Below are positions 1 through 64,000 of a stretch of 64,000 nucleotides of DNA, piece by piece; position 1 is the stretch's first letter; each line of letters begins with the position of its first letter. The stretch comes from Ruania halotolerans (GTDB lineage: Bacteria; Actinomycetota; Actinomycetes; Actinomycetales; Beutenbergiaceae), in assembly GCF_021049285.1 (NCBI RefSeq), contig NZ_CP088017.1, positions 3,669,380 to 3,733,379 on the forward strand, read 5' to 3'. The notes beneath the pieces were generated by a model. The model saw only the letters and a program-made list of their open reading frames with translations, was not told where the DNA came from and did no database searches. Position numbers and translations under genes: made by a program.

Positions 1-511
1 GGTCATCCCCCGGTGCGATGGGGATCTCCCCTGCGGTCGCGTCCGCATCACCGAGCAATGCCTCCGGCAACAGATCGGCCGTCGCATACGCCACCGCCGC
101 GGCGAGCACCCCCGCAGCGCTGAGCTCGTGAAGCGCAGCCGCAAGGCCCGCCGTCGCAGGCAACAGTTCCGCACCCGGCGGCAGGGCGAGCACAGCACCT
201 ACCCAGCGCGGGTCCTCCAGCAGGCGTGCGACGGTGGGCCCGGCGTCCTCGCGCACGGCACAGGAGGGGCACACATGCTCGAGTTCGACCCATTCATCCT
301 CGAGCGTCTTCGTACCGTGCAGGACCCGGCGGCGCAGACGTGCACCGTGCTCCTTGAGGACGATGTCGTGCACCACGGCGACGACGTCGGGCCGATCGGT
401 GAGCACACCGAGGAGCGCCACCTCCCGGTCGATCGGGTTGATGGTGGCGAGCACGGCAACCGGGCGGTTCCCATTCTCGGCCGAGCGGCCGGCGGAGGGT
501 GCGGCAGACAT
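1..511 (-). CDS. COG0523/CobW-like putative metal chaperone, degenerate P-loop (3' end outside window)
   Basis: About 170 residues are visible; the gene runs off the left edge. The ATG at 511 has a good ribosome site (GAGAGG, five bases away). The segment [11 protein letters not shown] resembles the cysteine metal motif (GCxxCC followed by xLREDL) of COG0523 GTPases, which often belong to Zur regulons as zinc chaperones. The usual Walker A glycine-lysine loop is absent: the N-terminus reads [17 protein letters not shown], the place where GxxGxGKT would be expected. It is divergent from zinc-free ribosomal protein genes and shares their Zur-like site, which supports a role in zinc starvation. 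It may have lost GTPase activity. The family call rests on the cysteine motif and context, so it is moderate. Confidence 0.6.
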
Positions 512-535
512 ACGATCCTCTCGATGTGACATTAG

Positions 536-554
536 TGAGAATGATTCCTATTAT
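536..554 (+). promoter_or_regulatory. Zur-box-like operator overlapping the -10 of a leaderless promoter for rpmB
   Basis: TGAGAATGATTCCTA at 536-550 fits the actinobacterial Zur pattern (TGAAAATGATTTTCA-like). It shares TGAGAATG-R-TTC with the box at 10656-10670. A TATTAT hexamer at 549-554 makes a good -10. The rpmB ATG begins seven bases after its last base, so transcription would start at or next to the A of the ATG. No ribosome site precedes rpmB, which also indicates a leaderless message. Confidence 0.65.
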
Positions 555-560
555 GCTTAC

Positions 561-797
561 ATGTCTGCTCACTGCCAACTCACCGGCGCCGAACCGATGT
601 TCGGCAACACCATCTCCCACTCCCACCGGCGTACCTCGCGCAGGTTCAATCCGAACATCCAGAAGCGCACCTACTGGGTCCCTTCGCTGCGGCGACGCGT
701 GCGGCTGCGGCTCAGCGCTCGCGCAATCAAGACGATCGACACGATCGGCATCGAGGCCGCGATCACCAGAATCCAGGCACGAGGAGAGAAGTTCTGA
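561..797 (+). CDS. rpmB: 50S ribosomal protein L28, zinc-independent paralog
   Basis: 78 residues beginning [16 protein letters not shown], the standard L28 opening, followed by [16 protein letters not shown] and a basic C-terminal half. L28 is a large-subunit protein near the exit-site region. Only one cysteine is present, so the CxxC zinc knuckles of the zinc-binding form are lacking. It heads a four-gene run of zinc-free paralogs that replace zinc-containing proteins when zinc is scarce. Its stop overlaps the rpmG start by one base (TGATG). No Shine-Dalgarno sequence is seen; the gene looks leaderless. Confidence 0.92.
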
Positions 798-967
798 TGG
801 CCAAGAAGAGCAATGACGTCCGCCCCAAGGTCGTGATCCAGTCCACGGCGGGGACGGGCTACCGCTACATCACCGAGAAGAACCGGCGGAACTCACCCGA
901 CCGCCTGGTGCTGATGAAGTACGACCCGCGCGTGCGCCGTCACGTCGAGTTCAAGGAGACCCGCTGA
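797..967 (+). CDS. rpmG: 50S ribosomal protein L33, zinc-independent paralog
   Basis: 56 residues beginning [20 protein letters not shown] and containing [21 protein letters not shown], a clear L33. There is no cysteine, whereas zinc-binding L33 carries two CxxC pairs, so this is the C-minus form expected in a Zur-controlled set. It overlaps the upstream rpmB stop and the downstream rpsN start by one base each (TGATG), which implies translational coupling. It is short enough to be missed by length-filtered gene calling. Confidence 0.93.
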
Positions 968-1272
968 TGGCCAAGGCATCGAAGATTGCCAAGAACCTGC
1001 AACGACAGGACACGGTGGCCCGGTATGCACAGATCCGGGCCGAGCTGAAGAAGGCCTCGGTGGACCCCCACCGCAGCGCCGATGAGCGCGAGGCGGCGAT
1101 GCGTGCGCTGCACAAGCTCCCCCGGGATGCGAGCCCCACCCGCGTGCGCAACCGTGATGTGGCCGACGGGCGCCCCCGCGGGCACCTGCGCAAGTTCGGA
1201 CTTTCCCGGGTGCGACTGCGCGAGATGGCCCTGCGTGGCGAACTACCCGGAATCACGAAGTCCAGCTGGTAA
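967..1272 (+). CDS. rpsN: 30S ribosomal protein S14, zinc-independent long form
   Basis: 101 residues, the length of the long C-minus S14 class; the zinc form is about 61 residues with a CxxC-x12-CxxC knuckle. It opens [14 protein letters not shown] and contains [20 protein letters not shown] and the C-terminal LPGITKSSW, all typical. There is no cysteine. It is coupled to rpmG by a one-base overlap. S14 binds the head of the small subunit; this copy should substitute for the zinc form in zinc-starved cells. Confidence 0.95.
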
Positions 1273-1301
1273 TCCACCGTGCACATGAGAAGGAGATCGC
1301 C

Positions 1302-1424
1302 ATGAAGGTTCGCGCCTCACTGCGCTCGCTGAAGAACCAACCCGGATCGATCGTGGTCCGCCGCCGCGGCAAGACCTACGTGATCAACAAGAAGAACCCG
1401 CGCCTCAAGGCCCGGCAGGGATAG
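1302..1424 (+). CDS. rpmJ: 50S ribosomal protein L36, zinc-independent paralog
   Basis: 40 residues starting [20 protein letters not shown] and ending LKARQG. The pattern [22 protein letters not shown]-like tail is the L36 C-minus (YkgO-type) form; the zinc form has CxxC and a CH pair that are missing here. The ATG at 1302 has a strong ribosome site (AGAAGGAGAT). It follows rpsN by 29 bases and closes the alternative ribosomal protein set. Confidence 0.93.
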
Positions 1425-1542
1425 GCCAGCCCTTCAAGCGACGGTGAGTGGGCCCTCGACGTAAGATCTCCCCCATCAAGCAAATCCTTCGAATTGGGGG
1501 CCGTGCGCATGGGCCCGGTCTGAGGAGCGGGTCTGAGGAAAA

Positions 1543-4134
1543 GTGACTGACGGCGGTGCAGGGGTGGGGCCCGAGTCCTTCCGCGCCTCCGGACGGGCCC
1601 GCACCGAGTGGAGTCTGGCCGATGTGGCGAACGGGCTCCGCACCCTCCGGATCGAGGCCGGTCAGCCCTCGTTCGCTGAGATCGCCCGTCGGATCGCCAC
1701 CGTGCGCGCCGAACGCGGAGTTGCTCCAGCAGAACAGCGGCCCGCCCGGGGGACCGTGTACGACTGTTTCCGTACGGATCGTCGGCGCATCGACATTGAC
1801 CTTGTGGTCGACATCGTGCGTGCGCTCGGAGCCGATAGCACCGAAGCCGATCAATGGGCGCAGCGCTGCCGACTCGCGCTCAGCCGAGCCGAAGCCGCCA
1901 CGATGGTCACCGTACGCAACAGATTGCCTATGCAGCGCACCGCCTTCGTGGGACGCACCGAAGAGATGGCAACCGCACTCTCCGAGATGCCGGGCCGCTC
2001 GCCGGGCAACCTCCCAACGACGCCCATCTGGATCTCGGGTATGCCTGGTGCAGGCAAGTCGCGCTTCGCGAGCGAGGTCGCACAGCGGCTCCTCGACGCG
2101 GGGGTCGTCGCGCAGTTCCGCGCAGTCGAGCTGCGGGCCTTCGCCGCGGGCGCGCCGCCGGCCGATCCCGTCGCGAGCCTCGACGCCCTCCTGAGATCGA
2201 TGGGGGTGGCACACCACGCGATCCCTCGGGACCTCACCGCCCGCGTGGAGCTGCTGGCGAGGCACTGCGCGAAGGCGAGATTCGTCGTCGTGCTCGATGA
2301 CGCAGTCGGCTCAGAGCAGCTCGGCGCCCTCCTGCCCGGCCTCCGGAACGCCGTCGTTCTGGTGACCAGCCGAACGGCACCGGATCCACAGACACGCGCC
2401 CGGCACGTTGGCCTCGGTGTCCTCGAGCCCATGGAATCGTTGGAGCTTCTCCGCGCCACGATCGGCACCTCCACCATCGATGCAGAGCAGGACGCAGCGT
2501 ACGCGCTGGCCGATGCGGCCGGACATCTGCCACTGGCGGTCGAACTCACTGCCTCTCGCGTTCTCGCCCGGCCAGACTGGCCACTGGCCGAACACCTTGG
2601 ACCAGTGCGACGCCGTCAGCAGGCGTTACGTCTCGACGATGCCGTGCACGAGACGATCGACCTGTCCTACACGAGTCTGCCCGCCAGTGCCCAGCGGATG
2701 CTTCGCGCGCTAGCAGGTGCCCCACTTGCCGAACCGGATTCGACCGCAGCCGCGGCACTCGCCGACACCTCGGACGCGCAGACCGACCTCGAGACGCTGC
2801 TCCGGCACCATCTGCTGAACGACGCTGGCGGCGATCGCTACCGGCTGCACCCGCTCGTGCGCACCTACGCCACCGAGCGCGGATGGGAAGAAGATCGCGC
2901 GAGTGCGCGCACCGCCAGCCACGTGCGGCTGGAAGATCACCTGATGCTCAGCGCCTGGGCGGCATCCCGTTCGCTGGCCGCAGAGAGCGGTGGATCCGGC
3001 CGGTTCGAACGGTTCACCGAATCTGTACCGACACTGCCGCCAGACGAGGCGCGAGAGTGGTTCGAGAACCATATTGAGGACGTCGTTGTGGCGGCGCAGC
3101 ACGCACTCGGCGAAGGGCGCTACGCCACGGTGATGGCCCTGTCCGAGGGGTGCGCCTGGTGGCTTGCCCGGGCGAGTCGCTACCGGCATGCCGTGATGCT
3201 CACCGAGACGGCACTCCACGCCGCCTTGTCCGCAGGCGACACCACCGGCGAGGCCCTGGCTCGTCTCGATCTCGGCGGCTACCTGGGCCTGGTGGGCGAA
3301 CTCGACACCGCCGAGGCGCACCTCCTGGCGATCCCGCAGGCGCACGACGCTGCCACCGACCCTGGTTTTCACGGCAGCGTCGCCAACCATCTCGCCGGCA
3401 TCGCAGGTGAACGAGGGCAACTCGAACGAGCGGTGCGGCTCTATCAAGAGTCGATCGATCGGCACCGCTGCCTCGGGGATCAACGCAGGACGGCTGCGGC
3501 CTTCGTGAATCTGGCCTACACGTACCGAATGAACGGACAGTTCGATGAATCCGTGAGGACCAACCTCGACCTCCTCACGAACGGCGATCCAGATCCGTGG
3601 ATACGTGCACTCACCCTGTCCAACCTCGCCGATGTCTACGTGGCGCTCGAGGATCACGACGCCGCTTGGGATACCGCCCGTGAGGCGGCCGAGCTCGCTG
3701 AGGAACTGGGGCATGCTCAGGCCACGCTTGCAGCCCAACTCACCATGGTGCGCATTCTCGATCTTCGCGGTAAACACGAGGAGGCACTCGCCCATGGGGA
3801 TCGTGCTCTAGCGGCCGCGCACGATCTCGGACACCCCAGCAACGAAGCCACCGTGCTCTACGAACTGAGCGCGGTGCACCGACACATGGGCGACCTGGCG
3901 CACGCACGCACTCTCGCTGAGCAAGCCCTCGACACGTTGGCAGACGTGGACGACGACTATCAAAGTGCGTTCGCCCACTCCCACCTCGCCCTCATTGAGC
4001 GTGCCGAGGGGAACGCTGCCGAGGCCGCGGAGCACTGGAGTCGCGCTGCCTCCCTCCTCGAGCCGTTCGGCGGGCCGGAACTCGAAGAGATCCGAGCCTG
4101 GCTCGCCGACGTGCGTTCGCCCGAGACTCACTGA
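1543..4134 (+). CDS. HTH-NTPase (STAND/NB-ARC)-TPR regulator
   Basis: 863 residues, GTG start after GAGGAAAA. Residues about 20-110 form an XRE-like helix-turn-helix region (SLADVANGLRTLR...PSFAEIARRIATVR), the style found in actinobacterial AfsR-like and TPR regulators. A P-loop GMPGAGKS lies near residue 166 and a Walker B-like ARFVVVLDDAV near 250, giving a STAND ATPase of the NB-ARC type. From about residue 530 onward there are tetratricopeptide repeats (for example EGRYATVMALSEG, GELDTAEAHLL, GQLERAVRLYQES, GDLAHARTLAEQ). The class couples ligand or partner sensing by the TPRs to ATP-driven oligomerisation and gene control. No obvious target lies beside it; the nearest downstream gene is convergent. 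Specific role unknown. Confidence 0.75.
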   Translation: MTDGGAGVGPESFRASGRARTEWSLADVANGLRTLRIEAGQPSFAEIARRIATVRAERGVAPAEQRPARGTVYDCFRTDRRRIDIDLVVDIVRALGADSTEADQWAQRCRLALSRAEAATMVTVRNRLPMQRTAFVGRTEEMATALSEMPGRSPGNLPTTPIWISGMPGAGKSRFASEVAQRLLDAGVVAQFRAVELRAFAAGAPPADPVASLDALLRSMGVAHHAIPRDLTARVELLARHCAKARFVVVLDDAVGSEQLGALLPGLRNAVVLVTSRTAPDPQTRARHVGLGVLEPMESLELLRATIGTSTIDAEQDAAYALADAAGHLPLAVELTASRVLARPDWPLAEHLGPVRRRQQALRLDDAVHETIDLSYTSLPASAQRMLRALAGAPLAEPDSTAAAALADTSDAQTDLETLLRHHLLNDAGGDRYRLHPLVRTYATERGWEEDRASARTASHVRLEDHLMLSAWAASRSLAAESGGSGRFERFTESVPTLPPDEAREWFENHIEDVVVAAQHALGEGRYATVMALSEGCAWWLARASRYRHAVMLTETALHAALSAGDTTGEALARLDLGGYLGLVGELDTAEAHLLAIPQAHDAATDPGFHGSVANHLAGIAGERGQLERAVRLYQESIDRHRCLGDQRRTAAAFVNLAYTYRMNGQFDESVRTNLDLLTNGDPDPWIRALTLSNLADVYVALEDHDAAWDTAREAAELAEELGHAQATLAAQLTMVRILDLRGKHEEALAHGDRALAAAHDLGHPSNEATVLYELSAVHRHMGDLAHARTLAEQALDTLADVDDDYQSAFAHSHLALIERAEGNAAEAAEHWSRAASLLEPFGGPELEEIRAWLADVRSPETH

Positions 4135-4145
4135 CCGCAGCACAC

Positions 4146-4175
4146 GGCCCCCGCACCTTCTCGTGTGCGGGGGCC
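4146..4175. terminator. Bidirectional hairpin terminator
   Basis: A perfect 11-bp inverted repeat (GGCCCCCGCAC / GTGCGGGGGCC) with an 8-base loop lies between two convergent genes, the TPR regulator and the surface protein. There is no long T run, as is common in GC-rich actinobacteria. Confidence 0.75.
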
Positions 4176-4189
4176 AGTGCTGGCGAGAA

Positions 4190-6124
4190 TCAGGCGGCGA
4201 GGCGGCGAGTCAGAAGGAGTACGGCGCCGAAGATGAGCGCTGCGATCGCCGCGAGTGCGGCACCGACCGGGGCAGCACCGGCCTCCGGCAGGGTCGCCTC
4301 CCGGTCCTCGCCATCGGATCCGTTGTCCGCGCCGTCGCTGCTTGCGCTGGCGTCCTGGTCGTCTGAGTCGCCGTCGGATCCGCTGCCCGATCCCGCACCT
4401 GAATCCGACCCAGAGTCGGCACCGTCAGCCCCGCCGTCAGCGTCCGACCCATCAGCCCCGCCGTCAGAATCAGCGTCCGAGCCATCAGCCCCGCCGTCAG
4501 AATCGGCGTCCGAACCATCGGAGTCACCGTCGGGGTCACCGCCTCCTGCTGCGAGGATCTCGATATCGTCCCAGCCGATGAGGCTCTCGTCCTCGGCGTA
4601 GGCGGCGATCCGGTGTACACCGACCATGTCCGCGGGGAGGGTGACAGTGGTGGTGCCGTCGTCACCGACGGTCTGGGTGCCCAGGTAGACCGGATCGGAG
4701 AAGATCCAGACACCGACACGTTCTCCGGCGAGGTCGGACCCGATGGAAACAGAGACCGTCGATGCCTGGTCGGCAGTCGGAGGCACGGAAATACCGTCCT
4801 CCGCGTCGGACGTCAGCTCGTTCTCGGTAGGAGGCTCAGCCGGGATCTGGGCATTCGGGTCCGGATCCTCCGTGACAACCAGCGTCGCCGAAGCACTGCC
4901 CTCAGCAGCAGTCAGCACCACCGCATACTCACCCGGCGCCAACACCGCCGAATAGGCAAACACCACATCACCAGAACCATCAGCAGCCGCGGACTCCACC
5001 ACGTCACCACCAACCGAGAACTCCACCGACGAACCCGGAGCAAACCCCGAACCCTCAACCGTCACACCCGAACCAGCAACCGCCGACTCCGTCAACTCCG
5101 CAGGCGAAACCACCACCTCCGGCTCATACACCACCGGATCCTCAGTCACCGTCAACGTCGCCGAAGCACTGCCCTCAGCAGCACTGAGCACCACCGCATA
5201 CTCACCCGGCGCCAACACCGCCGAATAGGCAAACACCACATCACCAGAACCATCAGCAGCCGCAGACTCCACCACGTCACCACCAACCGAGAACTCCACC
5301 GACGAACCCGGAGCAAACCCCGAACCCTCAACCGTCACACCCGAACCAGCAACCGCCGACTCCGTCAACTCCGCAGGCGAAACCACCACCTCCGGCTCAT
5401 ACACCACCGGATCCTCAGTCACCGTCAACGTCGCCGAAGCACTGCCCTCAGCAGCACTGAGCACCACCGCATACTCACCCGGCGCCAACACCGCCGAATA
5501 AGCGAACACCACATCACCAGAACCATCAGCAGCCGCAGACTCCACCACGTCACCACCAACCGAGAACTCCACCGACGAACCCGGAGCAAACCCCGAACCC
5601 GACACGCTCACACCCGAATCCGCCAGATCCGACTCCATCACCGAATCCGGCGATACCACCACCTCGGGGTCATACACCGGGGCGTCGGCCTGCGCCGTCC
5701 AGTTGAAGGTGTACCCCGAGCAGCTGATCTCGGGCATCGAGGCGACACCCTGCCCACTCGCGCTACCGTCCGCATTCACCACGCCGCTGAGCTCGTAGTG
5801 CACGCGCTCGCCGCCTTCGCCGAGGTCCCACTCGAACGCGAAAGGCACCCCAGCGGTCACCGCGCTGCTCGGCATTCCGGCCCACGTCATGGGCGTCGGG
5901 AAGAGCCCGCACTGGATGTAACTCTCACTTGCGAAACCCGACATGTTGCCGTTTCCGTCGACGTCGAAGTCGACGGTGGCGCCGGTGTAGGCATCTGAGG
6001 TGCCGGCATAGTGCCCGACGGGCACGGTGGACGCCGCGACACCGGCGGAGGCGGTAGCAACCAGCCCGGCCGTGGCCAGGATGGCGACACCGGCCCGCGC
6101 GAGGCGGGTGCGGATGGAGTTCAT
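4190..6124 (-). CDS. Secreted repeat-containing surface protein with LPEAG sortase-type anchor
   Basis: 644 residues. A signal peptide (basic MNSIRTRLAR, hydrophobic core, cleavage near ASAGVAAS) is followed by a unique N-terminal domain of about 110 residues. Three almost identical 91-residue Ig-like repeats come next (each with VVVSPAELTES, GSGFAPGSSVEFSVGGD, LAPGEYAVVL), preceded by a diverged part-copy, then another beta-rich domain and a very acidic DSDGGADGSDAD linker. The C-terminus is LPEAG, a hydrophobic helix and RRLAA, a cell-wall sorting signal that differs from canonical LPxTG in having alanine. It is likely displayed on the wall, where repeat number sets its reach. No sortase gene is in the window. 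Ligand unknown. Confidence 0.8.
   Translation of the reverse strand: MNSIRTRLARAGVAILATAGLVATASAGVAASTVPVGHYAGTSDAYTGATVDFDVDGNGNMSGFASESYIQCGLFPTPMTWAGMPSSAVTAGVPFAFEWDLGEGGERVHYELSGVVNADGSASGQGVASMPEISCSGYTFNWTAQADAPVYDPEVVVSPDSVMESDLADSGVSVSGSGFAPGSSVEFSVGGDVVESAAADGSGDVVFAYSAVLAPGEYAVVLSAAEGSASATLTVTEDPVVYEPEVVVSPAELTESAVAGSGVTVEGSGFAPGSSVEFSVGGDVVESAAADGSGDVVFAYSAVLAPGEYAVVLSAAEGSASATLTVTEDPVVYEPEVVVSPAELTESAVAGSGVTVEGSGFAPGSSVEFSVGGDVVESAAADGSGDVVFAYSAVLAPGEYAVVLTAAEGSASATLVVTEDPDPNAQIPAEPPTENELTSDAEDGISVPPTADQASTVSVSIGSDLAGERVGVWIFSDPVYLGTQTVGDDGTTTVTLPADMVGVHRIAAYAEDESLIGWDDIEILAAGGGDPDGDSDGSDADSDGGADGSDADSDGGADGSDADGGADGADSGSDSGAGSGSGSDGDSDDQDASASSDGADNGSDGEDREATLPEAGAAPVGAALAAIAALIFGAVLLLTRRLAA
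4861..5679 (-). repeat. Three tandem 273-bp coding repeats in the surface protein gene
   Basis: The landmark CCGGATCCTC recurs at 4861, 5134 and 5407, exactly 273 bases (91 codons) apart. The copies are nearly identical at the nucleotide level, including synonymous positions. A partial diverged copy follows toward 5690. Such identity implies recent duplication or ongoing recombination that could change copy number without breaking the frame. Confidence 0.9.
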
Positions 6125-6293
6125 GGAATCCCCGATACGACTAGGAAAGACGACGGACAGGCGTAGGTCAGCCCCACGCCGTCGTCAGCCTGCGCCATCT
6201 CCGCGCCGGAGTCAGCGATCCCAGACAATCCCGAACAGGCTCAGATCCTCAGGCGGTGCGCCCTGTGCGAGCGTCCCCGTGGCGCTCGTCTGC

Positions 6294-7601
6294 TCAGGCC
6301 CTCGAACGATCCGGCACCAACCGCCCAGCCACCACCGCCGCCAGCAGCGCCACCACGATGCCGTTCACCGGGGGGATCCCCCACGACAGCTCACCAGTCA
6401 CCCATGCCACGAGGGACCCGAGGGTGTAGGCCGCCACGTTCTCCCAGCGCACCGCGCCGACCCGCGTTGCCGCCTCCGGCACACCACCACGCCAGCGACT
6501 CCACCATTCCCCGATCAGCACGCCGCCGACCGGCGGGATGAGGATCCCGAGCCAGCCCAGGAATGCGGGCAACGAGTCGTAGATGCCGGTCACGGCCAGC
6601 AGCGTCCCGAGGATGACACCGCCGATCACGAACGGCTTCTTCGAGGGCGAGTTCGCGATCTCCGCACCCGCCACGCCGAAGTTGTAGGCGGTGTTGTCGT
6701 TCGTGGTCCACAGGTTGCCGATCAGGAACACCACTCCCCACACCACCAGCCCGAGGTCGAAGAGCACCAGCACGAAGTCGGCCTGTCCGAACGCGATGGC
6801 GCCGATCGCACCGAAGAACAGCATCAGCATGTTCCCGATCAGGAAGGCCACCGCAGAAGCACCGAAACCCTGCCGCGGGGTGCGTGCGAACCGGGTCCAG
6901 TTCGGCGCCTGGGTCCCACCGGAGACGAAGGTCCCCACGATGATGGTGACGGCCGCGGCCACCCCCATGGACGCCGTCGGGCGCTGGGCCAGCATGCCGT
7001 CCAGACCGTCGGTCTCGGCGAACGATCGGATCGTCACCCACGCGGCGAGCACCAGCAGCAACGGCACGGACACCACGGAGAGCGCATACATCCCGCGGTA
7101 GCCGAAGTACGCCGTCGCCCCCATCGCCAGCCCCCCGGCGACCATCAACAGCCGGACCACGAGATCGGACTCCCACCCGGCCGCCTGAGCGATCAGTTGG
7201 GCGAGGGTGGCCACGGTCACGCCGTACCAGCCCACCTGGGTGCCGCCGAGCAGCAGCGAGGTCAGGATCGAGCCACGGCGGCCGAACGCATACCGGCACA
7301 TCATCACCGTGGTCAGCCCGGTGGAGGCACCGATCCCGCCGATCACGGCCACGTACACGCCGAGCACCACGGATCCGAGCAACAGCACACCCATCAACGG
7401 CCAGAACTCGAATGCAGCGCCCACCTGCGCCCCGGCGAGCATCGTCGGGGTGAAGAAGGTGAATCCGAGCAGCACCACGGAGAGCGAGAACAGGGATTTG
7501 CGTGCGCCGGGTGGGACGGGCTGTACGGGGTAGTCGGGGTCCACCCCGACGGCGGTGCTCGCCTCGGTCGCGTCGGTCACCTTCGGCGTGGATTCACTCA
7601 T
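6294..7601 (-). CDS. codB: NCS1-family cytosine/purine permease
   Basis: About 435 residues from the ATG at 7601 (MSESTPKV), chosen because it overlaps the preceding gene's stop by eight bases; an upstream in-frame ATG would lie inside that gene. The N-terminal segment VQPVPPGARKSLFSLSVVLL and about twelve hydrophobic helices are typical of cytosine permeases (NCS1: nucleobase-cation symporters). It is co-transcribed with a cytosine-deaminase-like gene, as in codBA. The likely role is uptake of cytosine or a related base for pyrimidine salvage. The exact substrate cannot be read from sequence alone. Confidence 0.82.
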   Translation of the reverse strand: MSESTPKVTDATEASTAVGVDPDYPVQPVPPGARKSLFSLSVVLLGFTFFTPTMLAGAQVGAAFEFWPLMGVLLLGSVVLGVYVAVIGGIGASTGLTTVMMCRYAFGRRGSILTSLLLGGTQVGWYGVTVATLAQLIAQAAGWESDLVVRLLMVAGGLAMGATAYFGYRGMYALSVVSVPLLLVLAAWVTIRSFAETDGLDGMLAQRPTASMGVAAAVTIIVGTFVSGGTQAPNWTRFARTPRQGFGASAVAFLIGNMLMLFFGAIGAIAFGQADFVLVLFDLGLVVWGVVFLIGNLWTTNDNTAYNFGVAGAEIANSPSKKPFVIGGVILGTLLAVTGIYDSLPAFLGWLGILIPPVGGVLIGEWWSRWRGGVPEAATRVGAVRWENVAAYTLGSLVAWVTGELSWGIPPVNGIVVALLAAVVAGRLVPDRSRA

Positions 7602-8067
7602 CGCCGATGTCCTCGTTCCAGATCTCGGGGTGGTCAGCGATGAACGCACGCATCATCGCGATGCATTCGGCGTCTTCGAGCACGATCACCTCGACGCCGA
7701 GCGCCTCGAGGTCGCGGTGCCCGCCGGTGAAGGTGGTCGACTCACCCACCACCACCCGGGAGATCCCGAACTGGCGGATCAGGCCGGTGCAATACCAGCA
7801 GGGCGAGAGCGTGGTGACCATCGTGGTGCCGCGGTAGGTGTGCTGCCGTCCGGCGTTGCGGAACGCATCGGTCTCCCCGTGCGAGGACGGGTCACCATCC
7901 TGGACGCGCCGGTTGTGGCCGCGGCCGAGTACCTCGCCGTCTGCGGAGATGAGCGCGGCACCGATCGGCACCCCGCCCTCGGCGAGTCCGGTGCGGGCTT
8001 CCTCGACGGCGATCGCGAGCCACGCATTCAGCGTGGTCTCGTCCAGTGGCATAGGTGGGCTGGTCAT
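7594..8067 (-). CDS. CMP/dCMP-type zinc nucleobase deaminase (cytosine deaminase-like)
   Basis: About 157 residues from the ATG at 8067, which has CCGGAG five bases upstream; a second ATG at 8052 is possible. The zinc and catalytic motifs are HGETDAF (H-[AC]-E) and SPCWYCTGLI (PCxxC). The second half (FGISRVVVGESTTFTGG, LEALGVEVIVLED) matches yeast-type cytosine deaminase rather than tRNA adenosine deaminase or guanine deaminase. It is cytoplasmic and converts cytosine (or an analogue) to uracil plus ammonia. It overlaps the downstream permease gene by eight bases. Unlike E. coli CodA, it belongs to the small deaminase fold, not the amidohydrolase fold. Confidence 0.82.
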   Translation of the reverse strand: MTSPPMPLDETTLNAWLAIAVEEARTGLAEGGVPIGAALISADGEVLGRGHNRRVQDGDPSSHGETDAFRNAGRQHTYRGTTMVTTLSPCWYCTGLIRQFGISRVVVGESTTFTGGHRDLEALGVEVIVLEDAECIAMMRAFIADHPEIWNEDIGDE

Positions 8068-8190
8068 GAACACTCCGGGATAGCCGAGGCGGCTGGGCGG
8101 GATCTTTCCGCCCACGGTCGAAGCGGGACGATACCGCCTCGATGTCACCACGCGGTTTCCCGCCGGAGCGTGACGTACGGGAACGACAGC

Positions 8191-8226
8191 GCAACGCTAC
8201 TGCCGGGTTGCGGGCAGTAGCGTTGC
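8191..8226. terminator. Hairpin terminator downstream of the zinc-binding lipoprotein gene
   Basis: A perfect 14-bp inverted repeat (GCAACGCTACTGCC / GGCAGTAGCGTTGC) with an 8-base loop lies 27 bases beyond the minus-strand stop at 8253. Confidence 0.75.
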
Positions 8227-8252
8227 AGGGTCGGTCGCTGGGGCTCCTGACC

Positions 8253-9173
8253 TCAGCCGCACACCAGCCCGTTCTCGAGCGCCTCGAGGTTGGCCTCCAT
8301 GGTGGCGAAGTAGTCGCCCTCGGTAGGCGGGCTTTCCAACGGATCCAGCACCGCGGTACTCACCCCGGCCTCCGCGGCGAGCGCCTCGGTCACATCCGGG
8401 GCCGTGATGGTCTCGAAGAACAGCGTCTGCACGCCGTACTCCTCCACCAGGTCGGCCACTTCACGCATGCGCGCGGGGGAGGCCTCGACCTCCGGGTCGA
8501 TCCCCGCGATGCCCTCCTGGCGCAGGTCGTACCGGTCCGCGAGGTAGCCGAACGCCTCGTGCGCAGTGATCAGCATCGCGCCGGAGCATCCCGCCAGCCG
8601 GTCGGTGTACTGCTGGTCGAGCTCATCCAACTCAGCGCTCAACTCGTCGGCACGGTCGTGGTAGGCCTCGGCGTTGTCCGGATCTGCGGCCGCCAGTTCG
8701 TCCGCCACTGCCCCAGCCACCGGGCCCAGGAGGGTGGGGTCCAGCCAGAAGTGCGGGTCCTCGGCGAGCAGGTCGGCCTCGATCCCTGCGGCATCCCAGG
8801 CATCCACCAACCGCGGCGGCGGCTGACTGGCCACCGCGTCATCCACGGCGGGCTGCAGCCCGGAACTGTAGATCACCAGGTCAGCCTCGGCCATGTCGGC
8901 CACCTGCACCGGCGCCAGCTCGAGACTGTGCGGATCGGCGCCGGGGGGCGTGAGGCTGGTCACCGTGGCCTCTTCGCCCGCCACGCGCTCGGAGACGAAC
9001 TGCAGCGGGTAAAAGGCGGCGAGCACGCTCACGCCGTCAGCGCCGCCGCCCTCAGATCCTTCCGGATCGCAGGCGGCGAGAGTTCCCGCCAGGCTCGCCA
9101 TAGCCAGGCCGGCGACGGCGGCCCGTATGTTGCGGACCGACCGTCGCCGTGAGTGGTGGTTCAGTGCCGTCAC
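8253..9173 (-). CDS. aztC: Zinc ABC transporter substrate-binding lipoprotein (ZnuA/AztC cluster A-I)
   Basis: 306 residues. A lipoprotein signal ends in LAGTLAAC. The mature protein has the cluster A-I metal-binding layout: VLAAFYPLQFVSERVAG, PPGADPHSLELAP, GLQPAVDD, the metal ligand region EDPHFWLDP and ITAHEAFGYLADRY near the centre, and TLFFETITAP. It should capture Zn2+ outside the membrane and deliver it to an ABC permease. The start overlaps the aztD stop by four bases (ATGA), so the two are coupled. The cognate permease and ATPase genes are not in this window. A Zur-like box precedes the pair. Confidence 0.88.
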   Translation of the reverse strand: MTALNHHSRRRSVRNIRAAVAGLAMASLAGTLAACDPEGSEGGGADGVSVLAAFYPLQFVSERVAGEEATVTSLTPPGADPHSLELAPVQVADMAEADLVIYSSGLQPAVDDAVASQPPPRLVDAWDAAGIEADLLAEDPHFWLDPTLLGPVAGAVADELAAADPDNAEAYHDRADELSAELDELDQQYTDRLAGCSGAMLITAHEAFGYLADRYDLRQEGIAGIDPEVEASPARMREVADLVEEYGVQTLFFETITAPDVTEALAAEAGVSTAVLDPLESPPTEGDYFATMEANLEALENGLVCG

Positions 9174-10585
9174 TCGTCCTCGTGTCCGTGCTCGTCGTGG
9201 TCGTGGCCTTCATGACCCTCGCCGGACTCGCCATCCTCGTGGGCGTGCTCGTCCTCCTCGTGGGCGTGCTCGTCCTCCTCGTCCGCGTGGCCCTCCTCGT
9301 GCTCGCCTTCGGCGTGCTCGTGCGGCAGGTCACCGGAGGCGATGGCGATCTCGTTCGGGGTGACCTCGAGGGAGGCCGTGTTCCAGACCTCACCGGTCTC
9401 GATATCGACTGCGTGGATCTCGTTGGTGGCCGGATCGGTCACGTAGGCGGTGCCGTCGAGAACGCGGATCGCCGGGCGAGGATCCTGCCACACCACGGAC
9501 TCTTCCCATTCGTCCATGATCTCGATGGAACGGACCAGTTCACCGGACTCCGGGTCGATCACGTGGAGCGAGCCATCGGTGCCGAGCACCAGCGCCTCAC
9601 CGTCGTCACCGCGGGCGATGGAGCGGAACGTGTAGGAGGAGGGCAGGTCCACGAGTTCGAGCTCACCGGTGCGCGTGTCGATCAGGGAGACCCGGGTGGG
9701 ACGCTCGAGTTCCGCGTCCGGGTCCACTTTGTAGTCACCGAGAACGATCGGGGAGGCCTCGCTACCAGCCTGGTTGCCGATCCGGCCGTACTCGTCCGGG
9801 CTGTCGACCTTGGTGAGCTCGCCGTCGGCATAGATGACCACGCCATCCTCGCAGCCGATCACCACAGCCTCATCGGCAGCGGTGGCTTCCCCGTGCACAC
9901 CGGGGCAGTCGTCCGTGGCAGCGATCTCCTCTCCGTCCGCGTCGAGAACGCGTACCCCGGAGCGTTCGTCTTCGTTGCCGTCGGTCACCAGCAGCGAGCC
10001 GTCCATGAGTTCCACGGCCACGCCGTGGTGCGCCTCGGGCAGGGTCAGCTCGCGCGCATCGTCGGCCACTCCCTCGCCCACGGTGTCGGAGTCCTGCACC
10101 ACGATGTGGCCGGTGCCGTCGTCGAAGAGCGCGATGCGCCCCTCATGCGCCACTGCGTGACCCGGCATCTCGGCGGCGAACACCACATCGGTGAGCACGG
10201 GGTCGGCGGTGTAGTAGTGGCCGTGGTCACCGTGCGGCTCGGCCCAGGTACCGGCATCGAGTACCTGGAACCCGCCAGTGGTGGAGACCAGCACGTGGCG
10301 GCCGTCACCGGCGGCGTTGAGACGGTTGAACCCGTCCAGCGGAATGTCGGAGATGCGCTCGAGTGTGGTGGCGTCGAGCACCTGCAGACCGCCGTCATAG
10401 GTGATCACGATGCGAGGCGAGACCGACGCTTCCTCAGTGGGTGCGGCAGCGGTCTCTTCGGCGGTCGTTTCTTCCGTCGGTTCGGAGTTGCCACTCTCGG
10501 ACCCGCCGGAGCAGGCCGCGAGCGCAAGGGGAAGGACGCCGAGGAGCGCCAGGTAACGGGCGCGTGGACGAGTGGTCACAGTCAT
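9170..10585 (-). CDS. aztD: AztD-like extracytoplasmic zinc metallochaperone, beta-propeller lipoprotein
   Basis: 471 residues. The lipoprotein signal LPLALAACSGG is followed by a Glu/Thr-rich spacer and a series of beta-propeller blades (ITYDGGLQVLDATT, LVSTTGGFQVLDAG, VRVLDADG, LHVIDPESGELV, AYVTDPATNEIHAVDIETG). An internal HGDHGHYY and a C-terminal tail of about 55 residues rich in His, Asp and Glu can bind metal. AztD of Paracoccus passes zinc to AztC, and this gene sits directly before an AztC-type gene with overlapping stop/start. The unusually long His-rich tail may buffer zinc at the membrane surface. Confidence 0.82.
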   Translation of the reverse strand: MTVTTRPRARYLALLGVLPLALAACSGGSESGNSEPTEETTAEETAAAPTEEASVSPRIVITYDGGLQVLDATTLERISDIPLDGFNRLNAAGDGRHVLVSTTGGFQVLDAGTWAEPHGDHGHYYTADPVLTDVVFAAEMPGHAVAHEGRIALFDDGTGHIVVQDSDTVGEGVADDARELTLPEAHHGVAVELMDGSLLVTDGNEDERSGVRVLDADGEEIAATDDCPGVHGEATAADEAVVIGCEDGVVIYADGELTKVDSPDEYGRIGNQAGSEASPIVLGDYKVDPDAELERPTRVSLIDTRTGELELVDLPSSYTFRSIARGDDGEALVLGTDGSLHVIDPESGELVRSIEIMDEWEESVVWQDPRPAIRVLDGTAYVTDPATNEIHAVDIETGEVWNTASLEVTPNEIAIASGDLPHEHAEGEHEEGHADEEDEHAHEEDEHAHEDGESGEGHEGHDHDEHGHEDE

Positions 10586-10655
10586 GCGTAGTAGGGCAGC
10601 CGCGGTGGCAACCCACTCCTTTCCATTCGAGCAGAGGGCCCCACGGTAGCAGTAA

Positions 10656-10670
10656 TCAGAACCATTCTCA
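10656..10670 (-). promoter_or_regulatory. Zur-box-like operator upstream of aztD-aztC
   Basis: On the minus strand the site reads TGAGAATGGTTCTGA, about 70 bases before the aztD start. It shares TGAGAATG-R-TTC with the site at 536-550 in front of the zinc-free ribosomal protein genes. The same regulator at two zinc-related loci is the simplest explanation. Confidence 0.65.
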
Positions 10671-10720
10671 TCACGCCTCGTTGTCCTCCACCAACGAGTG
10701 ATCCCGGCGCACGCCGGTGG

Positions 10721-11836
10721 TCAGGCGACCACACGCTGCAAGACCCCCGCACGCACCAGATCCCGGACGCCACGGGCCGGGGCCTCCACGTGGAAGCGCA
10801 GACCGCCTCCGGGCTGGCCGAACCACGCGGGGGCGATCTCCGCCTGCACCTCCACTTCGCGGGCGGCCACGAACACCTGCTGTTCTGCGCCGGGTCCACG
10901 AGCGGAGACCGGGAGGGACCGCTGCTCCCACGGGGTCCCCCAGACGAAGAAGTACAGGCCGTCGATTGTGCCGATCCGGTCGTAGGGAACACCGGTCGCC
11001 AGGTTGGTGATGATGCCGCCCGGCCCTGCCGCCGCCACCCGTTGGCCCAGTTCGGTCAGCCCCTGCTGGGCGGCCTGGACCCGGGTGGCAAGCTCCGCAT
11101 GCGCCACATGGAGCGGGGCCGGCAGCGGCGGGCTGACGTAGTGCCACACGGCATCGCAGGCGGCGCGCTCCGTGAAGTACTCCCCGAGCAGCACGTGCTG
11201 GCCATAGTCCGCGACCTGGACTCCATAGTGGCGAGCGCCATAGCGGACCACCTCGACCACGCCCTCGAGTGGTTCGGGCTGATCCGCACCACCGGACGAT
11301 TCACCGGGAAGCACGACGCCGCCGCGCGGCATTCCGAGCCCGTCCAGGCCCGCGCGCAGTTGCGCCACCGCCTCCCCCTCGACCTCTCCGGGGGTGAGCC
11401 AATCCGGCAGGTGGGCCCGCTCGCGCGGGTAGCGCTGGAGGTCGGCGAGCCAGCGCCGCTGATCCGGGATCGGCGGCATTGACGGCGCAGACGGCACGTC
11501 CAGCATCGAGACGCCGGTCGAGTTCCAGTACGGCCGGCGGTCGTAGTTGGGCGTGACGCGGGCGGCTTCGCCACGGTGAGCGGCGATCGTCACGGAAAGC
11601 CACGCACCGGTCTGGCGGTCCGCTGTCAGCGACCTCAACTCGCGCAGATCAGGGGCAAGCGCCGTGGGCACCTCGATCCAGTGCGAGTGTCCGTCGAGAA
11701 CGGCAAAGGCCCGCCCGGAGTGCTGCGTCCCTGCCTGGGACCACTCCAGGTGCACATCGGTGGTGCCGTCGTCGGCAGCCTCGAAGAGCGTGGCGACGAT
11801 GCGGTCGATGAGCCGTTGCGCGGCGGGATCATCCAT
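10721..11836 (-). CDS. TNT (NAD+ glycohydrolase toxin)-domain protein
   Basis: 371 residues, no signal peptide. The C-terminal 110 residues match the TNT fold: PYDRIGTIDGLYFFVWGTP, then EQRSLP, and the hallmark WFGQPGGG near the end. The arginine of DRxG and the glutamine of GQPGGG correspond to catalytic-site positions in the M. tuberculosis CpnT toxin, which hydrolyses NAD+. The N-terminal 200 residues (DGHSHWIEVP, GAWLSVTIAAHR, NYDRRPYWN) resemble small immunity/YezG-like proteins more than a secretion module. The gene stands alone, divergent from purC, with no neighbouring immunity gene. It could be an intracellular or exported toxin whose N-terminus restrains it, or a domesticated enzyme. 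Activity is inferred, not shown. Confidence 0.7.
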   Translation of the reverse strand: MDDPAAQRLIDRIVATLFEAADDGTTDVHLEWSQAGTQHSGRAFAVLDGHSHWIEVPTALAPDLRELRSLTADRQTGAWLSVTIAAHRGEAARVTPNYDRRPYWNSTGVSMLDVPSAPSMPPIPDQRRWLADLQRYPRERAHLPDWLTPGEVEGEAVAQLRAGLDGLGMPRGGVVLPGESSGGADQPEPLEGVVEVVRYGARHYGVQVADYGQHVLLGEYFTERAACDAVWHYVSPPLPAPLHVAHAELATRVQAAQQGLTELGQRVAAAGPGGIITNLATGVPYDRIGTIDGLYFFVWGTPWEQRSLPVSARGPGAEQQVFVAAREVEVQAEIAPAWFGQPGGGLRFHVEAPARGVRDLVRAGVLQRVVA

Positions 11837-11971
11837 CGGTGCCGATTATGCCGGGTCCGTCCACGCAGAACGATCGAGCAGCGGTTCGCCCTTCCGCCCC
11901 GGATATCTGCCACCACTGAGCGACGCCTGGTTCGGCGGCAGACGAGGGTTCGGTCATGGAAGACTGCAGAC

Positions 11972-12871
11972 GTGAACGATACGAGCACCCGCGTACCAGC
12001 GACCCTGCCCGGGTGGCGGCACACCTACTCGGGCAAGGTCCGTGATCTGTACGAGCCCATCGAGGGCGATGGCGACCTGATCCTCGTGGTGGCCAGTGAT
12101 CGGATCAGCGCCTACGACCACGTGCTCCCCACCCCCATCCCGGACAAGGGTGCCGTGCTGACGGCACTGAGTATGTGGTGGTTCGAGCAGCTGGCCCCGA
12201 TCGTCGACAACCATGTGGTCTCCCTGGACGTGCCGAGCGAGGTGGCCGGGCGCGCGATGCTCTGCCGCCGCCTGACGATGTATCCCGTGGAGTGTGTGGC
12301 ACGCGGATACCTCACCGGCTCCGGCCTGGCCGAATATCGCGCCGGTGGGGCTGTCTGCGGAGTCGCGCTTCCCGCTGGGCTGGTGGACGGTTCACGCCTG
12401 CCCGAACCGATCTTCACTCCGGCCACCAAGGCCGAGCTGGGCGAGCACGACGAGAACGTCACATTCGAGCACGTTGCCGGCGAGATCGGCCTCGAGACCG
12501 CCACTCGCCTCCGTGAGATCACCCTCACGGTGTACTCGTTCGCGGAACGGCTTGCCGCGGAGCGCGGCGTCATCCTCGCCGACACCAAGCTGGAGTTCGG
12601 CACCACGCCCGACGGGGTACTGATTCTCGGCGACGAGGTGCTGACTCCCGATTCCTCCCGGTACTGGCCGGCCGACCAGTGGGAGCCCGGTCACGCTCAG
12701 CCCAGCTTCGACAAGCAATACGTGCGGGACTGGCTCACCTCCTCCGCGTCCGGTTGGGACCGGGCATCGGACACGCCGCCACCTGCGCTGCCGGACGATG
12801 TGGTGGCACGCACCCGGGCTCGGTACGTAGACGCCTACGAGCGGCTCACTGGCCGGACCTTCCAGGCCTGA
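11972..12871 (+). CDS. purC: Phosphoribosylaminoimidazole-succinocarboxamide synthase
   Basis: 299 residues from the GTG at 11972. The family's N-terminal motif YSGKVRDLYEP is followed by VASDRISAYDHVLPTPIPDKG, the ECVARGYLTGSG signature, TPATKAELGEHDENV and ILADTKLEFG. It is SAICAR synthase, which ligates aspartate to CAIR with ATP in de novo purine synthesis. Length fits the roughly 300-residue actinobacterial form. It begins a run with a TOPRIM gene, purS, purQ and rnhA. An in-frame upstream extension exists but would overlap the divergent TNT gene and lacks family similarity. Confidence 0.96.
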   Translation: MNDTSTRVPATLPGWRHTYSGKVRDLYEPIEGDGDLILVVASDRISAYDHVLPTPIPDKGAVLTALSMWWFEQLAPIVDNHVVSLDVPSEVAGRAMLCRRLTMYPVECVARGYLTGSGLAEYRAGGAVCGVALPAGLVDGSRLPEPIFTPATKAELGEHDENVTFEHVAGEIGLETATRLREITLTVYSFAERLAAERGVILADTKLEFGTTPDGVLILGDEVLTPDSSRYWPADQWEPGHAQPSFDKQYVRDWLTSSASGWDRASDTPPPALPDDVVARTRARYVDAYERLTGRTFQA

Positions 12872-12881
12872 GGACGCCGTC

Positions 12882-13571
12882 GTGCGGGCCGTGGTGCTGG
12901 TGGAGGGGCGCAGCGACCAGGCCGCACTGCTCGCCCTCGCCGCCGGCCGCGGCATCGACCTGCGCGCCGCTGAGGTCCAGGTGCGCCCCATCGGGGGTGC
13001 AACGAATATCCGGCGGGCGCTCGCTGCCCTCCGGGCGGGGCCACACCGCGACGGCGTCCCTCACCTCGAGCTTCCCGCTCACCCTCCCGGCGCACCACCA
13101 GCGAGGCGCACCACCCTGCATCGAGAGGCGAGGCTACGCCGTCGCGAACTGACGATCGCCGGCCTGTGCGATGCCGCCGAGGAGGGGTTCTACAGCCGGG
13201 CGGTGGCAGCCTGGGAAGGTGTGGCCACGCTGGACCGGGCTGCCATGGAGGCACGGGGGTTCTTCGTGTGTTCACAGGACCTGGAGGACGAACTCATCCG
13301 GGCCCTCAGCGTGGACGGGGTGCTTGAGGTACTCGAGCGCAACGGTGATCTCGGCGCGTTCCAGACGTTCCGGCATCAACCTGCACAACGCGATCGTCCG
13401 GTGGCCGCGCAGCTGCACCGATTCCTTGGCACCCGCAGCGGCCGCAAGATCGCCTATGCCGCCGAGTTGACGCGCGCCCTGGGGCCCGAGGGCGCACCGC
13501 GCCCGTTGGTCGGCGCGCTGGAGCACGCACTGGCACCCGCGCCGGACACCGACGTCACCGGGGGCCGGTAA
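12882..13571 (+). CDS. TOPRIM-domain protein (OLD-family-nuclease-like), with unusual insertion
   Basis: 229 residues, GTG start ten bases after purC. The N-terminus VVLVEGRSDQAALLALAAG is a TOPRIM glutamate motif. Later elements GLCDAAEEGFYSRA (DxxEE-like acidic pair) and CSQDLEDELIRAL complete the metal site, and the C-terminal half (FRHQPAQRDRP, FLGTRSGRKIAYA) matches the actinobacterial 'TOPRIM nucleotidyl transferase/hydrolase' family. Between GGATNIRRAL and AGLCDAAEE there is a Pro/Arg-rich stretch of about 40 residues where I would expect only 10-15, suggesting an in-frame insertion. Substrate and role unknown; it is embedded between pur genes and is probably co-transcribed. Confidence 0.7.
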   Translation: MRAVVLVEGRSDQAALLALAAGRGIDLRAAEVQVRPIGGATNIRRALAALRAGPHRDGVPHLELPAHPPGAPPARRTTLHREARLRRRELTIAGLCDAAEEGFYSRAVAAWEGVATLDRAAMEARGFFVCSQDLEDELIRALSVDGVLEVLERNGDLGAFQTFRHQPAQRDRPVAAQLHRFLGTRSGRKIAYAAELTRALGPEGAPRPLVGALEHALAPAPDTDVTGGR

Positions 13572-13615
13572 GATCGGATGCATCCGCCTGCCACCCACCC
13601 AGGAGTTGCGCACTG

Positions 13616-13870
13616 ATGGCACGTGTCGTCGTCGAGGTCATGCCGAAGCCGGAGATCCTCGACCCGCAGGGCAAGGCCGTGGCCGGTGCACTTCCCCGGC
13701 TCGGTTTCACCGGCTTCACGGGAGTACGGCAGGGGCGCCGGTTCGAACTCGAGGTGGACGGTGAGCCGAACGAGGCCACCCTCGAGGCAGCCCGCAAGGC
13801 CGCCACGGAGGTGCTGTCCAACCCCGTGATCGAGGACGTCGTCTCCGTGCACTGGGCGCAGGAGGCCTGA
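13616..13870 (+). CDS. purS: Phosphoribosylformylglycinamidine synthase subunit PurS
   Basis: 84 residues, the usual size. It reads [20 protein letters not shown] with [20 protein letters not shown] and a C-terminal [13 protein letters not shown], all standard. PurS bridges PurL and PurQ so that ammonia made by PurQ reaches the FGAR amidotransferase site. The stop overlaps the purQ ATG by one base. purL is not in the window. Confidence 0.96.
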
Positions 13871-14544
13871 TGGCACGCATCGGCGTGGTCACGTTTCCCG
13901 GCAGCCTGGACGACCGGGATGCCGCACGAGCCGTCCGCCTCGCCGGTGGCGAGCCGGTGCGCCTGTGGCACGCCGACGACTCCCTTGCCGGCGTGGATGC
14001 CGTGGTGCTCCCGGGCGGATTCTCCTACGGCGACTACCTACGTGCCGGCGCCCTCTCCGCCTTTGCCCCGATCATGGGCACTGTGGTGGATGCCGCGAAT
14101 GCGGGAATGCCGGTGCTCGGGATCTGCAACGGCTTCCAGATCCTGTGCGAGGCGCACCTGCTCGCGGGTGCGATGATCAAGAACACCCAGCTCACCTTCG
14201 TCTGCAAGGACCAGGTGCTCCGCGTGGAGAACGCCGAGACGGCGTGGTCGAACCAGTTCAGTGCGGGTCAGGAGATCCTCATCCCGCTGAAGAACCAGGA
14301 CGGGCAGTTCATCGCCGATGAGAGCACCCTCGATGAGCTCGAGGGTGAGGGCCGGGTGGTGTTCCGGTACGTCGGGAACCCGAACGGTTCCCGCCGCGAT
14401 ATTGCTGGGATCACGAACGCCCGCGGAAACGTGGTCGGCCTGATGCCGCACCCGGAGCACGCCGTCGAGGAAGGCTTCGGACCCGGCACGGACGGCCTGA
14501 CGTTCTTCCAGTCGGCGCTACAGGCCCTGCTCGCCCGCGCCTGA
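13870..14544 (+). CDS. purQ: Phosphoribosylformylglycinamidine synthase glutaminase subunit PurQ
   Basis: 224 residues. This class I glutamine amidotransferase has [15 protein letters not shown], the oxyanion loop [15 protein letters not shown], the nucleophile cysteine in [13 protein letters not shown] and the His/Glu pair in [11 protein letters not shown]. It hydrolyses glutamine to supply ammonia for FGAM formation. It is coupled to purS and to the next gene rnhA by one-base TGATG overlaps. Confidence 0.97.
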
Positions 14545-15044
14545 TGTCCGCCGACCTCCCTGACGGCGATCCCGCCGTCTCCCGCCAGCGTCCCATCGTG
14601 CAGATGTGGACCGATGGCGCATGCAAGGGCAATCCCGGGCCCGGCGGCTGGGGCGCATGGATGCGCTCAGGGACGCATGAACGCGAGCTCTTCGGCGGTG
14701 ACCCGAACACCACGAACAACCGGATGGAGCTCACCGCGGTGATCGAGGGGCTGCGCACGCTGAACACCTCCTGCGACATCACCCTGCACGTGGACTCCTC
14801 TTACGTGATGAACGGGATGAAGTCCTGGCTGCCTGGTTGGAAGCGGAACGGGTGGAAGACGGCGGCAAAGAAGCCGGTGAAGAACGAGGACCTGTGGCGC
14901 GCGTTGGACGAGCAGGTGGCCCGGCACTCGGTGCAGTGGGTCTGGGTGAAGGGCCACTCGGGTGACCCGGGCAATGAACGTGCCGATCAGCTCGCCAATA
15001 AGGGTGTCGATTCGCTGACGCAGAACGGACTGGTAGGTGACTGA
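14544..15044 (+). CDS. rnhA: Ribonuclease HI
   Basis: 166 residues. All four catalytic acids are visible: [17 protein letters not shown] (Asp), [12 protein letters not shown] (Glu), [11 protein letters not shown] (Asp) and [12 protein letters not shown] (Asp). The basic handle region [16 protein letters not shown] is present. It cuts RNA in RNA:DNA hybrids, such as R-loops and primers. The ATG overlaps the purQ stop and its own end overlaps the next start (GTG at 15037), so translation of the cluster is continuous. Confidence 0.96.
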
Positions 15045-16152
15045 GACTGCGACGCCGCTGAGCCGGCCATCGTTGGGAAGCGCCGCCGTGGTGCTCGCCG
15101 GCCTGACCGTGGCGGCCGTCGGCCTGCACTTCGCCGCCTCGATCGTGGCACCGGCGTTCTTCGCCCTCACGCTGGTGGTTTCCGCGCGCCCGCTGCAGCG
15201 CATGCTGGTGCGGGCGCGGGTTCCGAAGATGCTGGCGGCCGTGCTGGTGCTGCTCGGCCTGTACGTGCTGTTGACGGCGTTGGTGATCATCACGGTCACC
15301 TCGCTCACCCAGGCAGCGATGGAACTGCCCCGCTACACCGCCGACCTGCAGCTGATCTACCTGGATACGTTGCGCTGGCTCGAACAGTTCGGCGTGGACG
15401 ATGCAGCCCTCGCCCAATACGCCGGCTCGATCGACCTGAATCGCGTGGCCGAACTGCTGGGTGCCGTGGTGGAGGGCACCACCGCGGCCGGAGGCCAGGC
15501 GCTGATCATCCTCGTGGTGATGTTCTTCCTGGCGATCGACTCCACCTCGGTGCATGCGCGGTGGCGTCTGCTCGCCGACAGTCGCCCAGAGCTGGCGAAC
15601 TCGTTGCTGGCGTTCTTCGCCGGCGTACGCAAGTACTGGGTGGTGTGCACGGTGTTCGGCCTCGTCGTGGCCGTCCTGGACGTGATCGCCCTGCTCATCA
15701 TCGGCGTACCGCTGGCATTCGTGTGGGGCGTGCTCGCGTTCGTGACGAACTACATCCCGAACGTCGGCTTCGTGATCGGGTTGATCCCGCCGGCCCTGAT
15801 CGCGCTGCTCGAGGGCGGGCTGACCGACATGCTCTGGGTGGTCGTGGCCTACACGGTGCTGAACTTCACCATCCAGACGATCATCCAGCCGAAGGTCACC
15901 GGGGACGCCGTGGGGCTCAGTCCCACGGTCTCCTTCCTCTCCCTGGCATTCTGGACGGTGGTGGTCGGCCCACTCGGGGCGATCCTCGCGGTGCCACTCA
16001 CCCTGGCAGCGAAGTCCACCCTCGTGGACGCACATCCTTCCGCGCGCTGGATCAACGCGTTCCTGGTGACCGATAACGAAGCCAAACGCGCGAAACGGGC
16101 GCAGCGGCATGAGCGGCTGGTAGCGGGCCGCAAGAAAACTCCCTTGAGGTGA
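15037..16152 (+). CDS. AI-2E family (PerM/TqsA-type) membrane transporter
   Basis: 371 residues with about eight hydrophobic helices and the family's conserved end: [23 protein letters not shown], then [26 protein letters not shown] and [12 protein letters not shown]. Members export diverse small molecules or Na+ in exchange for H+; some release autoinducer-2, but substrate cannot be predicted. The GTG start at 15037 overlaps rnhA by eight bases. A highly basic C-terminus ([12 protein letters not shown]) faces the cytoplasm. Confidence 0.88.
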
Positions 16153-16209
16153 CCGGCCGCCGTCGGCCATGGTGGACGGCAACCACTCACCTCACCGGAA
16201 GGCACACCC

Positions 16210-17154
16210 ATGGCGCTGCGCTGGAGCACCCTCGATCCCGAGTCCGTGACGGCGTGGGCCGAGCTGACGAACCTACTCGCCCGGGTGGACGGGACGGAGG
16301 AGTTCTACGACGCCGAGGATCTCGCCGAGGAACTCACCGAGCACGGCTTCTCCCCTGCCAGCGACTCGCTCGCGGTGTGGGCCGGCGAGATGCTCGTGGC
16401 GTATGCACAACTGCGGGTGCCCACCTCGCTGACACACGCCGAGGGGTACGCGCGGGTGTCCATCGGCGGTGGCGTGCATCCGGACTACCGAGGGCAGGGC
16501 ATCGCCAGTGAGATGTTCGACCGGATGGAACCGCGTGGGGAGGCCCTCGCTCAAGAACGCCACCCCGGCGCCCCGATCCAGCTACGCGCCTCCGGAGGGG
16601 TGGAAAGCGACCCGGTCCGCCCGCTGCTCACCGAGCGCGGGTATGAACCGGTGCGATATTTCACCGCGATGGAGCGCCCACTGCCAGGGGCTGACTTGCC
16701 GGCGCTGGATTCGCGGGTGGTGCCCTTCACCCCTGACCTCGCTGAAGCCACCCGCCTGGCCCACAATGACGCCTTCGCCAGCCACTGGGGCAGCGGTCCC
16801 GTGACGCCCGAGCACTGGCGGCAGATGCGTGAGGGCCGCTCGTTCCGCACCGCCTTCTCCCGGGTGGCGCTGGCCGAGGACGGGGAGGTTCTCGCCTATA
16901 CGACGGCGCAGCAGTGGGTGGACCGCGAGCTCTATATCGGCCTGGTAGGCACCCGGACGGCCGCCCGCGGCAGGGGCCTGGCCCGCGCAGTGCTGAACGC
17001 CTCCCTGGTGGCGGCGGCTGACTCCGGGGAGTTCGATCTGGTCGAACTCGAGGTGGACTCGGCCAATCCGCAGGGCGCTGGCGCGCTGTACGCCTCGCTC
17101 GGATTCGAGCCGGTGCGCACCACAGCAGTGTTCGCCCGGTTGCTCCCGCGCTGA
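16210..17154 (+). CDS. Tandem GNAT-domain N-acetyltransferase
   Basis: 314 residues with two GCN5-related acetyltransferase domains. The first has acetyl-CoA loop VHPDYRGQGIASEMFDRM near residue 95; the second has TRTAARGRGLARAVLNASL near 250 followed by LVELEVDSANPQGAGALYASLGFEPV, the C-terminal signature. The duplicated layout resembles mycothiol synthase (MshD) but motif details are insufficient to assign that reaction. It is cytoplasmic and monocistronic between two promoterless-looking short gaps. Confidence 0.8.
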   Translation: MALRWSTLDPESVTAWAELTNLLARVDGTEEFYDAEDLAEELTEHGFSPASDSLAVWAGEMLVAYAQLRVPTSLTHAEGYARVSIGGGVHPDYRGQGIASEMFDRMEPRGEALAQERHPGAPIQLRASGGVESDPVRPLLTERGYEPVRYFTAMERPLPGADLPALDSRVVPFTPDLAEATRLAHNDAFASHWGSGPVTPEHWRQMREGRSFRTAFSRVALAEDGEVLAYTTAQQWVDRELYIGLVGTRTAARGRGLARAVLNASLVAAADSGEFDLVELEVDSANPQGAGALYASLGFEPVRTTAVFARLLPR

Positions 17155-17209
17155 CTCGTCCCGACGCGCCATCTGGACGCGCCCTGCTCGATCGGCGCGC
17201 TGTGCGGAG

Positions 17210-18466
17210 TCAGATGTTCGCCGCGATATCGGTCCGGAACTGTGCACCGTCGAGTTGAATCTTCTCGACACCCGCATACGCAGCATTGCGGGCGTCGGCG
17301 ATATCGGCGCCCACGCCCACCACGGACAGCACCCGGCCACCTGCGGCGACCAACGCGCCCTCGGCGTTCGTGGCAGTCCCCGCGTGCAGCACGTGCACGC
17401 CGTCCAGGGCCTCGGCTGCCTCGGCTCCGTCGATCCGGTCGCCGTTGCGCACCTGTCCGGGGTAGCCGTGCGCAGCGAGCACTACGGTCACCGCAGCATC
17501 GGCGCTCCAGCGCAAGTCCGGCAACTGATCGAGGCTGCCGGTGGCCGCGGCGTGCAGGGCCGTGGCCAGGGAAGACTCAAGCCGGGCCAGCACCACCTGC
17601 GTCTCCGGATCGCCGAACCGGGCATTGAACTCCACCACGCGCAGCCCGCGTGAGGTCAGGGCCAGGCCGCAGTACAACAGCCCTACGAAGGGGGTCCCTC
17701 GGCGAGCGAGTTCACGCACTGTGGGCAGCGCCACCCGCTCCACCACCTCGTCCACGAGCCCTTCGGGCGCCCACGGCAGGGGCGAGTACGCGCCCATCCC
17801 TCCGGTATTGGGGCCGGTGTCCCCGTCACCGAGTCGCTTGAAATCCTGCGCCGGGGCGAGCGGCACCACCGTCTGACCATCGGAGAGGCAGAACAGCGAG
17901 ATCTCGGGGCCGTCAAGAAACTCCTCGATGACCACACTGGAGCGCCGGCTGCGGCTCACGCACGCGCGTGCGTGATCGAGAGCCGCCGTGCGATCCTCAG
18001 TGACCACCACACCCTTGCCGGCGGCCAAGCCGTCATCCTTGACCACGTACGGTGGGCCGAACGCGTCCAGCGCATCGGTCACCTCGTCCATCGTCTGGCA
18101 CACGTGGGCCATCGCCGTCGGCACTGCCGCAGCAGCCATCACCTCCTTGGCGAAGGCCTTGGACCCCTCCAAGGTGGCGGCATCGCCATTGGGCCCGAAC
18201 ACGGCTATTCCGGCGGCGCGGACGGCGTCGGCCACCCCGGCCACCAGGGGAGCTTCCGGGCCGATCACCACCAGATCGGCCGCCACCTCGCGGGCGAGAT
18301 CCGCGACGGCGTCCGGTGAGAGGGCATCGACCGCCACGTTCCTGGCGATCCTCCCCGTGCCGGGGTTGCCGGGAGCCACCACCAGCGAAGTGGTGGCAGG
18401 ATCTGCGGCGAGACTGTGGGCGAGGGCATGTTCACGAGCACCGGAGCCGATCAGCAGGATCTTCAC
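17210..18466 (-). CDS. purD: Phosphoribosylamine-glycine ligase
   Basis: 418 residues from the GTG at 18466, where the family N-terminus begins (KILLIGSGAREHALAHSL). ATP-grasp elements are visible: KDDGLAAGKGVVVTE, CLSDGQTVVPLAPAQDFKR, NTGGMGAYSPLPW and the metal-binding VVEFNARFGDPETQVVL. It joins glycine to phosphoribosylamine, step two of purine synthesis. A longer in-frame reading (to 18592) adds residues without family similarity and was not used. Confidence 0.96.
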   Translation of the reverse strand: MKILLIGSGAREHALAHSLAADPATTSLVVAPGNPGTGRIARNVAVDALSPDAVADLAREVAADLVVIGPEAPLVAGVADAVRAAGIAVFGPNGDAATLEGSKAFAKEVMAAAAVPTAMAHVCQTMDEVTDALDAFGPPYVVKDDGLAAGKGVVVTEDRTAALDHARACVSRSRRSSVVIEEFLDGPEISLFCLSDGQTVVPLAPAQDFKRLGDGDTGPNTGGMGAYSPLPWAPEGLVDEVVERVALPTVRELARRGTPFVGLLYCGLALTSRGLRVVEFNARFGDPETQVVLARLESSLATALHAAATGSLDQLPDLRWSADAAVTVVLAAHGYPGQVRNGDRIDGAEAAEALDGVHVLHAGTATNAEGALVAAGGRVLSVVGVGADIADARNAAYAGVEKIQLDGAQFRTDIAANI

Positions 18467-18568
18467 GGTGCCCGAGCCTACCTGCCCCCGGGTGCAGAGA
18501 GCTCCCAGCAGAACCGCTGCCACCTGCGCGCACAGCATCACCCCTGGAATCCGGGACGAGATGACGAA

Positions 18569-18620
18569 GGCACCCGGGCCCGGGCCGATCACGAGGGATC
18601 AGGCTCGGGCCACGGGTGCC
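18569..18620. terminator. Imperfect hairpin terminator downstream of the BCCT gene
   Basis: Arms of about 18 bases (GGCACCCGGGCCCGGGCC and the near-complement ending GGCCACGGGTGCC) with a 15-base loop lie about 20 bases beyond the BCCT stop on the minus strand, just upstream of purD. Confidence 0.65.
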
Positions 18621-18639
18621 CACGCGGCGGTGGAGGCGA

Positions 18640-20427
18640 TCAGGCCTTGGTCGCCTCGCCGTCCTTGGCCTTCTTCCTGCTGGAGAAGAGCCTCCTGCGG
18701 ACCGAGGCCGGCGGATCAAGCAGGCCGTCCTCGATGAACGTCGTGGAGACATGATCGGTGAGCTCGTCCCGCGCGATCCGGCGCTGCGCTCGCAACATCC
18801 GGTTGCGGTGCATCCGGAACTGCTTGATCAGCGCCACGCACATGAAGATCATCACGATGCTGAATGGCAACGCGATCGAGATCGCCACACTCTGCAACGC
18901 TCCCAGCACCGCGCTCCCCCCGGCCAGCAGCAGGGCGGCGGCCACAACTCCCTCAAGGGTGGCCCAGAGCACGCGGCTCCACTTCGGCGGGTCAGGGTCA
19001 CCGCCGGAGGCCAGCATGTCCACCACCAACGAACCGGAGTCGGAGGAGGTGATGAAGAAGACGATCACGAGCAGGACGGCCAGTCCGACGAGCACCTTGC
19101 CAATCCCACTACCGGGTTCGCCGACGAGACCGTCGAGCAGTGTGAACAGCGACCCTGTCCCGTCGACCGTCAGGCCTTCCGGACCGACACTGTCATCGGG
19201 CCCACCCTCGGTGACCAGGCCGCCTTCACCGAACAGCTGGCGGTGCAGTGCGGTGCCACCGAAGACCGTGAACCACAGGAAGGAGAACGCCGTCGGCAGC
19301 ACCAGCACACCCACCACGAACTCACGCACGGTACGGCCACGAGAGATGCGCGCGATGAACACGCCGACGAAGGGCGCCCAGGAGACCCACCAGCCCCAGT
19401 AGAACGCGGTCCACCAGCCCTGCCACTCGACGCCGCCCTCGCCCGCGAAGGCGGTGGTGCGGAACGCGTTGTTCAGGAACTCCTGGAAGTACAGGCCGGT
19501 GGCCTCGATGTACTCACGCAACAGGAACATCGTGGGCCCGGCGATGAGCACGAAGACCATCAGCCCGATGGCCAGCACCATGTTCCCGTTGGAGAGGAAT
19601 TTGATGCCCTTCTTCACACCGGTGACCACCGAGACCAGTGCTGCCAGGGTAATCAACCCGATCAGACCCACCATGAGGAGGTTGGTGGGCTCACCGATGA
19701 TCTCCAGGAAGCTCAGGCCCGAGGCCACCTGAGAGACACCGAGCCCGAGCGAGGTCGCCACACCGAAGACGGTCCCGACCACCGCGATCACGTCGATGAC
19801 GTGCCCGATCCACCCGTCGGTGCGCTTACCCAGCAGCGATTCCAGGGACCACCGGATCGAGACCGGGCGCTTGCGTACGTGCACGGCGTACGCAATTGCC
19901 AACCCGACCACCACGTAGATGGCCCACGGGTGCAGCCCCCAGTGCAGGAACGTCGTCACCAGAGATTCCTCGGCTCCGGTGGCGTCCATCTCCGCGATAC
20001 CGGTGGCCCGGTTGGGGATACCGGCGAAGTGGTGGAGCGGTTCAGCCACTCCCCAGAACATCAGACCGATGCCCATACCGGCGGCGAACAACATCGCCAG
20101 CCAAGGCCCCATCTTGAACTCAGCCGGCTCGTCCTCGTTCCCGAGCACGATGTCTCCGTAGTGGCTCACGCCCACCCAGATCGCGAAGAACACGAACGCC
20201 GTGACCAGCAGGATGTAGTACCAGCCGAACCCGGTGACGATGCCCGAACTGACGTTGCCGATGGCCGCACCGAAGGCTTCTCCGCCTGCAACCGCCGCAA
20301 TCACGAACGCGGCGATGACCACCAATGCCGGCCAGAAGACCCACGGTTGGACCGAGGTGTACCAAGGACCGGTTCGCTTGGTCACCTCCGGCGGTGGCCC
20401 CTCTTTCTGCTTCGCCTCGGCTGTCAT
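18640..20427 (-). CDS. BCCT-family betaine/choline/carnitine transporter
   Basis: 595 residues, about twelve transmembrane helices. Family signatures include GMGIGLMFWGVAEPLHHF, the substrate-box helix YWGWWVSWAPFVGVFIARIS and RGRTVREFVVGVLV. The gating glycine-rich stretch and conserved tryptophans fit Na+- or H+-coupled uptake of quaternary ammonium solutes such as glycine betaine for osmotic protection. A long basic C-terminal tail (FRMHRNRMLRAQRRIARDE, SVRRRLFSSRKKAK) resembles the osmosensing tail of BetP. Exact substrate unknown. Confidence 0.9.
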   Translation of the reverse strand: MTAEAKQKEGPPPEVTKRTGPWYTSVQPWVFWPALVVIAAFVIAAVAGGEAFGAAIGNVSSGIVTGFGWYYILLVTAFVFFAIWVGVSHYGDIVLGNEDEPAEFKMGPWLAMLFAAGMGIGLMFWGVAEPLHHFAGIPNRATGIAEMDATGAEESLVTTFLHWGLHPWAIYVVVGLAIAYAVHVRKRPVSIRWSLESLLGKRTDGWIGHVIDVIAVVGTVFGVATSLGLGVSQVASGLSFLEIIGEPTNLLMVGLIGLITLAALVSVVTGVKKGIKFLSNGNMVLAIGLMVFVLIAGPTMFLLREYIEATGLYFQEFLNNAFRTTAFAGEGGVEWQGWWTAFYWGWWVSWAPFVGVFIARISRGRTVREFVVGVLVLPTAFSFLWFTVFGGTALHRQLFGEGGLVTEGGPDDSVGPEGLTVDGTGSLFTLLDGLVGEPGSGIGKVLVGLAVLLVIVFFITSSDSGSLVVDMLASGGDPDPPKWSRVLWATLEGVVAAALLLAGGSAVLGALQSVAISIALPFSIVMIFMCVALIKQFRMHRNRMLRAQRRIARDELTDHVSTTFIEDGLLDPPASVRRRLFSSRKKAKDGEATKA

Positions 20428-20571
20428 CGTCTCCCTCTCATCGGTTCCGTATGCACACAGGAGAGGACGGAACCTCTCCTGCCAAACACTCCACCGTAGC
20501 GAATTTCTTGAGAAGGTCCAGGCAAACGCTTGACGTGAACATCGCCGTCGCGCAAAGAAGCCGGTAAGAGA

Positions 20572-21858
20572 TCAGTCCAGGAGGTCGTGGCGCACGATCG
20601 TTGCTTCGCGGTCCGGGCCCACGCCGATGGAGGAGATCCGGGTGCCGGACATCTCCTCGAGAGCGAGCACGTAGCGCTGCGCATTGGTTGGCAGTTCCTC
20701 GAAGGTGCGGCACTGGGAGATGTCCTCCCACCACCCGTCGAGTTCTTCGTAGATCGGCGTCGCGTGATGGAATGCGGTCTGGTCCACGGGCATCTCGTCG
20801 TGGCGCACACCATCCACGTCATAGGCCACACAGACCGGCACCTTCTCCCACCCGGTGAGCACGTCGAGCTTGGTGAGCACCAGGTCGGTGAGACCATTGA
20901 TCCGCCCGGCGTAGCGGGCGATCACGGCGTCATACCACCCGCAGCGGCGGGGGCGCCCGGTCGTCACCCCGAATTCGCCGCCGGTCTTGCGAAGCGTCTC
21001 ACCGTCGTCGTCGAGCAACTCGGTGGGAAAGGGCCCCTCTCCCACGCGAGTGGTGTAGGCCTTGATCACGCCGACCACGCGGTCGATCCGGGTGGGCCCG
21101 ATACCCGATCCGGTCGCTGCGCCGCCCGCGGTGGCAGAGGAGGAGGTCACGAATGGGTAGGTGCCGTGGTCCACGTCCAGCATGGTGGCCTGGCCTGCCT
21201 CGTAAACCACGTTCTTGCCGGCATCCAGCGCCTGGTTCAGCACCAGTGAGGTGTCCGCGACCATCGGCCGCACCCGATCGGCGTAGGCGAGCAGTTCCTC
21301 GGTGACGGCATCGACGTCGGACGCGCGCCGATTGTAGATCTTCACCAGGATCTGGTTCTTCTGCTCCAGCGCACCCTCGACCTTCTCGCGCAGGATGCGC
21401 TCGTCGAACAGATCCGAGATCCGGATGCCCACCCGGCTCATCTTGTCCGCATAGGTGGGGCCGATACCGCGGCCAGTGGTGCCGATCTGACGTTTGCCAA
21501 GGAAACGCTCGGTGACCTTGTCCAGGGTGCGGTTGTAGCTGGGGATCACGTGCGCGCTGGAGGAGATGAGCAACTTCGAGACGTCCACGCCCCGGGCGGT
21601 CAGACCGTCCAGTTCTTCGAAGAGGACCTCCAGATCGACGACCACGCCGTTGCCGATCACTGGCGTGCACCCTGCGGACAGGATGCCCGAGGGAAGCAGG
21701 TGGAGGGCGTACTTTTCATCTCCGACCACCACGGTGTGCCCGGCGTTGTTCCCGCCGTTGAACTTCACCACGTAGTCAACCCGGGAGCCGAGCTGGTCCG
21801 TCGCCTTGCCCTTACCCTCGTCGCCCCATTGGGCGCCCAGGACCACCACCGCTGGCAT
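20572..21858 (-). CDS. purA: Adenylosuccinate synthetase
   Basis: 428 residues starting [20 protein letters not shown]. The GTP-binding and catalytic regions [55 protein letters not shown] and [19 protein letters not shown] are all in order. It condenses IMP with aspartate using GTP, the first step from IMP to AMP. It is followed downstream by a small inverted repeat (AGGAGAGG / CCTCTCCT near 20458-20479) that may end transcription. Confidence 0.97.
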
Positions 21859-21933
21859 TGAATGACCTTTCCGTCGAAGGGACCCGCGCCGGATCCCGTA
21901 GCAGCCTACTGGGCCGACGGTCAGGACCAGCGC

Positions 21934-22341
21934 TCAGAGCGAACGGGCAGCCGGATCGGAATCGTCGGCCAAGGTCCGGCACCGCTGCGCCTCATCGACC
22001 TCGCCGATGGCCTCCGCGGCATCGCCGAGCGCCATGAGCGCGATCAGGAAGCCCTGGTTCGGCACATGCCCGGCCGGCACTGGTCCCGCACCACGCCATC
22101 CGGCCCGGCGCAGAGCGTCCAGCCCGCGGTGGTATCCGGTGCGGGCGAACGCGTAGGCCGCCACCGGATCCCCGGCGGCAAGGCTTTCCCGGGCGAGCAG
22201 CCCCCAGGCGTAACTCGCCGCCGGATAGCGACCGGCCACCTCCCGCAGTGCGGCACCCTCATCGAGTGCGGCGCGGGCGGCCATGTCCGGATGGTCCTCG
22301 GGCAGGTACGTCGGCTCGGGGCCGAGCAGGTTGTGCTGCAT
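21934..22341 (-). CDS. DUF3151 family protein
   Basis: 135 residues. It opens MQHNLLGPEPTYLPED and contains LREVAGRYPAASYAWGLLA and GYHRGLDALRRAGWRGAGPVP, the characteristic DUF3151 sequence found beside purA in many actinobacteria. It is mostly helical, soluble, TPR-like, and has no catalytic motif. Function is unknown. It lies 75 bases upstream of purA on the same strand and may share its transcript. Confidence 0.85.
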   Translation of the reverse strand: MQHNLLGPEPTYLPEDHPDMAARAALDEGAALREVAGRYPAASYAWGLLARESLAAGDPVAAYAFARTGYHRGLDALRRAGWRGAGPVPAGHVPNQGFLIALMALGDAAEAIGEVDEAQRCRTLADDSDPAARSL

Positions 22342-22455
22342 GCCCCCAGTCTGTCATCTGGCGACGGCGCAGCGCTCCGGTGGCCTGACGCGCTCGCCGT
22401 GCACCTGCCGTCACCCGCCGTTAACCTTGAGGCATCCGCATCCTGGAGGCCAATG

Positions 22456-22794
22456 ATGATCGACGTGTCGACATCAGCGACCGGCGCTCGGATCACGGTT
22501 TCCGAAGATCTGGACCTGGCATCCCGTGAGTCTGCTGACGCCGTCGCGCGGCGCCTTGCCCTCCTCGAACGCCCGGCGATCACCGTGGATCTGTGCCGGA
22601 TGGATTTCATGGACTCCACCGGCGCCGCCTGGTTGATCTCCTTGGCCGGTCAATCCATTCAACGCGATGGCACGATCAGCCTGCTCGGGGCCAGCGCCCG
22701 GGACCTGTTCGTGCTGCAGGTGTGCGGCGCCCTCGACCTCTTCGATGTGAACCACCGGCACCAGTGCCCGGACGCCACCCATGCCACTGCCTGA
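22456..22794 (+). CDS. STAS-domain anti-sigma factor antagonist
   Basis: 112 residues. I prefer the ATG at 22456 (six bases after GGAGG) to the adjacent ATG at 22453. The STAS core reads ITVSEDLDLASRESADAV, then CRMDFMDSTGAAWLISLAG, where the serine of DSTG is the expected phosphorylation site. Such proteins bind a kinase/anti-sigma factor when dephosphorylated. It is convergent with the SpoIIE-type phosphatase gene 25 bases away, a likely partner. Confidence 0.85.
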   Translation: MIDVSTSATGARITVSEDLDLASRESADAVARRLALLERPAITVDLCRMDFMDSTGAAWLISLAGQSIQRDGTISLLGASARDLFVLQVCGALDLFDVNHRHQCPDATHATA

Positions 22795-22819
22795 GGCGCC
22801 CGGGTGGTGACCTCCGCCG

Positions 22820-24904
22820 TCAGGATCGTGCACCATCGCCAGTGCTGATGGCGAGCGTGGCATCGCCATGCAGGCGAGCCCACACCACCTTGCCCGGCCC
22901 GGAGGGGCGCCAGCCCCAGTCCGCGAGCCGGTCGACGATGTGCATCCCATAGCCGCCCACCCGGGCCGGGTGCGCATCCAGATGCGTAGGCGGCATCGGG
23001 TTACCGTCCTCGACTTCCACACGGACGCCGTCGACCGTCTCATGCACCCGCACCTCCAGCGACCCCCACCCATGCACCACCGCATTCGCCACGAGCTCCG
23101 AGACGACCAGCTCGATCGCCGCGGTCTCACTCCGTCCCCACTCCCGGCACGTCTGCGCGGCGAGCACGCGCGCATGGCGCACGGACTCCACCGCCGACGG
23201 TAACCGCCAACGCTGAGAACGGCCGCGACGCTCCTGTTCACCGGACCGGGTGGGCACCCGGATCACGACCACGGCAATATCATCTTCGGGCGGATCGTCG
23301 AAGGAGCGCAGCAACAGCTCCCCCACCCCGGCGGCATCGGGCGCATCGCCGATCTCGGCGAACACCTCGCGAAGCCGGACCAGGCCGTCCTGCACAGGGC
23401 GCGCTCGCCGCTCGATCAATCCGTCGGTGTAGAGCAGCAGCACGTCCCCGGGGCCGACCTCTCGCGCAGCAGTCTCCCGGTTGGCGTGCCCGAATCCGAT
23501 CAACGTGCCGGCCGCTCCATCGAGATCAGTCACCGTCCCACCGGAATACACCAGGCCCGGCAGATGCCCGGCCCCGGTGTACTCCAACAGCCACGCCCCC
23601 TCGGCCGTCGGGGTCAGCGTGGTGTACACCATTGATGCCGCCCTGCGGATCCGCATCGCCTCCACGATGGAGTCCACTCGGGTCAGCACCGTGCCTGGAT
23701 CGACAAGCTCGTTCGCAAGGGCGCGCAGCACCGAGCGCAGCTGGCCCATCGCTGAGGCGGCTTCCACATCATGGCCGACGACGTCCCCCACCACCGCGGC
23801 CACTGCACCATCGCCGATGCGCACCACGTCATACCAGTCCCCGCCGACCTGGGCGTGTTCGGCGTTCGGTGAGTAGTAGGTCCACACGTCCAGGGCATCG
23901 ATGTGGTCGAGCTCCGGCAGCATCGTCCGCTGCAAGGTTTCGGCCAGCACGTGTTCGGCTTCGTAGAGCAGCGTGTGATCCATCGCCAGTCCTACCCGCC
24001 TGGCCGCAATCTCAAGCACGGCGCCTGCGTCCGGGTACACCGGTCGTACGCCGGACTCCGCCACGGCGACGAGACCGAGGACTCGGCCGCGGCCCAGCAG
24101 CGGGGCGAGCACCACCTCGCGTGTGGCCTCCGGCACGTCGGCAAGGGCCTCATTCGCCAGCTCGACCAGCTGAGCGCTCCAGCTTCCGGGCACTTGGGCC
24201 GCGTCCAGGTCCACCCGGATCCGCTCCATGGTGCGCTCACCGAGGAGCCGCCCGACCGGGTCCGTCTCGTCCGAGGCGGTGATCCCGCGACGCGGCCGTG
24301 CCCTGCGCTCCGGACCCAGCCCGGCCAGGCCGTTGATCGGCTGAAGCACACCGTCTTCGGCGAAGAAGCCGCACCAGGCGAACAGATGCGTGGCCATCAC
24401 CCGGGCCACACCCGTCAATGCCTCGGACTCATCCTCTTCGGAAAGTACCTCGGAGACGCCCGCCATAGTTTCCAAAGCGATCCGCGAATGTTGCTCGAAG
24501 CCCGGCTGGACCGACTCGGCGGCGCCACCCGCGCCGGTAGCGATCACCACAAACCTGGTCCCGCCGCGGATCGCCTGGGGGGTGAACTCAGCAACCATGC
24601 TGAACCGGTGTCCGTCCGCTCGCACAAGCGGCAGCGTGATGGTGAAGGGTTCCTCGCCCCCGGCGCGTTCGTGCAGGCGCGCCTGCACCACCGAACCCAG
24701 ACCTGGGGAGATCAACCCGCCGCGACGCACTTCCTCGAGCGTGTACCCGGTGACTCGCTCAAAGGCGGGATTCACCCACTGCAGGAGCGGTCCGTCCTCC
24801 CCCAGGTCCAACACCGCGACAGGTGCCCGCCCGTGGAGCAGCACCTGCGCGGCCAACTCGCGCGGATCGGGCGGCGAAGAACTCGTGCCGTGATCCGGAT
24901 TCAA
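22820..24904 (-). CDS. PAS-GAF-SpoIIE phosphatase-HATPase signalling protein
   Basis: 694 residues from the TTG at 24904, which has GAGGAG six bases upstream; the open frame extends further but has no better start. Order of domains: PAS (about 20-120; LLQWVNPAFERVTGYTLEEV), GAF (about 150-310), PP2C/SpoIIE phosphatase (about 330-530; AAVVGDVVGHDVEAASAMGQ and DVLLLYTDGLIERR), and a serine-kinase-type HATPase (about 560-690; ELVVSELVANAVVHG, DAHPARVGGYGMHIVDRLAD). Kinase and phosphatase in one chain can set the phosphorylation of STAS proteins, and two STAS genes flank it. It is cytoplasmic; the sensed signal is unknown. Confidence 0.88.
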   Translation of the reverse strand: MNPDHGTSSSPPDPRELAAQVLLHGRAPVAVLDLGEDGPLLQWVNPAFERVTGYTLEEVRRGGLISPGLGSVVQARLHERAGGEEPFTITLPLVRADGHRFSMVAEFTPQAIRGGTRFVVIATGAGGAAESVQPGFEQHSRIALETMAGVSEVLSEEDESEALTGVARVMATHLFAWCGFFAEDGVLQPINGLAGLGPERRARPRRGITASDETDPVGRLLGERTMERIRVDLDAAQVPGSWSAQLVELANEALADVPEATREVVLAPLLGRGRVLGLVAVAESGVRPVYPDAGAVLEIAARRVGLAMDHTLLYEAEHVLAETLQRTMLPELDHIDALDVWTYYSPNAEHAQVGGDWYDVVRIGDGAVAAVVGDVVGHDVEAASAMGQLRSVLRALANELVDPGTVLTRVDSIVEAMRIRRAASMVYTTLTPTAEGAWLLEYTGAGHLPGLVYSGGTVTDLDGAAGTLIGFGHANRETAAREVGPGDVLLLYTDGLIERRARPVQDGLVRLREVFAEIGDAPDAAGVGELLLRSFDDPPEDDIAVVVIRVPTRSGEQERRGRSQRWRLPSAVESVRHARVLAAQTCREWGRSETAAIELVVSELVANAVVHGWGSLEVRVHETVDGVRVEVEDGNPMPPTHLDAHPARVGGYGMHIVDRLADWGWRPSGPGKVVWARLHGDATLAISTGDGARS

Positions 24905-24985
24905 CCGCCGCTCCTCATCGTCTACGGTGTGACTTATTGTGGACCACGCGGACGCGTGAGGTCCGATACCCCCGCAGGAGGCCTT

Positions 24986-25378
24986 GTGCGAGACGCTAAC
25001 AGCAGCGGCGCCGAGCCGCGCCGTGCCGCCACTGGCGCCGGTGCAGAAGCCGGCACCGTGCATACCCTGTTGGAGGCCTCCTACACCCGGCTGGTTCTCT
25101 CCGGCGAGGTGGATATGGCGATGAGCGACGAGCTCACCGAAGCGGTGGCCGAGGCTGAGGCGGCGGGTCTACCGGTGCAGGTGGACGTGCGGCACGTGCA
25201 GTTCATGGATTCGTCCGGTATCTCGCTGCTCGCCCGGCTCGCGAGCCGCACGCCGGGGCGCATGACGATGATCAGGCCGCCCGATGTGGTCCGGTTCCTG
25301 CTCGAGGTCACACGGGTCGGGGACCTGGTGGACATCGTGGACGACGACACTCAGGGTGCACCCTCGGCAGGTGAGTAG
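24986..25378 (+). CDS. STAS-domain anti-sigma factor antagonist
   Basis: 130 residues from the GTG at 24986, four bases after AGGAGG. After a 30-residue low-complexity N-terminus the STAS domain has YTRLVLSGEVDMAMSDELTE and VDVRHVQFMDSSGISLLARLAS, with the phosphorylatable serine in DSSG. It is divergent from the SpoIIE/HATPase gene across about 80 bases, so the pair may share control. Its 3' end overlaps the convergent HTTM gene by 28 bases. Confidence 0.87.
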   Translation: MRDANSSGAEPRRAATGAGAEAGTVHTLLEASYTRLVLSGEVDMAMSDELTEAVAEAEAAGLPVQVDVRHVQFMDSSGISLLARLASRTPGRMTMIRPPDVVRFLLEVTRVGDLVDIVDDDTQGAPSAGE

Positions 25379-25890
25379 TCCCGGGGGCGCAGGGCGGCAG
25401 CGATCACCGGGCGGCGGGCACGCCACCACATCGGCAGCCTCTCCCACGGCACGAACGCCGACCAGCACGCGACCGTAGGCAGGAAGTGAATCCCCAGCAG
25501 CAGGAACGTGCTGGCGTGGAAGGCCAGGAATGCACTGATCGCAAGTGCCAGCCACCGACCACGTAACGCGAAGACGACCGGCGCAGCAGCCTCGAGGACC
25601 AGAGTCGCCCACTGGGCGATTCGCAACAGCCCCGCGTGCCCAACGAGGAGCATATTCAGATCGTTCGGACGGCGGATGAACGCCCACGCGAGAGTTCCGG
25701 ACGTGGCCCAGCGCACCAGGGATCCGCCACTGAAAACGTATTTCGCCACAACCGATCCCACGTAGGTGAGCACCGTGAACACCTGGATCATGCGCAGCGG
25801 CCACCCGGCCACGGAGTCCGCATCGAGACCCCCGCCATAGCGCGCCGTACCGGCGAAGGGCAGGACCAGCACACCGATCACGATGGCCAT
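25351..25890 (-). CDS. HTTM-like membrane protein, C-terminal part
   Basis: 179 residues from the ATG at 25890, with about four hydrophobic helices (MIQVFTVLTYVGSVVAKYVF, LAISAFLAFHASTFLLLGIHF) and GSLVRWATSGTLAWAF, typical of HTTM/SdpB-like integral membrane proteins. It is in the same frame as the upstream piece ending at 25903 and separated from it only by an 8-bp tandem repeat that contains an in-frame TGA. The two pieces together would give about 317 residues, the usual family size. It may be made by reinitiation, or the gene may be off in this isolate. Confidence 0.65.
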   Translation of the reverse strand: MAIVIGVLVLPFAGTARYGGGLDADSVAGWPLRMIQVFTVLTYVGSVVAKYVFSGGSLVRWATSGTLAWAFIRRPNDLNMLLVGHAGLLRIAQWATLVLEAAAPVVFALRGRWLALAISAFLAFHASTFLLLGIHFLPTVACWSAFVPWERLPMWWRARRPVIAAALRPRDYSPAEGAP

Positions 25891-25922
25891 GTGGTCATGT
25901 GGTCATGTGGTCATGTGGTCAT
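25891..25922 (-). repeat. Four tandem copies of an 8-bp unit interrupting the HTTM gene
   Basis: GTGGTCAT occurs four times in a row (25891, 25899, 25907, 25915). On the coding strand the unit is ATGACCAC. One unit gives an uninterrupted frame; two or three shift the frame; four restore it but create a TGA at 25903-25905. This is the form of a slipped-strand contingency repeat. Confidence 0.9.
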
Positions 25923-26304
25923 GCGAGACGTAGCCATAGCTCATGGCCCAGATCACCCACAGGACGAATCCGACGCCGAGCACCACGCCACCGGCATGCT
26001 GCACCCACGCCGGTACCCGTGCGAACCCACCGAGCACTACGGCCGCCGCACCCACGTGGACACCCACGAAGAGCACTTGCGCCACGGCATCGGTCACCGG
26101 GGGCAGGTGCAGCCAGACCGCCACCACCACCGGTTCGTACACGTCGGGGGTGCCGCCACGACTGCCCGTGGAGTTCAGAAAGAACCGCACGTCGAGCACC
26201 GCCATCACAGCCAATGCAGCCCTGACCCAGGCCACCCGGGCGCGAGATAATTCCGGTACGAGCCAGGCGAGTACCCGGTGTGCCACTGAACCGGCGACCC
26301 TCAC
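25903..26304 (-). CDS. HTTM-like membrane protein, N-terminal part
   Basis: 133 residues from the GTG at 26304, which overlaps the upstream stop as GTGA. It contains several hydrophobic helices (VRAALAVMAVLDVRFFLNS, VLFVGVHVGAAAVVLGGFA, VVLGVGFVLWVIWAMSYGY), with the family-like segment AWVRAALAVMAVLDVRFF. Translation ends at a TGA inside the 8-bp repeat array, after VSHDHMTT. Together with the downstream piece it forms one HTTM-type protein. The role of such actinobacterial proteins is unknown; relatives include SdpB and vitamin-K-dependent carboxylase-like folds, but no catalytic residues are evident. Confidence 0.65.
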   Translation of the reverse strand: MRVAGSVAHRVLAWLVPELSRARVAWVRAALAVMAVLDVRFFLNSTGSRGGTPDVYEPVVVAVWLHLPPVTDAVAQVLFVGVHVGAAAVVLGGFARVPAWVQHAGGVVLGVGFVLWVIWAMSYGYVSHDHMTT

Positions 26305-26723
26305 GGAACTTCCCAATGGAGCACCACCACGTCATACGGCTCGGCACCCAGGGCACCGCCGGAGAGGGGGGATATCTGTTGGCGCACTGTCACGGAGACG
26401 AGCACATTCGGCGGGTGGCTCATCTCCCACGCATCGACGATGTCGCCGAGCAGGCTGGCATCGTCGTGGATCTCGGGGAGATAGTTCTCGAACTCCACCC
26501 TGGAAATGCCTGCTGAACCAGGGGTCAGCCCGACGCGGACCTCCCGGCCCGTGGTAGTGATCCCGGTGACGTAGGTGTTGACCACGTGCTGATCGCGATC
26601 GCGCGGGTAGGCGTATTGCCCCAGGCTGCCGAGCGGGAACCAATGGTCCGCACGGAGGAACTGTGCCGTGATCAGGATTGTCACGAGCGCCACCATCACA
26701 CCCGCCCGCCAGAGCCCCCTCAT
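26301..26723 (-). CDS. Membrane-anchored protein of the HTTM operon
   Basis: 140 residues from the ATG at 26723. One N-terminal helix (VMVALVTILITAQFL) precedes an extracytoplasmic beta-rich domain of about 100 residues (LRADHWFPLGSLGQYAYPRD, VNTYVTGITTTGREVRV, VSVTVRQQISPL). Small single-helix proteins with this FPLGSLGQYA-like segment accompany HTTM proteins in actinobacteria, from memory of similar operons. It is translationally coupled to the HTTM gene. Function unknown. Confidence 0.6.
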   Translation of the reverse strand: MRGLWRAGVMVALVTILITAQFLRADHWFPLGSLGQYAYPRDRDQHVVNTYVTGITTTGREVRVGLTPGSAGISRVEFENYLPEIHDDASLLGDIVDAWEMSHPPNVLVSVTVRQQISPLSGGALGAEPYDVVVLHWEVP

Positions 26724-26879
26724 CCGCTCAGTGTGACACTCTGACGTGCCGCCGGTGTGGCGAACGATGGAACGTCGCGCCAAGGAACGGGCAAAACACC
26801 GTGACCATCGTCAGTGGCGCTCCCTACAGTAGGTCCGCTCGACGAATCCACCTCGACACGATCGCGACCTGCATCCACC

Positions 26880-29800
26880 ATGCCATCTGAGACTGCGTCA
26901 CGCCCGAACGACCCTGCACGCCAGATCAACTGGCGCCGCCTTCGCCGACCCGCCGCAGTGATCGCGCTCACCGGCAGCGCCGCGGCCGCCGTCGGGCAGA
27001 CGATGGGTACCGCCGTGGCCGGCCGCCTCGCCGAGGACCCGACGGTGCGGCTGGTGGGGATCCTGGCTCTGTGCGTGGTCGGAGCCGCACTACTGGACAC
27101 CGTCGGGCGCGTCATCTGGAGCGCGGTGGTGGACAGAGCTGAAGGGCGACTACGCGGTGACCTGCTCACTGCCGCCCTGCACCAGCCCCTCGCGACGCTC
27201 TCCGAACAAGCCGTGGGCGAGATCCTCGACCGCGTCGACGATGACACCCACGATGTCGGGACCTTGGTGCGATTGCAGGTCTGGCAGTTGATGCGCACGG
27301 TGTTCGCGGTGCTGCCGATGTGGCTGCTGGCCGGGTTGACCTGGTGGCCGGCGTTCCTCGTGTTCCCGGCGATGGCAGCGATCACGGCTTGGTTGGTGCG
27401 CCCGTTGCTTGGTCCGATCGCCTCTCGCAAGGTGATCGAGGAGATCGCCTGGACCGACCACGCAGCCGCATTGGAGGAGGGCATCGCCGGCCGGGACGAT
27501 CTGCGCACCAGCCTGGGTCAGGCCTACATCGTGCGGCGCGTGGCTCAGCTCTCGGCCCAGGTACACGACAAGTTCGCAAGCGTGATCCGGCTCGAATCGC
27601 GGCTGATTCGACGCTCCGGAGTGCTGTTGCACGGCCTGCTCGTGGGTGTGGCGGTCACCGGAGTGGCGCTCGTCCTCTCCGACGGGCTCACCGTGGGAGA
27701 TCTGGTGACGCTCTTCCTGGTGACCACGATGTTCGTCGGCCAGATCGCGCATCTGGCCGAGCAACTACCGGATCTCCAGGCCGGTGTGGGCGCCGTGGTG
27801 CGATTGCGGCAGATGTTCGCCTCCCCACCCGAACCCGCTGGCGGCCGCGAGCTGCCCGATGGCGCCCTTGCGGTGGAGTTGCGCGACCTGCACTTTGCCT
27901 ACGACGAAGGCACATTCGCCCTGAACGGGGTGAGCCTGGAGGTTCCTGCCGGCAGCACGATCGCCCTGGTGGGCCGGACAGGGTCAGGAAAGTCGACGCT
28001 CGCCGCGCTCCTGTCTCGAGCCGTTGAACCCGAACCTGGTTCGGTCTTCCTGGGCGGGGTGGACGTGGGCGAGCTCGACCTGCAGAAGCTACGGGCCGCC
28101 GTCGGGGTGGTCAGCCAACGCACCGACATGCTTGCCGGGACGCTCGCCGAGAACATCACCCTCTTCGAGAACCGCCCACGCGCTCAGGTGGAGGCGGCCG
28201 TGAACGAACTCGGACTGACCGCGTGGGTCAAGGGCCTCCCGGACGGTCTGGACACTCCACTCGGCGCCGGCGGCACCACGCTGTCCGCCGGGGAGGAGCA
28301 GCTCGTGGCGTTCGCACGGCTGCTGGTGCGGGACGTGCGTGTGGTGATCCTCGACGAGGCCACCGCCCGGATGGACCCGCTCACCGAGCGACGGGTCGTC
28401 GCGGCAGCCAATCGCCTGCTGCAGGGCCGTACCGGAATCCTCATCGCACACCGGTTGAGCACCACGGAGCGCGCGGAGACCGTGGCGGTGCTCGATCAGG
28501 GCCGGGTGGTCCAGCATGGCCCGCGTGCCGAGCTCGCGCGGGCGGACGGTCCATTCCGCCGGTTGCTGGAGGCATCCAGCTCAGCAGTCCCACAACAGGC
28601 TGTTCGGGTGAGCGCCGCAGACGAAGCCGGCGCTGAGGTTCGACCCGGCGCGCGCACGGCGGCGCACGTCAACCAGGGACACGACGAGCAGGAGCAACCC
28701 ACCGAGGGGACCGCTCCGCATCAGCTCGGGCATCGCCGGCGCACCGGCCCGCCACCCGAACGTGCAGACGTCGGCACCGGGCCGAGTCTGACCCGCGGTA
28801 TCGTCAGCGCGTTGATGGTGCGCCCGGCCTGGGGAATCGGCGGCGCAGTCGGTTTCCTGGTCTCCGCGTTGATCGGCGCGCACGGTGCCTTCACCGGTTT
28901 CGTGTGGGGCCATTTGGTGGTGGCTGTCCGCGAGAACACCGAGGTGACCGTGCTGCTGGGCGTGCTCGTGCTGAGCTTGCTCATCGCGCCCGTCGTGCTG
29001 GCGGACGCCATCTGGCGATACCCACGATGGTGGGTGGAGGTGTTGTTACGCACCCGGATGTCGGTGCTGCGTGGGCAGACCCGGCAGCGCCGTCTGCCTC
29101 GCACTCCTCCTGGGGAGGTGGTGGCCCGCAGTATGGATGCCGACCGCTATGCGCGGTACGCGGACCGATGGGTGGACTTCATCAACGGCCTCTTCATCGC
29201 CGGTGCCACGGCGGCCTTCGCGGGCAGTTGGCTGGCCGGTGGGGTGCTGCTCGCGGTGATGGTCGCCTCGGCACTCGCCTCGAGTGTGGGCCGACCCGTC
29301 GCAGGACGATCCGCAGCGGCAGCCTCCCTGGCCCGGGCCGGGTTCGGACGTGCGCTGGTATCAGCGCTGGAAGCCGCACGCACCGTCAAACTCGCCGGGG
29401 CCACCCCCGCCGTGCACGCGCATCTGCAGCGGGTGGACTCCGGGCGCGTGAACGCGGCCGTGCGGGAACACCGGGTGCAGGCGGTGCTCGATGGTGTGCC
29501 CATGGTGATGGTGCAGGCCGGTGTGGTGACCGCCTGGGCAGCGACGTTGTGGGGCTGGTGGGGGCTGGCGACCGCACTGCTGGTGGCCAATGCGGTGAAC
29601 GGCTTCGACTGGTTCGGCCGGGTGGCCGGCGCCGTGGTGACCGAGGCGCCCGGCACCCGCGCCTGGCAGCAGGCCACGAGCGCCTTCGCGGGCGGCGTGG
29701 ATCTGATGAAGCTGCCCAGCGAAATCGACCTGCTCACCGGCGCGGCCCCGCTGGCCGCGGCCCCCGCCCGTGAGCGGCTGGAGCACCTGGAGCTTGCTGG

Positions 29801-30458
29801 CGTGACCGCCGTGCACGACGACGGCACCATCGGTGTGATGGACGTGGACCTGCGAGTGGACGCGGGCGAGCTGGTGCTGCTGGTGGGCCAGGTGGGCTCG
29901 GGCAAGTCCAGCCTGCTCGCCTCGCTGGCCGGGCTGGTGGCCCATCGCGGTGAGATCCGATGGAACGGGCGCGCGGTGGAGGACGCAGAGACGTTCTTGC
30001 GCCCCGGCCAGGTGGCGCATGTGGCCCAGGTTCCCCGGGTGCTCTCGGGCACCTTCTCCGACAACATCCGGCTCGATCACGACCGAGATCTGGTGCGGCC
30101 GGTGGAGGATGCGCGCCTTGCCGAGGATGTGGCCTCGGCCGGTGGGGTGGAAGCACTCGTGGGGCACCGCGGGGTGCGGCTCTCCGGTGGGCAGGTGCAG
30201 CGGCTCGCGCTCGCCCGCGCGCTGGCCACGGACACCGATCTGCTGTTGGCCGACGACGTCTCCAGCGCGCTCGACGCCGCGACCGAGCTGGAGTTGTGGG
30301 CGGCGCTGCGGGAACGGCGCACCACGGTGATCGGGGCCACGGCGAAGCGCGCCGCACTGGCCCTGGCGGACCGGGTGGTGGTACTCGAGGACGGTGCTGT
30401 CGCGGCGATCGGGCCGTGGAGCGAGCTCGAGGAGCGGTTCGCGCACCTGGCCGGCTGA
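26880..30458 (+). CDS. Fused (TMD-NBD)2 ABC exporter with asymmetric ATP sites
   Basis: About 1192 residues from the ATG at 26880; an earlier in-frame GTG at 26814 is less likely. Two six-helix membrane domains each precede an ATPase. NBD1 (Walker A GRTGSGKST near residue 364) has the catalytic glutamate (VVILDEATARMD) and switch histidine (IAHRLS) but a degenerate signature LSAGE. NBD2 (GQVGSGKSS near 1003) has canonical LSGGQ but aspartate instead of the catalytic glutamate (LLLADDVSS) and no switch histidine (VIGATAKR). Thus one composite site is intact and one degenerate, as in heterodimeric exporters. A charged, low-complexity linker of about 90 residues joins the halves. Exported substrate unknown. 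Confidence 0.88.
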   Translation: MPSETASRPNDPARQINWRRLRRPAAVIALTGSAAAAVGQTMGTAVAGRLAEDPTVRLVGILALCVVGAALLDTVGRVIWSAVVDRAEGRLRGDLLTAALHQPLATLSEQAVGEILDRVDDDTHDVGTLVRLQVWQLMRTVFAVLPMWLLAGLTWWPAFLVFPAMAAITAWLVRPLLGPIASRKVIEEIAWTDHAAALEEGIAGRDDLRTSLGQAYIVRRVAQLSAQVHDKFASVIRLESRLIRRSGVLLHGLLVGVAVTGVALVLSDGLTVGDLVTLFLVTTMFVGQIAHLAEQLPDLQAGVGAVVRLRQMFASPPEPAGGRELPDGALAVELRDLHFAYDEGTFALNGVSLEVPAGSTIALVGRTGSGKSTLAALLSRAVEPEPGSVFLGGVDVGELDLQKLRAAVGVVSQRTDMLAGTLAENITLFENRPRAQVEAAVNELGLTAWVKGLPDGLDTPLGAGGTTLSAGEEQLVAFARLLVRDVRVVILDEATARMDPLTERRVVAAANRLLQGRTGILIAHRLSTTERAETVAVLDQGRVVQHGPRAELARADGPFRRLLEASSSAVPQQAVRVSAADEAGAEVRPGARTAAHVNQGHDEQEQPTEGTAPHQLGHRRRTGPPPERADVGTGPSLTRGIVSALMVRPAWGIGGAVGFLVSALIGAHGAFTGFVWGHLVVAVRENTEVTVLLGVLVLSLLIAPVVLADAIWRYPRWWVEVLLRTRMSVLRGQTRQRRLPRTPPGEVVARSMDADRYARYADRWVDFINGLFIAGATAAFAGSWLAGGVLLAVMVASALASSVGRPVAGRSAAAASLARAGFGRALVSALEAARTVKLAGATPAVHAHLQRVDSGRVNAAVREHRVQAVLDGVPMVMVQAGVVTAWAATLWGWWGLATALLVANAVNGFDWFGRVAGAVVTEAPGTRAWQQATSAFAGGVDLMKLPSEIDLLTGAAPLAAAPARERLEHLELAGVTAVHDDGTIGVMDVDLRVDAGELVLLVGQVGSGKSSLLASLAGLVAHRGEIRWNGRAVEDAETFLRPGQVAHVAQVPRVLSGTFSDNIRLDHDRDLVRPVEDARLAEDVASAGGVEALVGHRGVRLSGGQVQRLALARALATDTDLLLADDVSSALDAATELELWAALRERRTTVIGATAKRAALALADRVVVLEDGAVAAIGPWSELEERFAHLAG

Positions 30459-30496
30459 GTTCCGCGCCGCTCGCTCTCCTCCCGGCCCGCCACTCG

Positions 30497-30605
30497 TCTC
30501 ACTCCCCTCTTCTCTTCCCCCTCCCCTCCCACCTTCCCTTCCCCTCCCCTCCCACCTTCCCTTCCCCTCCCCTCCCATCTTCTCTTCCCCTCCCCTCCCT
30601 CATCC
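30497..30605 (+). repeat. Polypyrimidine tract with 23-bp tandem units, G-quadruplex potential on the minus strand
   Basis: An almost pure C/T run in the 468-bp gene-free gap between two convergent genes. Units of 23 bases (CCCCTCCCCTCCCACCTTCC then CTT) begin at 30518, 30541, 30564 and, in part, 30587. The complementary strand has many GGGAGGGGAGGGG runs that can form G-quadruplexes; the purine/pyrimidine strand bias also allows triplex DNA. Confidence 0.85.
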
Positions 30606-30610
30606 GAACC

Positions 30611-30660
30611 CATTTTTCGTGTGTGAATCCTCGGCGGCGTGGGTTCACACGCGAAAAGTG
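30611..30660. terminator. Long imperfect hairpin after the ABC exporter gene
   Basis: A 17-base arm at 30611-30627 pairs with 30644-30660 (CATTTTTCGTGTGTGAA against TTCACACGCGAAAAGTG) with two mismatches and a 16-base loop. The T and A runs at the stem base suit a bidirectional terminator. It could also be an attenuator or a protein site. Confidence 0.55.
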
Positions 30661-30668
30661 CGTTCAGA

Positions 30669-30796
30669 TGAGCCGGGGTGCAGAGGAGCCGGGGTGCAAA
30701 GGAGCCGGGGTGCAAAGGAGCCGGGGTAAGAGAGGGCCGGGGCGCAGGGCCGGGGTGCAGAGGGACCGGGGTAAGAGAGGGCCGGGGAGCAGGGGG
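30669..30796 (+). repeat. G-rich minisatellite of about 16-bp units
   Basis: About eight degenerate units based on GGAGCCGGGGTGCAAA; several vary to GGGCCGGGGTAAGAGA. No open reading frame of interest crosses it. Repeated GGGG runs sit on the plus strand here, whereas the neighbouring tract has its G runs on the minus strand. Confidence 0.8.
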
Positions 30797-30800
30797 AAAC

Positions 30801-30850
30801 GACGGCGGCGGCCGGTGAGATCCGTACGAATCTCACCGGCCGCCGTCGTC
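30801..30850. terminator. Strong hairpin, probable fba terminator
   Basis: Arms GGCGGCCGGTGAGAT and ATCTCACCGGCCGCC are perfectly complementary, with further pairing of GACG and CGTC around them and a short loop. It lies downstream of fba on the minus strand and could also stop the convergent ABC transcript. Confidence 0.75.
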
Positions 30851-30865
30851 AGTCACACGAGAACC

Positions 30866-30905
30866 GCCCGCCGATGTGGCCGTGCACACGACCACATCGA
30901 CGGGC
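30866..30905. terminator. Second hairpin next to fba
   Basis: Inverted repeat GCCCGCCGATGTGG / CCACATCGACGGGC with one mismatch and a 12-base loop, ending 21 bases from the fba stop. With 30801-30850 it makes a double terminator. Confidence 0.65.
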
Positions 30906-30926
30906 GATCTCTGGCTGATGCTCGCT

Positions 30927-31949
<1,023 letters not shown>

Positions 31950-32025
31950 GGCGTTCTCTCCTAGTGCTTGTGTGTTGTCGGCTCCCAGTCTCCCACGAAG
32001 TGGGGCGCCGGTGACGACGGTGCAG

Positions 32026-33933
32026 TCAGCTTTCCGCGGTGAGCAATTGCTCGGTGGCCAGGTCGCGGTAGAGGTCGTCATCGCGGAGCAGATCGGCATG
32101 TGTGCCGATCGCGCGCACCTGGCCGGCGTCGAGCACCACGATCTGGTCCGCGCTGGTGACCGTGGAGAGCCGGTGCGCGACCACGATCACGTTCGTGCGT
32201 TCGGATGCCTCGAGCATCACGTGACGCAGCGCTGCCTCATTGGCCGCATCGAGCTGGGAGGTGGCTTCGTCGAGGAGGAGCAGCCGTGGACGGCGCAGCA
32301 GTGCACGGGCGATGGCCACCCGTTGCCGCTCACCTCCGGACAGGGTCACCCCTCGCGCCCCGACGGCGGACTCGAGCCCGTCCGGTAGGCGGCTCACCAG
32401 GTCAGTCAGGCGGGCTTGAGCGACCACCCGTGCCACGTCCTCCTCCGTGGCATCGGGAGCAGCCATGGTGATGTTCTCCCGCAGGGTGCCGTGCAGCACG
32501 GGTGCGTCCTGCTCGACGTAGCCGATCATCGAGCGCAGGGCTCGCAGCGGCCAGTCCGCAATGTCCACACCGTCGATGCGCACGTGCCCAGCCGTGGCCG
32601 GGTAGAAGCCCTCGATGAGCGAGAAGATGCTGGTCTTGCCCGCGCCCGAGGGACCCACGAGTGCAGTCAGTCCGGTGCCGGCGGCGGTGAAGGTGACCCC
32701 GCGGTGCACGGGGGCGAGGTCGGCCTCGTAGCGGAATTCCACGTCATCGAACTCCACCCGTGCCGCCGGGCTGACCGGTGAACCGGCAGGTCCGGCGGTG
32801 GGTACGGCGCGACCGGCGGAGAGGTCCTCGGAGTCGAGATGGTCCACCTGTTCCACCCGGGCGACGGCGGCCAGGCCGGTCTGCAGCTGGGAGAGCGCCG
32901 CCACGAGCGACCCGATCGGGCCCATCAGGTAGAACAGCATGAGCAGGAATCCGATCAGGGCTCCGATCGTCATCGCACCGTCCGCCACTCGTGCACCGCC
33001 GAGCCCCAGCACGACGAGGAATGCGATGTTCACCGGGAGGAAGGCGAGTACCCCGGCGAGCGCCTCCCACACCGCGACGGTGACGCCCTTGTCTCGAGCT
33101 CGCACGGCGGCGACGTCCAGGGAGGCGATCTCCCGATCCTCGGCACCGGAGGCCTTGACGGTCCGGAATGCCCCGAGGACGCGTTCGAGGATGCCGCCCA
33201 TCTCACCGAGCGCAGTCTGCGACTCGCGCGTGGCGGCCCCGATCCGCGGCATGACCACCAGCATCACCAGGGTGACCACCGCCGCCATGGCGAGGGTGAC
33301 GCCGAAGAGCACCAGGTCGATCCAGGCCATCACGGCCAACCCACCCATCAGCATGAAGATGGCCGTGACTCCCCCGATCACCGTGGTGGAGGCCACGGTG
33401 CGGAGCAGGTTCGTGTCCGAGGTGAGCCGGGAGACGAGGTCTCCCGACTTGAGGCGGTCCACCTCGGGGACCGTGAGGTGGATCAGTTGGCTGACCAACC
33501 GACGGCGCACGGTCAGGATGATGTTCTGGCCGGTGCGCTGCATGAGGTAGGGCCCGAAGGCCTCCAGGACGGCGCCGAGCAACACTGCACCGCTGAGGAT
33601 CCACAGCAGGTTCGCGAGCGGGTCGCCCGCGCCCAGAGCCTCGATGATGGACATCGCGATGAGTGGTTGGACGAGCCCGATGATTCCGCCGAAGAAGGTC
33701 AGGACGCCCCCGACCAACAGGATGCGAAGGTGCGGGCGGGCGTAGAACCACAGCCGACTCAGGCGGACGGGACGTTCCGTGGCCTCAGGATCGTCACCGG
33801 TGATGGCGTCCGGCGGCACTGTGCCCTGGTTGGCCTGCTCGTTCGCGTCAGAGGTGCCCGGGTCAGCGTTCACCGAGTCAGGGCTGGCCGGTTCTGGATC
33901 AGTGGCGGGCTGGTTCGCCGGTTGGGGCGTCAT
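32026..33933 (-). CDS. ABC exporter half-transporter (TMD-NBD)
   Basis: 635 residues from the ATG at 33933. An acidic, Pro/Asn-rich N-terminus of about 60 residues precedes a six-helix membrane domain (LLVGGVLTFFGGIIGLVQPL) with the coupling segment RLKSGDLVSRLTSDTNLLR. The ATPase is canonical: GPSGAGKTS, Q-loop YVEQDAPVLHGTLREN, LSGGERQRVAIARALL, LLLLDEATSQLD and VVAHRLSTV. It probably works as a homodimer exporting lipid, drug or peptide. Nothing nearby specifies a substrate. Confidence 0.9.
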   Translation of the reverse strand: MTPQPANQPATDPEPASPDSVNADPGTSDANEQANQGTVPPDAITGDDPEATERPVRLSRLWFYARPHLRILLVGGVLTFFGGIIGLVQPLIAMSIIEALGAGDPLANLLWILSGAVLLGAVLEAFGPYLMQRTGQNIILTVRRRLVSQLIHLTVPEVDRLKSGDLVSRLTSDTNLLRTVASTTVIGGVTAIFMLMGGLAVMAWIDLVLFGVTLAMAAVVTLVMLVVMPRIGAATRESQTALGEMGGILERVLGAFRTVKASGAEDREIASLDVAAVRARDKGVTVAVWEALAGVLAFLPVNIAFLVVLGLGGARVADGAMTIGALIGFLLMLFYLMGPIGSLVAALSQLQTGLAAVARVEQVDHLDSEDLSAGRAVPTAGPAGSPVSPAARVEFDDVEFRYEADLAPVHRGVTFTAAGTGLTALVGPSGAGKTSIFSLIEGFYPATAGHVRIDGVDIADWPLRALRSMIGYVEQDAPVLHGTLRENITMAAPDATEEDVARVVAQARLTDLVSRLPDGLESAVGARGVTLSGGERQRVAIARALLRRPRLLLLDEATSQLDAANEAALRHVMLEASERTNVIVVAHRLSTVTSADQIVVLDAGQVRAIGTHADLLRDDDLYRDLATEQLLTAES

Positions 33934-34127
33934 GGGTCTCCGGACGTTGTGGCGGTCGTGCCACGGTAAGCGCGCACCTGCTCTCGCCACATCGGCCTTG
34001 CGGTGGATTCATGCGCCTTCCTGCCTCCACCTCAAGGTGGTGCTCCGGCGGCAAGTGTGGTGCCCCGACGGCGTCGGTAGGCTGCTTCGATGACCGAGGC
34101 ACCTCAGAACTCACGCCAGGGGAACAG

Positions 34128-34583
34128 GTGAGGATCTCCGCGAAGGCGGACTACGCCGTCCGCGCTGCCGCTGAACTCGCCGGGGGCGAGGAGGCGCCGA
34201 TGCCAGCCGAGGCGCTCGCCCGTGCAGCCGGTGTGCCGCACCGTTTCCTTGAGGGGATTCTCAGCGACCTGCGACGAGATGGGATCGTGACGAGCCGCCG
34301 CGGCGCCGGTGGTGGCCACCAACTCGCCCGGCCGGCGGAGGAGGTGACGCTCGCGGATGTGATCCGCGCCGTGGACGGGCCTTTAGTGTTCGTCCGGGAC
34401 GAGCGACCCGGTGAGATCGCCTACCAGGGAGCGGCCGCGGCACTTCCACAAGTGTGGGTGGCGCTGCGCGCCAACGTGCGAGCGGTGCTCGAACAGGTCA
34501 CCCTCGCCGATCTTGCCGCGGGTGAGGTGCCCAGTATCGTGCGTGAACTGACGGCGGACGAGGATGCCTGGCGCAGTCCCTGA
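34128..34583 (+). CDS. Rrf2-family transcriptional regulator without cluster cysteines
   Basis: 151 residues from the GTG at 34128. The winged helix reads RISAKADYAVRAAAELAGG, LARAAGVPHRFLEGILSDLRRDGIV and SRRGAGGGHQLARPAEEVTLADVIRAVDG, the standard Rrf2 pattern. There is no cysteine, so it cannot hold an Fe-S cluster like IscR or NsrR; it is closer to CymR-like sulfur regulators. The following gene encodes a TSUP (sulfite/organosulfonate) transporter, and an inverted repeat at 34749-34769 before that gene is a good operator candidate. Confidence 0.87.
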   Translation: MRISAKADYAVRAAAELAGGEEAPMPAEALARAAGVPHRFLEGILSDLRRDGIVTSRRGAGGGHQLARPAEEVTLADVIRAVDGPLVFVRDERPGEIAYQGAAAALPQVWVALRANVRAVLEQVTLADLAAGEVPSIVRELTADEDAWRSP

Positions 34584-34748
34584 ACTCGGAATCCCTCGTC
34601 GATCTTCCTCACTCGCTCTTTCCTCGCTCAGTCAAGAAGGCCGCTCCTCGTGCTGGTTGCTGGCGGGCCCCACAGCCACCCCGTCGCCGAGGTAACTCGG
34701 TCTGCCCGGCGAGCTGACCACCATGCGGACGATGGCCATTCCCTTCTA

Positions 34749-34769
34749 ATCCGACCAAATCAGTCGGAT
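34749..34769. promoter_or_regulatory. Inverted-repeat operator candidate between the Rrf2 gene and the TSUP gene
   Basis: ATCCGAC-CAAATCA-GTCGGAT: perfect 7-bp arms around a 7-base AT-rich spacer, 44 bases before the TSUP start. The geometry and the TCCGA/TCGGA arms suit an Rrf2-type dimer. The adjacent Rrf2 protein is the likely ligand. Confidence 0.6.
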
Positions 34770-34812
34770 ACGGTCACGAGATCAGGTTGCCCACCGATCT
34801 CGAGGAGCACTC

Positions 34813-35757
34813 GTGACGACGCTCGTTCTGCTGGCCCTGGTTGGGCTCGGTGCACAGCTCGTGGACGGCAGCCTCGGCATGGGATACGGCGTCACGTCCA
34901 CCACGATGCTGCTCGCGGTGGGAATCCATCCCGCCGCGGCCTCGGCCACCGTTCACCTGGCCCAGATCGGCACCACCATGGCATCCGGGATCGCGCACCG
35001 TCGCTTCGGGAACGTGGACTGGACGGTCGTCCGCAGAATCGCCGTCCCAGGAGCCGTCGGTGCGTTCCTCGGCGCCACAGTGCTCTCCCACCTGCCCGTC
35101 GCGGTGGCGCGGCCGGTGATGGCGGTGTTGCTTCTCGCCCTGGGTGTGTATGTGCTGGCGCGGTTCTCTTTGGTTGGTGTGCGAACCGACCGGCTCGGGA
35201 CTCCGCTGCGGCGCCGGTTTCTCACTCCGCTCGGCCTGGTGGCCGGTTTCATTGACGCCACCGGTGGCGGCGGCTGGGGTCCAGTCGGCACGCCCGCGAT
35301 CCTGGCCAGCGGCAGATTGGAACCGCGGAAGGTGGTCGGATCAGTCGGCACCAGCGAGTTCTTCGTGGCCGTGGCCGCGAGCGCCGGCTTTCTGATCGGC
35401 ATTGGCACCGCGGGTGTGAACGTGGCGTGGGCATTGGCGCTGCTCGCCGGTGGGGTGGTGGCGGCACCGTTCGCGGCGTGGTTGGTCCGGCTCGTGCCGC
35501 CCCGGGTGCTGGGAACTGCCGCGGGCGGCCTGATCGTGCTGACGAATATCCGCTCCCTGCTCGATGTGCTGGCCCCGAGCGCAGGGGGCACGATCCACGT
35601 GCTGGTCTACGCCGGCGTCGTCGTGCTCTGGGCAGGTGCCATCGTCAGCGCGGTGCGGCGCCACCTGGGCGAGCAGGCGGCCGATCGAGCCGACCACGCT
35701 GAGGGGACGAACCATCGATCCGAGGCGTTGCCGCAGATCGTCGCCTCCGAGCGCTGA
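34813..35757 (+). CDS. TSUP family (TauE/SafE) sulfite/sulfonate exporter-like permease
   Basis: 314 residues, GTG start. Two related halves of hydrophobic helices carry the TSUP motifs LVDGSLGMGYGVTSTTMLLA and LVAGFIDATGGGGWGPVGTP. The family moves sulfite, sulfonates or other sulfur-containing anions across the membrane. The preceding Rrf2 regulator and operator-like repeat suggest sulfur-responsive control. A soluble C-terminal tail of about 30 charged residues follows the last helix. Confidence 0.87.
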   Translation: MTTLVLLALVGLGAQLVDGSLGMGYGVTSTTMLLAVGIHPAAASATVHLAQIGTTMASGIAHRRFGNVDWTVVRRIAVPGAVGAFLGATVLSHLPVAVARPVMAVLLLALGVYVLARFSLVGVRTDRLGTPLRRRFLTPLGLVAGFIDATGGGGWGPVGTPAILASGRLEPRKVVGSVGTSEFFVAVAASAGFLIGIGTAGVNVAWALALLAGGVVAAPFAAWLVRLVPPRVLGTAAGGLIVLTNIRSLLDVLAPSAGGTIHVLVYAGVVVLWAGAIVSAVRRHLGEQAADRADHAEGTNHRSEALPQIVASER

Positions 35758-35817
35758 TCACCGACAGGTCGGGGCAACGCGATCACATCGAGTGCATCGG
35801 GCGGCCGGCCCGGCCAG

Positions 35818-36453
35818 TCACCGAGCGTCGCGAGCGCCGGGGATCTCCGCATGCTGGGTGGTCCATGTGTGCATCGCGATCGCGGCGGCGGCGCCGGCAT
35901 TGATGGAGCGCGTGGAGCCGAACTGGGTGATGTGCAGGATCGCCTCAGACGCCTCGCGGGCCTCGGTGGTCAAGCCCTGAGACTCCTCGCCGAACAGCAT
36001 CACACACGCCCGCGGGAGAGTTCGCCCCTCGATCGGTACCGAGCCGGGCACATTGTCGATCCCGAGGATCGGCAACCCCTCCGCAGCGCTCCATCGGGCA
36101 AAGGAGGCCACGTCCTCCCAGTGCTCCAGGTGCTGGTAGCGATCGGTGACCATGGCCCCGCGGCGGTTCCACCGCCGTCGGCCGATGATGTGCACCTTGG
36201 CCACGGCGAAGGCATTCGCCGTGCGCACCACGGATCCGATGTTGAAGTCGCGGCCCCAGTTCTCGATCGCCACATGCAGTGGGTGACGGCGGCCGTCCAA
36301 GTCCGCGATGATCGCGTCCATTCGCCAATAGCGGTACTGGTCGACGACGTTGCGCCGGTCTCCCTCGGCGAGCAGCTCGGGGTCGTAACGGGGATCACCC
36401 GGCCACTGTTCGGGGCCGCCGGGCCAGGGGCCGACGCCCACCTCAGTCTCCAT
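35818..36453 (-). CDS. SpoU/TrmH-family RNA 2'-O-methyltransferase
   Basis: 211 residues from the ATG at 36453. SPOUT motifs 1-3 are visible: ENWGRDFNIGSVVRTANAF, CVMLFGEESQGLT and ITQFGSTRSINAGAAAAIAMHTW, forming the trefoil knot that binds S-adenosylmethionine. It methylates a ribose in tRNA or rRNA; the target is not predictable, though the short form without an N-terminal RNA-binding domain resembles TrmH-like enzymes. It is divergent from a HAD phosphatase gene. Confidence 0.88.
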   Translation of the reverse strand: METEVGVGPWPGGPEQWPGDPRYDPELLAEGDRRNVVDQYRYWRMDAIIADLDGRRHPLHVAIENWGRDFNIGSVVRTANAFAVAKVHIIGRRRWNRRGAMVTDRYQHLEHWEDVASFARWSAAEGLPILGIDNVPGSVPIEGRTLPRACVMLFGEESQGLTTEAREASEAILHITQFGSTRSINAGAAAAIAMHTWTTQHAEIPGARDAR

Positions 36454-36578
36454 ACCCCCAGTATCGCCGCTCGGGTCACCTCGCCTGGGGCCGAAGATTC
36501 GGCCCATGAAGCCCGAGGGGTCAATTATTGGGCCCATACTGGAGCCAGGACCCACCCGAACGCGCCCGAAGGAGACGA

Positions 36579-37355
36579 ATGTCCGAGATCGCCAACTGGC
36601 TCATCGACATGGACGGGGTGCTGGTGCACGAGGAGGAGGCGTTACCCGGTGCCGCTGATTTCGTGGCGGCGCTGCGTGAGCGGACGATCCCATTCCAGAT
36701 CCTCACGAATAACTCGATCTACACCCCGCGCGATCTCGCTGCCCGGCTCCAGCACTCCGGAATCGACGTCGACGAGGGCGCGATCTGGACGTCGGCCCTG
36801 GCCACCGCCACCTTCCTCGCCGATCAGGTATCCAGCGGAAGCGCATTCGTGATCGGTGAGGCCGGACTCACCACGGCGCTGTACGAGAAGGGCTACACGC
36901 TCACCAGCTCCTCCCCTGACTACGTCGTGCTCGGGGAGACGCGGACCTACTCCTTCTCCGCGATCACCAAGGCGATCCGGTTCGTCGCCGACGGCGCGCG
37001 GTTCATCGCCACGAACCCAGACGTCACCGGTCCTTCCGCCGAGGGACCACTGCCGGCCACCGGTGCCGTGGCGGCGATGATCACCGCCGCGACCGGACGC
37101 AAACCGTACTTCGTGGGCAAGCCGAACCCGGTGATGATCCGCACCGCTCTGAACCGGATCGATGCCCATTCGGAGCAGACGGCGATGATCGGGGACCGGA
37201 TGGACACCGATATGGTCGCCGGGATGGAAGCCGGACTACGCACATTCCTGGTACTCAGCGGATCTACGAAGGCCGACCAGGTGGAGGCCTATCCCTACCG
37301 CCCCTCCTCCGTGGTGGACGGGATCGGCGATCTGATCGAGATGCTCGAGGGCTGA
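36579..37355 (+). CDS. HAD-IIA (NagD-like) phosphatase
   Basis: 258 residues from the ATG at 36579 (GAAGGAGA before it). Catalytic loop WLIDMDGVLVHEEEALPGA, motif II threonine ILTNNS, the capping domain with FIATNPDVTGPS, lysine in FVGKPNP and the terminal MIGDRMDTDMVAGMEAGL define subclass IIA. Members hydrolyse sugar or nucleotide phosphates; in related organisms the NagD-like gene is a general cytoplasmic phosphatase. Substrate unknown. Confidence 0.88.
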   Translation: MSEIANWLIDMDGVLVHEEEALPGAADFVAALRERTIPFQILTNNSIYTPRDLAARLQHSGIDVDEGAIWTSALATATFLADQVSSGSAFVIGEAGLTTALYEKGYTLTSSSPDYVVLGETRTYSFSAITKAIRFVADGARFIATNPDVTGPSAEGPLPATGAVAAMITAATGRKPYFVGKPNPVMIRTALNRIDAHSEQTAMIGDRMDTDMVAGMEAGLRTFLVLSGSTKADQVEAYPYRPSSVVDGIGDLIEMLEG

Positions 37356-37395
37356 GTACCCGTACGGGCCACACAGGCACGCGAGAGCTGACACG

Positions 37396-37435
37396 CGAAA
37401 GGGTCTGAGACCTGGTCAGGTCTCAGACCCTTTCG
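37396..37435. terminator. Perfect 18-bp hairpin terminator
   Basis: CGAAAGGGTCTGAGACCT pairs exactly with AGGTCTCAGACCCTTTCG around a 4-base loop. It sits between the convergent HAD phosphatase and LemA genes. Confidence 0.85.
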
Positions 37436-37460
37436 TGTGCGTTCTACCGCGGTCCCCTGC

Positions 37461-38204
37461 TCAGCGCTGCGGCGGCGCGGGCGGCTGATAGCCCTCGCCC
37501 GGCTGACCTGGGGGCGGGGACTGGCCGTAGTTCTGAGCAGGTGGCTGCGTGCCCGGCTGTACCGGTGAGTCGGTGGGCATCGGCGCGCGGGCGGGCTGCC
37601 CCTGGGAGTAGACACCGACATTCCCGCCCTGATCCTGGAAGGACACCTGCGGCGCTGTGCGCACGGCTGGGTCGTTCACCTCGAAGTACTCCGCACGGGT
37701 GAAGTTGAACATCCCGGCGATGATGCTGGGCGGGAACGTCTCCACCTTGGTGTTCAGGGTGCGCACATTCGCGTTGTAGAACCGCCGGCCGGCAGCAATC
37801 CGGTCCTCGGTGTTGGTGAGTTCGGCCTGGAGCTGGGTGAAGCTCTGCACCGACTGCAGCTGCGGGTAGTTCTCCGCCACCGCGAACAATCGACCGATCG
37901 CCTGGGAGAGCTGGTCCTCCTGCGCCGCCTGCTGAGCGGGTGTGGTTCCCGGCGATGCAGCCTGGGCGCGAGCACGGGTCACCTCGTCGAAGACGGCGCG
38001 CTCGTGCGCCGCGTACCCCTTCACTGTCTCGATGAGGTTGGGCAGTAGGTCATACCGACGGTGCAGTTCCACATCGATCTGGCGCCACGCTTCCTGCACC
38101 AGGTTCCGCAACTTCACGAAGCCGTTGTAGGTAGCGATCGCCCAGATCACGACGATCAGAACGAGCGCCAGGACCACCAGCAAGATCACGATGCCGACAT
38201 CCAT
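37461..38204 (-). CDS. lemA: LemA family membrane protein
   Basis: 247 residues from the ATG at 38204 (GGAGGTG before it). One N-terminal helix (VGIVILLVVLALVLIVVIW) is followed by the LemA signature NGFVKLRNLVQEAWRQIDVE and RRYDLLPNLIETVKGYAAHE, then a helical bundle. The last 55 residues are a Pro/Gln/Gly tail with no similarity. The protein is probably anchored in the membrane with the bundle outside; its molecular function is unresolved in the family. Confidence 0.93.
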   Translation of the reverse strand: MDVGIVILLVVLALVLIVVIWAIATYNGFVKLRNLVQEAWRQIDVELHRRYDLLPNLIETVKGYAAHERAVFDEVTRARAQAASPGTTPAQQAAQEDQLSQAIGRLFAVAENYPQLQSVQSFTQLQAELTNTEDRIAAGRRFYNANVRTLNTKVETFPPSIIAGMFNFTRAEYFEVNDPAVRTAPQVSFQDQGGNVGVYSQGQPARAPMPTDSPVQPGTQPPAQNYGQSPPPGQPGEGYQPPAPPQR

Positions 38205-38285
38205 GGTGCTCACCTCCATCTCTGATAGTTCCGGCTGAGCTCTCACTCCCCCGGGGGGCACGGTCTGCGCCCCGCTACTTCGACC

Positions 38286-38882
38286 CTACTGGGGTGCGAG
38301 GCCCAGGTCAGCAGCCGAGAGCACCCACAGGTAGGGCAGTTCTGCCCGTTCCACCGCTTCGCGCGCCCCCGTATCGCGATCCACCACGGAGGCTACGGCC
38401 ACCACCTCGGCGCCCGCCCTACGGCAGGCCTCGACCGCCGTCAGGGCACTACCGCCGGTGGTGGAGGTGTCCTCCAGGACCACCACGCGCTTGCCGGCCA
38501 CATCGGGGCCTTCCACCTGACGCTTCATTCCGTGGCCCTTGGCCTCTTTGCGCACGAGGAAGGCGTCCAGGTCGAGGCCGCGGCTGGCGGCGGCGTGCTG
38601 GACGGCGCACACCACCGGGTCCGCGCCCAGGGTGAGCCCTCCGACGGCGTCGATCTCGCCCGGGCCGTAGCCGGATTCTTCGAGCCGGTCCAGCAGCAGA
38701 TGGCCGATCAAGGGGGCCGCTTCGTGGTGCAAGGTGACCCGGCGCATGTCCACGTAGTAGTCGGCTTCCTTGCCGCTGCTGAGCGTGACACGCCCGTGGA
38801 CGACGGCGTGGGCGTTGACGAGATCGGCGAGGCGTTGGGCAGGGGTGCCGGGGGCAGGGCTGCCGGGAGTGTCAGTGGTCAC
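38286..38882 (-). CDS. pyrE: Orotate phosphoribosyltransferase
   Basis: 198 residues from the GTG at 38882. Orotate and PRPP sites are seen in GRVTLSSGKEADYYVDMRR, GGLTLGADPVVCAV, FLVRKEAKGHG and the PRPP loop VVVLEDTSTTGGSALTAV. It makes OMP from orotate, step five of pyrimidine synthesis. The frame continues upstream without a family match. It is divergent from exonuclease III; the gap of about 140 bases holds both promoters. Confidence 0.95.
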   Translation of the reverse strand: MTTDTPGSPAPGTPAQRLADLVNAHAVVHGRVTLSSGKEADYYVDMRRVTLHHEAAPLIGHLLLDRLEESGYGPGEIDAVGGLTLGADPVVCAVQHAAASRGLDLDAFLVRKEAKGHGMKRQVEGPDVAGKRVVVLEDTSTTGGSALTAVEACRRAGAEVVAVASVVDRDTGAREAVERAELPYLWVLSAADLGLAPQ

Positions 38883-39020
38883 GGCCGCCAGGGTATCGCC
38901 CAGCCATGCCGACGCCTGCACGCACGAACGCTGGGGTGTGCGGCAGCACGGGCACCCGATACCGCACAACCCAGCGTTCGCCGGCCGAATCGCGACCCGC
39001 GGCGGGTTACGGTGGCGGGC

Positions 39021-39797
39021 GTGCGAATCGCGAGCTGGAATGTGAACTCGATCCGAGCCCGGGCGGAGCGGGTGACCGCTTGGCTCGAGCGCAACGATGT
39101 TGATGTGCTGCTGGTCCAGGAGACCAAGACCAAGGACGAGACGTTCCCGTATCTCCCGTTCCAGGCGGCCGGCTACGAGGTGGCGCACCACGGCCTGAAC
39201 CAGTGGAACGGCGTCGCCATCTGCTCACGGGTGGGGCTGACGGATGTGGCGCACTCCTTCCCCGGCCAGCCCGGCTGGGGTGAGGGGGATGCGATGGAAG
39301 CCAGGGCGATCGGTGCCACCTGCGCGGGCCTGCGACTGTGGAGCGTCTACGTCCCGAACGGCCGCACCCTGGAGGACCCGCACTACACCTACAAGCTGCG
39401 TTGGCTGGACGCTCTCCGGGAGGCCGCTGCCGGATGGGCCGAGTCCGGTGCTCCCGTGGGCCTGCTCGGCGATTGGAATGTGGCACCGCGTGATGAGGAC
39501 GTGTGGGACATCGCCGTGTTCGAGGGGTCCACGCACGTCTCTGCGGCCGAACGTGCGGCGTTCGACGCCTTCGCCGATGCCGGCTACCGGGAGGTGACGC
39601 GGGAACACCTCCCGCAGGTCTACACCTATTGGGACTATCAACGGCTGCGCTTCCCGAAGAACGAAGGGATGCGGATCGACTTCGCCTGGGCCACCGCTGC
39701 CCTGGCCGATCGCGTGCGCGCTGTGGCGGTCGATCGCGAGGAACGGAAGGGCAAGGGTGCCTCGGACCATGTTCCCGTGGTGCTTGACGTCGAGTAG
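39021..39797 (+). CDS. xth: Exodeoxyribonuclease III (AP endonuclease)
   Basis: 258 residues from the GTG at 39021. The exonuclease III/APE fold motifs are complete: ASWNVNSIRARAERV, LLVQETKTKDETFP, GLLGDWNVAPRDEDVWD, GMRIDFAWAT and KGASDHVPVVLDVE with catalytic Asp/His. It cleaves at abasic sites and trims 3' blocked ends during base-excision repair. It ends in a long hairpin shared with the convergent SRPBCC gene. Confidence 0.94.
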   Translation: MRIASWNVNSIRARAERVTAWLERNDVDVLLVQETKTKDETFPYLPFQAAGYEVAHHGLNQWNGVAICSRVGLTDVAHSFPGQPGWGEGDAMEARAIGATCAGLRLWSVYVPNGRTLEDPHYTYKLRWLDALREAAAGWAESGAPVGLLGDWNVAPRDEDVWDIAVFEGSTHVSAAERAAFDAFADAGYREVTREHLPQVYTYWDYQRLRFPKNEGMRIDFAWATAALADRVRAVAVDREERKGKGASDHVPVVLDVE

Positions 39798-39816
39798 CAC
39801 ACCGATCTTCCCCGCA

Positions 39817-39895
39817 CTCACCCCTCCGCGAGTGCGGCGAATCTCGGCTAATCTCACGAAATGAGCGAGATGGGCCGCACTCGCGGAGAGGTGAG
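39817..39895. terminator. Very long hairpin, bidirectional terminator
   Basis: A 30-base arm starting CTCACCCCTCCGCGAGTGCG pairs with the inverse arm at 39866-39895 with about three mismatches and a 19-base loop. It lies between the convergent xth and SRPBCC genes. Confidence 0.8.
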
Positions 39896-39918
39896 GGCTG
39901 CGGGTCAGGAGGAGCGCC

Positions 39919-40398
39919 TCAGGCGCCCATCTCCTTGCCGGTCTCGACCAGGGTCTTCAGGCCGGACAGGCACCACGGCCAGCCGCCGCCACCCTGCGCC
40001 GGCTCGCCCCCACCGGCGACCTCCGCGGCCAGCTCCGGGGCCGCCGTCAGGTCATGCGTGAGCACCACCTGGGTGAGACCCGAGGGGTACTCGGTGAGCT
40101 CCCAGGTCAGACGGGTCGGTGCCTTGTCCGGGTGCCAGGACGGGGACCAGTCGAGCACCAGGCGGGTCGGTTCGTCCACCTCCACCACGGTGCCGCTGAC
40201 GGCGACGTCCCCCATGCCCATCTCCTTCATCTCGGCGGTGGTGAGGTTGCGATAGGCGCCGCCCGGCCGCAGGTCGTACTCGGACTCGCCGCCATATCCC
40301 CATCGGGTGGTGTACTCCGACTCCGTGATCGCCTTCCAGATGGTGGCGGCAGGGGCGTGGATGTAGATGCTGTAGACCTGGATCAGGTTCTCACTCAT
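39919..40398 (-). CDS. SRPBCC (AHSA1-like) domain protein
   Basis: 159 residues. The START-like fold is seen in VYSIYIHAPAATIWKAITES, LRPGGAYRNLTTAEM, VSGTVVEVDEPTRLVLDWSP and LTWELTEYPSGLTQVVLTHD. Such small ligand-binding proteins often pair with ArsR regulators, as here: the start overlaps the ArsR stop by four bases. Ligand unknown; it probably helps detoxify or sense a hydrophobic compound. Confidence 0.85.
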   Translation of the reverse strand: MSENLIQVYSIYIHAPAATIWKAITESEYTTRWGYGGESEYDLRPGGAYRNLTTAEMKEMGMGDVAVSGTVVEVDEPTRLVLDWSPSWHPDKAPTRLTWELTEYPSGLTQVVLTHDLTAAPELAAEVAGGGEPAQGGGGWPWCLSGLKTLVETGKEMGA

Positions 40399-40778
40399 TG
40401 TTCGTCCTTCGGTTCAGGGTCTGGCCGGCCCGAGAGGTCCGGCTCAGATCGTTCGATGCGTTCCTTCAAGCCGAGGAGGACGGAGGCGATCCCCGCTCGC
40501 TCGGTGTACTTGCCGATCCACCGCTGGTGGATCTGCTGGATCGGGACAGGGTTGAGGTAGTGCAACTTGGCCCGCCCCTGCTTGCGCGTGAGGACCAGAT
40601 CGGCGTGCTCCAGTAGTCGCAGGTGCTTCGCCACGCCGAATCGGGTCATCTCGACGTGCTCATTGACGGCGGTCTCCAGCTCGCCGAGCGAGCGACCGTC
40701 CCGTTCGAACAGCAGGTCCAGGAGGAGCCGGCGGACCGGGTCCGCCAGCGCCTTGAACACGGGGTCGTCGTTGAGCAC
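40395..40778 (-). CDS. ArsR-family winged-helix repressor
   Basis: 127 residues: MLNDDPVFKALADPVRRLLL, MTRFGVAKHLRLLEHADLVL and RKQGRAKLHYLNPVPIQQIH form the ArsR winged helix. No metal-binding cysteine cluster is present, so it belongs to the non-metal type that partners SRPBCC proteins. A perfect palindrome 14 bases upstream of the start is a plausible autoregulatory operator. Confidence 0.88.
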   Translation of the reverse strand: MLNDDPVFKALADPVRRLLLDLLFERDGRSLGELETAVNEHVEMTRFGVAKHLRLLEHADLVLTRKQGRAKLHYLNPVPIQQIHQRWIGKYTERAGIASVLLGLKERIERSEPDLSGRPDPEPKDEQ

Positions 40779-40791
40779 ACGATCACTTTAG

Positions 40792-40807
40792 GTGACCATA
40801 TGGTCAC
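40792..40807. promoter_or_regulatory. Perfect 16-bp palindrome, ArsR operator candidate
   Basis: GTGACCATATGGTCAC, 14 bases before the ArsR start and close enough to its promoter for repression. ArsR dimers bind such inverted repeats. Confidence 0.65.
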
Positions 40808-40857
40808 ATGTCAATGATCGGTGAACGGTGCCGAACCGGGCGGGCTAAGGTCGAGCC

Positions 40858-41907
40858 ATGAACGAACCCGGTGAGCCCCAGGAACCGGCGCGGGAGGGGC
40901 CCACGAATCCAGACCACGGCGGGTGGGCGGACCCGCACTCGTGGGGCGCCTCAGGCGCTGAGCGGACGGCACCCTGGCCTGTGCCGGGTCCCGCACCTGC
41001 TGACACACCGACGGGCCATCATGCTGGCCCCTCATCCCCGGACCGGAGCAGCCCACTCGCCGGTAATCAACCCGCGCCACCGGTTCATTCACCCTTCGGG
41101 GCACCCATTCCGAACCAGACCCCCGCCGCGCCGTCGGCCCCGAACGCGGGAGCGCCAGCGGGCGAACCCCACCTCCCGCCGATCCCCCAGGCACCCCAGG
41201 CGGCGCCACCACCTGGCCCCGTGGGGCAGAGCATGTACGGCGCCCGCCCGGCACCAGAGCCCGCACCCAATCAGGGCTCCTACGGCGCATTCACCTTTCC
41301 GGTGATGCAGCGCGCGAAGGTCGAGCCGACGGCGGTCGCCTCCGTGGCCACGGTGCTCCTCGGACCCGTCGCGGTACTGCTCGGCATGATCGCCCGGGGC
41401 CGGGTCCGCCGGTTCCGTCGCCGCAGCATGGGCCTGGCCTGGACCGGGATCGGACTTGGTGCCTTCTTCACCGTCGCGTGGGTTCTGGTGGCGGTGGTGC
41501 TCGCCGGTAACGGCACCATCGACCGGCTCACCGAGCGACCCGAGGCAGGGGACGTGACCGCCGCTCGCACTGTGGGAGCGAGCAATGTGGCCGTGGGCAA
41601 TTGCATCGAATTCCTGCCGCCGGGGGAGATCGTCGGCGAAGTGCGCCTGGTGCCGTGTGCGCGACAGCACATCGCCCAGGCCGTCTCCAGTCACGAGCTC
41701 ACCGGCGACTTCCCCGGCGCCGCCGCCGTCGCCGAGCAGGCACTCGAGGTGTGTGAGGCCGACGTCAACGAGCTGGCCGGCACCATCGCCCTGACCCCGT
41801 GGTACCTCGCCCCTTCCGAGGAGGCGTGGAACCAGGGAGTCACTGACGTCCTCTGCCTGGCGCGCGGCGCGTCAGGTCCATTCGAGGGTGACCTGCTGAC
41901 CGGTTGA
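40858..41907 (+). CDS. DUF4190 membrane protein with C-terminal Septum_form domain
   Basis: 349 residues. A proline-rich cytoplasmic N-terminus of about 145 residues is followed by a pair of helices ([43 protein letters not shown]), the DUF4190 hairpin, and an extracellular domain with [32 protein letters not shown] and [10 protein letters not shown] (paired cysteines). This is the Septum_form arrangement known from actinobacteria and associated by name with division septum or cell-surface functions. A homologous second gene follows at 41992. Confidence 0.75.
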
Positions 41908-41991
41908 GGCCGAAGCCCTGTGATTCGAATGGGCAGTTCTGCCGAGGAGCCTGTGTGGCGCGCTGGGGCGGGCGCCTCGTAGGCTGCCCAT

Positions 41992-42935
41992 ATGACGACG
42001 CCGTGGGATCCTCAACAGCCGCAGCAGCCCGGGCAACAACCGGGGTACGGGCAACAGCCCCACCGGGATATGGCCAACCCGCGCAGCAGCCCCAGCAACC
42101 CGGGTACGGCCAGCCCGCGCATGGGCAGCAACCGGCCCACGGCCAGCAGCCTGGGTACGGCCAACAGCCTGGGTACGGCCAGCAATCCGGGCAGCCCGGA
42201 TATGGGCAGCCGACCTACGGACAACCCGGCTACGGGCAGGCGGGCTATGACCAGACTGCCCCATTTGGGCACGGCGGGCAGCCGGGTTTCGGTGGTCCTC
42301 CTGCGCCGAAGAGCAAGGCACCGCTCATCATCGGCGCCGTGGTGCTCGTTCTCGTCCTGGCGATCGGGGGATTCTTCGCCGTGCAGGCCCTCAGCGGGAG
42401 TGACGACCCCACCGCGGCACCAGCCACCTCCGATCCGGCCACCGATGAACCAGCCACCGATGAACCAGCCACCGACGAGCCCGCCACCGACCAGCCCACT
42501 GATGAGGATCCTGGAACCGACGAGCTGAACAATCCGAATGACGTGACCGAGGCCGCACCGATCGTGGACGTCGATCTCCTTCCGGGCAACTGCCTCGAGT
42601 CGACCGAACGGGACAGTCGCCAGCGCCTCCAGCAGGTTCCGTGCAACGGTCCGCACGCGGCAGAGGTCTACGCCGAGCAGATCGTGGACGAATCCGAGTA
42701 TCCGGAGTTCCCGGGCGAGGACGTCTTCCGCGACGAGTCCGACCCGTTCTGCCTGGAGGAACTCCGGCGGTTGCTGCCCAGCGATATGGACACCACGCCG
42801 CTGTCCTACTTGGCCCTGTACCCCTCGCAGGACACCTGGGATACGGGTGACCGCAAGTTCACCTGCATCGCCTCCGTCGACGATGAGTTCTCGATGCAGG
42901 GAACCTTCGTCACCGGGGACGTCGTGATCAGCTGA
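41992..42935 (+). pseudogene. Septum_form-domain membrane protein, frameshifted at a C run
   Basis: The start [20 protein letters not shown] is in one frame up to about 42058; the rest of the protein ([18 protein letters not shown] repeats, helix [33 protein letters not shown] repeats, Septum_form domain [13 protein letters not shown] to [12 protein letters not shown]) is in another. One extra C in the run CCCC at 42058-42061 would join them into about 314 residues. Either a real one-base deletion, a phase-variable run, or a sequence error. The domain downstream is intact and looks conserved. Confidence 0.75.
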
Positions 42936-42960
42936 GGCGGCGCACGAACAGCACCTACCC

Positions 42961-43011
42961 AGGAATCGCTCGCCGTGGCGGCCTCAGCGGCCAGAACGGC
43001 GAGCGATTCCT
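42961..43011. terminator. Perfect 16-bp hairpin terminator
   Basis: AGGAATCGCTCGCCGT pairs exactly with ACGGCGAGCGATTCCT around a 19-base loop, which itself contains GGCC repeats. It lies between the Septum_form gene and the convergent clpB. Confidence 0.8.
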
Positions 43012-43025
43012 GTTGAGGGCGGGAG

Positions 43026-45620
43026 TCAGCCGGCGGTGAGCACCAGGCCTGGCTCATCCAACGAGGTGGGCCGGTCCACCGTCACCGAACCACCGTCGCT
43101 CACCTCGCCGGCGAGCAGCATCTTGGCGAGCTGATCGCCGATCTCACGCTGCACCAGCCGGCGCAACGGCCGAGCCCCGTATGCCGGGTCATATCCCTCG
43201 AGCGCCAGCCACTCGCGAGCCGCGGCTGTCACGTCGAGAGTGAGCCGCCGGTCCGTGAGCCGTGCCGCCATCCGTTCCAGTTGGAGATCGACGATGCTAC
43301 CCAGCTGATCGAGCGTGAGTGCGTCGAACACGACCACTTCGTCAAGCCGGTTCAGGAACTCGGGTTTGAACGAGGCGCGGACCGCGTCCAGCACCCGTTC
43401 CCGCTTCTGCGCCGTCTCCAACGTGGCATCTACGAGGAACTGCGACCCGAGGTTCGACGTCAGCACCAGGATGGTGTTGCGGAAGTCCACGGTGCGCCCT
43501 TGACCGTCGGTGAGGCGGCCGTCGTCGAGCACCTGCAGCAGGATGTCGAAGACCTCCGGGTGCGCCTTCTCCACCTCGTCCAGCAGCACCACCGAGTACG
43601 GTCGGCGGCGGACCGCCTCCGTGAGCTGACCACCCTCCTCGTACCCGACGTACCCGGGAGGTGCACCGACCAGACGCGCCACGGAGTGCTTCTCGCCGTA
43701 CTCACTCATGTCGATGCGCACGATGGCGCGCTCGTCATCGAAGAGGAAGTCCGCGAGTGACTTGGCCAACTCGGTCTTGCCTACGCCGGTGGGGCCGAGG
43801 AAGAGGAAGGAACCGGTCGGGCGATCCGGGTCCGAAATGCCGGCCCGGGAGCGCCGCACCGCATCGGAGACGGAGCGAACGGCCTCAGCCTGTCCGATCA
43901 GGCGTTTGCCGAGCTCATCTTCCATGTGCAGTAGTTTCTGGGTCTCCCCCTCGAGTAGCCGCCCGGTGGGGATACCCGTCCAGGCTCCGACCACCTCGGC
44001 GATCTCCTCGACGCCCACGTGATCGGCGATCATCGGGTCCACCGTGGCGCTCGAGTTCGATTCGGCCGCCTCAGCTTCGGCGATCTGGTGCTCCACTGCG
44101 GGAATCTCCCCGTAGAGCAGACGTGAGGCCTTTTCCAGATCGCCCTCACGCTGGGCACGTTCGGCATCGGTACGCATCGAGTCGAGTTGGGCTTTCAGGT
44201 CACCGACCCGGTTGTGCCCGGCCTTCTCGGCCTCCCACCGCGCGTTGAGTGCGGCGAGTTCCTCCGAGCGGTCGGCGAGATCGGCGCGCAGCTTCTCCAG
44301 GCGGGCGATCGAGGCCTCGTCGTCAGAACCCGAGAGGTAGGACTCCTCCATCCTCAACCGGTCCACGGCGCGGCGAAGTTCGTCGATCTCCACCGGGGAG
44401 GAGTCCAGCTCCATCCGCAGGCGAGACGCGGCCTCGTCGATCAGGTCGATCGCCTTGTCCGGCAGCTGGCGCCCGCTGATGTACCGGTCAGAGAGCTGGG
44501 CGGCAGCCACCAGGGCGCCGTCGGCAATCGTGACCTGGTGGTGTGCCTCGTACTTGGGTGCGATCCCGCGCAGGATCGCCACGGTGTCCTCCACGGAGGG
44601 CTCACCCACGAACACCTGCTGGAATCGGCGCTCCAGCGCCGGATCGGATTCCACGTGCTCGCGGAACTCGTCCAGCGTGGTCGCACCGACCATGCGCAGC
44701 TCACCACGAGCGAGCATTGGTTTGAGCATGTTGCCGGCGTCCATCGATCCTTCGGAGGCCCCGGCGCCCACCACAGTGTGCAACTCGTCGATGAAGGTGA
44801 CGATCTCGCCGTCGGAGCTCTTGATCTCATCCAGGACGGCCTTGAGGCGCTCCTCGAACTCACCGCGGTACTTCGCCCCGGCCACCATGGCGGCCAAGTC
44901 GAGGGAGATCAGGCGCTTGTCCCGCAATGAGTCCGGCACGTCCCCGTCCACGATCCGCTGCGCGAGGCCCTCCACCACGGCAGTCTTACCCACGCCGGGT
45001 TCGCCGATCAGCACCGGGTTGTTCTTGGTACGCCGGGAGAGGACCTGCACCACCCGGCGGATCTCGGAATCACGCCCGATGATCGGATCGATCCTGCCCT
45101 CGCGCGCGGCAGCGGTCAGGTCCACGCCGTACTTCTCCAATGCCTGGAAGGTGCCTTCCGGATCCGGCGAGGTCACCCGGGCAGAGCCGCGCACCTGCGG
45201 CAGCGCCGCAAGCAGCTGATCGCGCGATGCCCCCGCCGAGCGGAGCGCCTCACCCACACCCGCCGAGTCCTTGGCCAGGCCGAGAAGGAGGTGCTCGGTC
45301 GAAACGTACTCGTCTCCGAGCGCCTTCGCCTCACCCTCTGCGGCCTCGATCGCCGTGAGCATGGCGCGCGACATCCGCGGCTGGGTCACCGAGGCCCCGG
45401 CCGCCGCCGGAAGAGTGGCCGCCATTCCCTGGGCCTGATCGGCGAGGTGCCCGCGGTCGGCGCCCACGGCGCCGAGCAGGGCGACGGCGACCCCGTCCGT
45501 CTGGTCAAGAAGCGCACCCAACAGGTGCACGGGTTCGAGTTGCGCGTGGCCTGCGCGGGTGGCGGCCTGAACTGCGGCCGCGACCGCTTCCTGTGACTTG
45601 GTGGTGAGCTTGGTGTCCAT
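43026..45620 (-). CDS. clpB: ATP-dependent disaggregase chaperone ClpB
   Basis: 864 residues, full length. The N-terminal repeat domain ([34 protein letters not shown]) is followed by NBD1 (GEPGVGKT), the long middle coiled coil from about 400-530 (heptad-rich [16 protein letters not shown]), and NBD2 ([19 protein letters not shown] with the pore segment [13 protein letters not shown]). It rescues heat-aggregated proteins with DnaK. A HAIR element lies 46 bases upstream, implying HspR repression. Confidence 0.97.
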
Positions 45621-45665
45621 CGATCCTCCGATAGGTCAGTGTCTGACCGATACAACGAGACCAGG

Positions 45666-45686
45666 GTTGAGTCTATTCCACTCAAG
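45666..45686 (-). promoter_or_regulatory. HAIR element (HspR operator) upstream of clpB
   Basis: TTGAGT-CTATTCC-ACTCAAG fits the consensus CTTGAGT-N7-ACTCAAG, with one mismatch at the outer base. HspR uses this site to repress clpB and dnaK operons in actinobacteria. Confidence 0.85.
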
Positions 45687-45810
45687 TCTGCATCATGCCC
45701 GCAGCGTCGCGCTCCTGGCCAGCCGCCCTATGCACCGGTCGCCCAGTGGGACACACTGTGCCTCAAGGCACGGGCCCGTGCCTGAACCAGCGGACGAGAG
45801 GGAGCGGCAG

Positions 45811-46005
45811 ATGGGGCGATTCGAGGACATCAAGAACAAGGCCACCGAGGCATTGCGGGACGAGGAGAAGACCGACCGGGGCCTCGACTCCGCGGCGAAT
45901 TTCGTCAATGAGAAGACCAGTGGTCAGCATGCCGACAAGGTCGCCAAGGCGCGGGACTTCCTGGACGACAAGCTCGGGGACAACGACGGCAGAGCACAGC
46001 ACTGA
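45811..46005 (+). CDS. Rv0909-family small antitoxin-like protein
   Basis: 64 residues from the ATG at 45811 (GGAGCGGCAG before it): charged, helical, MGRFEDIKNKATEALRDEEK with NEKTSGQHADKVAKARDFLD. This matches the short Rv0909-type proteins labelled as putative antitoxins. No toxin (Rv0910-like SRPBCC) gene is adjacent, so a toxin-antitoxin role here is doubtful; it could be a CsbD-like stress protein. It is divergent from clpB. Confidence 0.65.
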   Translation: MGRFEDIKNKATEALRDEEKTDRGLDSAANFVNEKTSGQHADKVAKARDFLDDKLGDNDGRAQH

Positions 46006-46034
46006 GGGAACGTCGCGCGAGTTCTTCCGCGCAT

Positions 46035-46069
46035 GAACGGCCGGCCTACGCTCCGCGGGCCGGCCGTTC
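46035..46069. terminator. Perfect 12-bp hairpin
   Basis: GAACGGCCGGCC / GGCCGGCCGTTC with an 11-base loop, 30 bases after the Rv0909-like stop. Confidence 0.7.
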
Positions 46070-46081
46070 GACGTGTCGGCG

Positions 46082-46118
46082 GCCACGCGTGGCAGGCGGT
46101 ATCGGGGCCACGCGTGGC
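46082..46118. promoter_or_regulatory. Duplicated 12-bp palindrome upstream of the HIT gene
   Basis: GCCACGCGTGGC occurs at 46082-46093 and again at 46107-46118. The centre-to-centre distance of 25 bases is near two and a half helical turns. No protein is known to me for this exact site. Confidence 0.55.
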
Positions 46119-46154
46119 AGTCGCCGACCGCACCATGCCTGACACGATGGGGCC

Positions 46155-46586
46155 ATGTCTCGCACTGACGATCCGGCCTGCACCTTCTGCCGCATTGCCA
46201 CCGGCGATCTGGAGGCGCACGTGGTCATGGACGAATCCGACGTCGTGGCGTTCCTGGACATCCGCCCCGTCTTCCAGGGCCATACCCTGCTCGTCCCGCG
46301 CCGGCACGTCCCGACCCTGCCCGATCTACCTGCCGACCTCGCCCCCACGTTCTGGGCAGCCGGCCAGCGGCTCGCGGCCGCGATCCCCGCAGCACTCGGC
46401 GCCCAGGGCACCTTCGTGGCGATCAACAATGTGGTCAGCCAGTCGGTTCCGCACCTGCACCTGCACGTGATTCCGCGCACCAAGGGCGATGGACTGCGTG
46501 GCTTCTTCTGGCCGCGCACTCGCTATGGCGGCAATGAGGCCGAACAGGCTGCCGCGGCGATCCGCGAACAGCTGAGCCGCGGCTAA
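46155..46586 (+). CDS. HIT-family nucleotide hydrolase
   Basis: 143 residues: ACTFCRIATGDLEAHVV, VFQGHTLLVPRRHV and the histidine triad SVPHLHLHVIPR. The family hydrolyses or transfers nucleotide phosphoramidates and dinucleoside phosphates. Cytoplasmic and probably monocistronic. Preceded by two identical palindromes (46082-46118). Confidence 0.9.
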   Translation: MSRTDDPACTFCRIATGDLEAHVVMDESDVVAFLDIRPVFQGHTLLVPRRHVPTLPDLPADLAPTFWAAGQRLAAAIPAALGAQGTFVAINNVVSQSVPHLHLHVIPRTKGDGLRGFFWPRTRYGGNEAEQAAAAIREQLSRG

Positions 46587-46615
46587 GTCCAGGTGCGGGT
46601 GGCAAACTCGGGCAG

Positions 46616-47260
46616 GTGAAGTATCTGCTGCGTCTGGTGGTCGTCCTGGTGAGCGTGAGCGTCCTCGCGGGCTGTTTCCGGATCGACGGCGATCTCACCA
46701 TTGGCGAGACCGCGGACGGCGAGACCGTGTCCGGGGAGGTGACGATCGCCGTCGAGCGGGAATGGGCACTCGCCCAGGGCGAGGACCCGGATGCGATGTT
46801 CGACGGGATCGAGGAGGACCTTGCGGCAGCCCCGGACCAGGGGGTTACCGGTGAACGACACGACGATGGCGAGTACGTCGGGATGACCCTCACCCTGGCC
46901 GGGACCCCGGTGGAGCGAATAGCGGCCGCCACCAGCGAGGCACTGACGATCACCCGCAGCGGTGACGACATCGTGCTCACCGGTGACCTCAGCCAACTGG
47001 TCGACATCACCGATGCGCAGGGGTGGCAGGTGGATCTGGCGGTGACCTTCCCGAACGGGGTTACCACCCATGACGGTGATCTGACCGGTTCGACAGTGAC
47101 GTGGCACCTGGACTCCGGAGACCCGGCCTTGCACGCACGCGGACCGGCGCCAGGAGCGGCCCGGGGTGTCGAGGTACCATGGATTCCGGTGATCGGAGTG
47201 CTGGTGCTGCTCTCCGGAGTCGCGTTCGGGTGGTTCTCCTGGCGCAAGCGCAGGCGCTGA
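46616..47260 (+). CDS. LppM-like lipoprotein (DUF3153)
   Basis: 214 residues from the GTG at 46616. Lipobox VLAGCFRIDGDLTIG, an extracellular beta domain of about 150 residues and a C-terminal helix with basic tail (VPWIPVIGVLVLLSGVAFGW, RKRRR). This matches LppM of mycobacteria, which is tethered at both ends and implicated in cell envelope/phagosome interaction. Role in this organism unknown. Confidence 0.78.
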   Translation: MKYLLRLVVVLVSVSVLAGCFRIDGDLTIGETADGETVSGEVTIAVEREWALAQGEDPDAMFDGIEEDLAAAPDQGVTGERHDDGEYVGMTLTLAGTPVERIAAATSEALTITRSGDDIVLTGDLSQLVDITDAQGWQVDLAVTFPNGVTTHDGDLTGSTVTWHLDSGDPALHARGPAPGAARGVEVPWIPVIGVLVLLSGVAFGWFSWRKRRR

Positions 47261-47288
47261 CCTCCGCGGCGAGACCACCGACTCCATA

Positions 47289-47963
47289 TCACGGAGCTTC
47301 GACGGAAGCCTCCCGCCGCGCTTCCCGCAGCCGTCGGCTCGCGCCCTCAAGATGCACCTCGAGTTCTCGCAGAGCGCGCTCTAAGTCACCTGCTCGGACG
47401 TACTCGAGAATCTCCGCATGCGACTCGGCGGACGGATGCAGGTCCACGTCGCGGGCCGTGGTGAGGGTGAGCAAGGTACTAAACGTGGGCTCGTTGTCTC
47501 GCCAGAGGGCGTTCAAACGGCGGTGGCCGGAGAGCTCATAGAACAGCGCGTGGAACTGAAGATCCGCCAGAGCGAAGGTGGCGGCGTCGCTGACATCAGC
47601 CGCAGCACGCATCCGCGCGAGCGGATCCTCAAAGGCCCCCCAGTCCAGGTCGTCCCGGTCGGCGCAGAGCCGGAGCGCGAACGACTCCAACGTCTGCCGC
47701 AACGAGAACATCTCCGCCACATCCTGTTCGGTCAGTCCCACGACGAAGGTGCCGCGCTGCCGGGTTTCGACGAGACCCTCGGCCTCGAGCTTGCGCAAAG
47801 CATCGCGGATCGGCCCCCTGCTCACCCCAAAATCGCGAGAGAGGTCGGCCTCGATCAGGTGAACGCCGCTCACGAGCCGACCATCGACGATCAGCACGCG
47901 CAGTTCACGCGCCACTTGCTCGCCCAAGTTCGTCTGCTTCAGGGGGGTGACGTCGAGTCCCAT
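47289..47963 (-). CDS. FadR-type GntR regulator
   Basis: 224 residues from the ATG at 47963 (GGAGG four bases before). N-terminal winged helix (LRVLIVDGRLVSGVHLIEAD, FGVSRGPIRDALRKLEAEGL) and a C-terminal FCD domain with metal ligands (ADLQFHALFYELSGHRRL, SAESHAEILEYVRAG). It is divergent from a sugar ABC importer and paralogous to the regulator at 54573. Four GTCAAC/GTTGAC sites lie between it and the importer; it probably controls the glycan locus in response to a sugar acid or oligosaccharide. Confidence 0.9.
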   Translation of the reverse strand: MGLDVTPLKQTNLGEQVARELRVLIVDGRLVSGVHLIEADLSRDFGVSRGPIRDALRKLEAEGLVETRQRGTFVVGLTEQDVAEMFSLRQTLESFALRLCADRDDLDWGAFEDPLARMRAAADVSDAATFALADLQFHALFYELSGHRRLNALWRDNEPTFSTLLTLTTARDVDLHPSAESHAEILEYVRAGDLERALRELEVHLEGASRRLREARREASVEAP

Positions 47964-47988
47964 CCGACCTCCATGTCGCCGTGTCATC

Positions 47989-48108
47989 GGTCAACCAAAT
48001 ACCGAGAGCGTACACGCCCCACCGCTTCCCATGCGTCGAAGGTCAGTGCGGTCAACCGTCAACGATCAATGCGCTAACAGTTGACAGACAGCGAATGCTG
48101 CCTAAGAT
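47989..48108 (+). promoter_or_regulatory. Importer promoter with GTCAAC/GTTGAC operator sites
   Basis: Candidate -35 TTGACA (48081-48086) and -10 TAAGAT (48103-48108) with 16-base spacing. GTCAAC occurs at 47990, 48051 and 48058, and its complement GTTGAC at 48080, overlapping the -35. The same hexamers form a palindrome at 57934-57946. They fit binding by the GntR proteins of the locus. Confidence 0.6.
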
Positions 48109-48198
48109 GAGTCCCACCCGGACAACAACCGACGGGCAACAGACAACGGACTACGACGTCCGGCCCGCGCGACCATCAACGATGAGGGAGCAATACAG

Positions 48199-49581
48199 AT
48201 GAGAGCACCGCGAATGCTCACAGCGATCGGGGCGGCGGCGACGCTGGCACTGGTCGCCGGATGCGGGAGCGCCGGTGACGGTCCCGACGACAGCGACGAG
48301 CCGGCCACAGTCGACGGTCCTGTCTCAATCAGCGTGATGGGACTACCCCCCGAGACCAAGCCGGAGGAGCGAGAACAGTTCCAAGCCGACATTGAGGCGT
48401 TCGAAGCCGAGCACCCCGACATCACGATCGAGGCCTCCGACTACGAGTTCTCCACGGACACGTTCTCCGCCCGACTCGCCGGCGGGGACGTCGACACCGT
48501 GCTACGGGTCCCGTTCACCGAGGGCAACGCACTCATTCAGCGCGAGCAGGTGGCCAATATCCAGGCCGAGATCGATGCGCTCGAGCACGGCGGGGACCTG
48601 AACCCGGCCGTGATGGACCTGATGTCGAACGCCGATGGCGACGCGTTCGGTCTCCCGGAACGGGCCTACGCCGTCGGGCTGCTCTACAACCGTGACCTGT
48701 TCGAGCAAGCCGGGCTCGACCCGGACGCGCCGCCGACGACGTGGGACGGGGTGCGTGAGGCAGCCCTGGCCTTGAAGGAGGTTGTCGACGTTCCCTACGC
48801 CGAGCTCACCGTCGACAACCAGGGCGGCTGGCACATCACCATGCTCACCTACTCCTACGGCGGTGTGCTGCAGGAGCAGGAAGGCGAGGAGTACGTGGTC
48901 ACCTTCGACAACCCGGCCACCACCGAGGCGCTGACGATGCTGAACGAGATGCGCTTCGACGACGACGTGATGGGCACCCAGCAGCTGCAGGGGCAGGCCG
49001 ACGTGCTGCGCGATTTCGCCGCCGGTGAGATCGGGATGTGGATCGGCTCACCCGATACATTCAACGGCTACGTGAACAACTTCGATGGCGACCCTGCCAA
49101 CTACGGTGTCGGGGCAATGCCGCAGGCCGGAGGCAACGCCACGCTCAGTGGTGGCTGGATCACCATGGTCTCGGCGACGGCGACCGACGCCGAACGCGCC
49201 GCTGCCGTGACGTGGATGGACTACATGAACCTGCGGCCACGCTACGACGTCGAGGTCGCGGCCGAGCAAGCGCAGGCCGATGCCGAGGCCGGGGTGCCCG
49301 TGGGTGTGCCGGAGGTGCCGCTCTTCGACGAGGAGACCGCCGCCACGGTCAACGAGGCGATCGCGGAGTACGCCACGTTCCCGGAGGGCAATGCCGACGG
49401 CTACGTGGAGGGCAACGCCACGATCGAGTACCGGCCCGAGCCGGCACTCGGCGGGCAGGAGTTGTACGCCGCGCTCGACCCGGTGATGCAGGCCGTGCTC
49501 ACCGAGGAGAACGTCGACATCCAGGCGCAACTCGCCGCTGCCGCCGAGCAGGCGTCCGCGGCCATCCGACGGCTGCAATGA
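48199..49581 (+). CDS. Sugar ABC importer, substrate-binding lipoprotein
   Basis: 460 residues. Lipobox LALVAGCGSAG, then family 1 extracellular binding protein features: PVSISVMGLPPETKPEEREQ, VDTVLRVPFTEGNALIQREQ, AYAVGLLYNRDLFEQAGLDP and a C-terminal helical hinge. It should bind an oligosaccharide outside the membrane. The two permease genes follow with 4-base overlaps. No ATPase is encoded nearby; actinomycetes often use a shared MsiK-type ATPase. Confidence 0.88.
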   Translation: MRAPRMLTAIGAAATLALVAGCGSAGDGPDDSDEPATVDGPVSISVMGLPPETKPEEREQFQADIEAFEAEHPDITIEASDYEFSTDTFSARLAGGDVDTVLRVPFTEGNALIQREQVANIQAEIDALEHGGDLNPAVMDLMSNADGDAFGLPERAYAVGLLYNRDLFEQAGLDPDAPPTTWDGVREAALALKEVVDVPYAELTVDNQGGWHITMLTYSYGGVLQEQEGEEYVVTFDNPATTEALTMLNEMRFDDDVMGTQQLQGQADVLRDFAAGEIGMWIGSPDTFNGYVNNFDGDPANYGVGAMPQAGGNATLSGGWITMVSATATDAERAAAVTWMDYMNLRPRYDVEVAAEQAQADAEAGVPVGVPEVPLFDEETAATVNEAIAEYATFPEGNADGYVEGNATIEYRPEPALGGQELYAALDPVMQAVLTEENVDIQAQLAAAAEQASAAIRRLQ

Positions 49582-50531
49582 CGACCACAACCACGAACCG
49601 GGCCTCGGTCGACGACGGGAGCTCACGCCCCGCCGTCGGCCGGCGGCCCCGCCGCCTGATCCGATCCCCGAAACACTCGCTCCAGACGCTCGCCTTCTTT
49701 GCACCCGGGGTGATCCTGTTCGGCTACTTCGCCTGGTGGCCGATGATCAGCAGCGTCATCCTCAGCATGCAGGAGACCAACCTCGTCGCTGACCCGAGCT
49801 GGGTGGGGCTGGAGAACTACGCGTTCATCTTCACCGACCCGCTGCTGTGGACCGCGGTCCAGAACACGCTGCTGTTCGCCGTGATCTCGATCGTGCTCGG
49901 GTTTCCGCTCCCGCTGTTCCTGGCGACGGTGATGTCGGAGTTCCGCCGTCTGGGCGGGCTGTTCCGGGTGCTGGTCTATCTGCCGGCGGCCGTCCCCCCG
50001 GTGGTGGCGGTACTGCTGTGGAAATGGTTCTACGAACCCACCCCCGACGGCGTCTTCAACACCATCCTCGGCGCGGTCGGCCTCGGCCCGTTCCCGTGGC
50101 TGGAGTCGACCTCGTGGGCGATCCCCTCCTTGGTCCTGGCCGCCACCTGGAGCGCCGCCGGGAATACGGTGCTGATCTACCTGGCGGCACTGACCTCCAT
50201 CCCCACCGAGCTCTATGACGCGGCCGAGGTGGACGGCGCGGGCATCTGGCGCCGGGTCTGGCACATCACCCTGCCGCAGATGCGCGGGGTCATGCTGATC
50301 CTGCTGCTGGTGCAGATCATCGCCACCATGCAGACCTTCATCGAGCCGTTCGTGATGACCGACGGCGGGCCCCAGAACTCGACCGTGACGGTGCTGCTGC
50401 TCATCTACCGCTACGCCTTCAACTACGGCGACTACGGCGGCGCTGCGGCACTGAGCGTGCTGCTGGCGATCGTGCTCGGCGTCATCTCGGCGATCTACCT
50501 GCGCGTGACTCGATCCTGGAGCACCACATGA
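49578..50531 (+). CDS. Sugar ABC importer permease 1 (MalF-like)
   Basis: About 317 residues from the ATG at 49578, which overlaps the binding-protein stop. Six helices and the EAA loop DAAEVDGAGIWRRVWHITLP, the ATPase docking site; ENYAFIFTDPLLWTAVQNTL is a common family segment. It partners permease 2. Confidence 0.9.
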   Translation: MTTTTTNRASVDDGSSRPAVGRRPRRLIRSPKHSLQTLAFFAPGVILFGYFAWWPMISSVILSMQETNLVADPSWVGLENYAFIFTDPLLWTAVQNTLLFAVISIVLGFPLPLFLATVMSEFRRLGGLFRVLVYLPAAVPPVVAVLLWKWFYEPTPDGVFNTILGAVGLGPFPWLESTSWAIPSLVLAATWSAAGNTVLIYLAALTSIPTELYDAAEVDGAGIWRRVWHITLPQMRGVMLILLLVQIIATMQTFIEPFVMTDGGPQNSTVTVLLLIYRYAFNYGDYGGAAALSVLLAIVLGVISAIYLRVTRSWSTT

Positions 50532-51511
50532 CCACCACCTCCGATCGGCCCCAGACCGACGAGCTCGCCGAGCAGGCGGTACCGGCTCCTGATAGAGCAC
50601 CGCGCAGGCGCCCGAGTCGAAGGCGGGATGCGGACCTGCCGGATCGCGGCCTGCTCTCCAGCAGCGACCGCAAGCGACTCTCGGTGCGATGGACCATGAC
50701 CCCGCTGCAGTGGGTGATGTTCGTCGTCGTGACGGCGTTGTCGGTGCTCCCGCTGCTTTGGCTCGCCAAGTCGGCGATCTCACCCACGCAGGAGATCCTG
50801 CGTGAACCGTTCCGGCTGTGGCCGAGCGAGGTGCAGTGGAGCAACTTCAGCGAAGCCTGGACCACGATGAGCGTGGGCCGGTACATGTGGAACACCCTGG
50901 TGCTCACCGGTGGGTCCGTGGTGGTCCAGGTGTTCGTCGCGGCGACCCTGTCGTTCGGTATCGCGGTCCTGCGGCCCGCGTACGGCAAGGTCGTCTACGC
51001 CCTGGTTCTCGCCACGCTGCTGCTACCCCCGACGGTCTCGTTGATCGCGCTGTACCTGACGATCCTGGACCTACCGCTGCTCGGGCTGAACCTGCAGAAC
51101 ACCGTCTGGGCGATCTGGCTACCGGCGGGCGTGCACGGCTTCAGCGTGCTGTTGTGCGTCCGGTTCTTCCAGGGCATCCCGCGCGAGCTGTTCGAGGCCG
51201 CGCAGATCGACGGGGCCGGGCCCTGGACCATCTTCCAGCGGATAGTGCTGCCGATGTCGCGTCCCATCCTTGCCGTGATCTCACTGCTGGCGGTGATGAA
51301 CTCGTGGAAGGACTTCCTCTGGCCACTGATCGCCGTCCCCGACACCGACCGCCGTCCGATCACGGTGGCACTGTCCATCGTGGCGCGCTCGGTGGAGGAG
51401 AACCTCCTCTTCGCGGGTCTACTGATCGCCACGCTGCCGCCCGTGCTGTTGTTCATCATCTTCCAACGCCAGATCGTCCGCGGGGCCGGATTCACCGGTC
51501 TCAAAGGCTGA
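50528..51511 (+). CDS. Sugar ABC importer permease 2 (MalG-like)
   Basis: 327 residues, 4-base overlap with permease 1. A long charged N-terminus (RAPRRRPSRRRD) precedes six helices and the EAA loop EAAQIDGAGPWTIFQRIVLP. MNSWKDFLWPLIAVPDTDRRPI is typical of MalG-type partners. It completes the transmembrane channel. Confidence 0.9.
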   Translation: MTTTSDRPQTDELAEQAVPAPDRAPRRRPSRRRDADLPDRGLLSSSDRKRLSVRWTMTPLQWVMFVVVTALSVLPLLWLAKSAISPTQEILREPFRLWPSEVQWSNFSEAWTTMSVGRYMWNTLVLTGGSVVVQVFVAATLSFGIAVLRPAYGKVVYALVLATLLLPPTVSLIALYLTILDLPLLGLNLQNTVWAIWLPAGVHGFSVLLCVRFFQGIPRELFEAAQIDGAGPWTIFQRIVLPMSRPILAVISLLAVMNSWKDFLWPLIAVPDTDRRPITVALSIVARSVEENLLFAGLLIATLPPVLLFIIFQRQIVRGAGFTGLKG

Positions 51512-51578
51512 TCCGGCACCAGACACCCGGGCTGTGCGCACCGACGCATCCCAACCACACCACCGAAGGAGGAAGCGC

Positions 51579-52508
51579 GTGTCCGCACCGCTGCGCACCG
51601 GGGACGATCTCACCGGCGTCTTCTGCCCCCTGATCACCCCGTTGGACCACGACGGCGCACTGGACCGTCCCGGCTTGGAGCGTCACGTCGACCGGGTGGT
51701 CGCCGCGGGCGACGCGGTCATGGCACTCGGCACCAGCGGGGAGCTGCCGATCCTCCCGGCCGTCGTGGCCGAGGAGGCGCTCGAGGTGATCGCCGCGCAA
51801 CTGGACGGGCGCACCGCCCTGGTGTGCGGCGTCGGGGACGTGGGCACCGAGCGGACGCTGGCGAATGTGCGCCGGGCGAAGGCGGCCGGGGCTGACGTCG
51901 TCGCCGTGACCACGCCGTTCTACTACCCGCTCGGTGAGCCGGAGATGATCGCTCACTACCTCGAGGTGGCCGAGCGCTCTGACCTTCCGGTGGCGATCTA
52001 CAACATCCCAATCAACACCCATCTGCCGGTGACCCGGGCCGTGATGGAGCGGGTGGCTGCTCACCCCAACGTGGTCGCGATCAAGGACTCCGGCGGGGAC
52101 GGCGATTTGATGCGCTGGCTGCTCGAGACTCGCAGCGACACCGGTCTGAAGGTGCTGCAGGGCACTGACGAGGCCCATGCCACCCAGCACTGGCAGGCGG
52201 GTATCGATGGCTACGTCTCAGGTCTGGAAAACCTTGCGCCGGGCACGATGCTGGATCTCGCCGCCGCAGTGCGCTCCGGCGACACAGGTGCGGCCGATCG
52301 TGCCCAGCAGCGCATGGACGCGATCCTCGGCGTGATGGAGCATGGCTTCTGGCTGAGCGTGCTCAAGGAGGGCGCGGCCCTACAAGGGATCGGGTCGGGG
52401 CGGATCAGCCCGCCGTTGCCGGCGTTGAGCCTCACGGCACGCGCCTATCTCGAGGACGCCATCACTGCGCTCGCGGCGAGCGAACCCGTGACGGCGACCC
52501 GCACCTGA
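51579..52508 (+). CDS. DHDPS/NAL-family class I aldolase
   Basis: 309 residues from the GTG at 51579 (GAAGGAGGA before it). The Schiff-base barrel has GVFCPLITPLDHDG, substrate loop ALGTSGELPIL, tyrosine in LPVAIYNIP and the lysine in NVVAIKDSGGDGD. Members cleave or form 2-keto-3-deoxy sugar acids, N-acetylneuraminate or dihydrodipicolinate. Sitting last in the importer operon, it is more likely a catabolic aldolase for a sugar acid released from the imported glycan than lysine-biosynthetic DapA. Confidence 0.85.
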   Translation: MSAPLRTGDDLTGVFCPLITPLDHDGALDRPGLERHVDRVVAAGDAVMALGTSGELPILPAVVAEEALEVIAAQLDGRTALVCGVGDVGTERTLANVRRAKAAGADVVAVTTPFYYPLGEPEMIAHYLEVAERSDLPVAIYNIPINTHLPVTRAVMERVAAHPNVVAIKDSGGDGDLMRWLLETRSDTGLKVLQGTDEAHATQHWQAGIDGYVSGLENLAPGTMLDLAAAVRSGDTGAADRAQQRMDAILGVMEHGFWLSVLKEGAALQGIGSGRISPPLPALSLTARAYLEDAITALAASEPVTATRT

Positions 52509-52689
52509 GTCCGTCGCTCACGGAGCTCTTGAGAAATCGCCCAATGCTCAGTTCCATCCCCCACGGCGAGTCTCTTTCTCTGGCCGGTACCGGCCAGTGC
52601 CGTTGATGGCCACCTGTGGGCGTTGCGCGGGCGTACAGCCGCCTTCTACGGTCGTGAGGTTCGGTCGTCGAGGTGGTGGGGTTGGGTTC

Positions 52690-54564
52690 GTGCGCAGTCG
52701 CGGTGTGGGTGTGGCCGGTGTGCTGGGGTTGGCGTTGCTGGGGGCGGTGGCAACGGCCGGGCCGGCCGTGGCTGCGGTGGATCCGGTCGAGCACACCGTC
52801 GAGGTAACGGACACGGGTCCGGGGTCGTGGCAGGTACCCGAGCTCGCATCCGACGTGCAGGTGACGTTGCGTGGCGCGGCGGGCGACGAGTGCTTCTTCT
52901 GGCCAGGGGGGTCTCCTCAGGGGGGTGCCGGTGGGGTGGTGACGCTGGCCTTGGACGGGGATCTTGCGGGTTCGATGCTGGGGTTCACGGTCGGCGGCAT
53001 AGGTGCGGGTAGTCCGGGCGGCGGTAATGAGGAGCCAGGCGGCGGGGGAACCGCACTCAGCTCCGGTGACGACCTGCTTGCCGTGGTCGGCGGAGGCGGT
53101 GGTGCTGGTCGTGAACACGTCCACATCGACAACGAGCCCAACCACGGGTGCGTCGCTGGCGGTGACGGCGGAGTCGCCACCACACCGGGAGTGGGGCCGG
53201 GGCAGCCGGGAGTACCCAGCGATCTCTTCGACTCCCACGCTCCTGGTGGTGGCGGCACCGAGGTCGGCGGCCGGACGGATCCGGAAGCCGATGGGCACGG
53301 CGACGCTTATTGGGGCGGTCGTCCTGGTCAGGACGGCCCACCCAGCATCGACGGAGGGATCATCACCCTCAGCGCAGGTGGTGCCGGCGGCTGGGCGGGT
53401 GGTGGTGGCGGGTCGGGGTACGCCGGCGGCGCAGGCGGAACGACCGATGTCTGGGACAACTTTGGGGTCGATACCGTAGACGACCGCGGTGGCGGCGGTG
53501 GCGGCTCGGGATTCCTGACTGATGATTCGCGGGTCAGTGCCGTGCCCGGCTCGGCCGGCACCAACGTCGGGGCCGGGTCGATCACGATCACCTACCAGGT
53601 GCCCGGCCCGGCCACCGCGGCCGATACCAACGCCGAGACCGGGTACGGGGACGGGCCCGTGCGGGTGGCCCCGGAGGTGGACGGTGCGACCAGCCTGAGC
53701 GTGGATGAGGAGCCCGAGTTCGGGCAAGCGGACGTGGACGGGATGGAACTGGTCTACACCCCGGAGGCGGACTTCGTGGGCACCGACTCCTTCACCTACA
53801 CCGCCATCGGACCAGGCGGGGACAGCGACCCAGCGACAGTGACCATCATCGTCGCCGCACCCGACCTCGCCATCGGCGATGAATTGCCCGACGGGATCCA
53901 GGGCCACCCCTACGAGCACACCCTCACTGCGACCGGCGGCACCGAACCGTGCGAGTTCACCGCCGAGGACCTGCCCGAGGGAATCACCCTCGAAGACGGC
54001 GTGCTGACCGGCATCCCGCCCACCGCTGGTGAGCACCCGATCACGGTCACGGTCGCTGATTCCAGCCGGCCCGAGGCCGTCACCGTCACCGTCGAGTTGG
54101 TGTTGCACGTGCACTCCAACGAGTTCACCGCCGTGGACTCAGCCGAGGCCGGCACCGACATTGAGATCACCGGCACCGATCTGCCCGACGGGGACTACGA
54201 CATCGTGCTCACCTCCGACCCGCTCACCCTGGGCCAGACCACCATCACCGACGGTGTGCTGGAGGCCGAGGTCACCATCCCAGCCGAAACCAGTGCCGGG
54301 GAGCACACCCTGGAACTGGTCCGCGAGGGCGTGGTCATCGGCTCCCAGCCGCTGGAGGTCACTGCTCCACCGGCCGCCGATCCCACCCCGGAGCCGGAGC
54401 TCACCGACCCGACCCCGGAGCCGGAGCCCACACCAGAGACACAGCCGCAGGACGAACTCCCCGACACCGGCGCCACCTGGACCACCCCCGCCACCCTGGC
54501 ACTACTGCTCGTCACCGGAGGCGCCGGCCTGCTGGCGACCCGCCGAATCCACCCGGCGCGCTGA
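52690..54564 (+). CDS. LPDTG sortase-anchored, glycine-rich surface protein
   Basis: About 624 residues. The start is uncertain: GTG at 52690 gives a good signal peptide (GVAGVLGLALLGAVATAG), but GTG at 52654 or 52597 is possible; none has a strong ribosome site. Then a glycine-rich region of about 220 residues (glycine-rich autotransporter-like, with GGGGGSGYAGGAGG), a cadherin/Ig-like segment with TFTYTA-type pattern, putative Ig domains (TATGGTEPCEFTAEDLPEG) and a Pro/Glu/Thr stalk ending LPDTG, helix, RRIHPAR. It would be wall-linked by sortase. Position within the glycan locus suggests binding of the polysaccharide. Confidence 0.75.
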   Translation: MRSRGVGVAGVLGLALLGAVATAGPAVAAVDPVEHTVEVTDTGPGSWQVPELASDVQVTLRGAAGDECFFWPGGSPQGGAGGVVTLALDGDLAGSMLGFTVGGIGAGSPGGGNEEPGGGGTALSSGDDLLAVVGGGGGAGREHVHIDNEPNHGCVAGGDGGVATTPGVGPGQPGVPSDLFDSHAPGGGGTEVGGRTDPEADGHGDAYWGGRPGQDGPPSIDGGIITLSAGGAGGWAGGGGGSGYAGGAGGTTDVWDNFGVDTVDDRGGGGGGSGFLTDDSRVSAVPGSAGTNVGAGSITITYQVPGPATAADTNAETGYGDGPVRVAPEVDGATSLSVDEEPEFGQADVDGMELVYTPEADFVGTDSFTYTAIGPGGDSDPATVTIIVAAPDLAIGDELPDGIQGHPYEHTLTATGGTEPCEFTAEDLPEGITLEDGVLTGIPPTAGEHPITVTVADSSRPEAVTVTVELVLHVHSNEFTAVDSAEAGTDIEITGTDLPDGDYDIVLTSDPLTLGQTTITDGVLEAEVTIPAETSAGEHTLELVREGVVIGSQPLEVTAPPAADPTPEPELTDPTPEPEPTPETQPQDELPDTGATWTTPATLALLLVTGGAGLLATRRIHPAR

Positions 54565-54572
54565 CCGAGCAG

Positions 54573-55271
54573 TCAGCCACCGGCGCCCTCATGGCGTGCA
54601 GTACGGAACGCCTCAAGACGGGAGCGCGCACCGACGAGGTGCTCGGCGAGTTCTTCGATGGCAGCGTCGACCCGCCCAGTGCGAACGTGGTCCAGGATCT
54701 CCCAGTGCGATTGGGCGGCAGGGTGCAGGTCCCTGTCCTGGGCGGTGGACACCGCCAGCAATGCGGCAAAGGTGGGTCGATACCCCTCCCACACGCGCTG
54801 GAGCCGGCGATGGCCGGCAATCCGGTACAGGCTCGTGTGGAACTCCAGGTCCGCCTCTGCGAATGCCAGCGCGTTGCCGTCATCGGCCGCGCGATCCATC
54901 TCCTTGAGGAGGTCGAGTGCGGGCCGCCAGTCGGCGTCCTCGCGGACAGCGCAGCGCCGGACGGCGAACGTCTCCAGGGTCAGCCGGAGCGAGAAGAGCT
55001 CCAGGAGATCGTCGGCAGAAATCCCCACCACGGCCAGGCCGCGTCCGCGCACCGCCACGAGCCCTTCGGCCTGCAGCGTGCTGAGTGCGTCCCGGATCGG
55101 GCCCCGGCTCACCCCGAAGTCCGTCGACAGGCTTGCCTCCACCAGTCGGTAACCCGCAGGGAGCTCACCAGTGGCGATGAGCCAACGAAGCTTCGCGGCC
55201 ACCTGGTCACCGAGAGCGTTGCGCTGCACCGGTGTGACCGAGAGGCCCTCCACCCGCCCCGGCGTGATCAT
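54573..55271 (-). CDS. FadR-type GntR regulator, paralog of the one at 47289
   Basis: 232 residues; the ATG at 55271 overlaps the previous stop as ATGA. Winged helix (LRWLIATGELPAGYRLVEAS, FGVSRGPIRDALSTLQAEGL) and FCD domain (EADLEFHTSLYRIAGHRRL, AAQSHWEILDHVRTG) closely parallel the first regulator. As the last gene of the sulfatase operon it may provide feedback or sense a later intermediate. Confidence 0.9.
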   Translation of the reverse strand: MITPGRVEGLSVTPVQRNALGDQVAAKLRWLIATGELPAGYRLVEASLSTDFGVSRGPIRDALSTLQAEGLVAVRGRGLAVVGISADDLLELFSLRLTLETFAVRRCAVREDADWRPALDLLKEMDRAADDGNALAFAEADLEFHTSLYRIAGHRRLQRVWEGYRPTFAALLAVSTAQDRDLHPAAQSHWEILDHVRTGRVDAAIEELAEHLVGARSRLEAFRTARHEGAGG

Positions 55272-56377
55272 CGAACGCCCTGTACACCGCTGCGGAAGTC
55301 AGGGAATCGGTGGAAGGTCATGTAGTTGCTGTCGTGGAAGTTCTCCGCGCTGCCCTCGGAATCCTCGTACGCGGTGCGAGAGACGAACAGGATGTCCTCC
55401 CCCTCGACCACCCAGTCCACGTACTGGAAGCCGTGATCGGCGTCGTCCTCGTGCTCGAGCAGCACCTCGCCGACCTGCCAGGTCCGCAGGTCCGGGGAGG
55501 TCGCGTGGCAGAGCACATGCCGGCCGCGCAGTCCCTTTCCGGCACGCTCGGGGTGGGCCACATGGTTGACCAACGCGTGATAGCGCCCGGTCGGCTCGTC
55601 CCAGCGGATCGTGAACTTGGAGATCCCGCCGGGCATCGGGACCACGTCGGCCTCCGGATCGAAGACCATCGGACCGTCCGGCGTCGGCACCCGCAAGAGC
55701 GCACTGTAGACGTGCTCCCCCGTGCCCGGCTCGTCCACCCGCATCACGTTCATCATCTGCCCGTCCGGTCCGACGACGGCGTTGCCCTCCAGCCACGCGT
55801 TCATCGTCCCGCCCAGCCAGCCTGGGTCGACCGCCTCGAACGGCGTGCTCGTCCAGCTCCGCGCGTCGAGCAGATCGGCGCCCACCGGGGCAGAGAGCAT
55901 CCCGGCACGGAAGGACCGCCCCCACCTGCTCGTGTCTGTCACATCCTCGATGGCGCGCCACCAGCGCCCCTCATGCTCGAGGACCGGCGTAGGTGCGGTG
56001 TGGAAGGTCCCGGACCTGATCAGGCCGTTCGCCTCGTCGGTGGGCTCGGTCCAGGTGTGCCCGCCGTCGTCGGAGCGGCGGATCACGACGTTCCCGTACT
56101 GCCGGCTCGCCCCGATCGTCCAGACACTGCCTCCTGCGAGAAACAGCGTGCTCCAGAACTGGCCGGTCAAGGTGGCGCGGTGGGTCCAGGTGGCGCCCTG
56201 GTCGGTGGAGCCGTAGATCATCTGGGTGTCGAAGTTCGTCCCCGGCCCGAACAGGTCATGGCCGGCGAGGTAGTCGCCGTCGGGTAGCACGACGATCGTC
56301 GGTGAGCCGACGTAGGCACGGCTGCTGGCCGGCGAATGGCCGATCACTGTTCCGGGGACGGTGGTGGCGACGGTCAA
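55268..56377 (-). CDS. Cytoplasmic Asp-box (BNR/sialidase-fold) enzyme
   Basis: 369 residues from the TTG at 56377 (AGGAG six bases before). It has no signal peptide. Two Asp-boxes are clear: STDQGATW and SDDGGHTW (SxDxGxxW), with beta-propeller blades (YVGSPTIVVLPDGDYLAGH, WLGGTMNAWLEGNAVVG). The fold is that of exo-sialidases and some polysaccharide lyases; a catalytic arginine triad cannot be confirmed by eye. Placed between sulfatase and regulator, it likely trims an imported oligosaccharide. Sialidase activity is uncertain. Confidence 0.7.
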   Translation of the reverse strand: MTVATTVPGTVIGHSPASSRAYVGSPTIVVLPDGDYLAGHDLFGPGTNFDTQMIYGSTDQGATWTHRATLTGQFWSTLFLAGGSVWTIGASRQYGNVVIRRSDDGGHTWTEPTDEANGLIRSGTFHTAPTPVLEHEGRWWRAIEDVTDTSRWGRSFRAGMLSAPVGADLLDARSWTSTPFEAVDPGWLGGTMNAWLEGNAVVGPDGQMMNVMRVDEPGTGEHVYSALLRVPTPDGPMVFDPEADVVPMPGGISKFTIRWDEPTGRYHALVNHVAHPERAGKGLRGRHVLCHATSPDLRTWQVGEVLLEHEDDADHGFQYVDWVVEGEDILFVSRTAYEDSEGSAENFHDSNYMTFHRFPDFRSGVQGVR

Positions 56378-56432
56378 CGGATGCTCCTGTGGGTTGCGGG
56401 TGTGATGGATAGGCGTGTCGTGGCGGGGCTTG

Positions 56433-57872
56433 TCACGCCATCGTGTGCTGCGGGAGCCGCTCGCCGCCGCGCGGTCCGGCGCACCAGTGCTGGCGGACCT
56501 GCCAGTCGAGCAAGACGGCCATGAGGTCGGCTCGGATGTGGGCGAGGCTCGGGTCCTCCCATCGGTCATGCTTCTCCTCGGGATCGGCCTCGAGGTCGAA
56601 GAGCTGGCCGTCGGGTGCCACCGGGTCGTGATACCGCACCAGCTTGTACCGCCCTGCGCGGATCATCGTGGCGAGCAGGGGCGGGTCGAAGTAGGTAGTC
56701 GGCTGCCCGACGGCGACCCCACCGTTGCGGTAGGAGGAGGTCACGAACGCATGGGGTGCGGTCTCGCCCGTGGCGAGGAGCCGGAGGTCGAGCACGTCCT
56801 CGAGGTAACCGGTGTCCAGGCCGGCCGCACGGAGCACGGTCGCGGCAACGTCAGTGAGCGCGACAGGGTCAGCCACCCGGACGCCGTCGGGAACCACACC
56901 GGGCTGGCGCAGGAGCAACGGGACCCGTACGCACGGCTCGTAGAAGAACGCTCCCTTGGTCATCAGGCCGCGGTCGCCGAGCATCTCACCGTGATCGCTG
57001 GTGACAATCACCAGGGTGTCTTCCGCGAGGCCCAGCTCATCCAGCCGGTCCAGCACCTGGCCGATCTCCGCATCGAGAAGAGCGATAGAGGCGTGGTACC
57101 CCACCCGGGCCGCGTCCAGGTCACCGCCGGCCACGTGTGCCGCCACGGTCTTGGACTCCATCTCCCGCCGCAGGCCGTCGGGGACCCGGTCGGGCACGGG
57201 GCGTACCGGCGGCAACTCGCCCACCTGCTCGGCGAACTCCTCCGGGTAATCATCGAACGGGTTGTGCGGGTCAAAGAATCCCAGGTAAGCGAAGAACGGC
57301 TGCCGGCCCGCGGTCTCGTCGATGAAGGCAAGAGCGCGATCGGCGATCCAGTGGCTCATGTGCACGCTGCGTGGATGGTGCAGCACACCACGACCTTCGC
57401 CGCGCAACCGCTCCCGGAACTCAGGATCCTTCTCGGCGAGCCACGCGTCATAGGCATGCAGCGGGGACTGCATGTCCAGGCTGGCCTCGTTGCACCATTC
57501 GTACACGTCAAAACCATCCCGCGGATGGCGGCGGGTGGCTTCGTCGGCGCGGCCACTCACATGCAACTTGCCGAACAGCCCAGTGCGATATCCGGCGTCG
57601 CGCAGGCGCTCGGTAAACAGGGCCTCGGACTCGGGCAACGTGTCGTAGAGCTTCTCCACTCCGTGTTCGGCCACCTGCTTGCCGGTGAACATGCTGGCCC
57701 GGCTCGGTGTGCACAGCGGTGAGGTGCAGTACGCGGCATCGAACACCGCCCCCTGCCCGGCGAGGTGATCCAGATTCGGTGTGTGACCGCCGTCAAAGCC
57801 GTAACAGGCCAGCGAGTCGTAGCGCTGCTGGTCGGTCACCACGAGCACGACATTCGGGCAGTCGGATCCCAC
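56433..57872 (-). CDS. Type I (formylglycine) sulfatase
   Basis: 479 residues, no signal peptide. N-terminal metal ligands in VVLVVTDQQRYDSLACYG, the formylglycine motif C54-T-P-S-R in SPLCTPSRASMFTGK, and the second metal site VIVTSDHGEMLGDRGLMTKG. The cysteine needs conversion to formylglycine by a maturase not encoded here. Being cytoplasmic, it would desulfate imported oligosaccharides. First gene of a minus-strand operon with the Asp-box enzyme and GntR paralog. Confidence 0.9.
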   Translation of the reverse strand: MGSDCPNVVLVVTDQQRYDSLACYGFDGGHTPNLDHLAGQGAVFDAAYCTSPLCTPSRASMFTGKQVAEHGVEKLYDTLPESEALFTERLRDAGYRTGLFGKLHVSGRADEATRRHPRDGFDVYEWCNEASLDMQSPLHAYDAWLAEKDPEFRERLRGEGRGVLHHPRSVHMSHWIADRALAFIDETAGRQPFFAYLGFFDPHNPFDDYPEEFAEQVGELPPVRPVPDRVPDGLRREMESKTVAAHVAGGDLDAARVGYHASIALLDAEIGQVLDRLDELGLAEDTLVIVTSDHGEMLGDRGLMTKGAFFYEPCVRVPLLLRQPGVVPDGVRVADPVALTDVAATVLRAAGLDTGYLEDVLDLRLLATGETAPHAFVTSSYRNGGVAVGQPTTYFDPPLLATMIRAGRYKLVRYHDPVAPDGQLFDLEADPEEKHDRWEDPSLAHIRADLMAVLLDWQVRQHWCAGPRGGERLPQHTMA

Positions 57873-57933
57873 GACGCTCCTTCACGGTCGACGGTTAACC
57901 ACCACCCTATCGGCCCAAGTGAACGAACGCAAC

Positions 57934-57962
57934 GTTGACAGTCAACCGTTACCGGTTATCGT
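57934..57962. promoter_or_regulatory. GTTGAC palindrome and promoter between divergent glycan genes
   Basis: GTTGACAGTCAAC (57934-57946) is a perfect 13-base palindrome; its TTGACA can serve as -35 with TATCGT at 57957-57962 as -10 (16 bases apart) for the beta-helix gene. A second palindrome, GGTTAACC, lies at 57893-57900. The hexamers match those before the importer genes. Confidence 0.6.
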
Positions 57963-57999
57963 TGGCCTCGTCCTACTTCAACGATGAGGAGCAAATCCG

Positions 58000-59898
58000 A
58001 TGGACGACCACACGTCTCGGCGCAACATCCTGGGAGCGGGCCTCGCCGGCCTCGCCGCGAGCACCGCCGCCGTCACCTTGGGGGCGCTTCCTGCGTCTGC
58101 CAGCCCTGGGAATGGGAACGGCAATGGGAACGGTCAGGGCAACGGGAACGGCAATGGCAACGGGGGGAACCCTCACAACAACGACGCCACGGCGTCATCT
58201 GTGCTCAGCTGGGTCAGCATCCATGAATACAAGGATCAGGTCACCAACCAGTCGGACCCTGAGGAGGACTGGGACTGGACGGCTGCAATCCAATCGGCGA
58301 TCGACGAGAATGCCGGCCGCGTCATCTACTTCCCGAACACCTCACCGCGCTATCTGGTGAGCGACTACATCGCCATGCGCTCGAATACGAGCCTGATCGG
58401 CGATGGCGATTCCCTGATTTACTTCACCATCCCGATCGAGGACACCGACGACATCCTCGTTCGAGGCGGCTTCTTCCGACTGCGCGAGCAAGCCGTGATG
58501 GACGATCCGACCGGCACCTTTTCCTACGACATCACCGTCCGCGCGCTGAGCTTCGAGTCCCTCGAGCAACAGCGCAACGGTGTGTTCAAGCTGGTCAACG
58601 CCCGCCGCGTGACTATCGCCGACTGCAGGTTCGTTAACTGCGGGGCCGCGTTCGTCTGCCACGAGCTCGAGATGAACAATTCCTACGTCCGGGCCAATGC
58701 AGGTGAGAGCGGCGACCCCGCAGTGGAAGCCGGCTTCTCCCCCGACTCCACCGACGACCTCAACGAGGACATCGTCTTCGTGAACAACTACATCGACGGC
58801 GTCGAGTACTTCGTGATGGCGCTACGCCTGAACTTCGTCAAGCGGGCCGTCATCACCGGGAACATCTGCCGGTTCGGGCAGATCTCCTGGTGGGGTGGCG
58901 GTGCCCGCAAGGGCGAGGGTGGCGAGAAGCATTTCCTGCGTCGCTGCCTGCAGTTCACCATCGCGAACAACTATCTGCACCAGAACAACGGCGCGATCTA
59001 CGGCAACAACGGCTCCGAGATCACCGTCACGGGCAATGTGTGCGAATACTCCATTGACACAGCGATCGACATGGAGGGATGCCAGAACTTCACCGTCGAC
59101 GGCAATACCGTGAAGTACGCCGGCAATTTCTGCTACAGCGTATTCTACGGCTGCCGCAACGGGGTGTTCAGCAACAACGTCGCCATCCAGGGCCCGGCCG
59201 CGGCCGATATGGGGCCGGTCGGGCAGCAGAGGGGTCTGGAGGTCTTCCGTCAGATCGCCAGCTTCGACGACGCCACCCCCGAGCAATACGCCATCCGGGG
59301 CAACACCTTCCGCTGGGACGGGGACACCGGATTCGGTGTGGTCCGCCTGGATAACTACGGCGATGTGACGATCTCGGACAACTACTTCGAGAACGTGATC
59401 ATCGACGGAGTGGTCGGCCATTCCAAAGCGAACCAGTCACTCATCAACAACGAGTTCCGCTTCACCAATGCCAGTGCAGCCAACGACGTCTACATCGCGC
59501 TCGGTCGGCAGTCCGTGGGCGGGCGGAGTTGCCTGGTCCGGGACAACCGCATTCAAATCGAGAACGCCGACGCGGGCGCGATCCCGATCGTGGTGGTGCA
59601 ACACCGCTCCGACTCCGCGGCGATGAGTCTGATCGACCGGAACGTCATCGATGCTCAGACCGACATCGCCATCGCCTACGGTGACCTGCGCACAGGCACA
59701 CGCAACGATGGTCAGACGTTCACGTTCCGGGAGAACGTGCTCGCCTCGGGCAGCATCGCCAACCTCAGCCGAGGCGGGAAGACCGAGGTGCTCGTCGAGA
59801 GCAACCGCGACTGGGACCTCGCCGAGGCCACCTGGACCGAGGAACCAGACACTGACCGGTACCCCACCCTCAAGACCGGCCTGTCCGTCATGGACTGA
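58000..59898 (+). CDS. Tat-secreted parallel beta-helix protein, probable polysaccharide lyase/hydrolase
   Basis: 632 residues; GAGGAG precedes the ATG. The N-terminus HTSRRNILGAGLAGLAAS is a twin-arginine signal, so it is exported folded. A Gly/Asn repeat linker follows, then about 25 beta-helix coils rich in Asn turns (NNYIDGVEYFVMALRLNF, ITVTGNVCEYSIDTAIDMEG, VFSNNVAIQGP). The fold fits pectate-lyase-like enzymes (GH28, PL6 and others). It is the only clearly secreted enzyme of the locus and thus the best candidate for first attack on the polymer. Specificity unknown. Confidence 0.78.
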   Translation: MDDHTSRRNILGAGLAGLAASTAAVTLGALPASASPGNGNGNGNGQGNGNGNGNGGNPHNNDATASSVLSWVSIHEYKDQVTNQSDPEEDWDWTAAIQSAIDENAGRVIYFPNTSPRYLVSDYIAMRSNTSLIGDGDSLIYFTIPIEDTDDILVRGGFFRLREQAVMDDPTGTFSYDITVRALSFESLEQQRNGVFKLVNARRVTIADCRFVNCGAAFVCHELEMNNSYVRANAGESGDPAVEAGFSPDSTDDLNEDIVFVNNYIDGVEYFVMALRLNFVKRAVITGNICRFGQISWWGGGARKGEGGEKHFLRRCLQFTIANNYLHQNNGAIYGNNGSEITVTGNVCEYSIDTAIDMEGCQNFTVDGNTVKYAGNFCYSVFYGCRNGVFSNNVAIQGPAAADMGPVGQQRGLEVFRQIASFDDATPEQYAIRGNTFRWDGDTGFGVVRLDNYGDVTISDNYFENVIIDGVVGHSKANQSLINNEFRFTNASAANDVYIALGRQSVGGRSCLVRDNRIQIENADAGAIPIVVVQHRSDSAAMSLIDRNVIDAQTDIAIAYGDLRTGTRNDGQTFTFRENVLASGSIANLSRGGKTEVLVESNRDWDLAEATWTEEPDTDRYPTLKTGLSVMD

Positions 59899-59963
59899 GT
59901 CGACGAACAGTCGGGCGGGGCGCGGCTGTCGCCGCCCCCGCCTGGCCTTCTGGAGAAGAGCGT

Positions 59964-61268
59964 ATGCCCCGCCCCCACATTGTCTACCTGCACTCTCACG
60001 ACACCGGCCGGTACGTGAGCCCGTACGGCTACGGCGAACCGACCCCGCACCTACGGCGCCTGGCCGAGGACGGCGTGGTGTTCCGGCAGGCTTACTCCGC
60101 CGCTCCCACCTGCTCACCCTCACGAGCTGCGCTCGCCACCGGGATGTATCCGCACGAGGTCGGCATGCTCGGGCTGGCCAACCGCGGCTTCGCGATGGAC
60201 CAGCGCCTGCACCTCGTCCACACCTTGCACGAGGCCGGCTACACCAGCGCGCTGGCAGGTGTGCAGCACGTGAGCACCGAATGGTCACAGATCGGCTACA
60301 CCGACGTGCTGCCGATCGCCTCCCGTGATGCCCCGGACGTGAGTGCCGCAGCAGTGGAGTTCCTCGCCGGACATGCCGACGACGAAACGCCGTTCTTCCT
60401 CGACGTGGGCTTCCGCGAGACGCATCGGGCCTTCGACGACCCTGGCGACCAGGACGACGCGCGCTATCTGCTGCCCCCGGGGCCCCTGCCCGACATCCCC
60501 GAAGTGCGCGAGGAGATGGCGCAGTACCGTGCCAGCGTGCGCCGCCTCGATGACGGCATCGGTGCCGTGCTGGACGCGCTGGACCGCTACGGGCTCGCCG
60601 AGAACACTCTCGTGGTGTGCACCACCGACCACGGCTTGCCGTTCCCGGGGATGAAGGGCCAGCTCACCACGCACGGAGTCGGCGTGATGCTGCTGGCGCG
60701 CGGGCCCGGGTTCGCCGGCGGGCAGGTACTGGACGGGCTCGTCTCCCAGGTGGACCTGTTCCCCACGTTCTGCCGCGCCGCCGGGATCGAGCCGCCCACC
60801 CGAGTGCGCGGTACGGCCCTACAGCCCCTTGCCGACGGCACCGCCACGACCGTGCACGAGGAGATCTTCACCGAGACCACCTTCCATGTGGCCTACACCC
60901 CGATGAGATCGGTCCGGACCCAGCACTGGGCCTACATCCGGAGGTTCGACGACGGCGGGAGCCGGGCTGAGCTCAACGAGGCCGACTCCCCCACACTCAC
61001 CGCGCTGACCGAGCACGGCTGGGTCGATCGCCCGCGCCCCGCCGAAGAGCTCTACGACTGTCTGCTCGATCCGCAGGAGCGCGCCAACCTCGCCGAGTCG
61101 CCCGACCTCCAGCCGGTGCTGACCGACCTGCGCGAGCGGCTCACGACCTGGATGCAGGAGACCTCCGATCCATTGCTGGCCGGCCCGGTGGCGCCACCGC
61201 CGGGTGCTCGCGTCGACGATCCGGCACCCAACCCCGTCGGACAGCAGGCACGCGTGCTCGAGATCTGA
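59964..61268 (+). CDS. Type I sulfatase resembling heparan N-sulfatase
   Basis: 434 residues, no signal peptide. HIVYLHSHDTGRYVSPYG, formylglycine motif C50-S-P-S-R in AAPTCSPSRAALATG, then MYPHEVGMLGLANRGF and VVCTTDHGLPFPGMKG. The segment SxxSCSPSRASLLTGxPxHQNGMYGL of human sulfamidase aligns well by eye, so N- or O-sulfate on glucosamine is a possible target. Cytoplasmic; 65 bases downstream of the beta-helix gene and likely in its operon. Confidence 0.85.
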   Translation: MPRPHIVYLHSHDTGRYVSPYGYGEPTPHLRRLAEDGVVFRQAYSAAPTCSPSRAALATGMYPHEVGMLGLANRGFAMDQRLHLVHTLHEAGYTSALAGVQHVSTEWSQIGYTDVLPIASRDAPDVSAAAVEFLAGHADDETPFFLDVGFRETHRAFDDPGDQDDARYLLPPGPLPDIPEVREEMAQYRASVRRLDDGIGAVLDALDRYGLAENTLVVCTTDHGLPFPGMKGQLTTHGVGVMLLARGPGFAGGQVLDGLVSQVDLFPTFCRAAGIEPPTRVRGTALQPLADGTATTVHEEIFTETTFHVAYTPMRSVRTQHWAYIRRFDDGGSRAELNEADSPTLTALTEHGWVDRPRPAEELYDCLLDPQERANLAESPDLQPVLTDLRERLTTWMQETSDPLLAGPVAPPPGARVDDPAPNPVGQQARVLEI

Positions 61269-61356
61269 CCGGCACGTCGACGGCGCTGCGTCACCCTCGA
61301 GTCAGGTGCAGCGCGCTCCGCGCGCACACCCGATCCACTTCTGCCACTCTGAGCGC

Positions 61357-62154
61357 ATGACAGAGCACTCACCCGAACGCGCTGCACGTGACGTGGCCGA
61401 CAACCCCTGGATGGAGCGCCTCGCCCGCGCCGGGTTCGTCGCGAGCGGCCTCATTCACCTCATGGTCGGTGCCCTCGCGATTCAGATCGCGCTCGGTGGC
61501 GGCGGTGAGGCCGACAGCGGTGGTGCGCTGCAGGCTCTGGGCTCGGCGCCGGGTGGAGCGATCCTGCTGTGGATCTGCACGATCGGCATTCTGGCGCTGG
61601 CCCTGTTCCAGATCCTCGCCGTCGTGGCGGGGGGTGGTGGAGCCGGTGACCGGATCAAGGTCCTGGGCAAGGGCGTCCTCTACGGCGCCCTCGGCGTCTC
61701 GGCACTGCAATACGCCACCGGCTCCGGCGGTTCTGGCGGGGAGAGCACCACGAGCATGACCGGCCGGCTGATGCAGCTACCCTTCGGGCCCATCCTGGTG
61801 GCCGTCGTGGGAGCAGCAGTGATCGGGGTCGGCATCTATCACGTGCACAAGGGCTGGACCCGAGGCTTCCTCAAGGACCTGCGCGCCCCGAGCCACGGCA
61901 CGCTCGGGCGCGGCATCACCGGCGCCGGGATGGCCGGCTACATCGCCAAGGGGGTCGCGCTGGTCATCGTTGGCGCGCTGTTCTGCCTGGCGGCCTGGCA
62001 ATCCGACCCGGACGAGGCGACCGGCTTGGACGGTGCGCTGAAGACCCTTGCCGGGCAACCGTTCGGTACGGCGCTGCTGCTTGCGGTCGCCGTCGGCTTG
62101 ATCCTGTACGGCGTGTACAGCATCGCGCGGGCTCGCTACGCGCGGATGGACTGA
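61357..62154 (+). CDS. DUF1206 membrane protein
   Basis: 265 residues from the ATG at 61357. Three related two-helix units carry the family pattern GFVASGLIHLMVGALAIQIAL, VLGKGVLYGALGVSALQYA and AGYIAKGVALVIVGALFCLA. This is the DUF1206 architecture, common in actinobacteria, of unknown function. It appears independent of the glycan locus. Confidence 0.88.
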   Translation: MTEHSPERAARDVADNPWMERLARAGFVASGLIHLMVGALAIQIALGGGGEADSGGALQALGSAPGGAILLWICTIGILALALFQILAVVAGGGGAGDRIKVLGKGVLYGALGVSALQYATGSGGSGGESTTSMTGRLMQLPFGPILVAVVGAAVIGVGIYHVHKGWTRGFLKDLRAPSHGTLGRGITGAGMAGYIAKGVALVIVGALFCLAAWQSDPDEATGLDGALKTLAGQPFGTALLLAVAVGLILYGVYSIARARYARMD

Positions 62155-62261
62155 AGCGGTAGACACATCGCCTCTCTGGCAGCGCGCTCCCTCACCCATA
62201 CGGGCTCGGGCACGAGAACCTGCTGCGCGCCTCGGCATAGGCGTGGAACGAGTACACCCGC

Positions 62262-63533
62262 TCAGGCGCCGAGCAACGCCAACGGGACCACGGCGATTCC
62301 GTCCGATCGGCGATAGGCACGCGGGCCGGTCGTGAGCACCACCAGATCTACGACATCGTCACCGAGCCGATCACGCAGCCACAGCAGGTGCCGGACATCG
62401 TCATCTCGCACCGCTGCAGCGAGCTTCACCTCGATCCCGAGCACCTGCCCTTCGGGCCCCTCGACGACGAGATCGACCTCATGGTCACCATTGCGGGTGC
62501 GCAGGTGGCCCACCCGAGCTTCGGCGGCTTGTGCAGCGACGCGGACGGTGAGCGTCGCGAGCGACTCCAGCAGTGGCCCGGCCATCGGCGCTCCGGTAGG
62601 CAACCCGAGTGCGCGGGCTGACAAGTTGAGCAGCCGGGCGGCAAGCGCCGGATCTGCGAGCTGGTGCTTCGGCGCCTGCTGCAACCGCGAGATCGGGTTG
62701 CGCGCGGGGCTCCATCCGGGCACCGGATCGAGGAGCCAGAGCTGAGTCAGGTGGTCGCGGTAGGCAATAGTGGTCGTCTTCGCCGGGTGCACACCATCAC
62801 CAGTCGTGGTGGCGTCCAGCAGGCGTGCGTAGGACGTCGAGGTGGACGAGACGGCGGCGTACGCTGCCAACCATCGGCGCAGCGTCTCCGGACGGCGCAC
62901 CGATACTCCGTGCTCCGGTAGGTCCCGGTGGATCACCTGCTGCAGGTAGGCATCGAGAAGTCGGCGTCGATACGCGGGAGCATGCCGGTATACGCCCGGG
63001 AATCCGCTCGCTTCGACGGCTTCGAGGTACTTGTCGGCCTGCCACGTGGTCTGTCCGGTGATGGGATCGGCCCTCCCGTCGAGCAACGCGGCCAGGCTGA
63101 CGGTCGACCGCTCGAAGCCACGCTCATAGAGGGCCAGCGGCCGCATCCGCAGCGACAGGATCCGCCCCGCACCCGAATGCGTGTCCACCCCGGCTGCCGG
63201 TGTCGCGCTGCCGGTCAGGAGAAACCTATCGGCCGGGGAACCCGCGTCGACGCTGCGCCGCACGGAGTCCCACACGGCTGGATACCGCTGCCACTCGTCG
63301 ATCAGCACAGTGCCCTCGGACATCCGGAAACGGGGATCCGCGGCGACGCCGGCGACGTGGTCGTCGTTGTCCAAGAACCACGCGGTCCTCGCTCGTCGGG
63401 CAGCGGTCTCCGTCTTCCCGACGCCCTTCACTCCCTCGATTGCGATGGCAGGCGCGACGGCGAGCAGTTCGTCGAGTTCGACGTCCACGGTGCGCGGGAG
63501 ATACCCGTGCGCAATCCCATTTTCACTGGTCAC
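62262..63533 (-). CDS. AAA ATPase with DUF4143 (archaeal-type ATPase fused to nuclease-like domain)
   Basis: 423 residues, GTG start. P-loop AIEGVKGVGKTETAARRA near residue 35, Walker B GTVLIDEWQRYPAVWD, sensor LLTGSATP, and the DUF4143 C-terminal domain with HEVDLVVEGPEGQVLGIEVKLA (restriction-endonuclease-like D-ExK pattern). Such proteins are often linked to mobile or defence functions but none is proven. Two direct repeats in the upstream gap may be control sites. Confidence 0.82.
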   Translation of the reverse strand: MTSENGIAHGYLPRTVDVELDELLAVAPAIAIEGVKGVGKTETAARRARTAWFLDNDDHVAGVAADPRFRMSEGTVLIDEWQRYPAVWDSVRRSVDAGSPADRFLLTGSATPAAGVDTHSGAGRILSLRMRPLALYERGFERSTVSLAALLDGRADPITGQTTWQADKYLEAVEASGFPGVYRHAPAYRRRLLDAYLQQVIHRDLPEHGVSVRRPETLRRWLAAYAAVSSTSTSYARLLDATTTGDGVHPAKTTTIAYRDHLTQLWLLDPVPGWSPARNPISRLQQAPKHQLADPALAARLLNLSARALGLPTGAPMAGPLLESLATLTVRVAAQAAEARVGHLRTRNGDHEVDLVVEGPEGQVLGIEVKLAAAVRDDDVRHLLWLRDRLGDDVVDLVVLTTGPRAYRRSDGIAVVPLALLGA

Positions 63534-63563
63534 CGTCGTTAGGCGACCGTTAGCAGCACCTGA

Positions 63564-63599
63564 ACGCTACCTTTAGCACGTTCCCTACGCTACCTTGAG
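63564..63599 (-). promoter_or_regulatory. Direct repeats upstream of the DUF4143 gene
   Basis: ACGCTACCTTTAG (63564-63576) and ACGCTACCTTGAG (63587-63599) differ at one base and are 23 bases apart, about 30 bases before the GTG start. Regulator unknown. Confidence 0.45.
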
Positions 63600-63674
63600 C
63601 CGCTTCAACCGGACCCAAACATCGGCCTCAAAGGGATGGTGGGTCGAGTCGTGGACCCTCAGCGGGTGAGCGCC

Positions 63675-64000
63675 TCATGGCACCGGGGCGCACCGGTCCG
63701 CCCAGGGCAGCGCCTCCTCCAGCACAGCCGAGAGGCCGAGCAGCCGCTCTTCCCCACCCAGCCCCGCACCGAGGGCCACACCGAACGGGAGCACCGGGCC
63801 GCCGTCGGGCCCCTCATCGACAGCAGCCCAATGCACCGGCAGGGAGATCGCCGGCCAGCCGAGGATGTTCCAGGTGCTGGTCCACGGAGTGAAAGCGCAT
63901 TGCGCCCAGAAATCGGCTTCGGGGTCGGCATCGTTGCGGATCGAACCGATCGGTGCGGGCGGCTGAGCCAGGGTCGGCATGCAGATCACGTCGAAGTCCG
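63675..64000 (-). CDS. Amidase, C-terminal end (5' part outside window)
   Basis: About 108 residues of the C-terminus: DVICMPTLAQPPAPIG, FTPWTSTWNILGWPAISLPV and LPFGVALGAGLGGEERLLGLS match amidase-signature enzymes (AS family), where the catalytic Lys-Ser-Ser part lies upstream and is not visible here. Substrate cannot be given. Confidence 0.82.
   Translation of the reverse strand, partial: DFDVICMPTLAQPPAPIGSIRNDADPEADFWAQCAFTPWTSTWNILGWPAISLPVHWAAVDEGPDGGPVLPFGVALGAGLGGEERLLGLSAVLEEALPWADRCAPVP

Follow-up and report, generated by a model that had tools for sequence, protein, structure and literature searches.

A rare but conserved locus of Ruania halotolerans that probably serves the catabolism of a sulfated carbohydrate with intracellular removal of sulfate

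Introduction

Where would an actinobacterium remove the sulfate from a glycan that it consumes? The question is raised by a group of genes at positions 47289-61268 of the window, the whole 64,000-nucleotide stretch of Ruania halotolerans DNA that was analysed. A sequence-only reading had proposed that sulfated oligosaccharides are imported and desulfated in the cytosol. The recurrence of the genes as a unit in other genomes, the cytosolic location predicted for the enzymes, and a formylglycine-generating enzyme (FGE) gene in the chromosome speak for this proposal, but it is not new in kind because the same has been suggested for Streptobacillus moniliformis, where ABC transporter import of sulfated disaccharides and a predicted cytoplasmic sulfatase were proposed (available text of PMC5430744). 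Our literature search found no description of the present combination of genes. The locus is probably a regulated catabolic unit for a sulfated carbohydrate whose sulfate would be removed intracellularly; we infer its activities, the order of its steps and its substrate from gene content, the lack of export signals as judged by hydropathy, FGE and OB_MalK genes elsewhere in the genome, conservation of the unit and a predicted sialidase fold. Such a locus would offer a testable and self-contained model in which an actinobacterium whose genome has 16 full-length sulfatase genes may use sulfated glycans without exporting its sulfatases.

Results and Discussion

Gene content

All named genes in the interval are open reading frames (ORFs) with coding-type codon bias. 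ORFs and a Pfam scan of ten locus proteins, with permease 1 outside the scan, confirmed the gene list given earlier: two GntR paralogs, an importer, a DHDPS-type enzyme, two sulfatases with CxPSR motifs, and one protein each of the beta-helix and Asp-box types. GntR1 (47289..47987, reverse strand; GntR 4.9e-15, FCD 1.6e-20) and GntR2 (54573..55271, reverse strand; GntR and FCD) are FCD-domain regulators that are 54% identical to each other. The importer genes, all on the forward strand, encode a lipoprotein solute-binding protein with a lipobox-like LVAGC (SBP; 48199..49581; SBP_bac_1 1.5e-30), permease 1 (49578..50531), recognised by a 96% identical ortholog in a second member of the genus (G105) and by local similarity to permease 2, and permease 2 itself (50528..51511; BPD_transp_1 1.1e-12), whose G105 ortholog is 92% identical. 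No ABC ATPase was found among the locus proteins, as had been noticed before. Elsewhere the genome has two OB_MalK matches, counted by the OB_MalK domain alone. A glycine-rich ORF ending in LPDTG (52597-54564), missing from the earlier list, lies inside the interval. It was not found in the corresponding stretches of G105, G074 (a genome of another family) and G212, and it is a passenger in the locus.

Conservation of the locus

The BNR (Asp-box) protein has strong matches (E < 1e-100) in 4 of the 248 genomes of the order, R. halotolerans included. Strong matches to the beta-helix protein and sulfatase 1 homologs of at least 60% identity each occur in 3 of the 248, and these are the same three genomes. 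Because the core is found again in G105 and in G074, with its neighbours unchanged, the genes are regarded as a unit. The order in G105 is GntR1-SBP-permease-permease-DHDPS-GntR2-BNR-sulfatase 1-beta-helix, and G074 keeps BNR, DHDPS, GntR, sulfatase 1, SBP, both permeases, two beta-helix copies and sulfatase 2. A reduced version is found in a genome tentatively assigned to Beutenbergia cavernae. The best-matching homologs of GntR1 are 81% (G105), 71% (G074) and 56% (G212) identical; GntR2 has a 72% homolog in the G105 stretch and no counterpart of its own in the stretches of G074 (L038) or G212 (L039). Orthologs of sulfatase 1 are 84% (G105) and 61% (G074) identical, those of the beta-helix protein 94% (G105) and 78% and 59% (G074), and a 69% homolog of sulfatase 2 directly follows the beta-helix pair in G074. 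Sulfatase 2 was not found in 19.9 kb of G105, nor were the sulfatases or the beta-helix protein in 19.9 kb of G212; desulfation is therefore not everywhere tied to the BNR-DHDPS core. Phylum-wide profile searches with the beta-helix and BNR proteins over 396 genomes returned the R. halotolerans genome as the only strong match, with weak BNR-like matches in five others (E 5e-8 to 5e-6), and so did not widen the family. The two things on which the sequence-only reading had staked itself, co-occurrence of the homologs in other genomes and an FGE in this one, were both found.

Sulfatases and their maturation

Sulfatase 1 (56433..57872, reverse strand; Sulfatase 3.6e-49, 168.1 bits) carries CTPSR, and its domain begins at residue 6 of 479. 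Sulfatase 2 (59964..61268, forward strand; 3.1e-35, 122.4 bits) carries CSPSR, and its domain begins at residue 4 of 434. The C/S-x-P-S-R motif within the PF00884 domain of both, together with an FGE in the genome, places them among the FGly-type (S1) sulfatases. No hydrophobic segment was found upstream of either in the same frame. As had been claimed, both sulfatases and the Asp-box protein are predicted to be cytoplasmic, since they have no export signal by hydropathy, the measure used here instead of a trained predictor. By the same measure 15 of the 16 full-length sulfatases of the genome are without an export signal; cytosolic desulfation therefore looks habitual in this genome. The full FGE gene sought elsewhere in the genome was found at G000:C1:3074817-3075644. 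Its product scores 260.1 bits against a curated cut-off of 23.3 and contains GGSFLCHDSYCNRYR, whose two Cys we take to be catalytic. FGE is present in 11 of 12 related genomes and is thus not specific to carriers of the locus.

The nearest solved relatives of sulfatase 2, itself without a signal peptide, are the S1_8 sulfatases and human SGSH. The resemblance to heparan N-sulfatase reported earlier is not specific, as the S1_8A chain matches equally well (1.7e-32, against 1.9e-32 for SGSH). SGSH acts at the C2 substituent of its substrate. S1_8A is read by its authors as a galactose-2-O-sulfatase, which in their interpretation likewise acts at the C2 substituent (available text of PMC12549532, linked to the chain by the name S1_8A only).

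Beta-helix protein

The right-handed beta-helix protein (58000..59898, forward strand; Beta_helix 1.8e-9) has a twin-arginine (Tat) signal, SRRNIL, and is a possible polysaccharide depolymerase. Pect-lyase_RHGA_epim matches it above cut-off (4.1e-7; 30.5 versus 27 bits). Its structure model, for which four aligned rows were used, has a low confidence (pLDDT 57), and the protein could therefore bind instead of cutting. Foldseek matches of this model to RbmB lyase, PfbA, GH110, PL6 and tailspikes were dropped as a guide to activity.

BNR protein and its family

The Asp-box protein (55268..56377, reverse strand) probably starts at TTG 56377 behind AGGAG, and its ORF extends to 56569; no hydrophobic segment was found from either start. 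The match to Pfam BNR_2 is weak, at 26.1 bits where 31.4 are required, and a single-sequence PDB search returned no match. The AlphaFold model (pLDDT 94) has a predicted sialidase-type propeller fold that Foldseek and VIA relate to GH93 and GH33, and the protein is probably a cytosolic glycoside hydrolase. The best Foldseek E-values (5.9e-12) belong to GH93 exo-arabinanases, yet identity to these is only 11-14%, a match of fold alone. In an alignment of 47 family members from seven phyla, Y317, E195, R211 and R284 are invariant (47/47) with sialidase-like spacing; they would correspond to the nucleophilic Tyr of sialidases, its Glu partner and two of the Arg, an equivalence assumed from the spacing in the Salmonella sialidase, not from coordinates. 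GH33 sialidases carry a full Arg triad whose first member is the RIP Arg, whereas the corresponding column of the BNR family, taken from a weak profile alignment, holds Gly in 44 and Tyr in 3 of the 47.

Outside the actinobacteria most members of the family are secreted as judged by hydropathy, with 31 such proteins among the 40 examined across all loci. One sulfatase-BNR fusion ORF of 840 aa was located by tblastn in an Akkermansia-labelled MAG. A sulfatase gene lies near the BNR gene in 10 of 55 loci of other phyla, which in sulfatase-rich groups may mean nothing. Searches of literature and databases found no activity for the family, and a sialidase-fold family conserved over seven phyla is hereby brought to notice.

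DHDPS-family enzyme and its linkage to BNR genes

The ORF of the DHDPS/NAL-superfamily aldolase, lyase or dehydratase (51579..52508, forward strand; DHDPS 9.9e-46) opens at 51534; the ribosome site is better at GTG 51579, where the G105 ortholog also starts. The earlier assignment to an NAL/DHDPS-type aldolase stands for the superfamily (PF00701, 156.2 bits), in which AIKDS lines up with the TKDS and IKEA motifs of proteins of solved structure and its Lys is presumably the Schiff-base Lys, but not for NAL, whose models are not reached (104.6 bits against a cut-off of 281, and 91.1 against 382). The dapA model is likewise below cut-off (127.6 versus 206.15). KDG aldolase (97.1 bits) and 5-dehydro-4-deoxyglucarate dehydratase (100.9 bits) score similarly to NAL, again below cut-off.

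DHDPS genes lie near BNR genes in 7 of the 55 loci, near-duplicates such as L042/L053 included, or in 5 with the window protein as sole query; four of the five queries came from the loci themselves. This is more often than expected: sixteen of those genomes, hand-picked for long contigs, contain 75 matches in 97 Mb, from which 0.66 genes would be predicted, and the Poisson probabilities are 6e-6 for seven and 6e-4 for five. The DHDPS proteins concerned are 24-33% identical to the window protein, a range in which orthology is not established. L079, L080, L084 and L086 (Bacteroidota, Verrucomicrobiota, Planctomycetota and one unassigned) form groups of BNR, FG-GAP, SSS symporter and DHDPS genes. 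They resemble the window locus in having the same BNR family near a DHDPS gene (L086 a distant member), and L079 also has a sulfatase gene; a sodium:solute symporter is nearby in these groups, where the window locus has an ABC importer. It is conceivable, though rather improbable, that the BNR proteins make up a glycoside hydrolase family, so far uncharacterised, whose members release an acidic sugar of the ulosonic (2-keto-3-deoxy) type from a sulfated glycan, the linked DHDPS/NAL enzyme then splitting this sugar to give pyruvate, in the cytosol in these actinobacteria and mostly outside it in Planctomycetota, Verrucomicrobiota and Bacteroidota.

Alternative explanations

One alternative is a sialic-acid locus, with an intracellular sialidase, an N-acetylneuraminate lyase and sulfatases acting on sulfated sialoglycans. 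The Gly or Tyr in the weakly aligned RIP column and the failure of the DHDPS protein to reach any NAL model make this distinctly improbable. In addition, no NanE reaches the cut-off in G074 (21.7 of 27 bits), a genome with the complete core. Close to the NanE gene of G212, and separate from its BNR-DHDPS pair, is a different member of the DHDPS family, accompanied by genes for an SBP and permeases; this member scores no better as NAL (88.1 of 281 bits). A locus for a uronic-acid polymer is possible, if on the unlikely side. In that case a sulfated uronan would be attacked by the beta-helix protein, acting as lyase or hydrolase; the BNR protein would be an exo-acting uronidase or furanosidase from the GH93/GH33 superfamily; and in uronate breakdown the DHDPS enzyme would serve as aldolase or dehydratase for 2-keto-3-deoxy acids. 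A carboxylate could be accommodated by the two conserved Arg, and the GH93 matches of the BNR protein, the Pect-lyase_RHGA_epim match and the KDG aldolase and dehydratase scores near that of NAL point the same way. Against it, the beta-helix model is of low confidence, and neither a uronate isomerase or dehydrogenase nor a KDG kinase or GH88/GH105 domain was found among the ten scanned proteins.

That the sulfatases serve sulfur scavenging from small esters such as choline sulfate or aryl sulfates, their neighbours handling an unrelated sugar, is very improbable. Sulfatase 1 does match an arylsulfatase model (201.9 bits) and a choline-sulfatase model (189 bits), and its best structure match is a chain named choline-sulfatase, but the curated cut-offs, 481 and 433.45, are much higher than these scores. 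Moreover, the three of 248 genomes that have sulfatase 1 are also those that have the BNR, beta-helix and transport genes together with it, and the sulfatase-BNR fusion exists in another phylum.

Proposed pathway

For the preferred reading, a catabolic unit for a sulfated carbohydrate, the following steps can be envisaged. The Tat-exported beta-helix protein would cleave the polymer outside the cell, and the lipoprotein binding protein and two permeases would take up the sulfated fragments, borrowing an ATPase from elsewhere in the genome (the two OB_MalK proteins being candidates). The two sulfatases, matured by the chromosomal FGE, would strip sulfate in the cytosol; the BNR protein might hydrolyse the residue exposed by desulfation; and the DHDPS/NAL-family enzyme would split or dehydrate the freed acidic sugar, perhaps to pyruvate and an aldehyde.

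The locus resembles the glycosaminoglycan cluster Smon0120-0128 of S. moniliformis, as set out in the available text of PMC5430744, in its ABC binding protein and permeases and in a predicted cytoplasmic sulfatase acting on imported pieces. That cluster encodes lyases of families PL8 and PL12 and, from GH88, a hydrolase of unsaturated disaccharides (same text), domains not found in the present locus, which instead has the Tat beta-helix protein, the sialidase-fold BNR protein and the DHDPS-family enzyme. The match to such a set is thus partial, extending to importer and sulfatases. Apart from the lyase-like Pect-lyase_RHGA_epim match, the ten scanned proteins contain no named lyase family or GH88 domain, and with the BNR protein below its Pfam cut-off and the beta-helix model poor, the locus is without a recognisable characterised glycan-cutting enzyme.

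Regulators and operator-like sites

The FCD-GntR proteins may sense a pathway intermediate. Sites resembling GACnGTYRACnGTC, a motif partly derived from promoters of this locus, form an imperfect cluster of four (two mismatches each) between GntR1 and the SBP gene (48047..48144), and four more (one or two mismatches) lie in the divergent sulfatase 1/beta-helix promoter (57883..57950). With 13 bases and one mismatch, the window has 16 sites where 6 +/- 3 are expected, a number equalled in 1 of 100 shuffles, some palindromes being counted on both strands. With 14 bases and two mismatches the count, 22 against 16.8 (10 of 100), is not significant. Counts elsewhere were 2 against 0.45 in L037 (17 of 200 shuffles), 8 against 7.2 in L038 (87 of 200) and, with one mismatch, 1 against 0.57 in L039 (89 of 200). 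Such counts do not by themselves establish an operator motif; its support is the position of the sites and an exact site in G212, where 0.02 are expected in 19.9 kb, which precedes the probable start codon of GntR by 25 bases. The sequence GACnGTTAACnGTC may be considered a candidate operator for the two GntR proteins, and an exact site is also present in the same sulfatase 1/beta-helix promoter of G105.

Export signals and the novelty of the locus

The beta-helix protein (58000..59898, +) is read from its sequence as exported and the two sulfatases as internal, because the former carries a twin-arginine signal that its four aligned copies all share, and hydropathy found no hydrophobic segment in the upstream frames of sulfatase 1 (56433..57872, −) and sulfatase 2 (59964..61268, +). 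Their PF00884 domains begin at residues 6 and 4, respectively. The binding protein (48199..49581, +) bears a lipobox-like LVAGC. The genome has 18 sulfatase matches, 16 of them full-length once the partial L020 and L021 were dropped, and these were checked for export by taking the highest hydropathy of any 12-residue segment that precedes the domain. This value was ≤1.22 in 15 of the 16, including L005 and L010, which have fewer than 12 residues between the preceding stop and the domain, and 1.84 in L014, an ambiguous case. Of seven controls in which a signal was expected, six scored 1.76 to 2.78; the seventh, whose start is doubtful, scored 0.98.

The Asp-box (BNR) protein (55268..56377, −) most likely starts at TTG 56377, and from there it has no hydrophobic segment of the export type. 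Among 40 homologs examined from 55 BNR loci outside the actinobacteria, 31 have a hydrophobic segment ≤45 residues upstream. The other nine comprise four with long N-terminal extensions (L041, L066, L072, L084), one with the segment further upstream (L052), and four without an upstream hydrophobic segment (L058, L074, L076, L077).

Import followed by desulfation has been published: in Streptobacillus moniliformis, sulfated disaccharides are imported and cytoplasmic desulfation is then predicted (PMC5430744). By comparison, the present locus differs in its enzyme set and in its host, an actinobacterium whose full-length sulfatases number 16, of which 15 show no visible export signal.

The genome encodes one full formylglycine-generating enzyme (FGE; 260.1 bits), which that reading had proposed to look for, and two partial matches. 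FGE-family matches also occur in 11 of 12 related genomes and are therefore not specific to locus carriers. Two OB_MalK proteins are encoded elsewhere in the genome, and these would make a shared ATPase possible for the importer. By eye, binding-protein-like or permease-like ORFs are present in each of five further sulfatase stretches of this genome (L119, L120, L121, L122, L123), and some large ORFs there resemble glycosidases. Two ATPase-like ORFs, 62262-63533 and L120:17487-18713, resemble the AAA/DUF4143 type, also by eye.

Gene content and conservation

Reading and assigning the genes of 47289-61268 bore out those named earlier; the list had left out an ORF at 52597-54564. It encodes a glycine-rich surface-type protein with a Big_9 domain and a C-terminal LPDTG followed by a hydrophobic segment. 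Tblastn found no match to it in the stretches of G105 (a second genus member), G074 (another family) or G212 (a relative with a reduced locus), and a Fic-domain protein occupies its place in G105. We treat it as a passenger.

BNR matches at E ≤0.001 occur in 12 of 248 genomes of the order, strong in the window's own genome, G105, G074 and G212, and short and weak in eight. Beta-helix matches occur in nine (strong in the first three of these genomes, weak in six). Sulfatase 1 is matched at E ≤1e-80 in eight, with 100, 84 and 61% identity in the same three genomes and 39-41% in five others. The locus is carried by two of the seven own-genus genomes listed in the BNR search, and in a phylum sample of 396 genomes strong BNR and beta-helix matches were confined to the own genome. 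Homologs do co-occur elsewhere, as G074 keeps the core set. There, a sulfatase 2 homolog (69%) directly follows tandem beta-helix genes (L124:1819-5767; products with 59% and 78% identity to that of the window), and a second SBP-permease set and an AXE1-type esterase gene are present; GntR2 (54573..55271, −) is absent. Sulfatase 2 was not found in the G105 stretch read. G212 retains GntR, permeases, BNR and DHDPS.

The BNR family and the substrate

A PDB profile search with the BNR family retrieved GH33 sialidases, matched mainly through Asp boxes; the single sequence gave no match. The predicted model (pLDDT 94) matches GH93 and GH33 over its length. E142, E195, N197, R211, D258, R284, S292, Y317, R332, H346 and N349 are invariant in all 47 aligned members, and the RIP-arginine column holds Gly in 44 and Tyr in three, which speaks for a catalytic role but not for a sialidase of the standard kind. 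The E195-R211-R284-Y317 spacing presumably resembles the Glu-Arg-Arg-Tyr of Salmonella sialidase. No catalytic Asp was identified. The four actinobacterial proteins cluster together (96/90) in a maximum-likelihood tree that also holds 35 others.

The reading of the DHDPS enzyme (51579..52508, +) as an N-acetylneuraminate lyase is weakened: it falls far under curated NAL scores, no NanE match in G074 reaches the cut-off, and the DHDPS-family gene near the NanE of G212 is a different one. The resemblance of sulfatase 2 to heparan N-sulfatase is likewise a weaker hint than first supposed, since it matches the S1_8A chain just as closely, and the authors of PMC12549532, a paper linked to that chain through the name S1_8A, interpret S1_8A as a galactose-2-O-sulfatase.

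Linkage outside the actinobacteria

A natural sulfatase-BNR fusion, one ORF of 840 aa (L041:8567-11089, tblastn), lies in a MAG labelled Akkermansia muciniphila; two more sulfatase genes precede it, and all three have hydrophobic N-termini. DHDPS genes occur in seven of the 55 loci (five with the window protein as lone query) against 0.66 expected from 16 of these genomes, which were selected for long contigs; the background was counted by Pfam and the loci by tblastn, with four of the five queries taken from the loci themselves. The BNR members of L086 and L088 are distant (26-29% to the window protein). BNR, FG-GAP, SSS (sodium:solute) symporter and DHDPS genes stand together at L079:9929-17225 (a locus that also has a sulfatase gene), L084:10001-15760 and L080:1727-11082, a grouping that recurs in Bacteroidota, Planctomycetota and Verrucomicrobiota. 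Sulfatase genes occur, by raw count, in 10 of the 55 loci. In seven of the 55, BNR has a DUF3748 gene nearby.

A candidate operator

Imperfect palindromes near GACnGTTAACnGTC are common to the locus promoters of the window, G105 and G074, and plausibly represent a candidate operator of the GntR proteins (GntR1, 47289..47987, −, and GntR2). Palindrome counts against shuffles gave a mixed outcome. More independent support for the motif comes from G212, where the exact site precedes the probable start codon of GntR (ATG 14922 of L039, the stretch read) by 25 bases.
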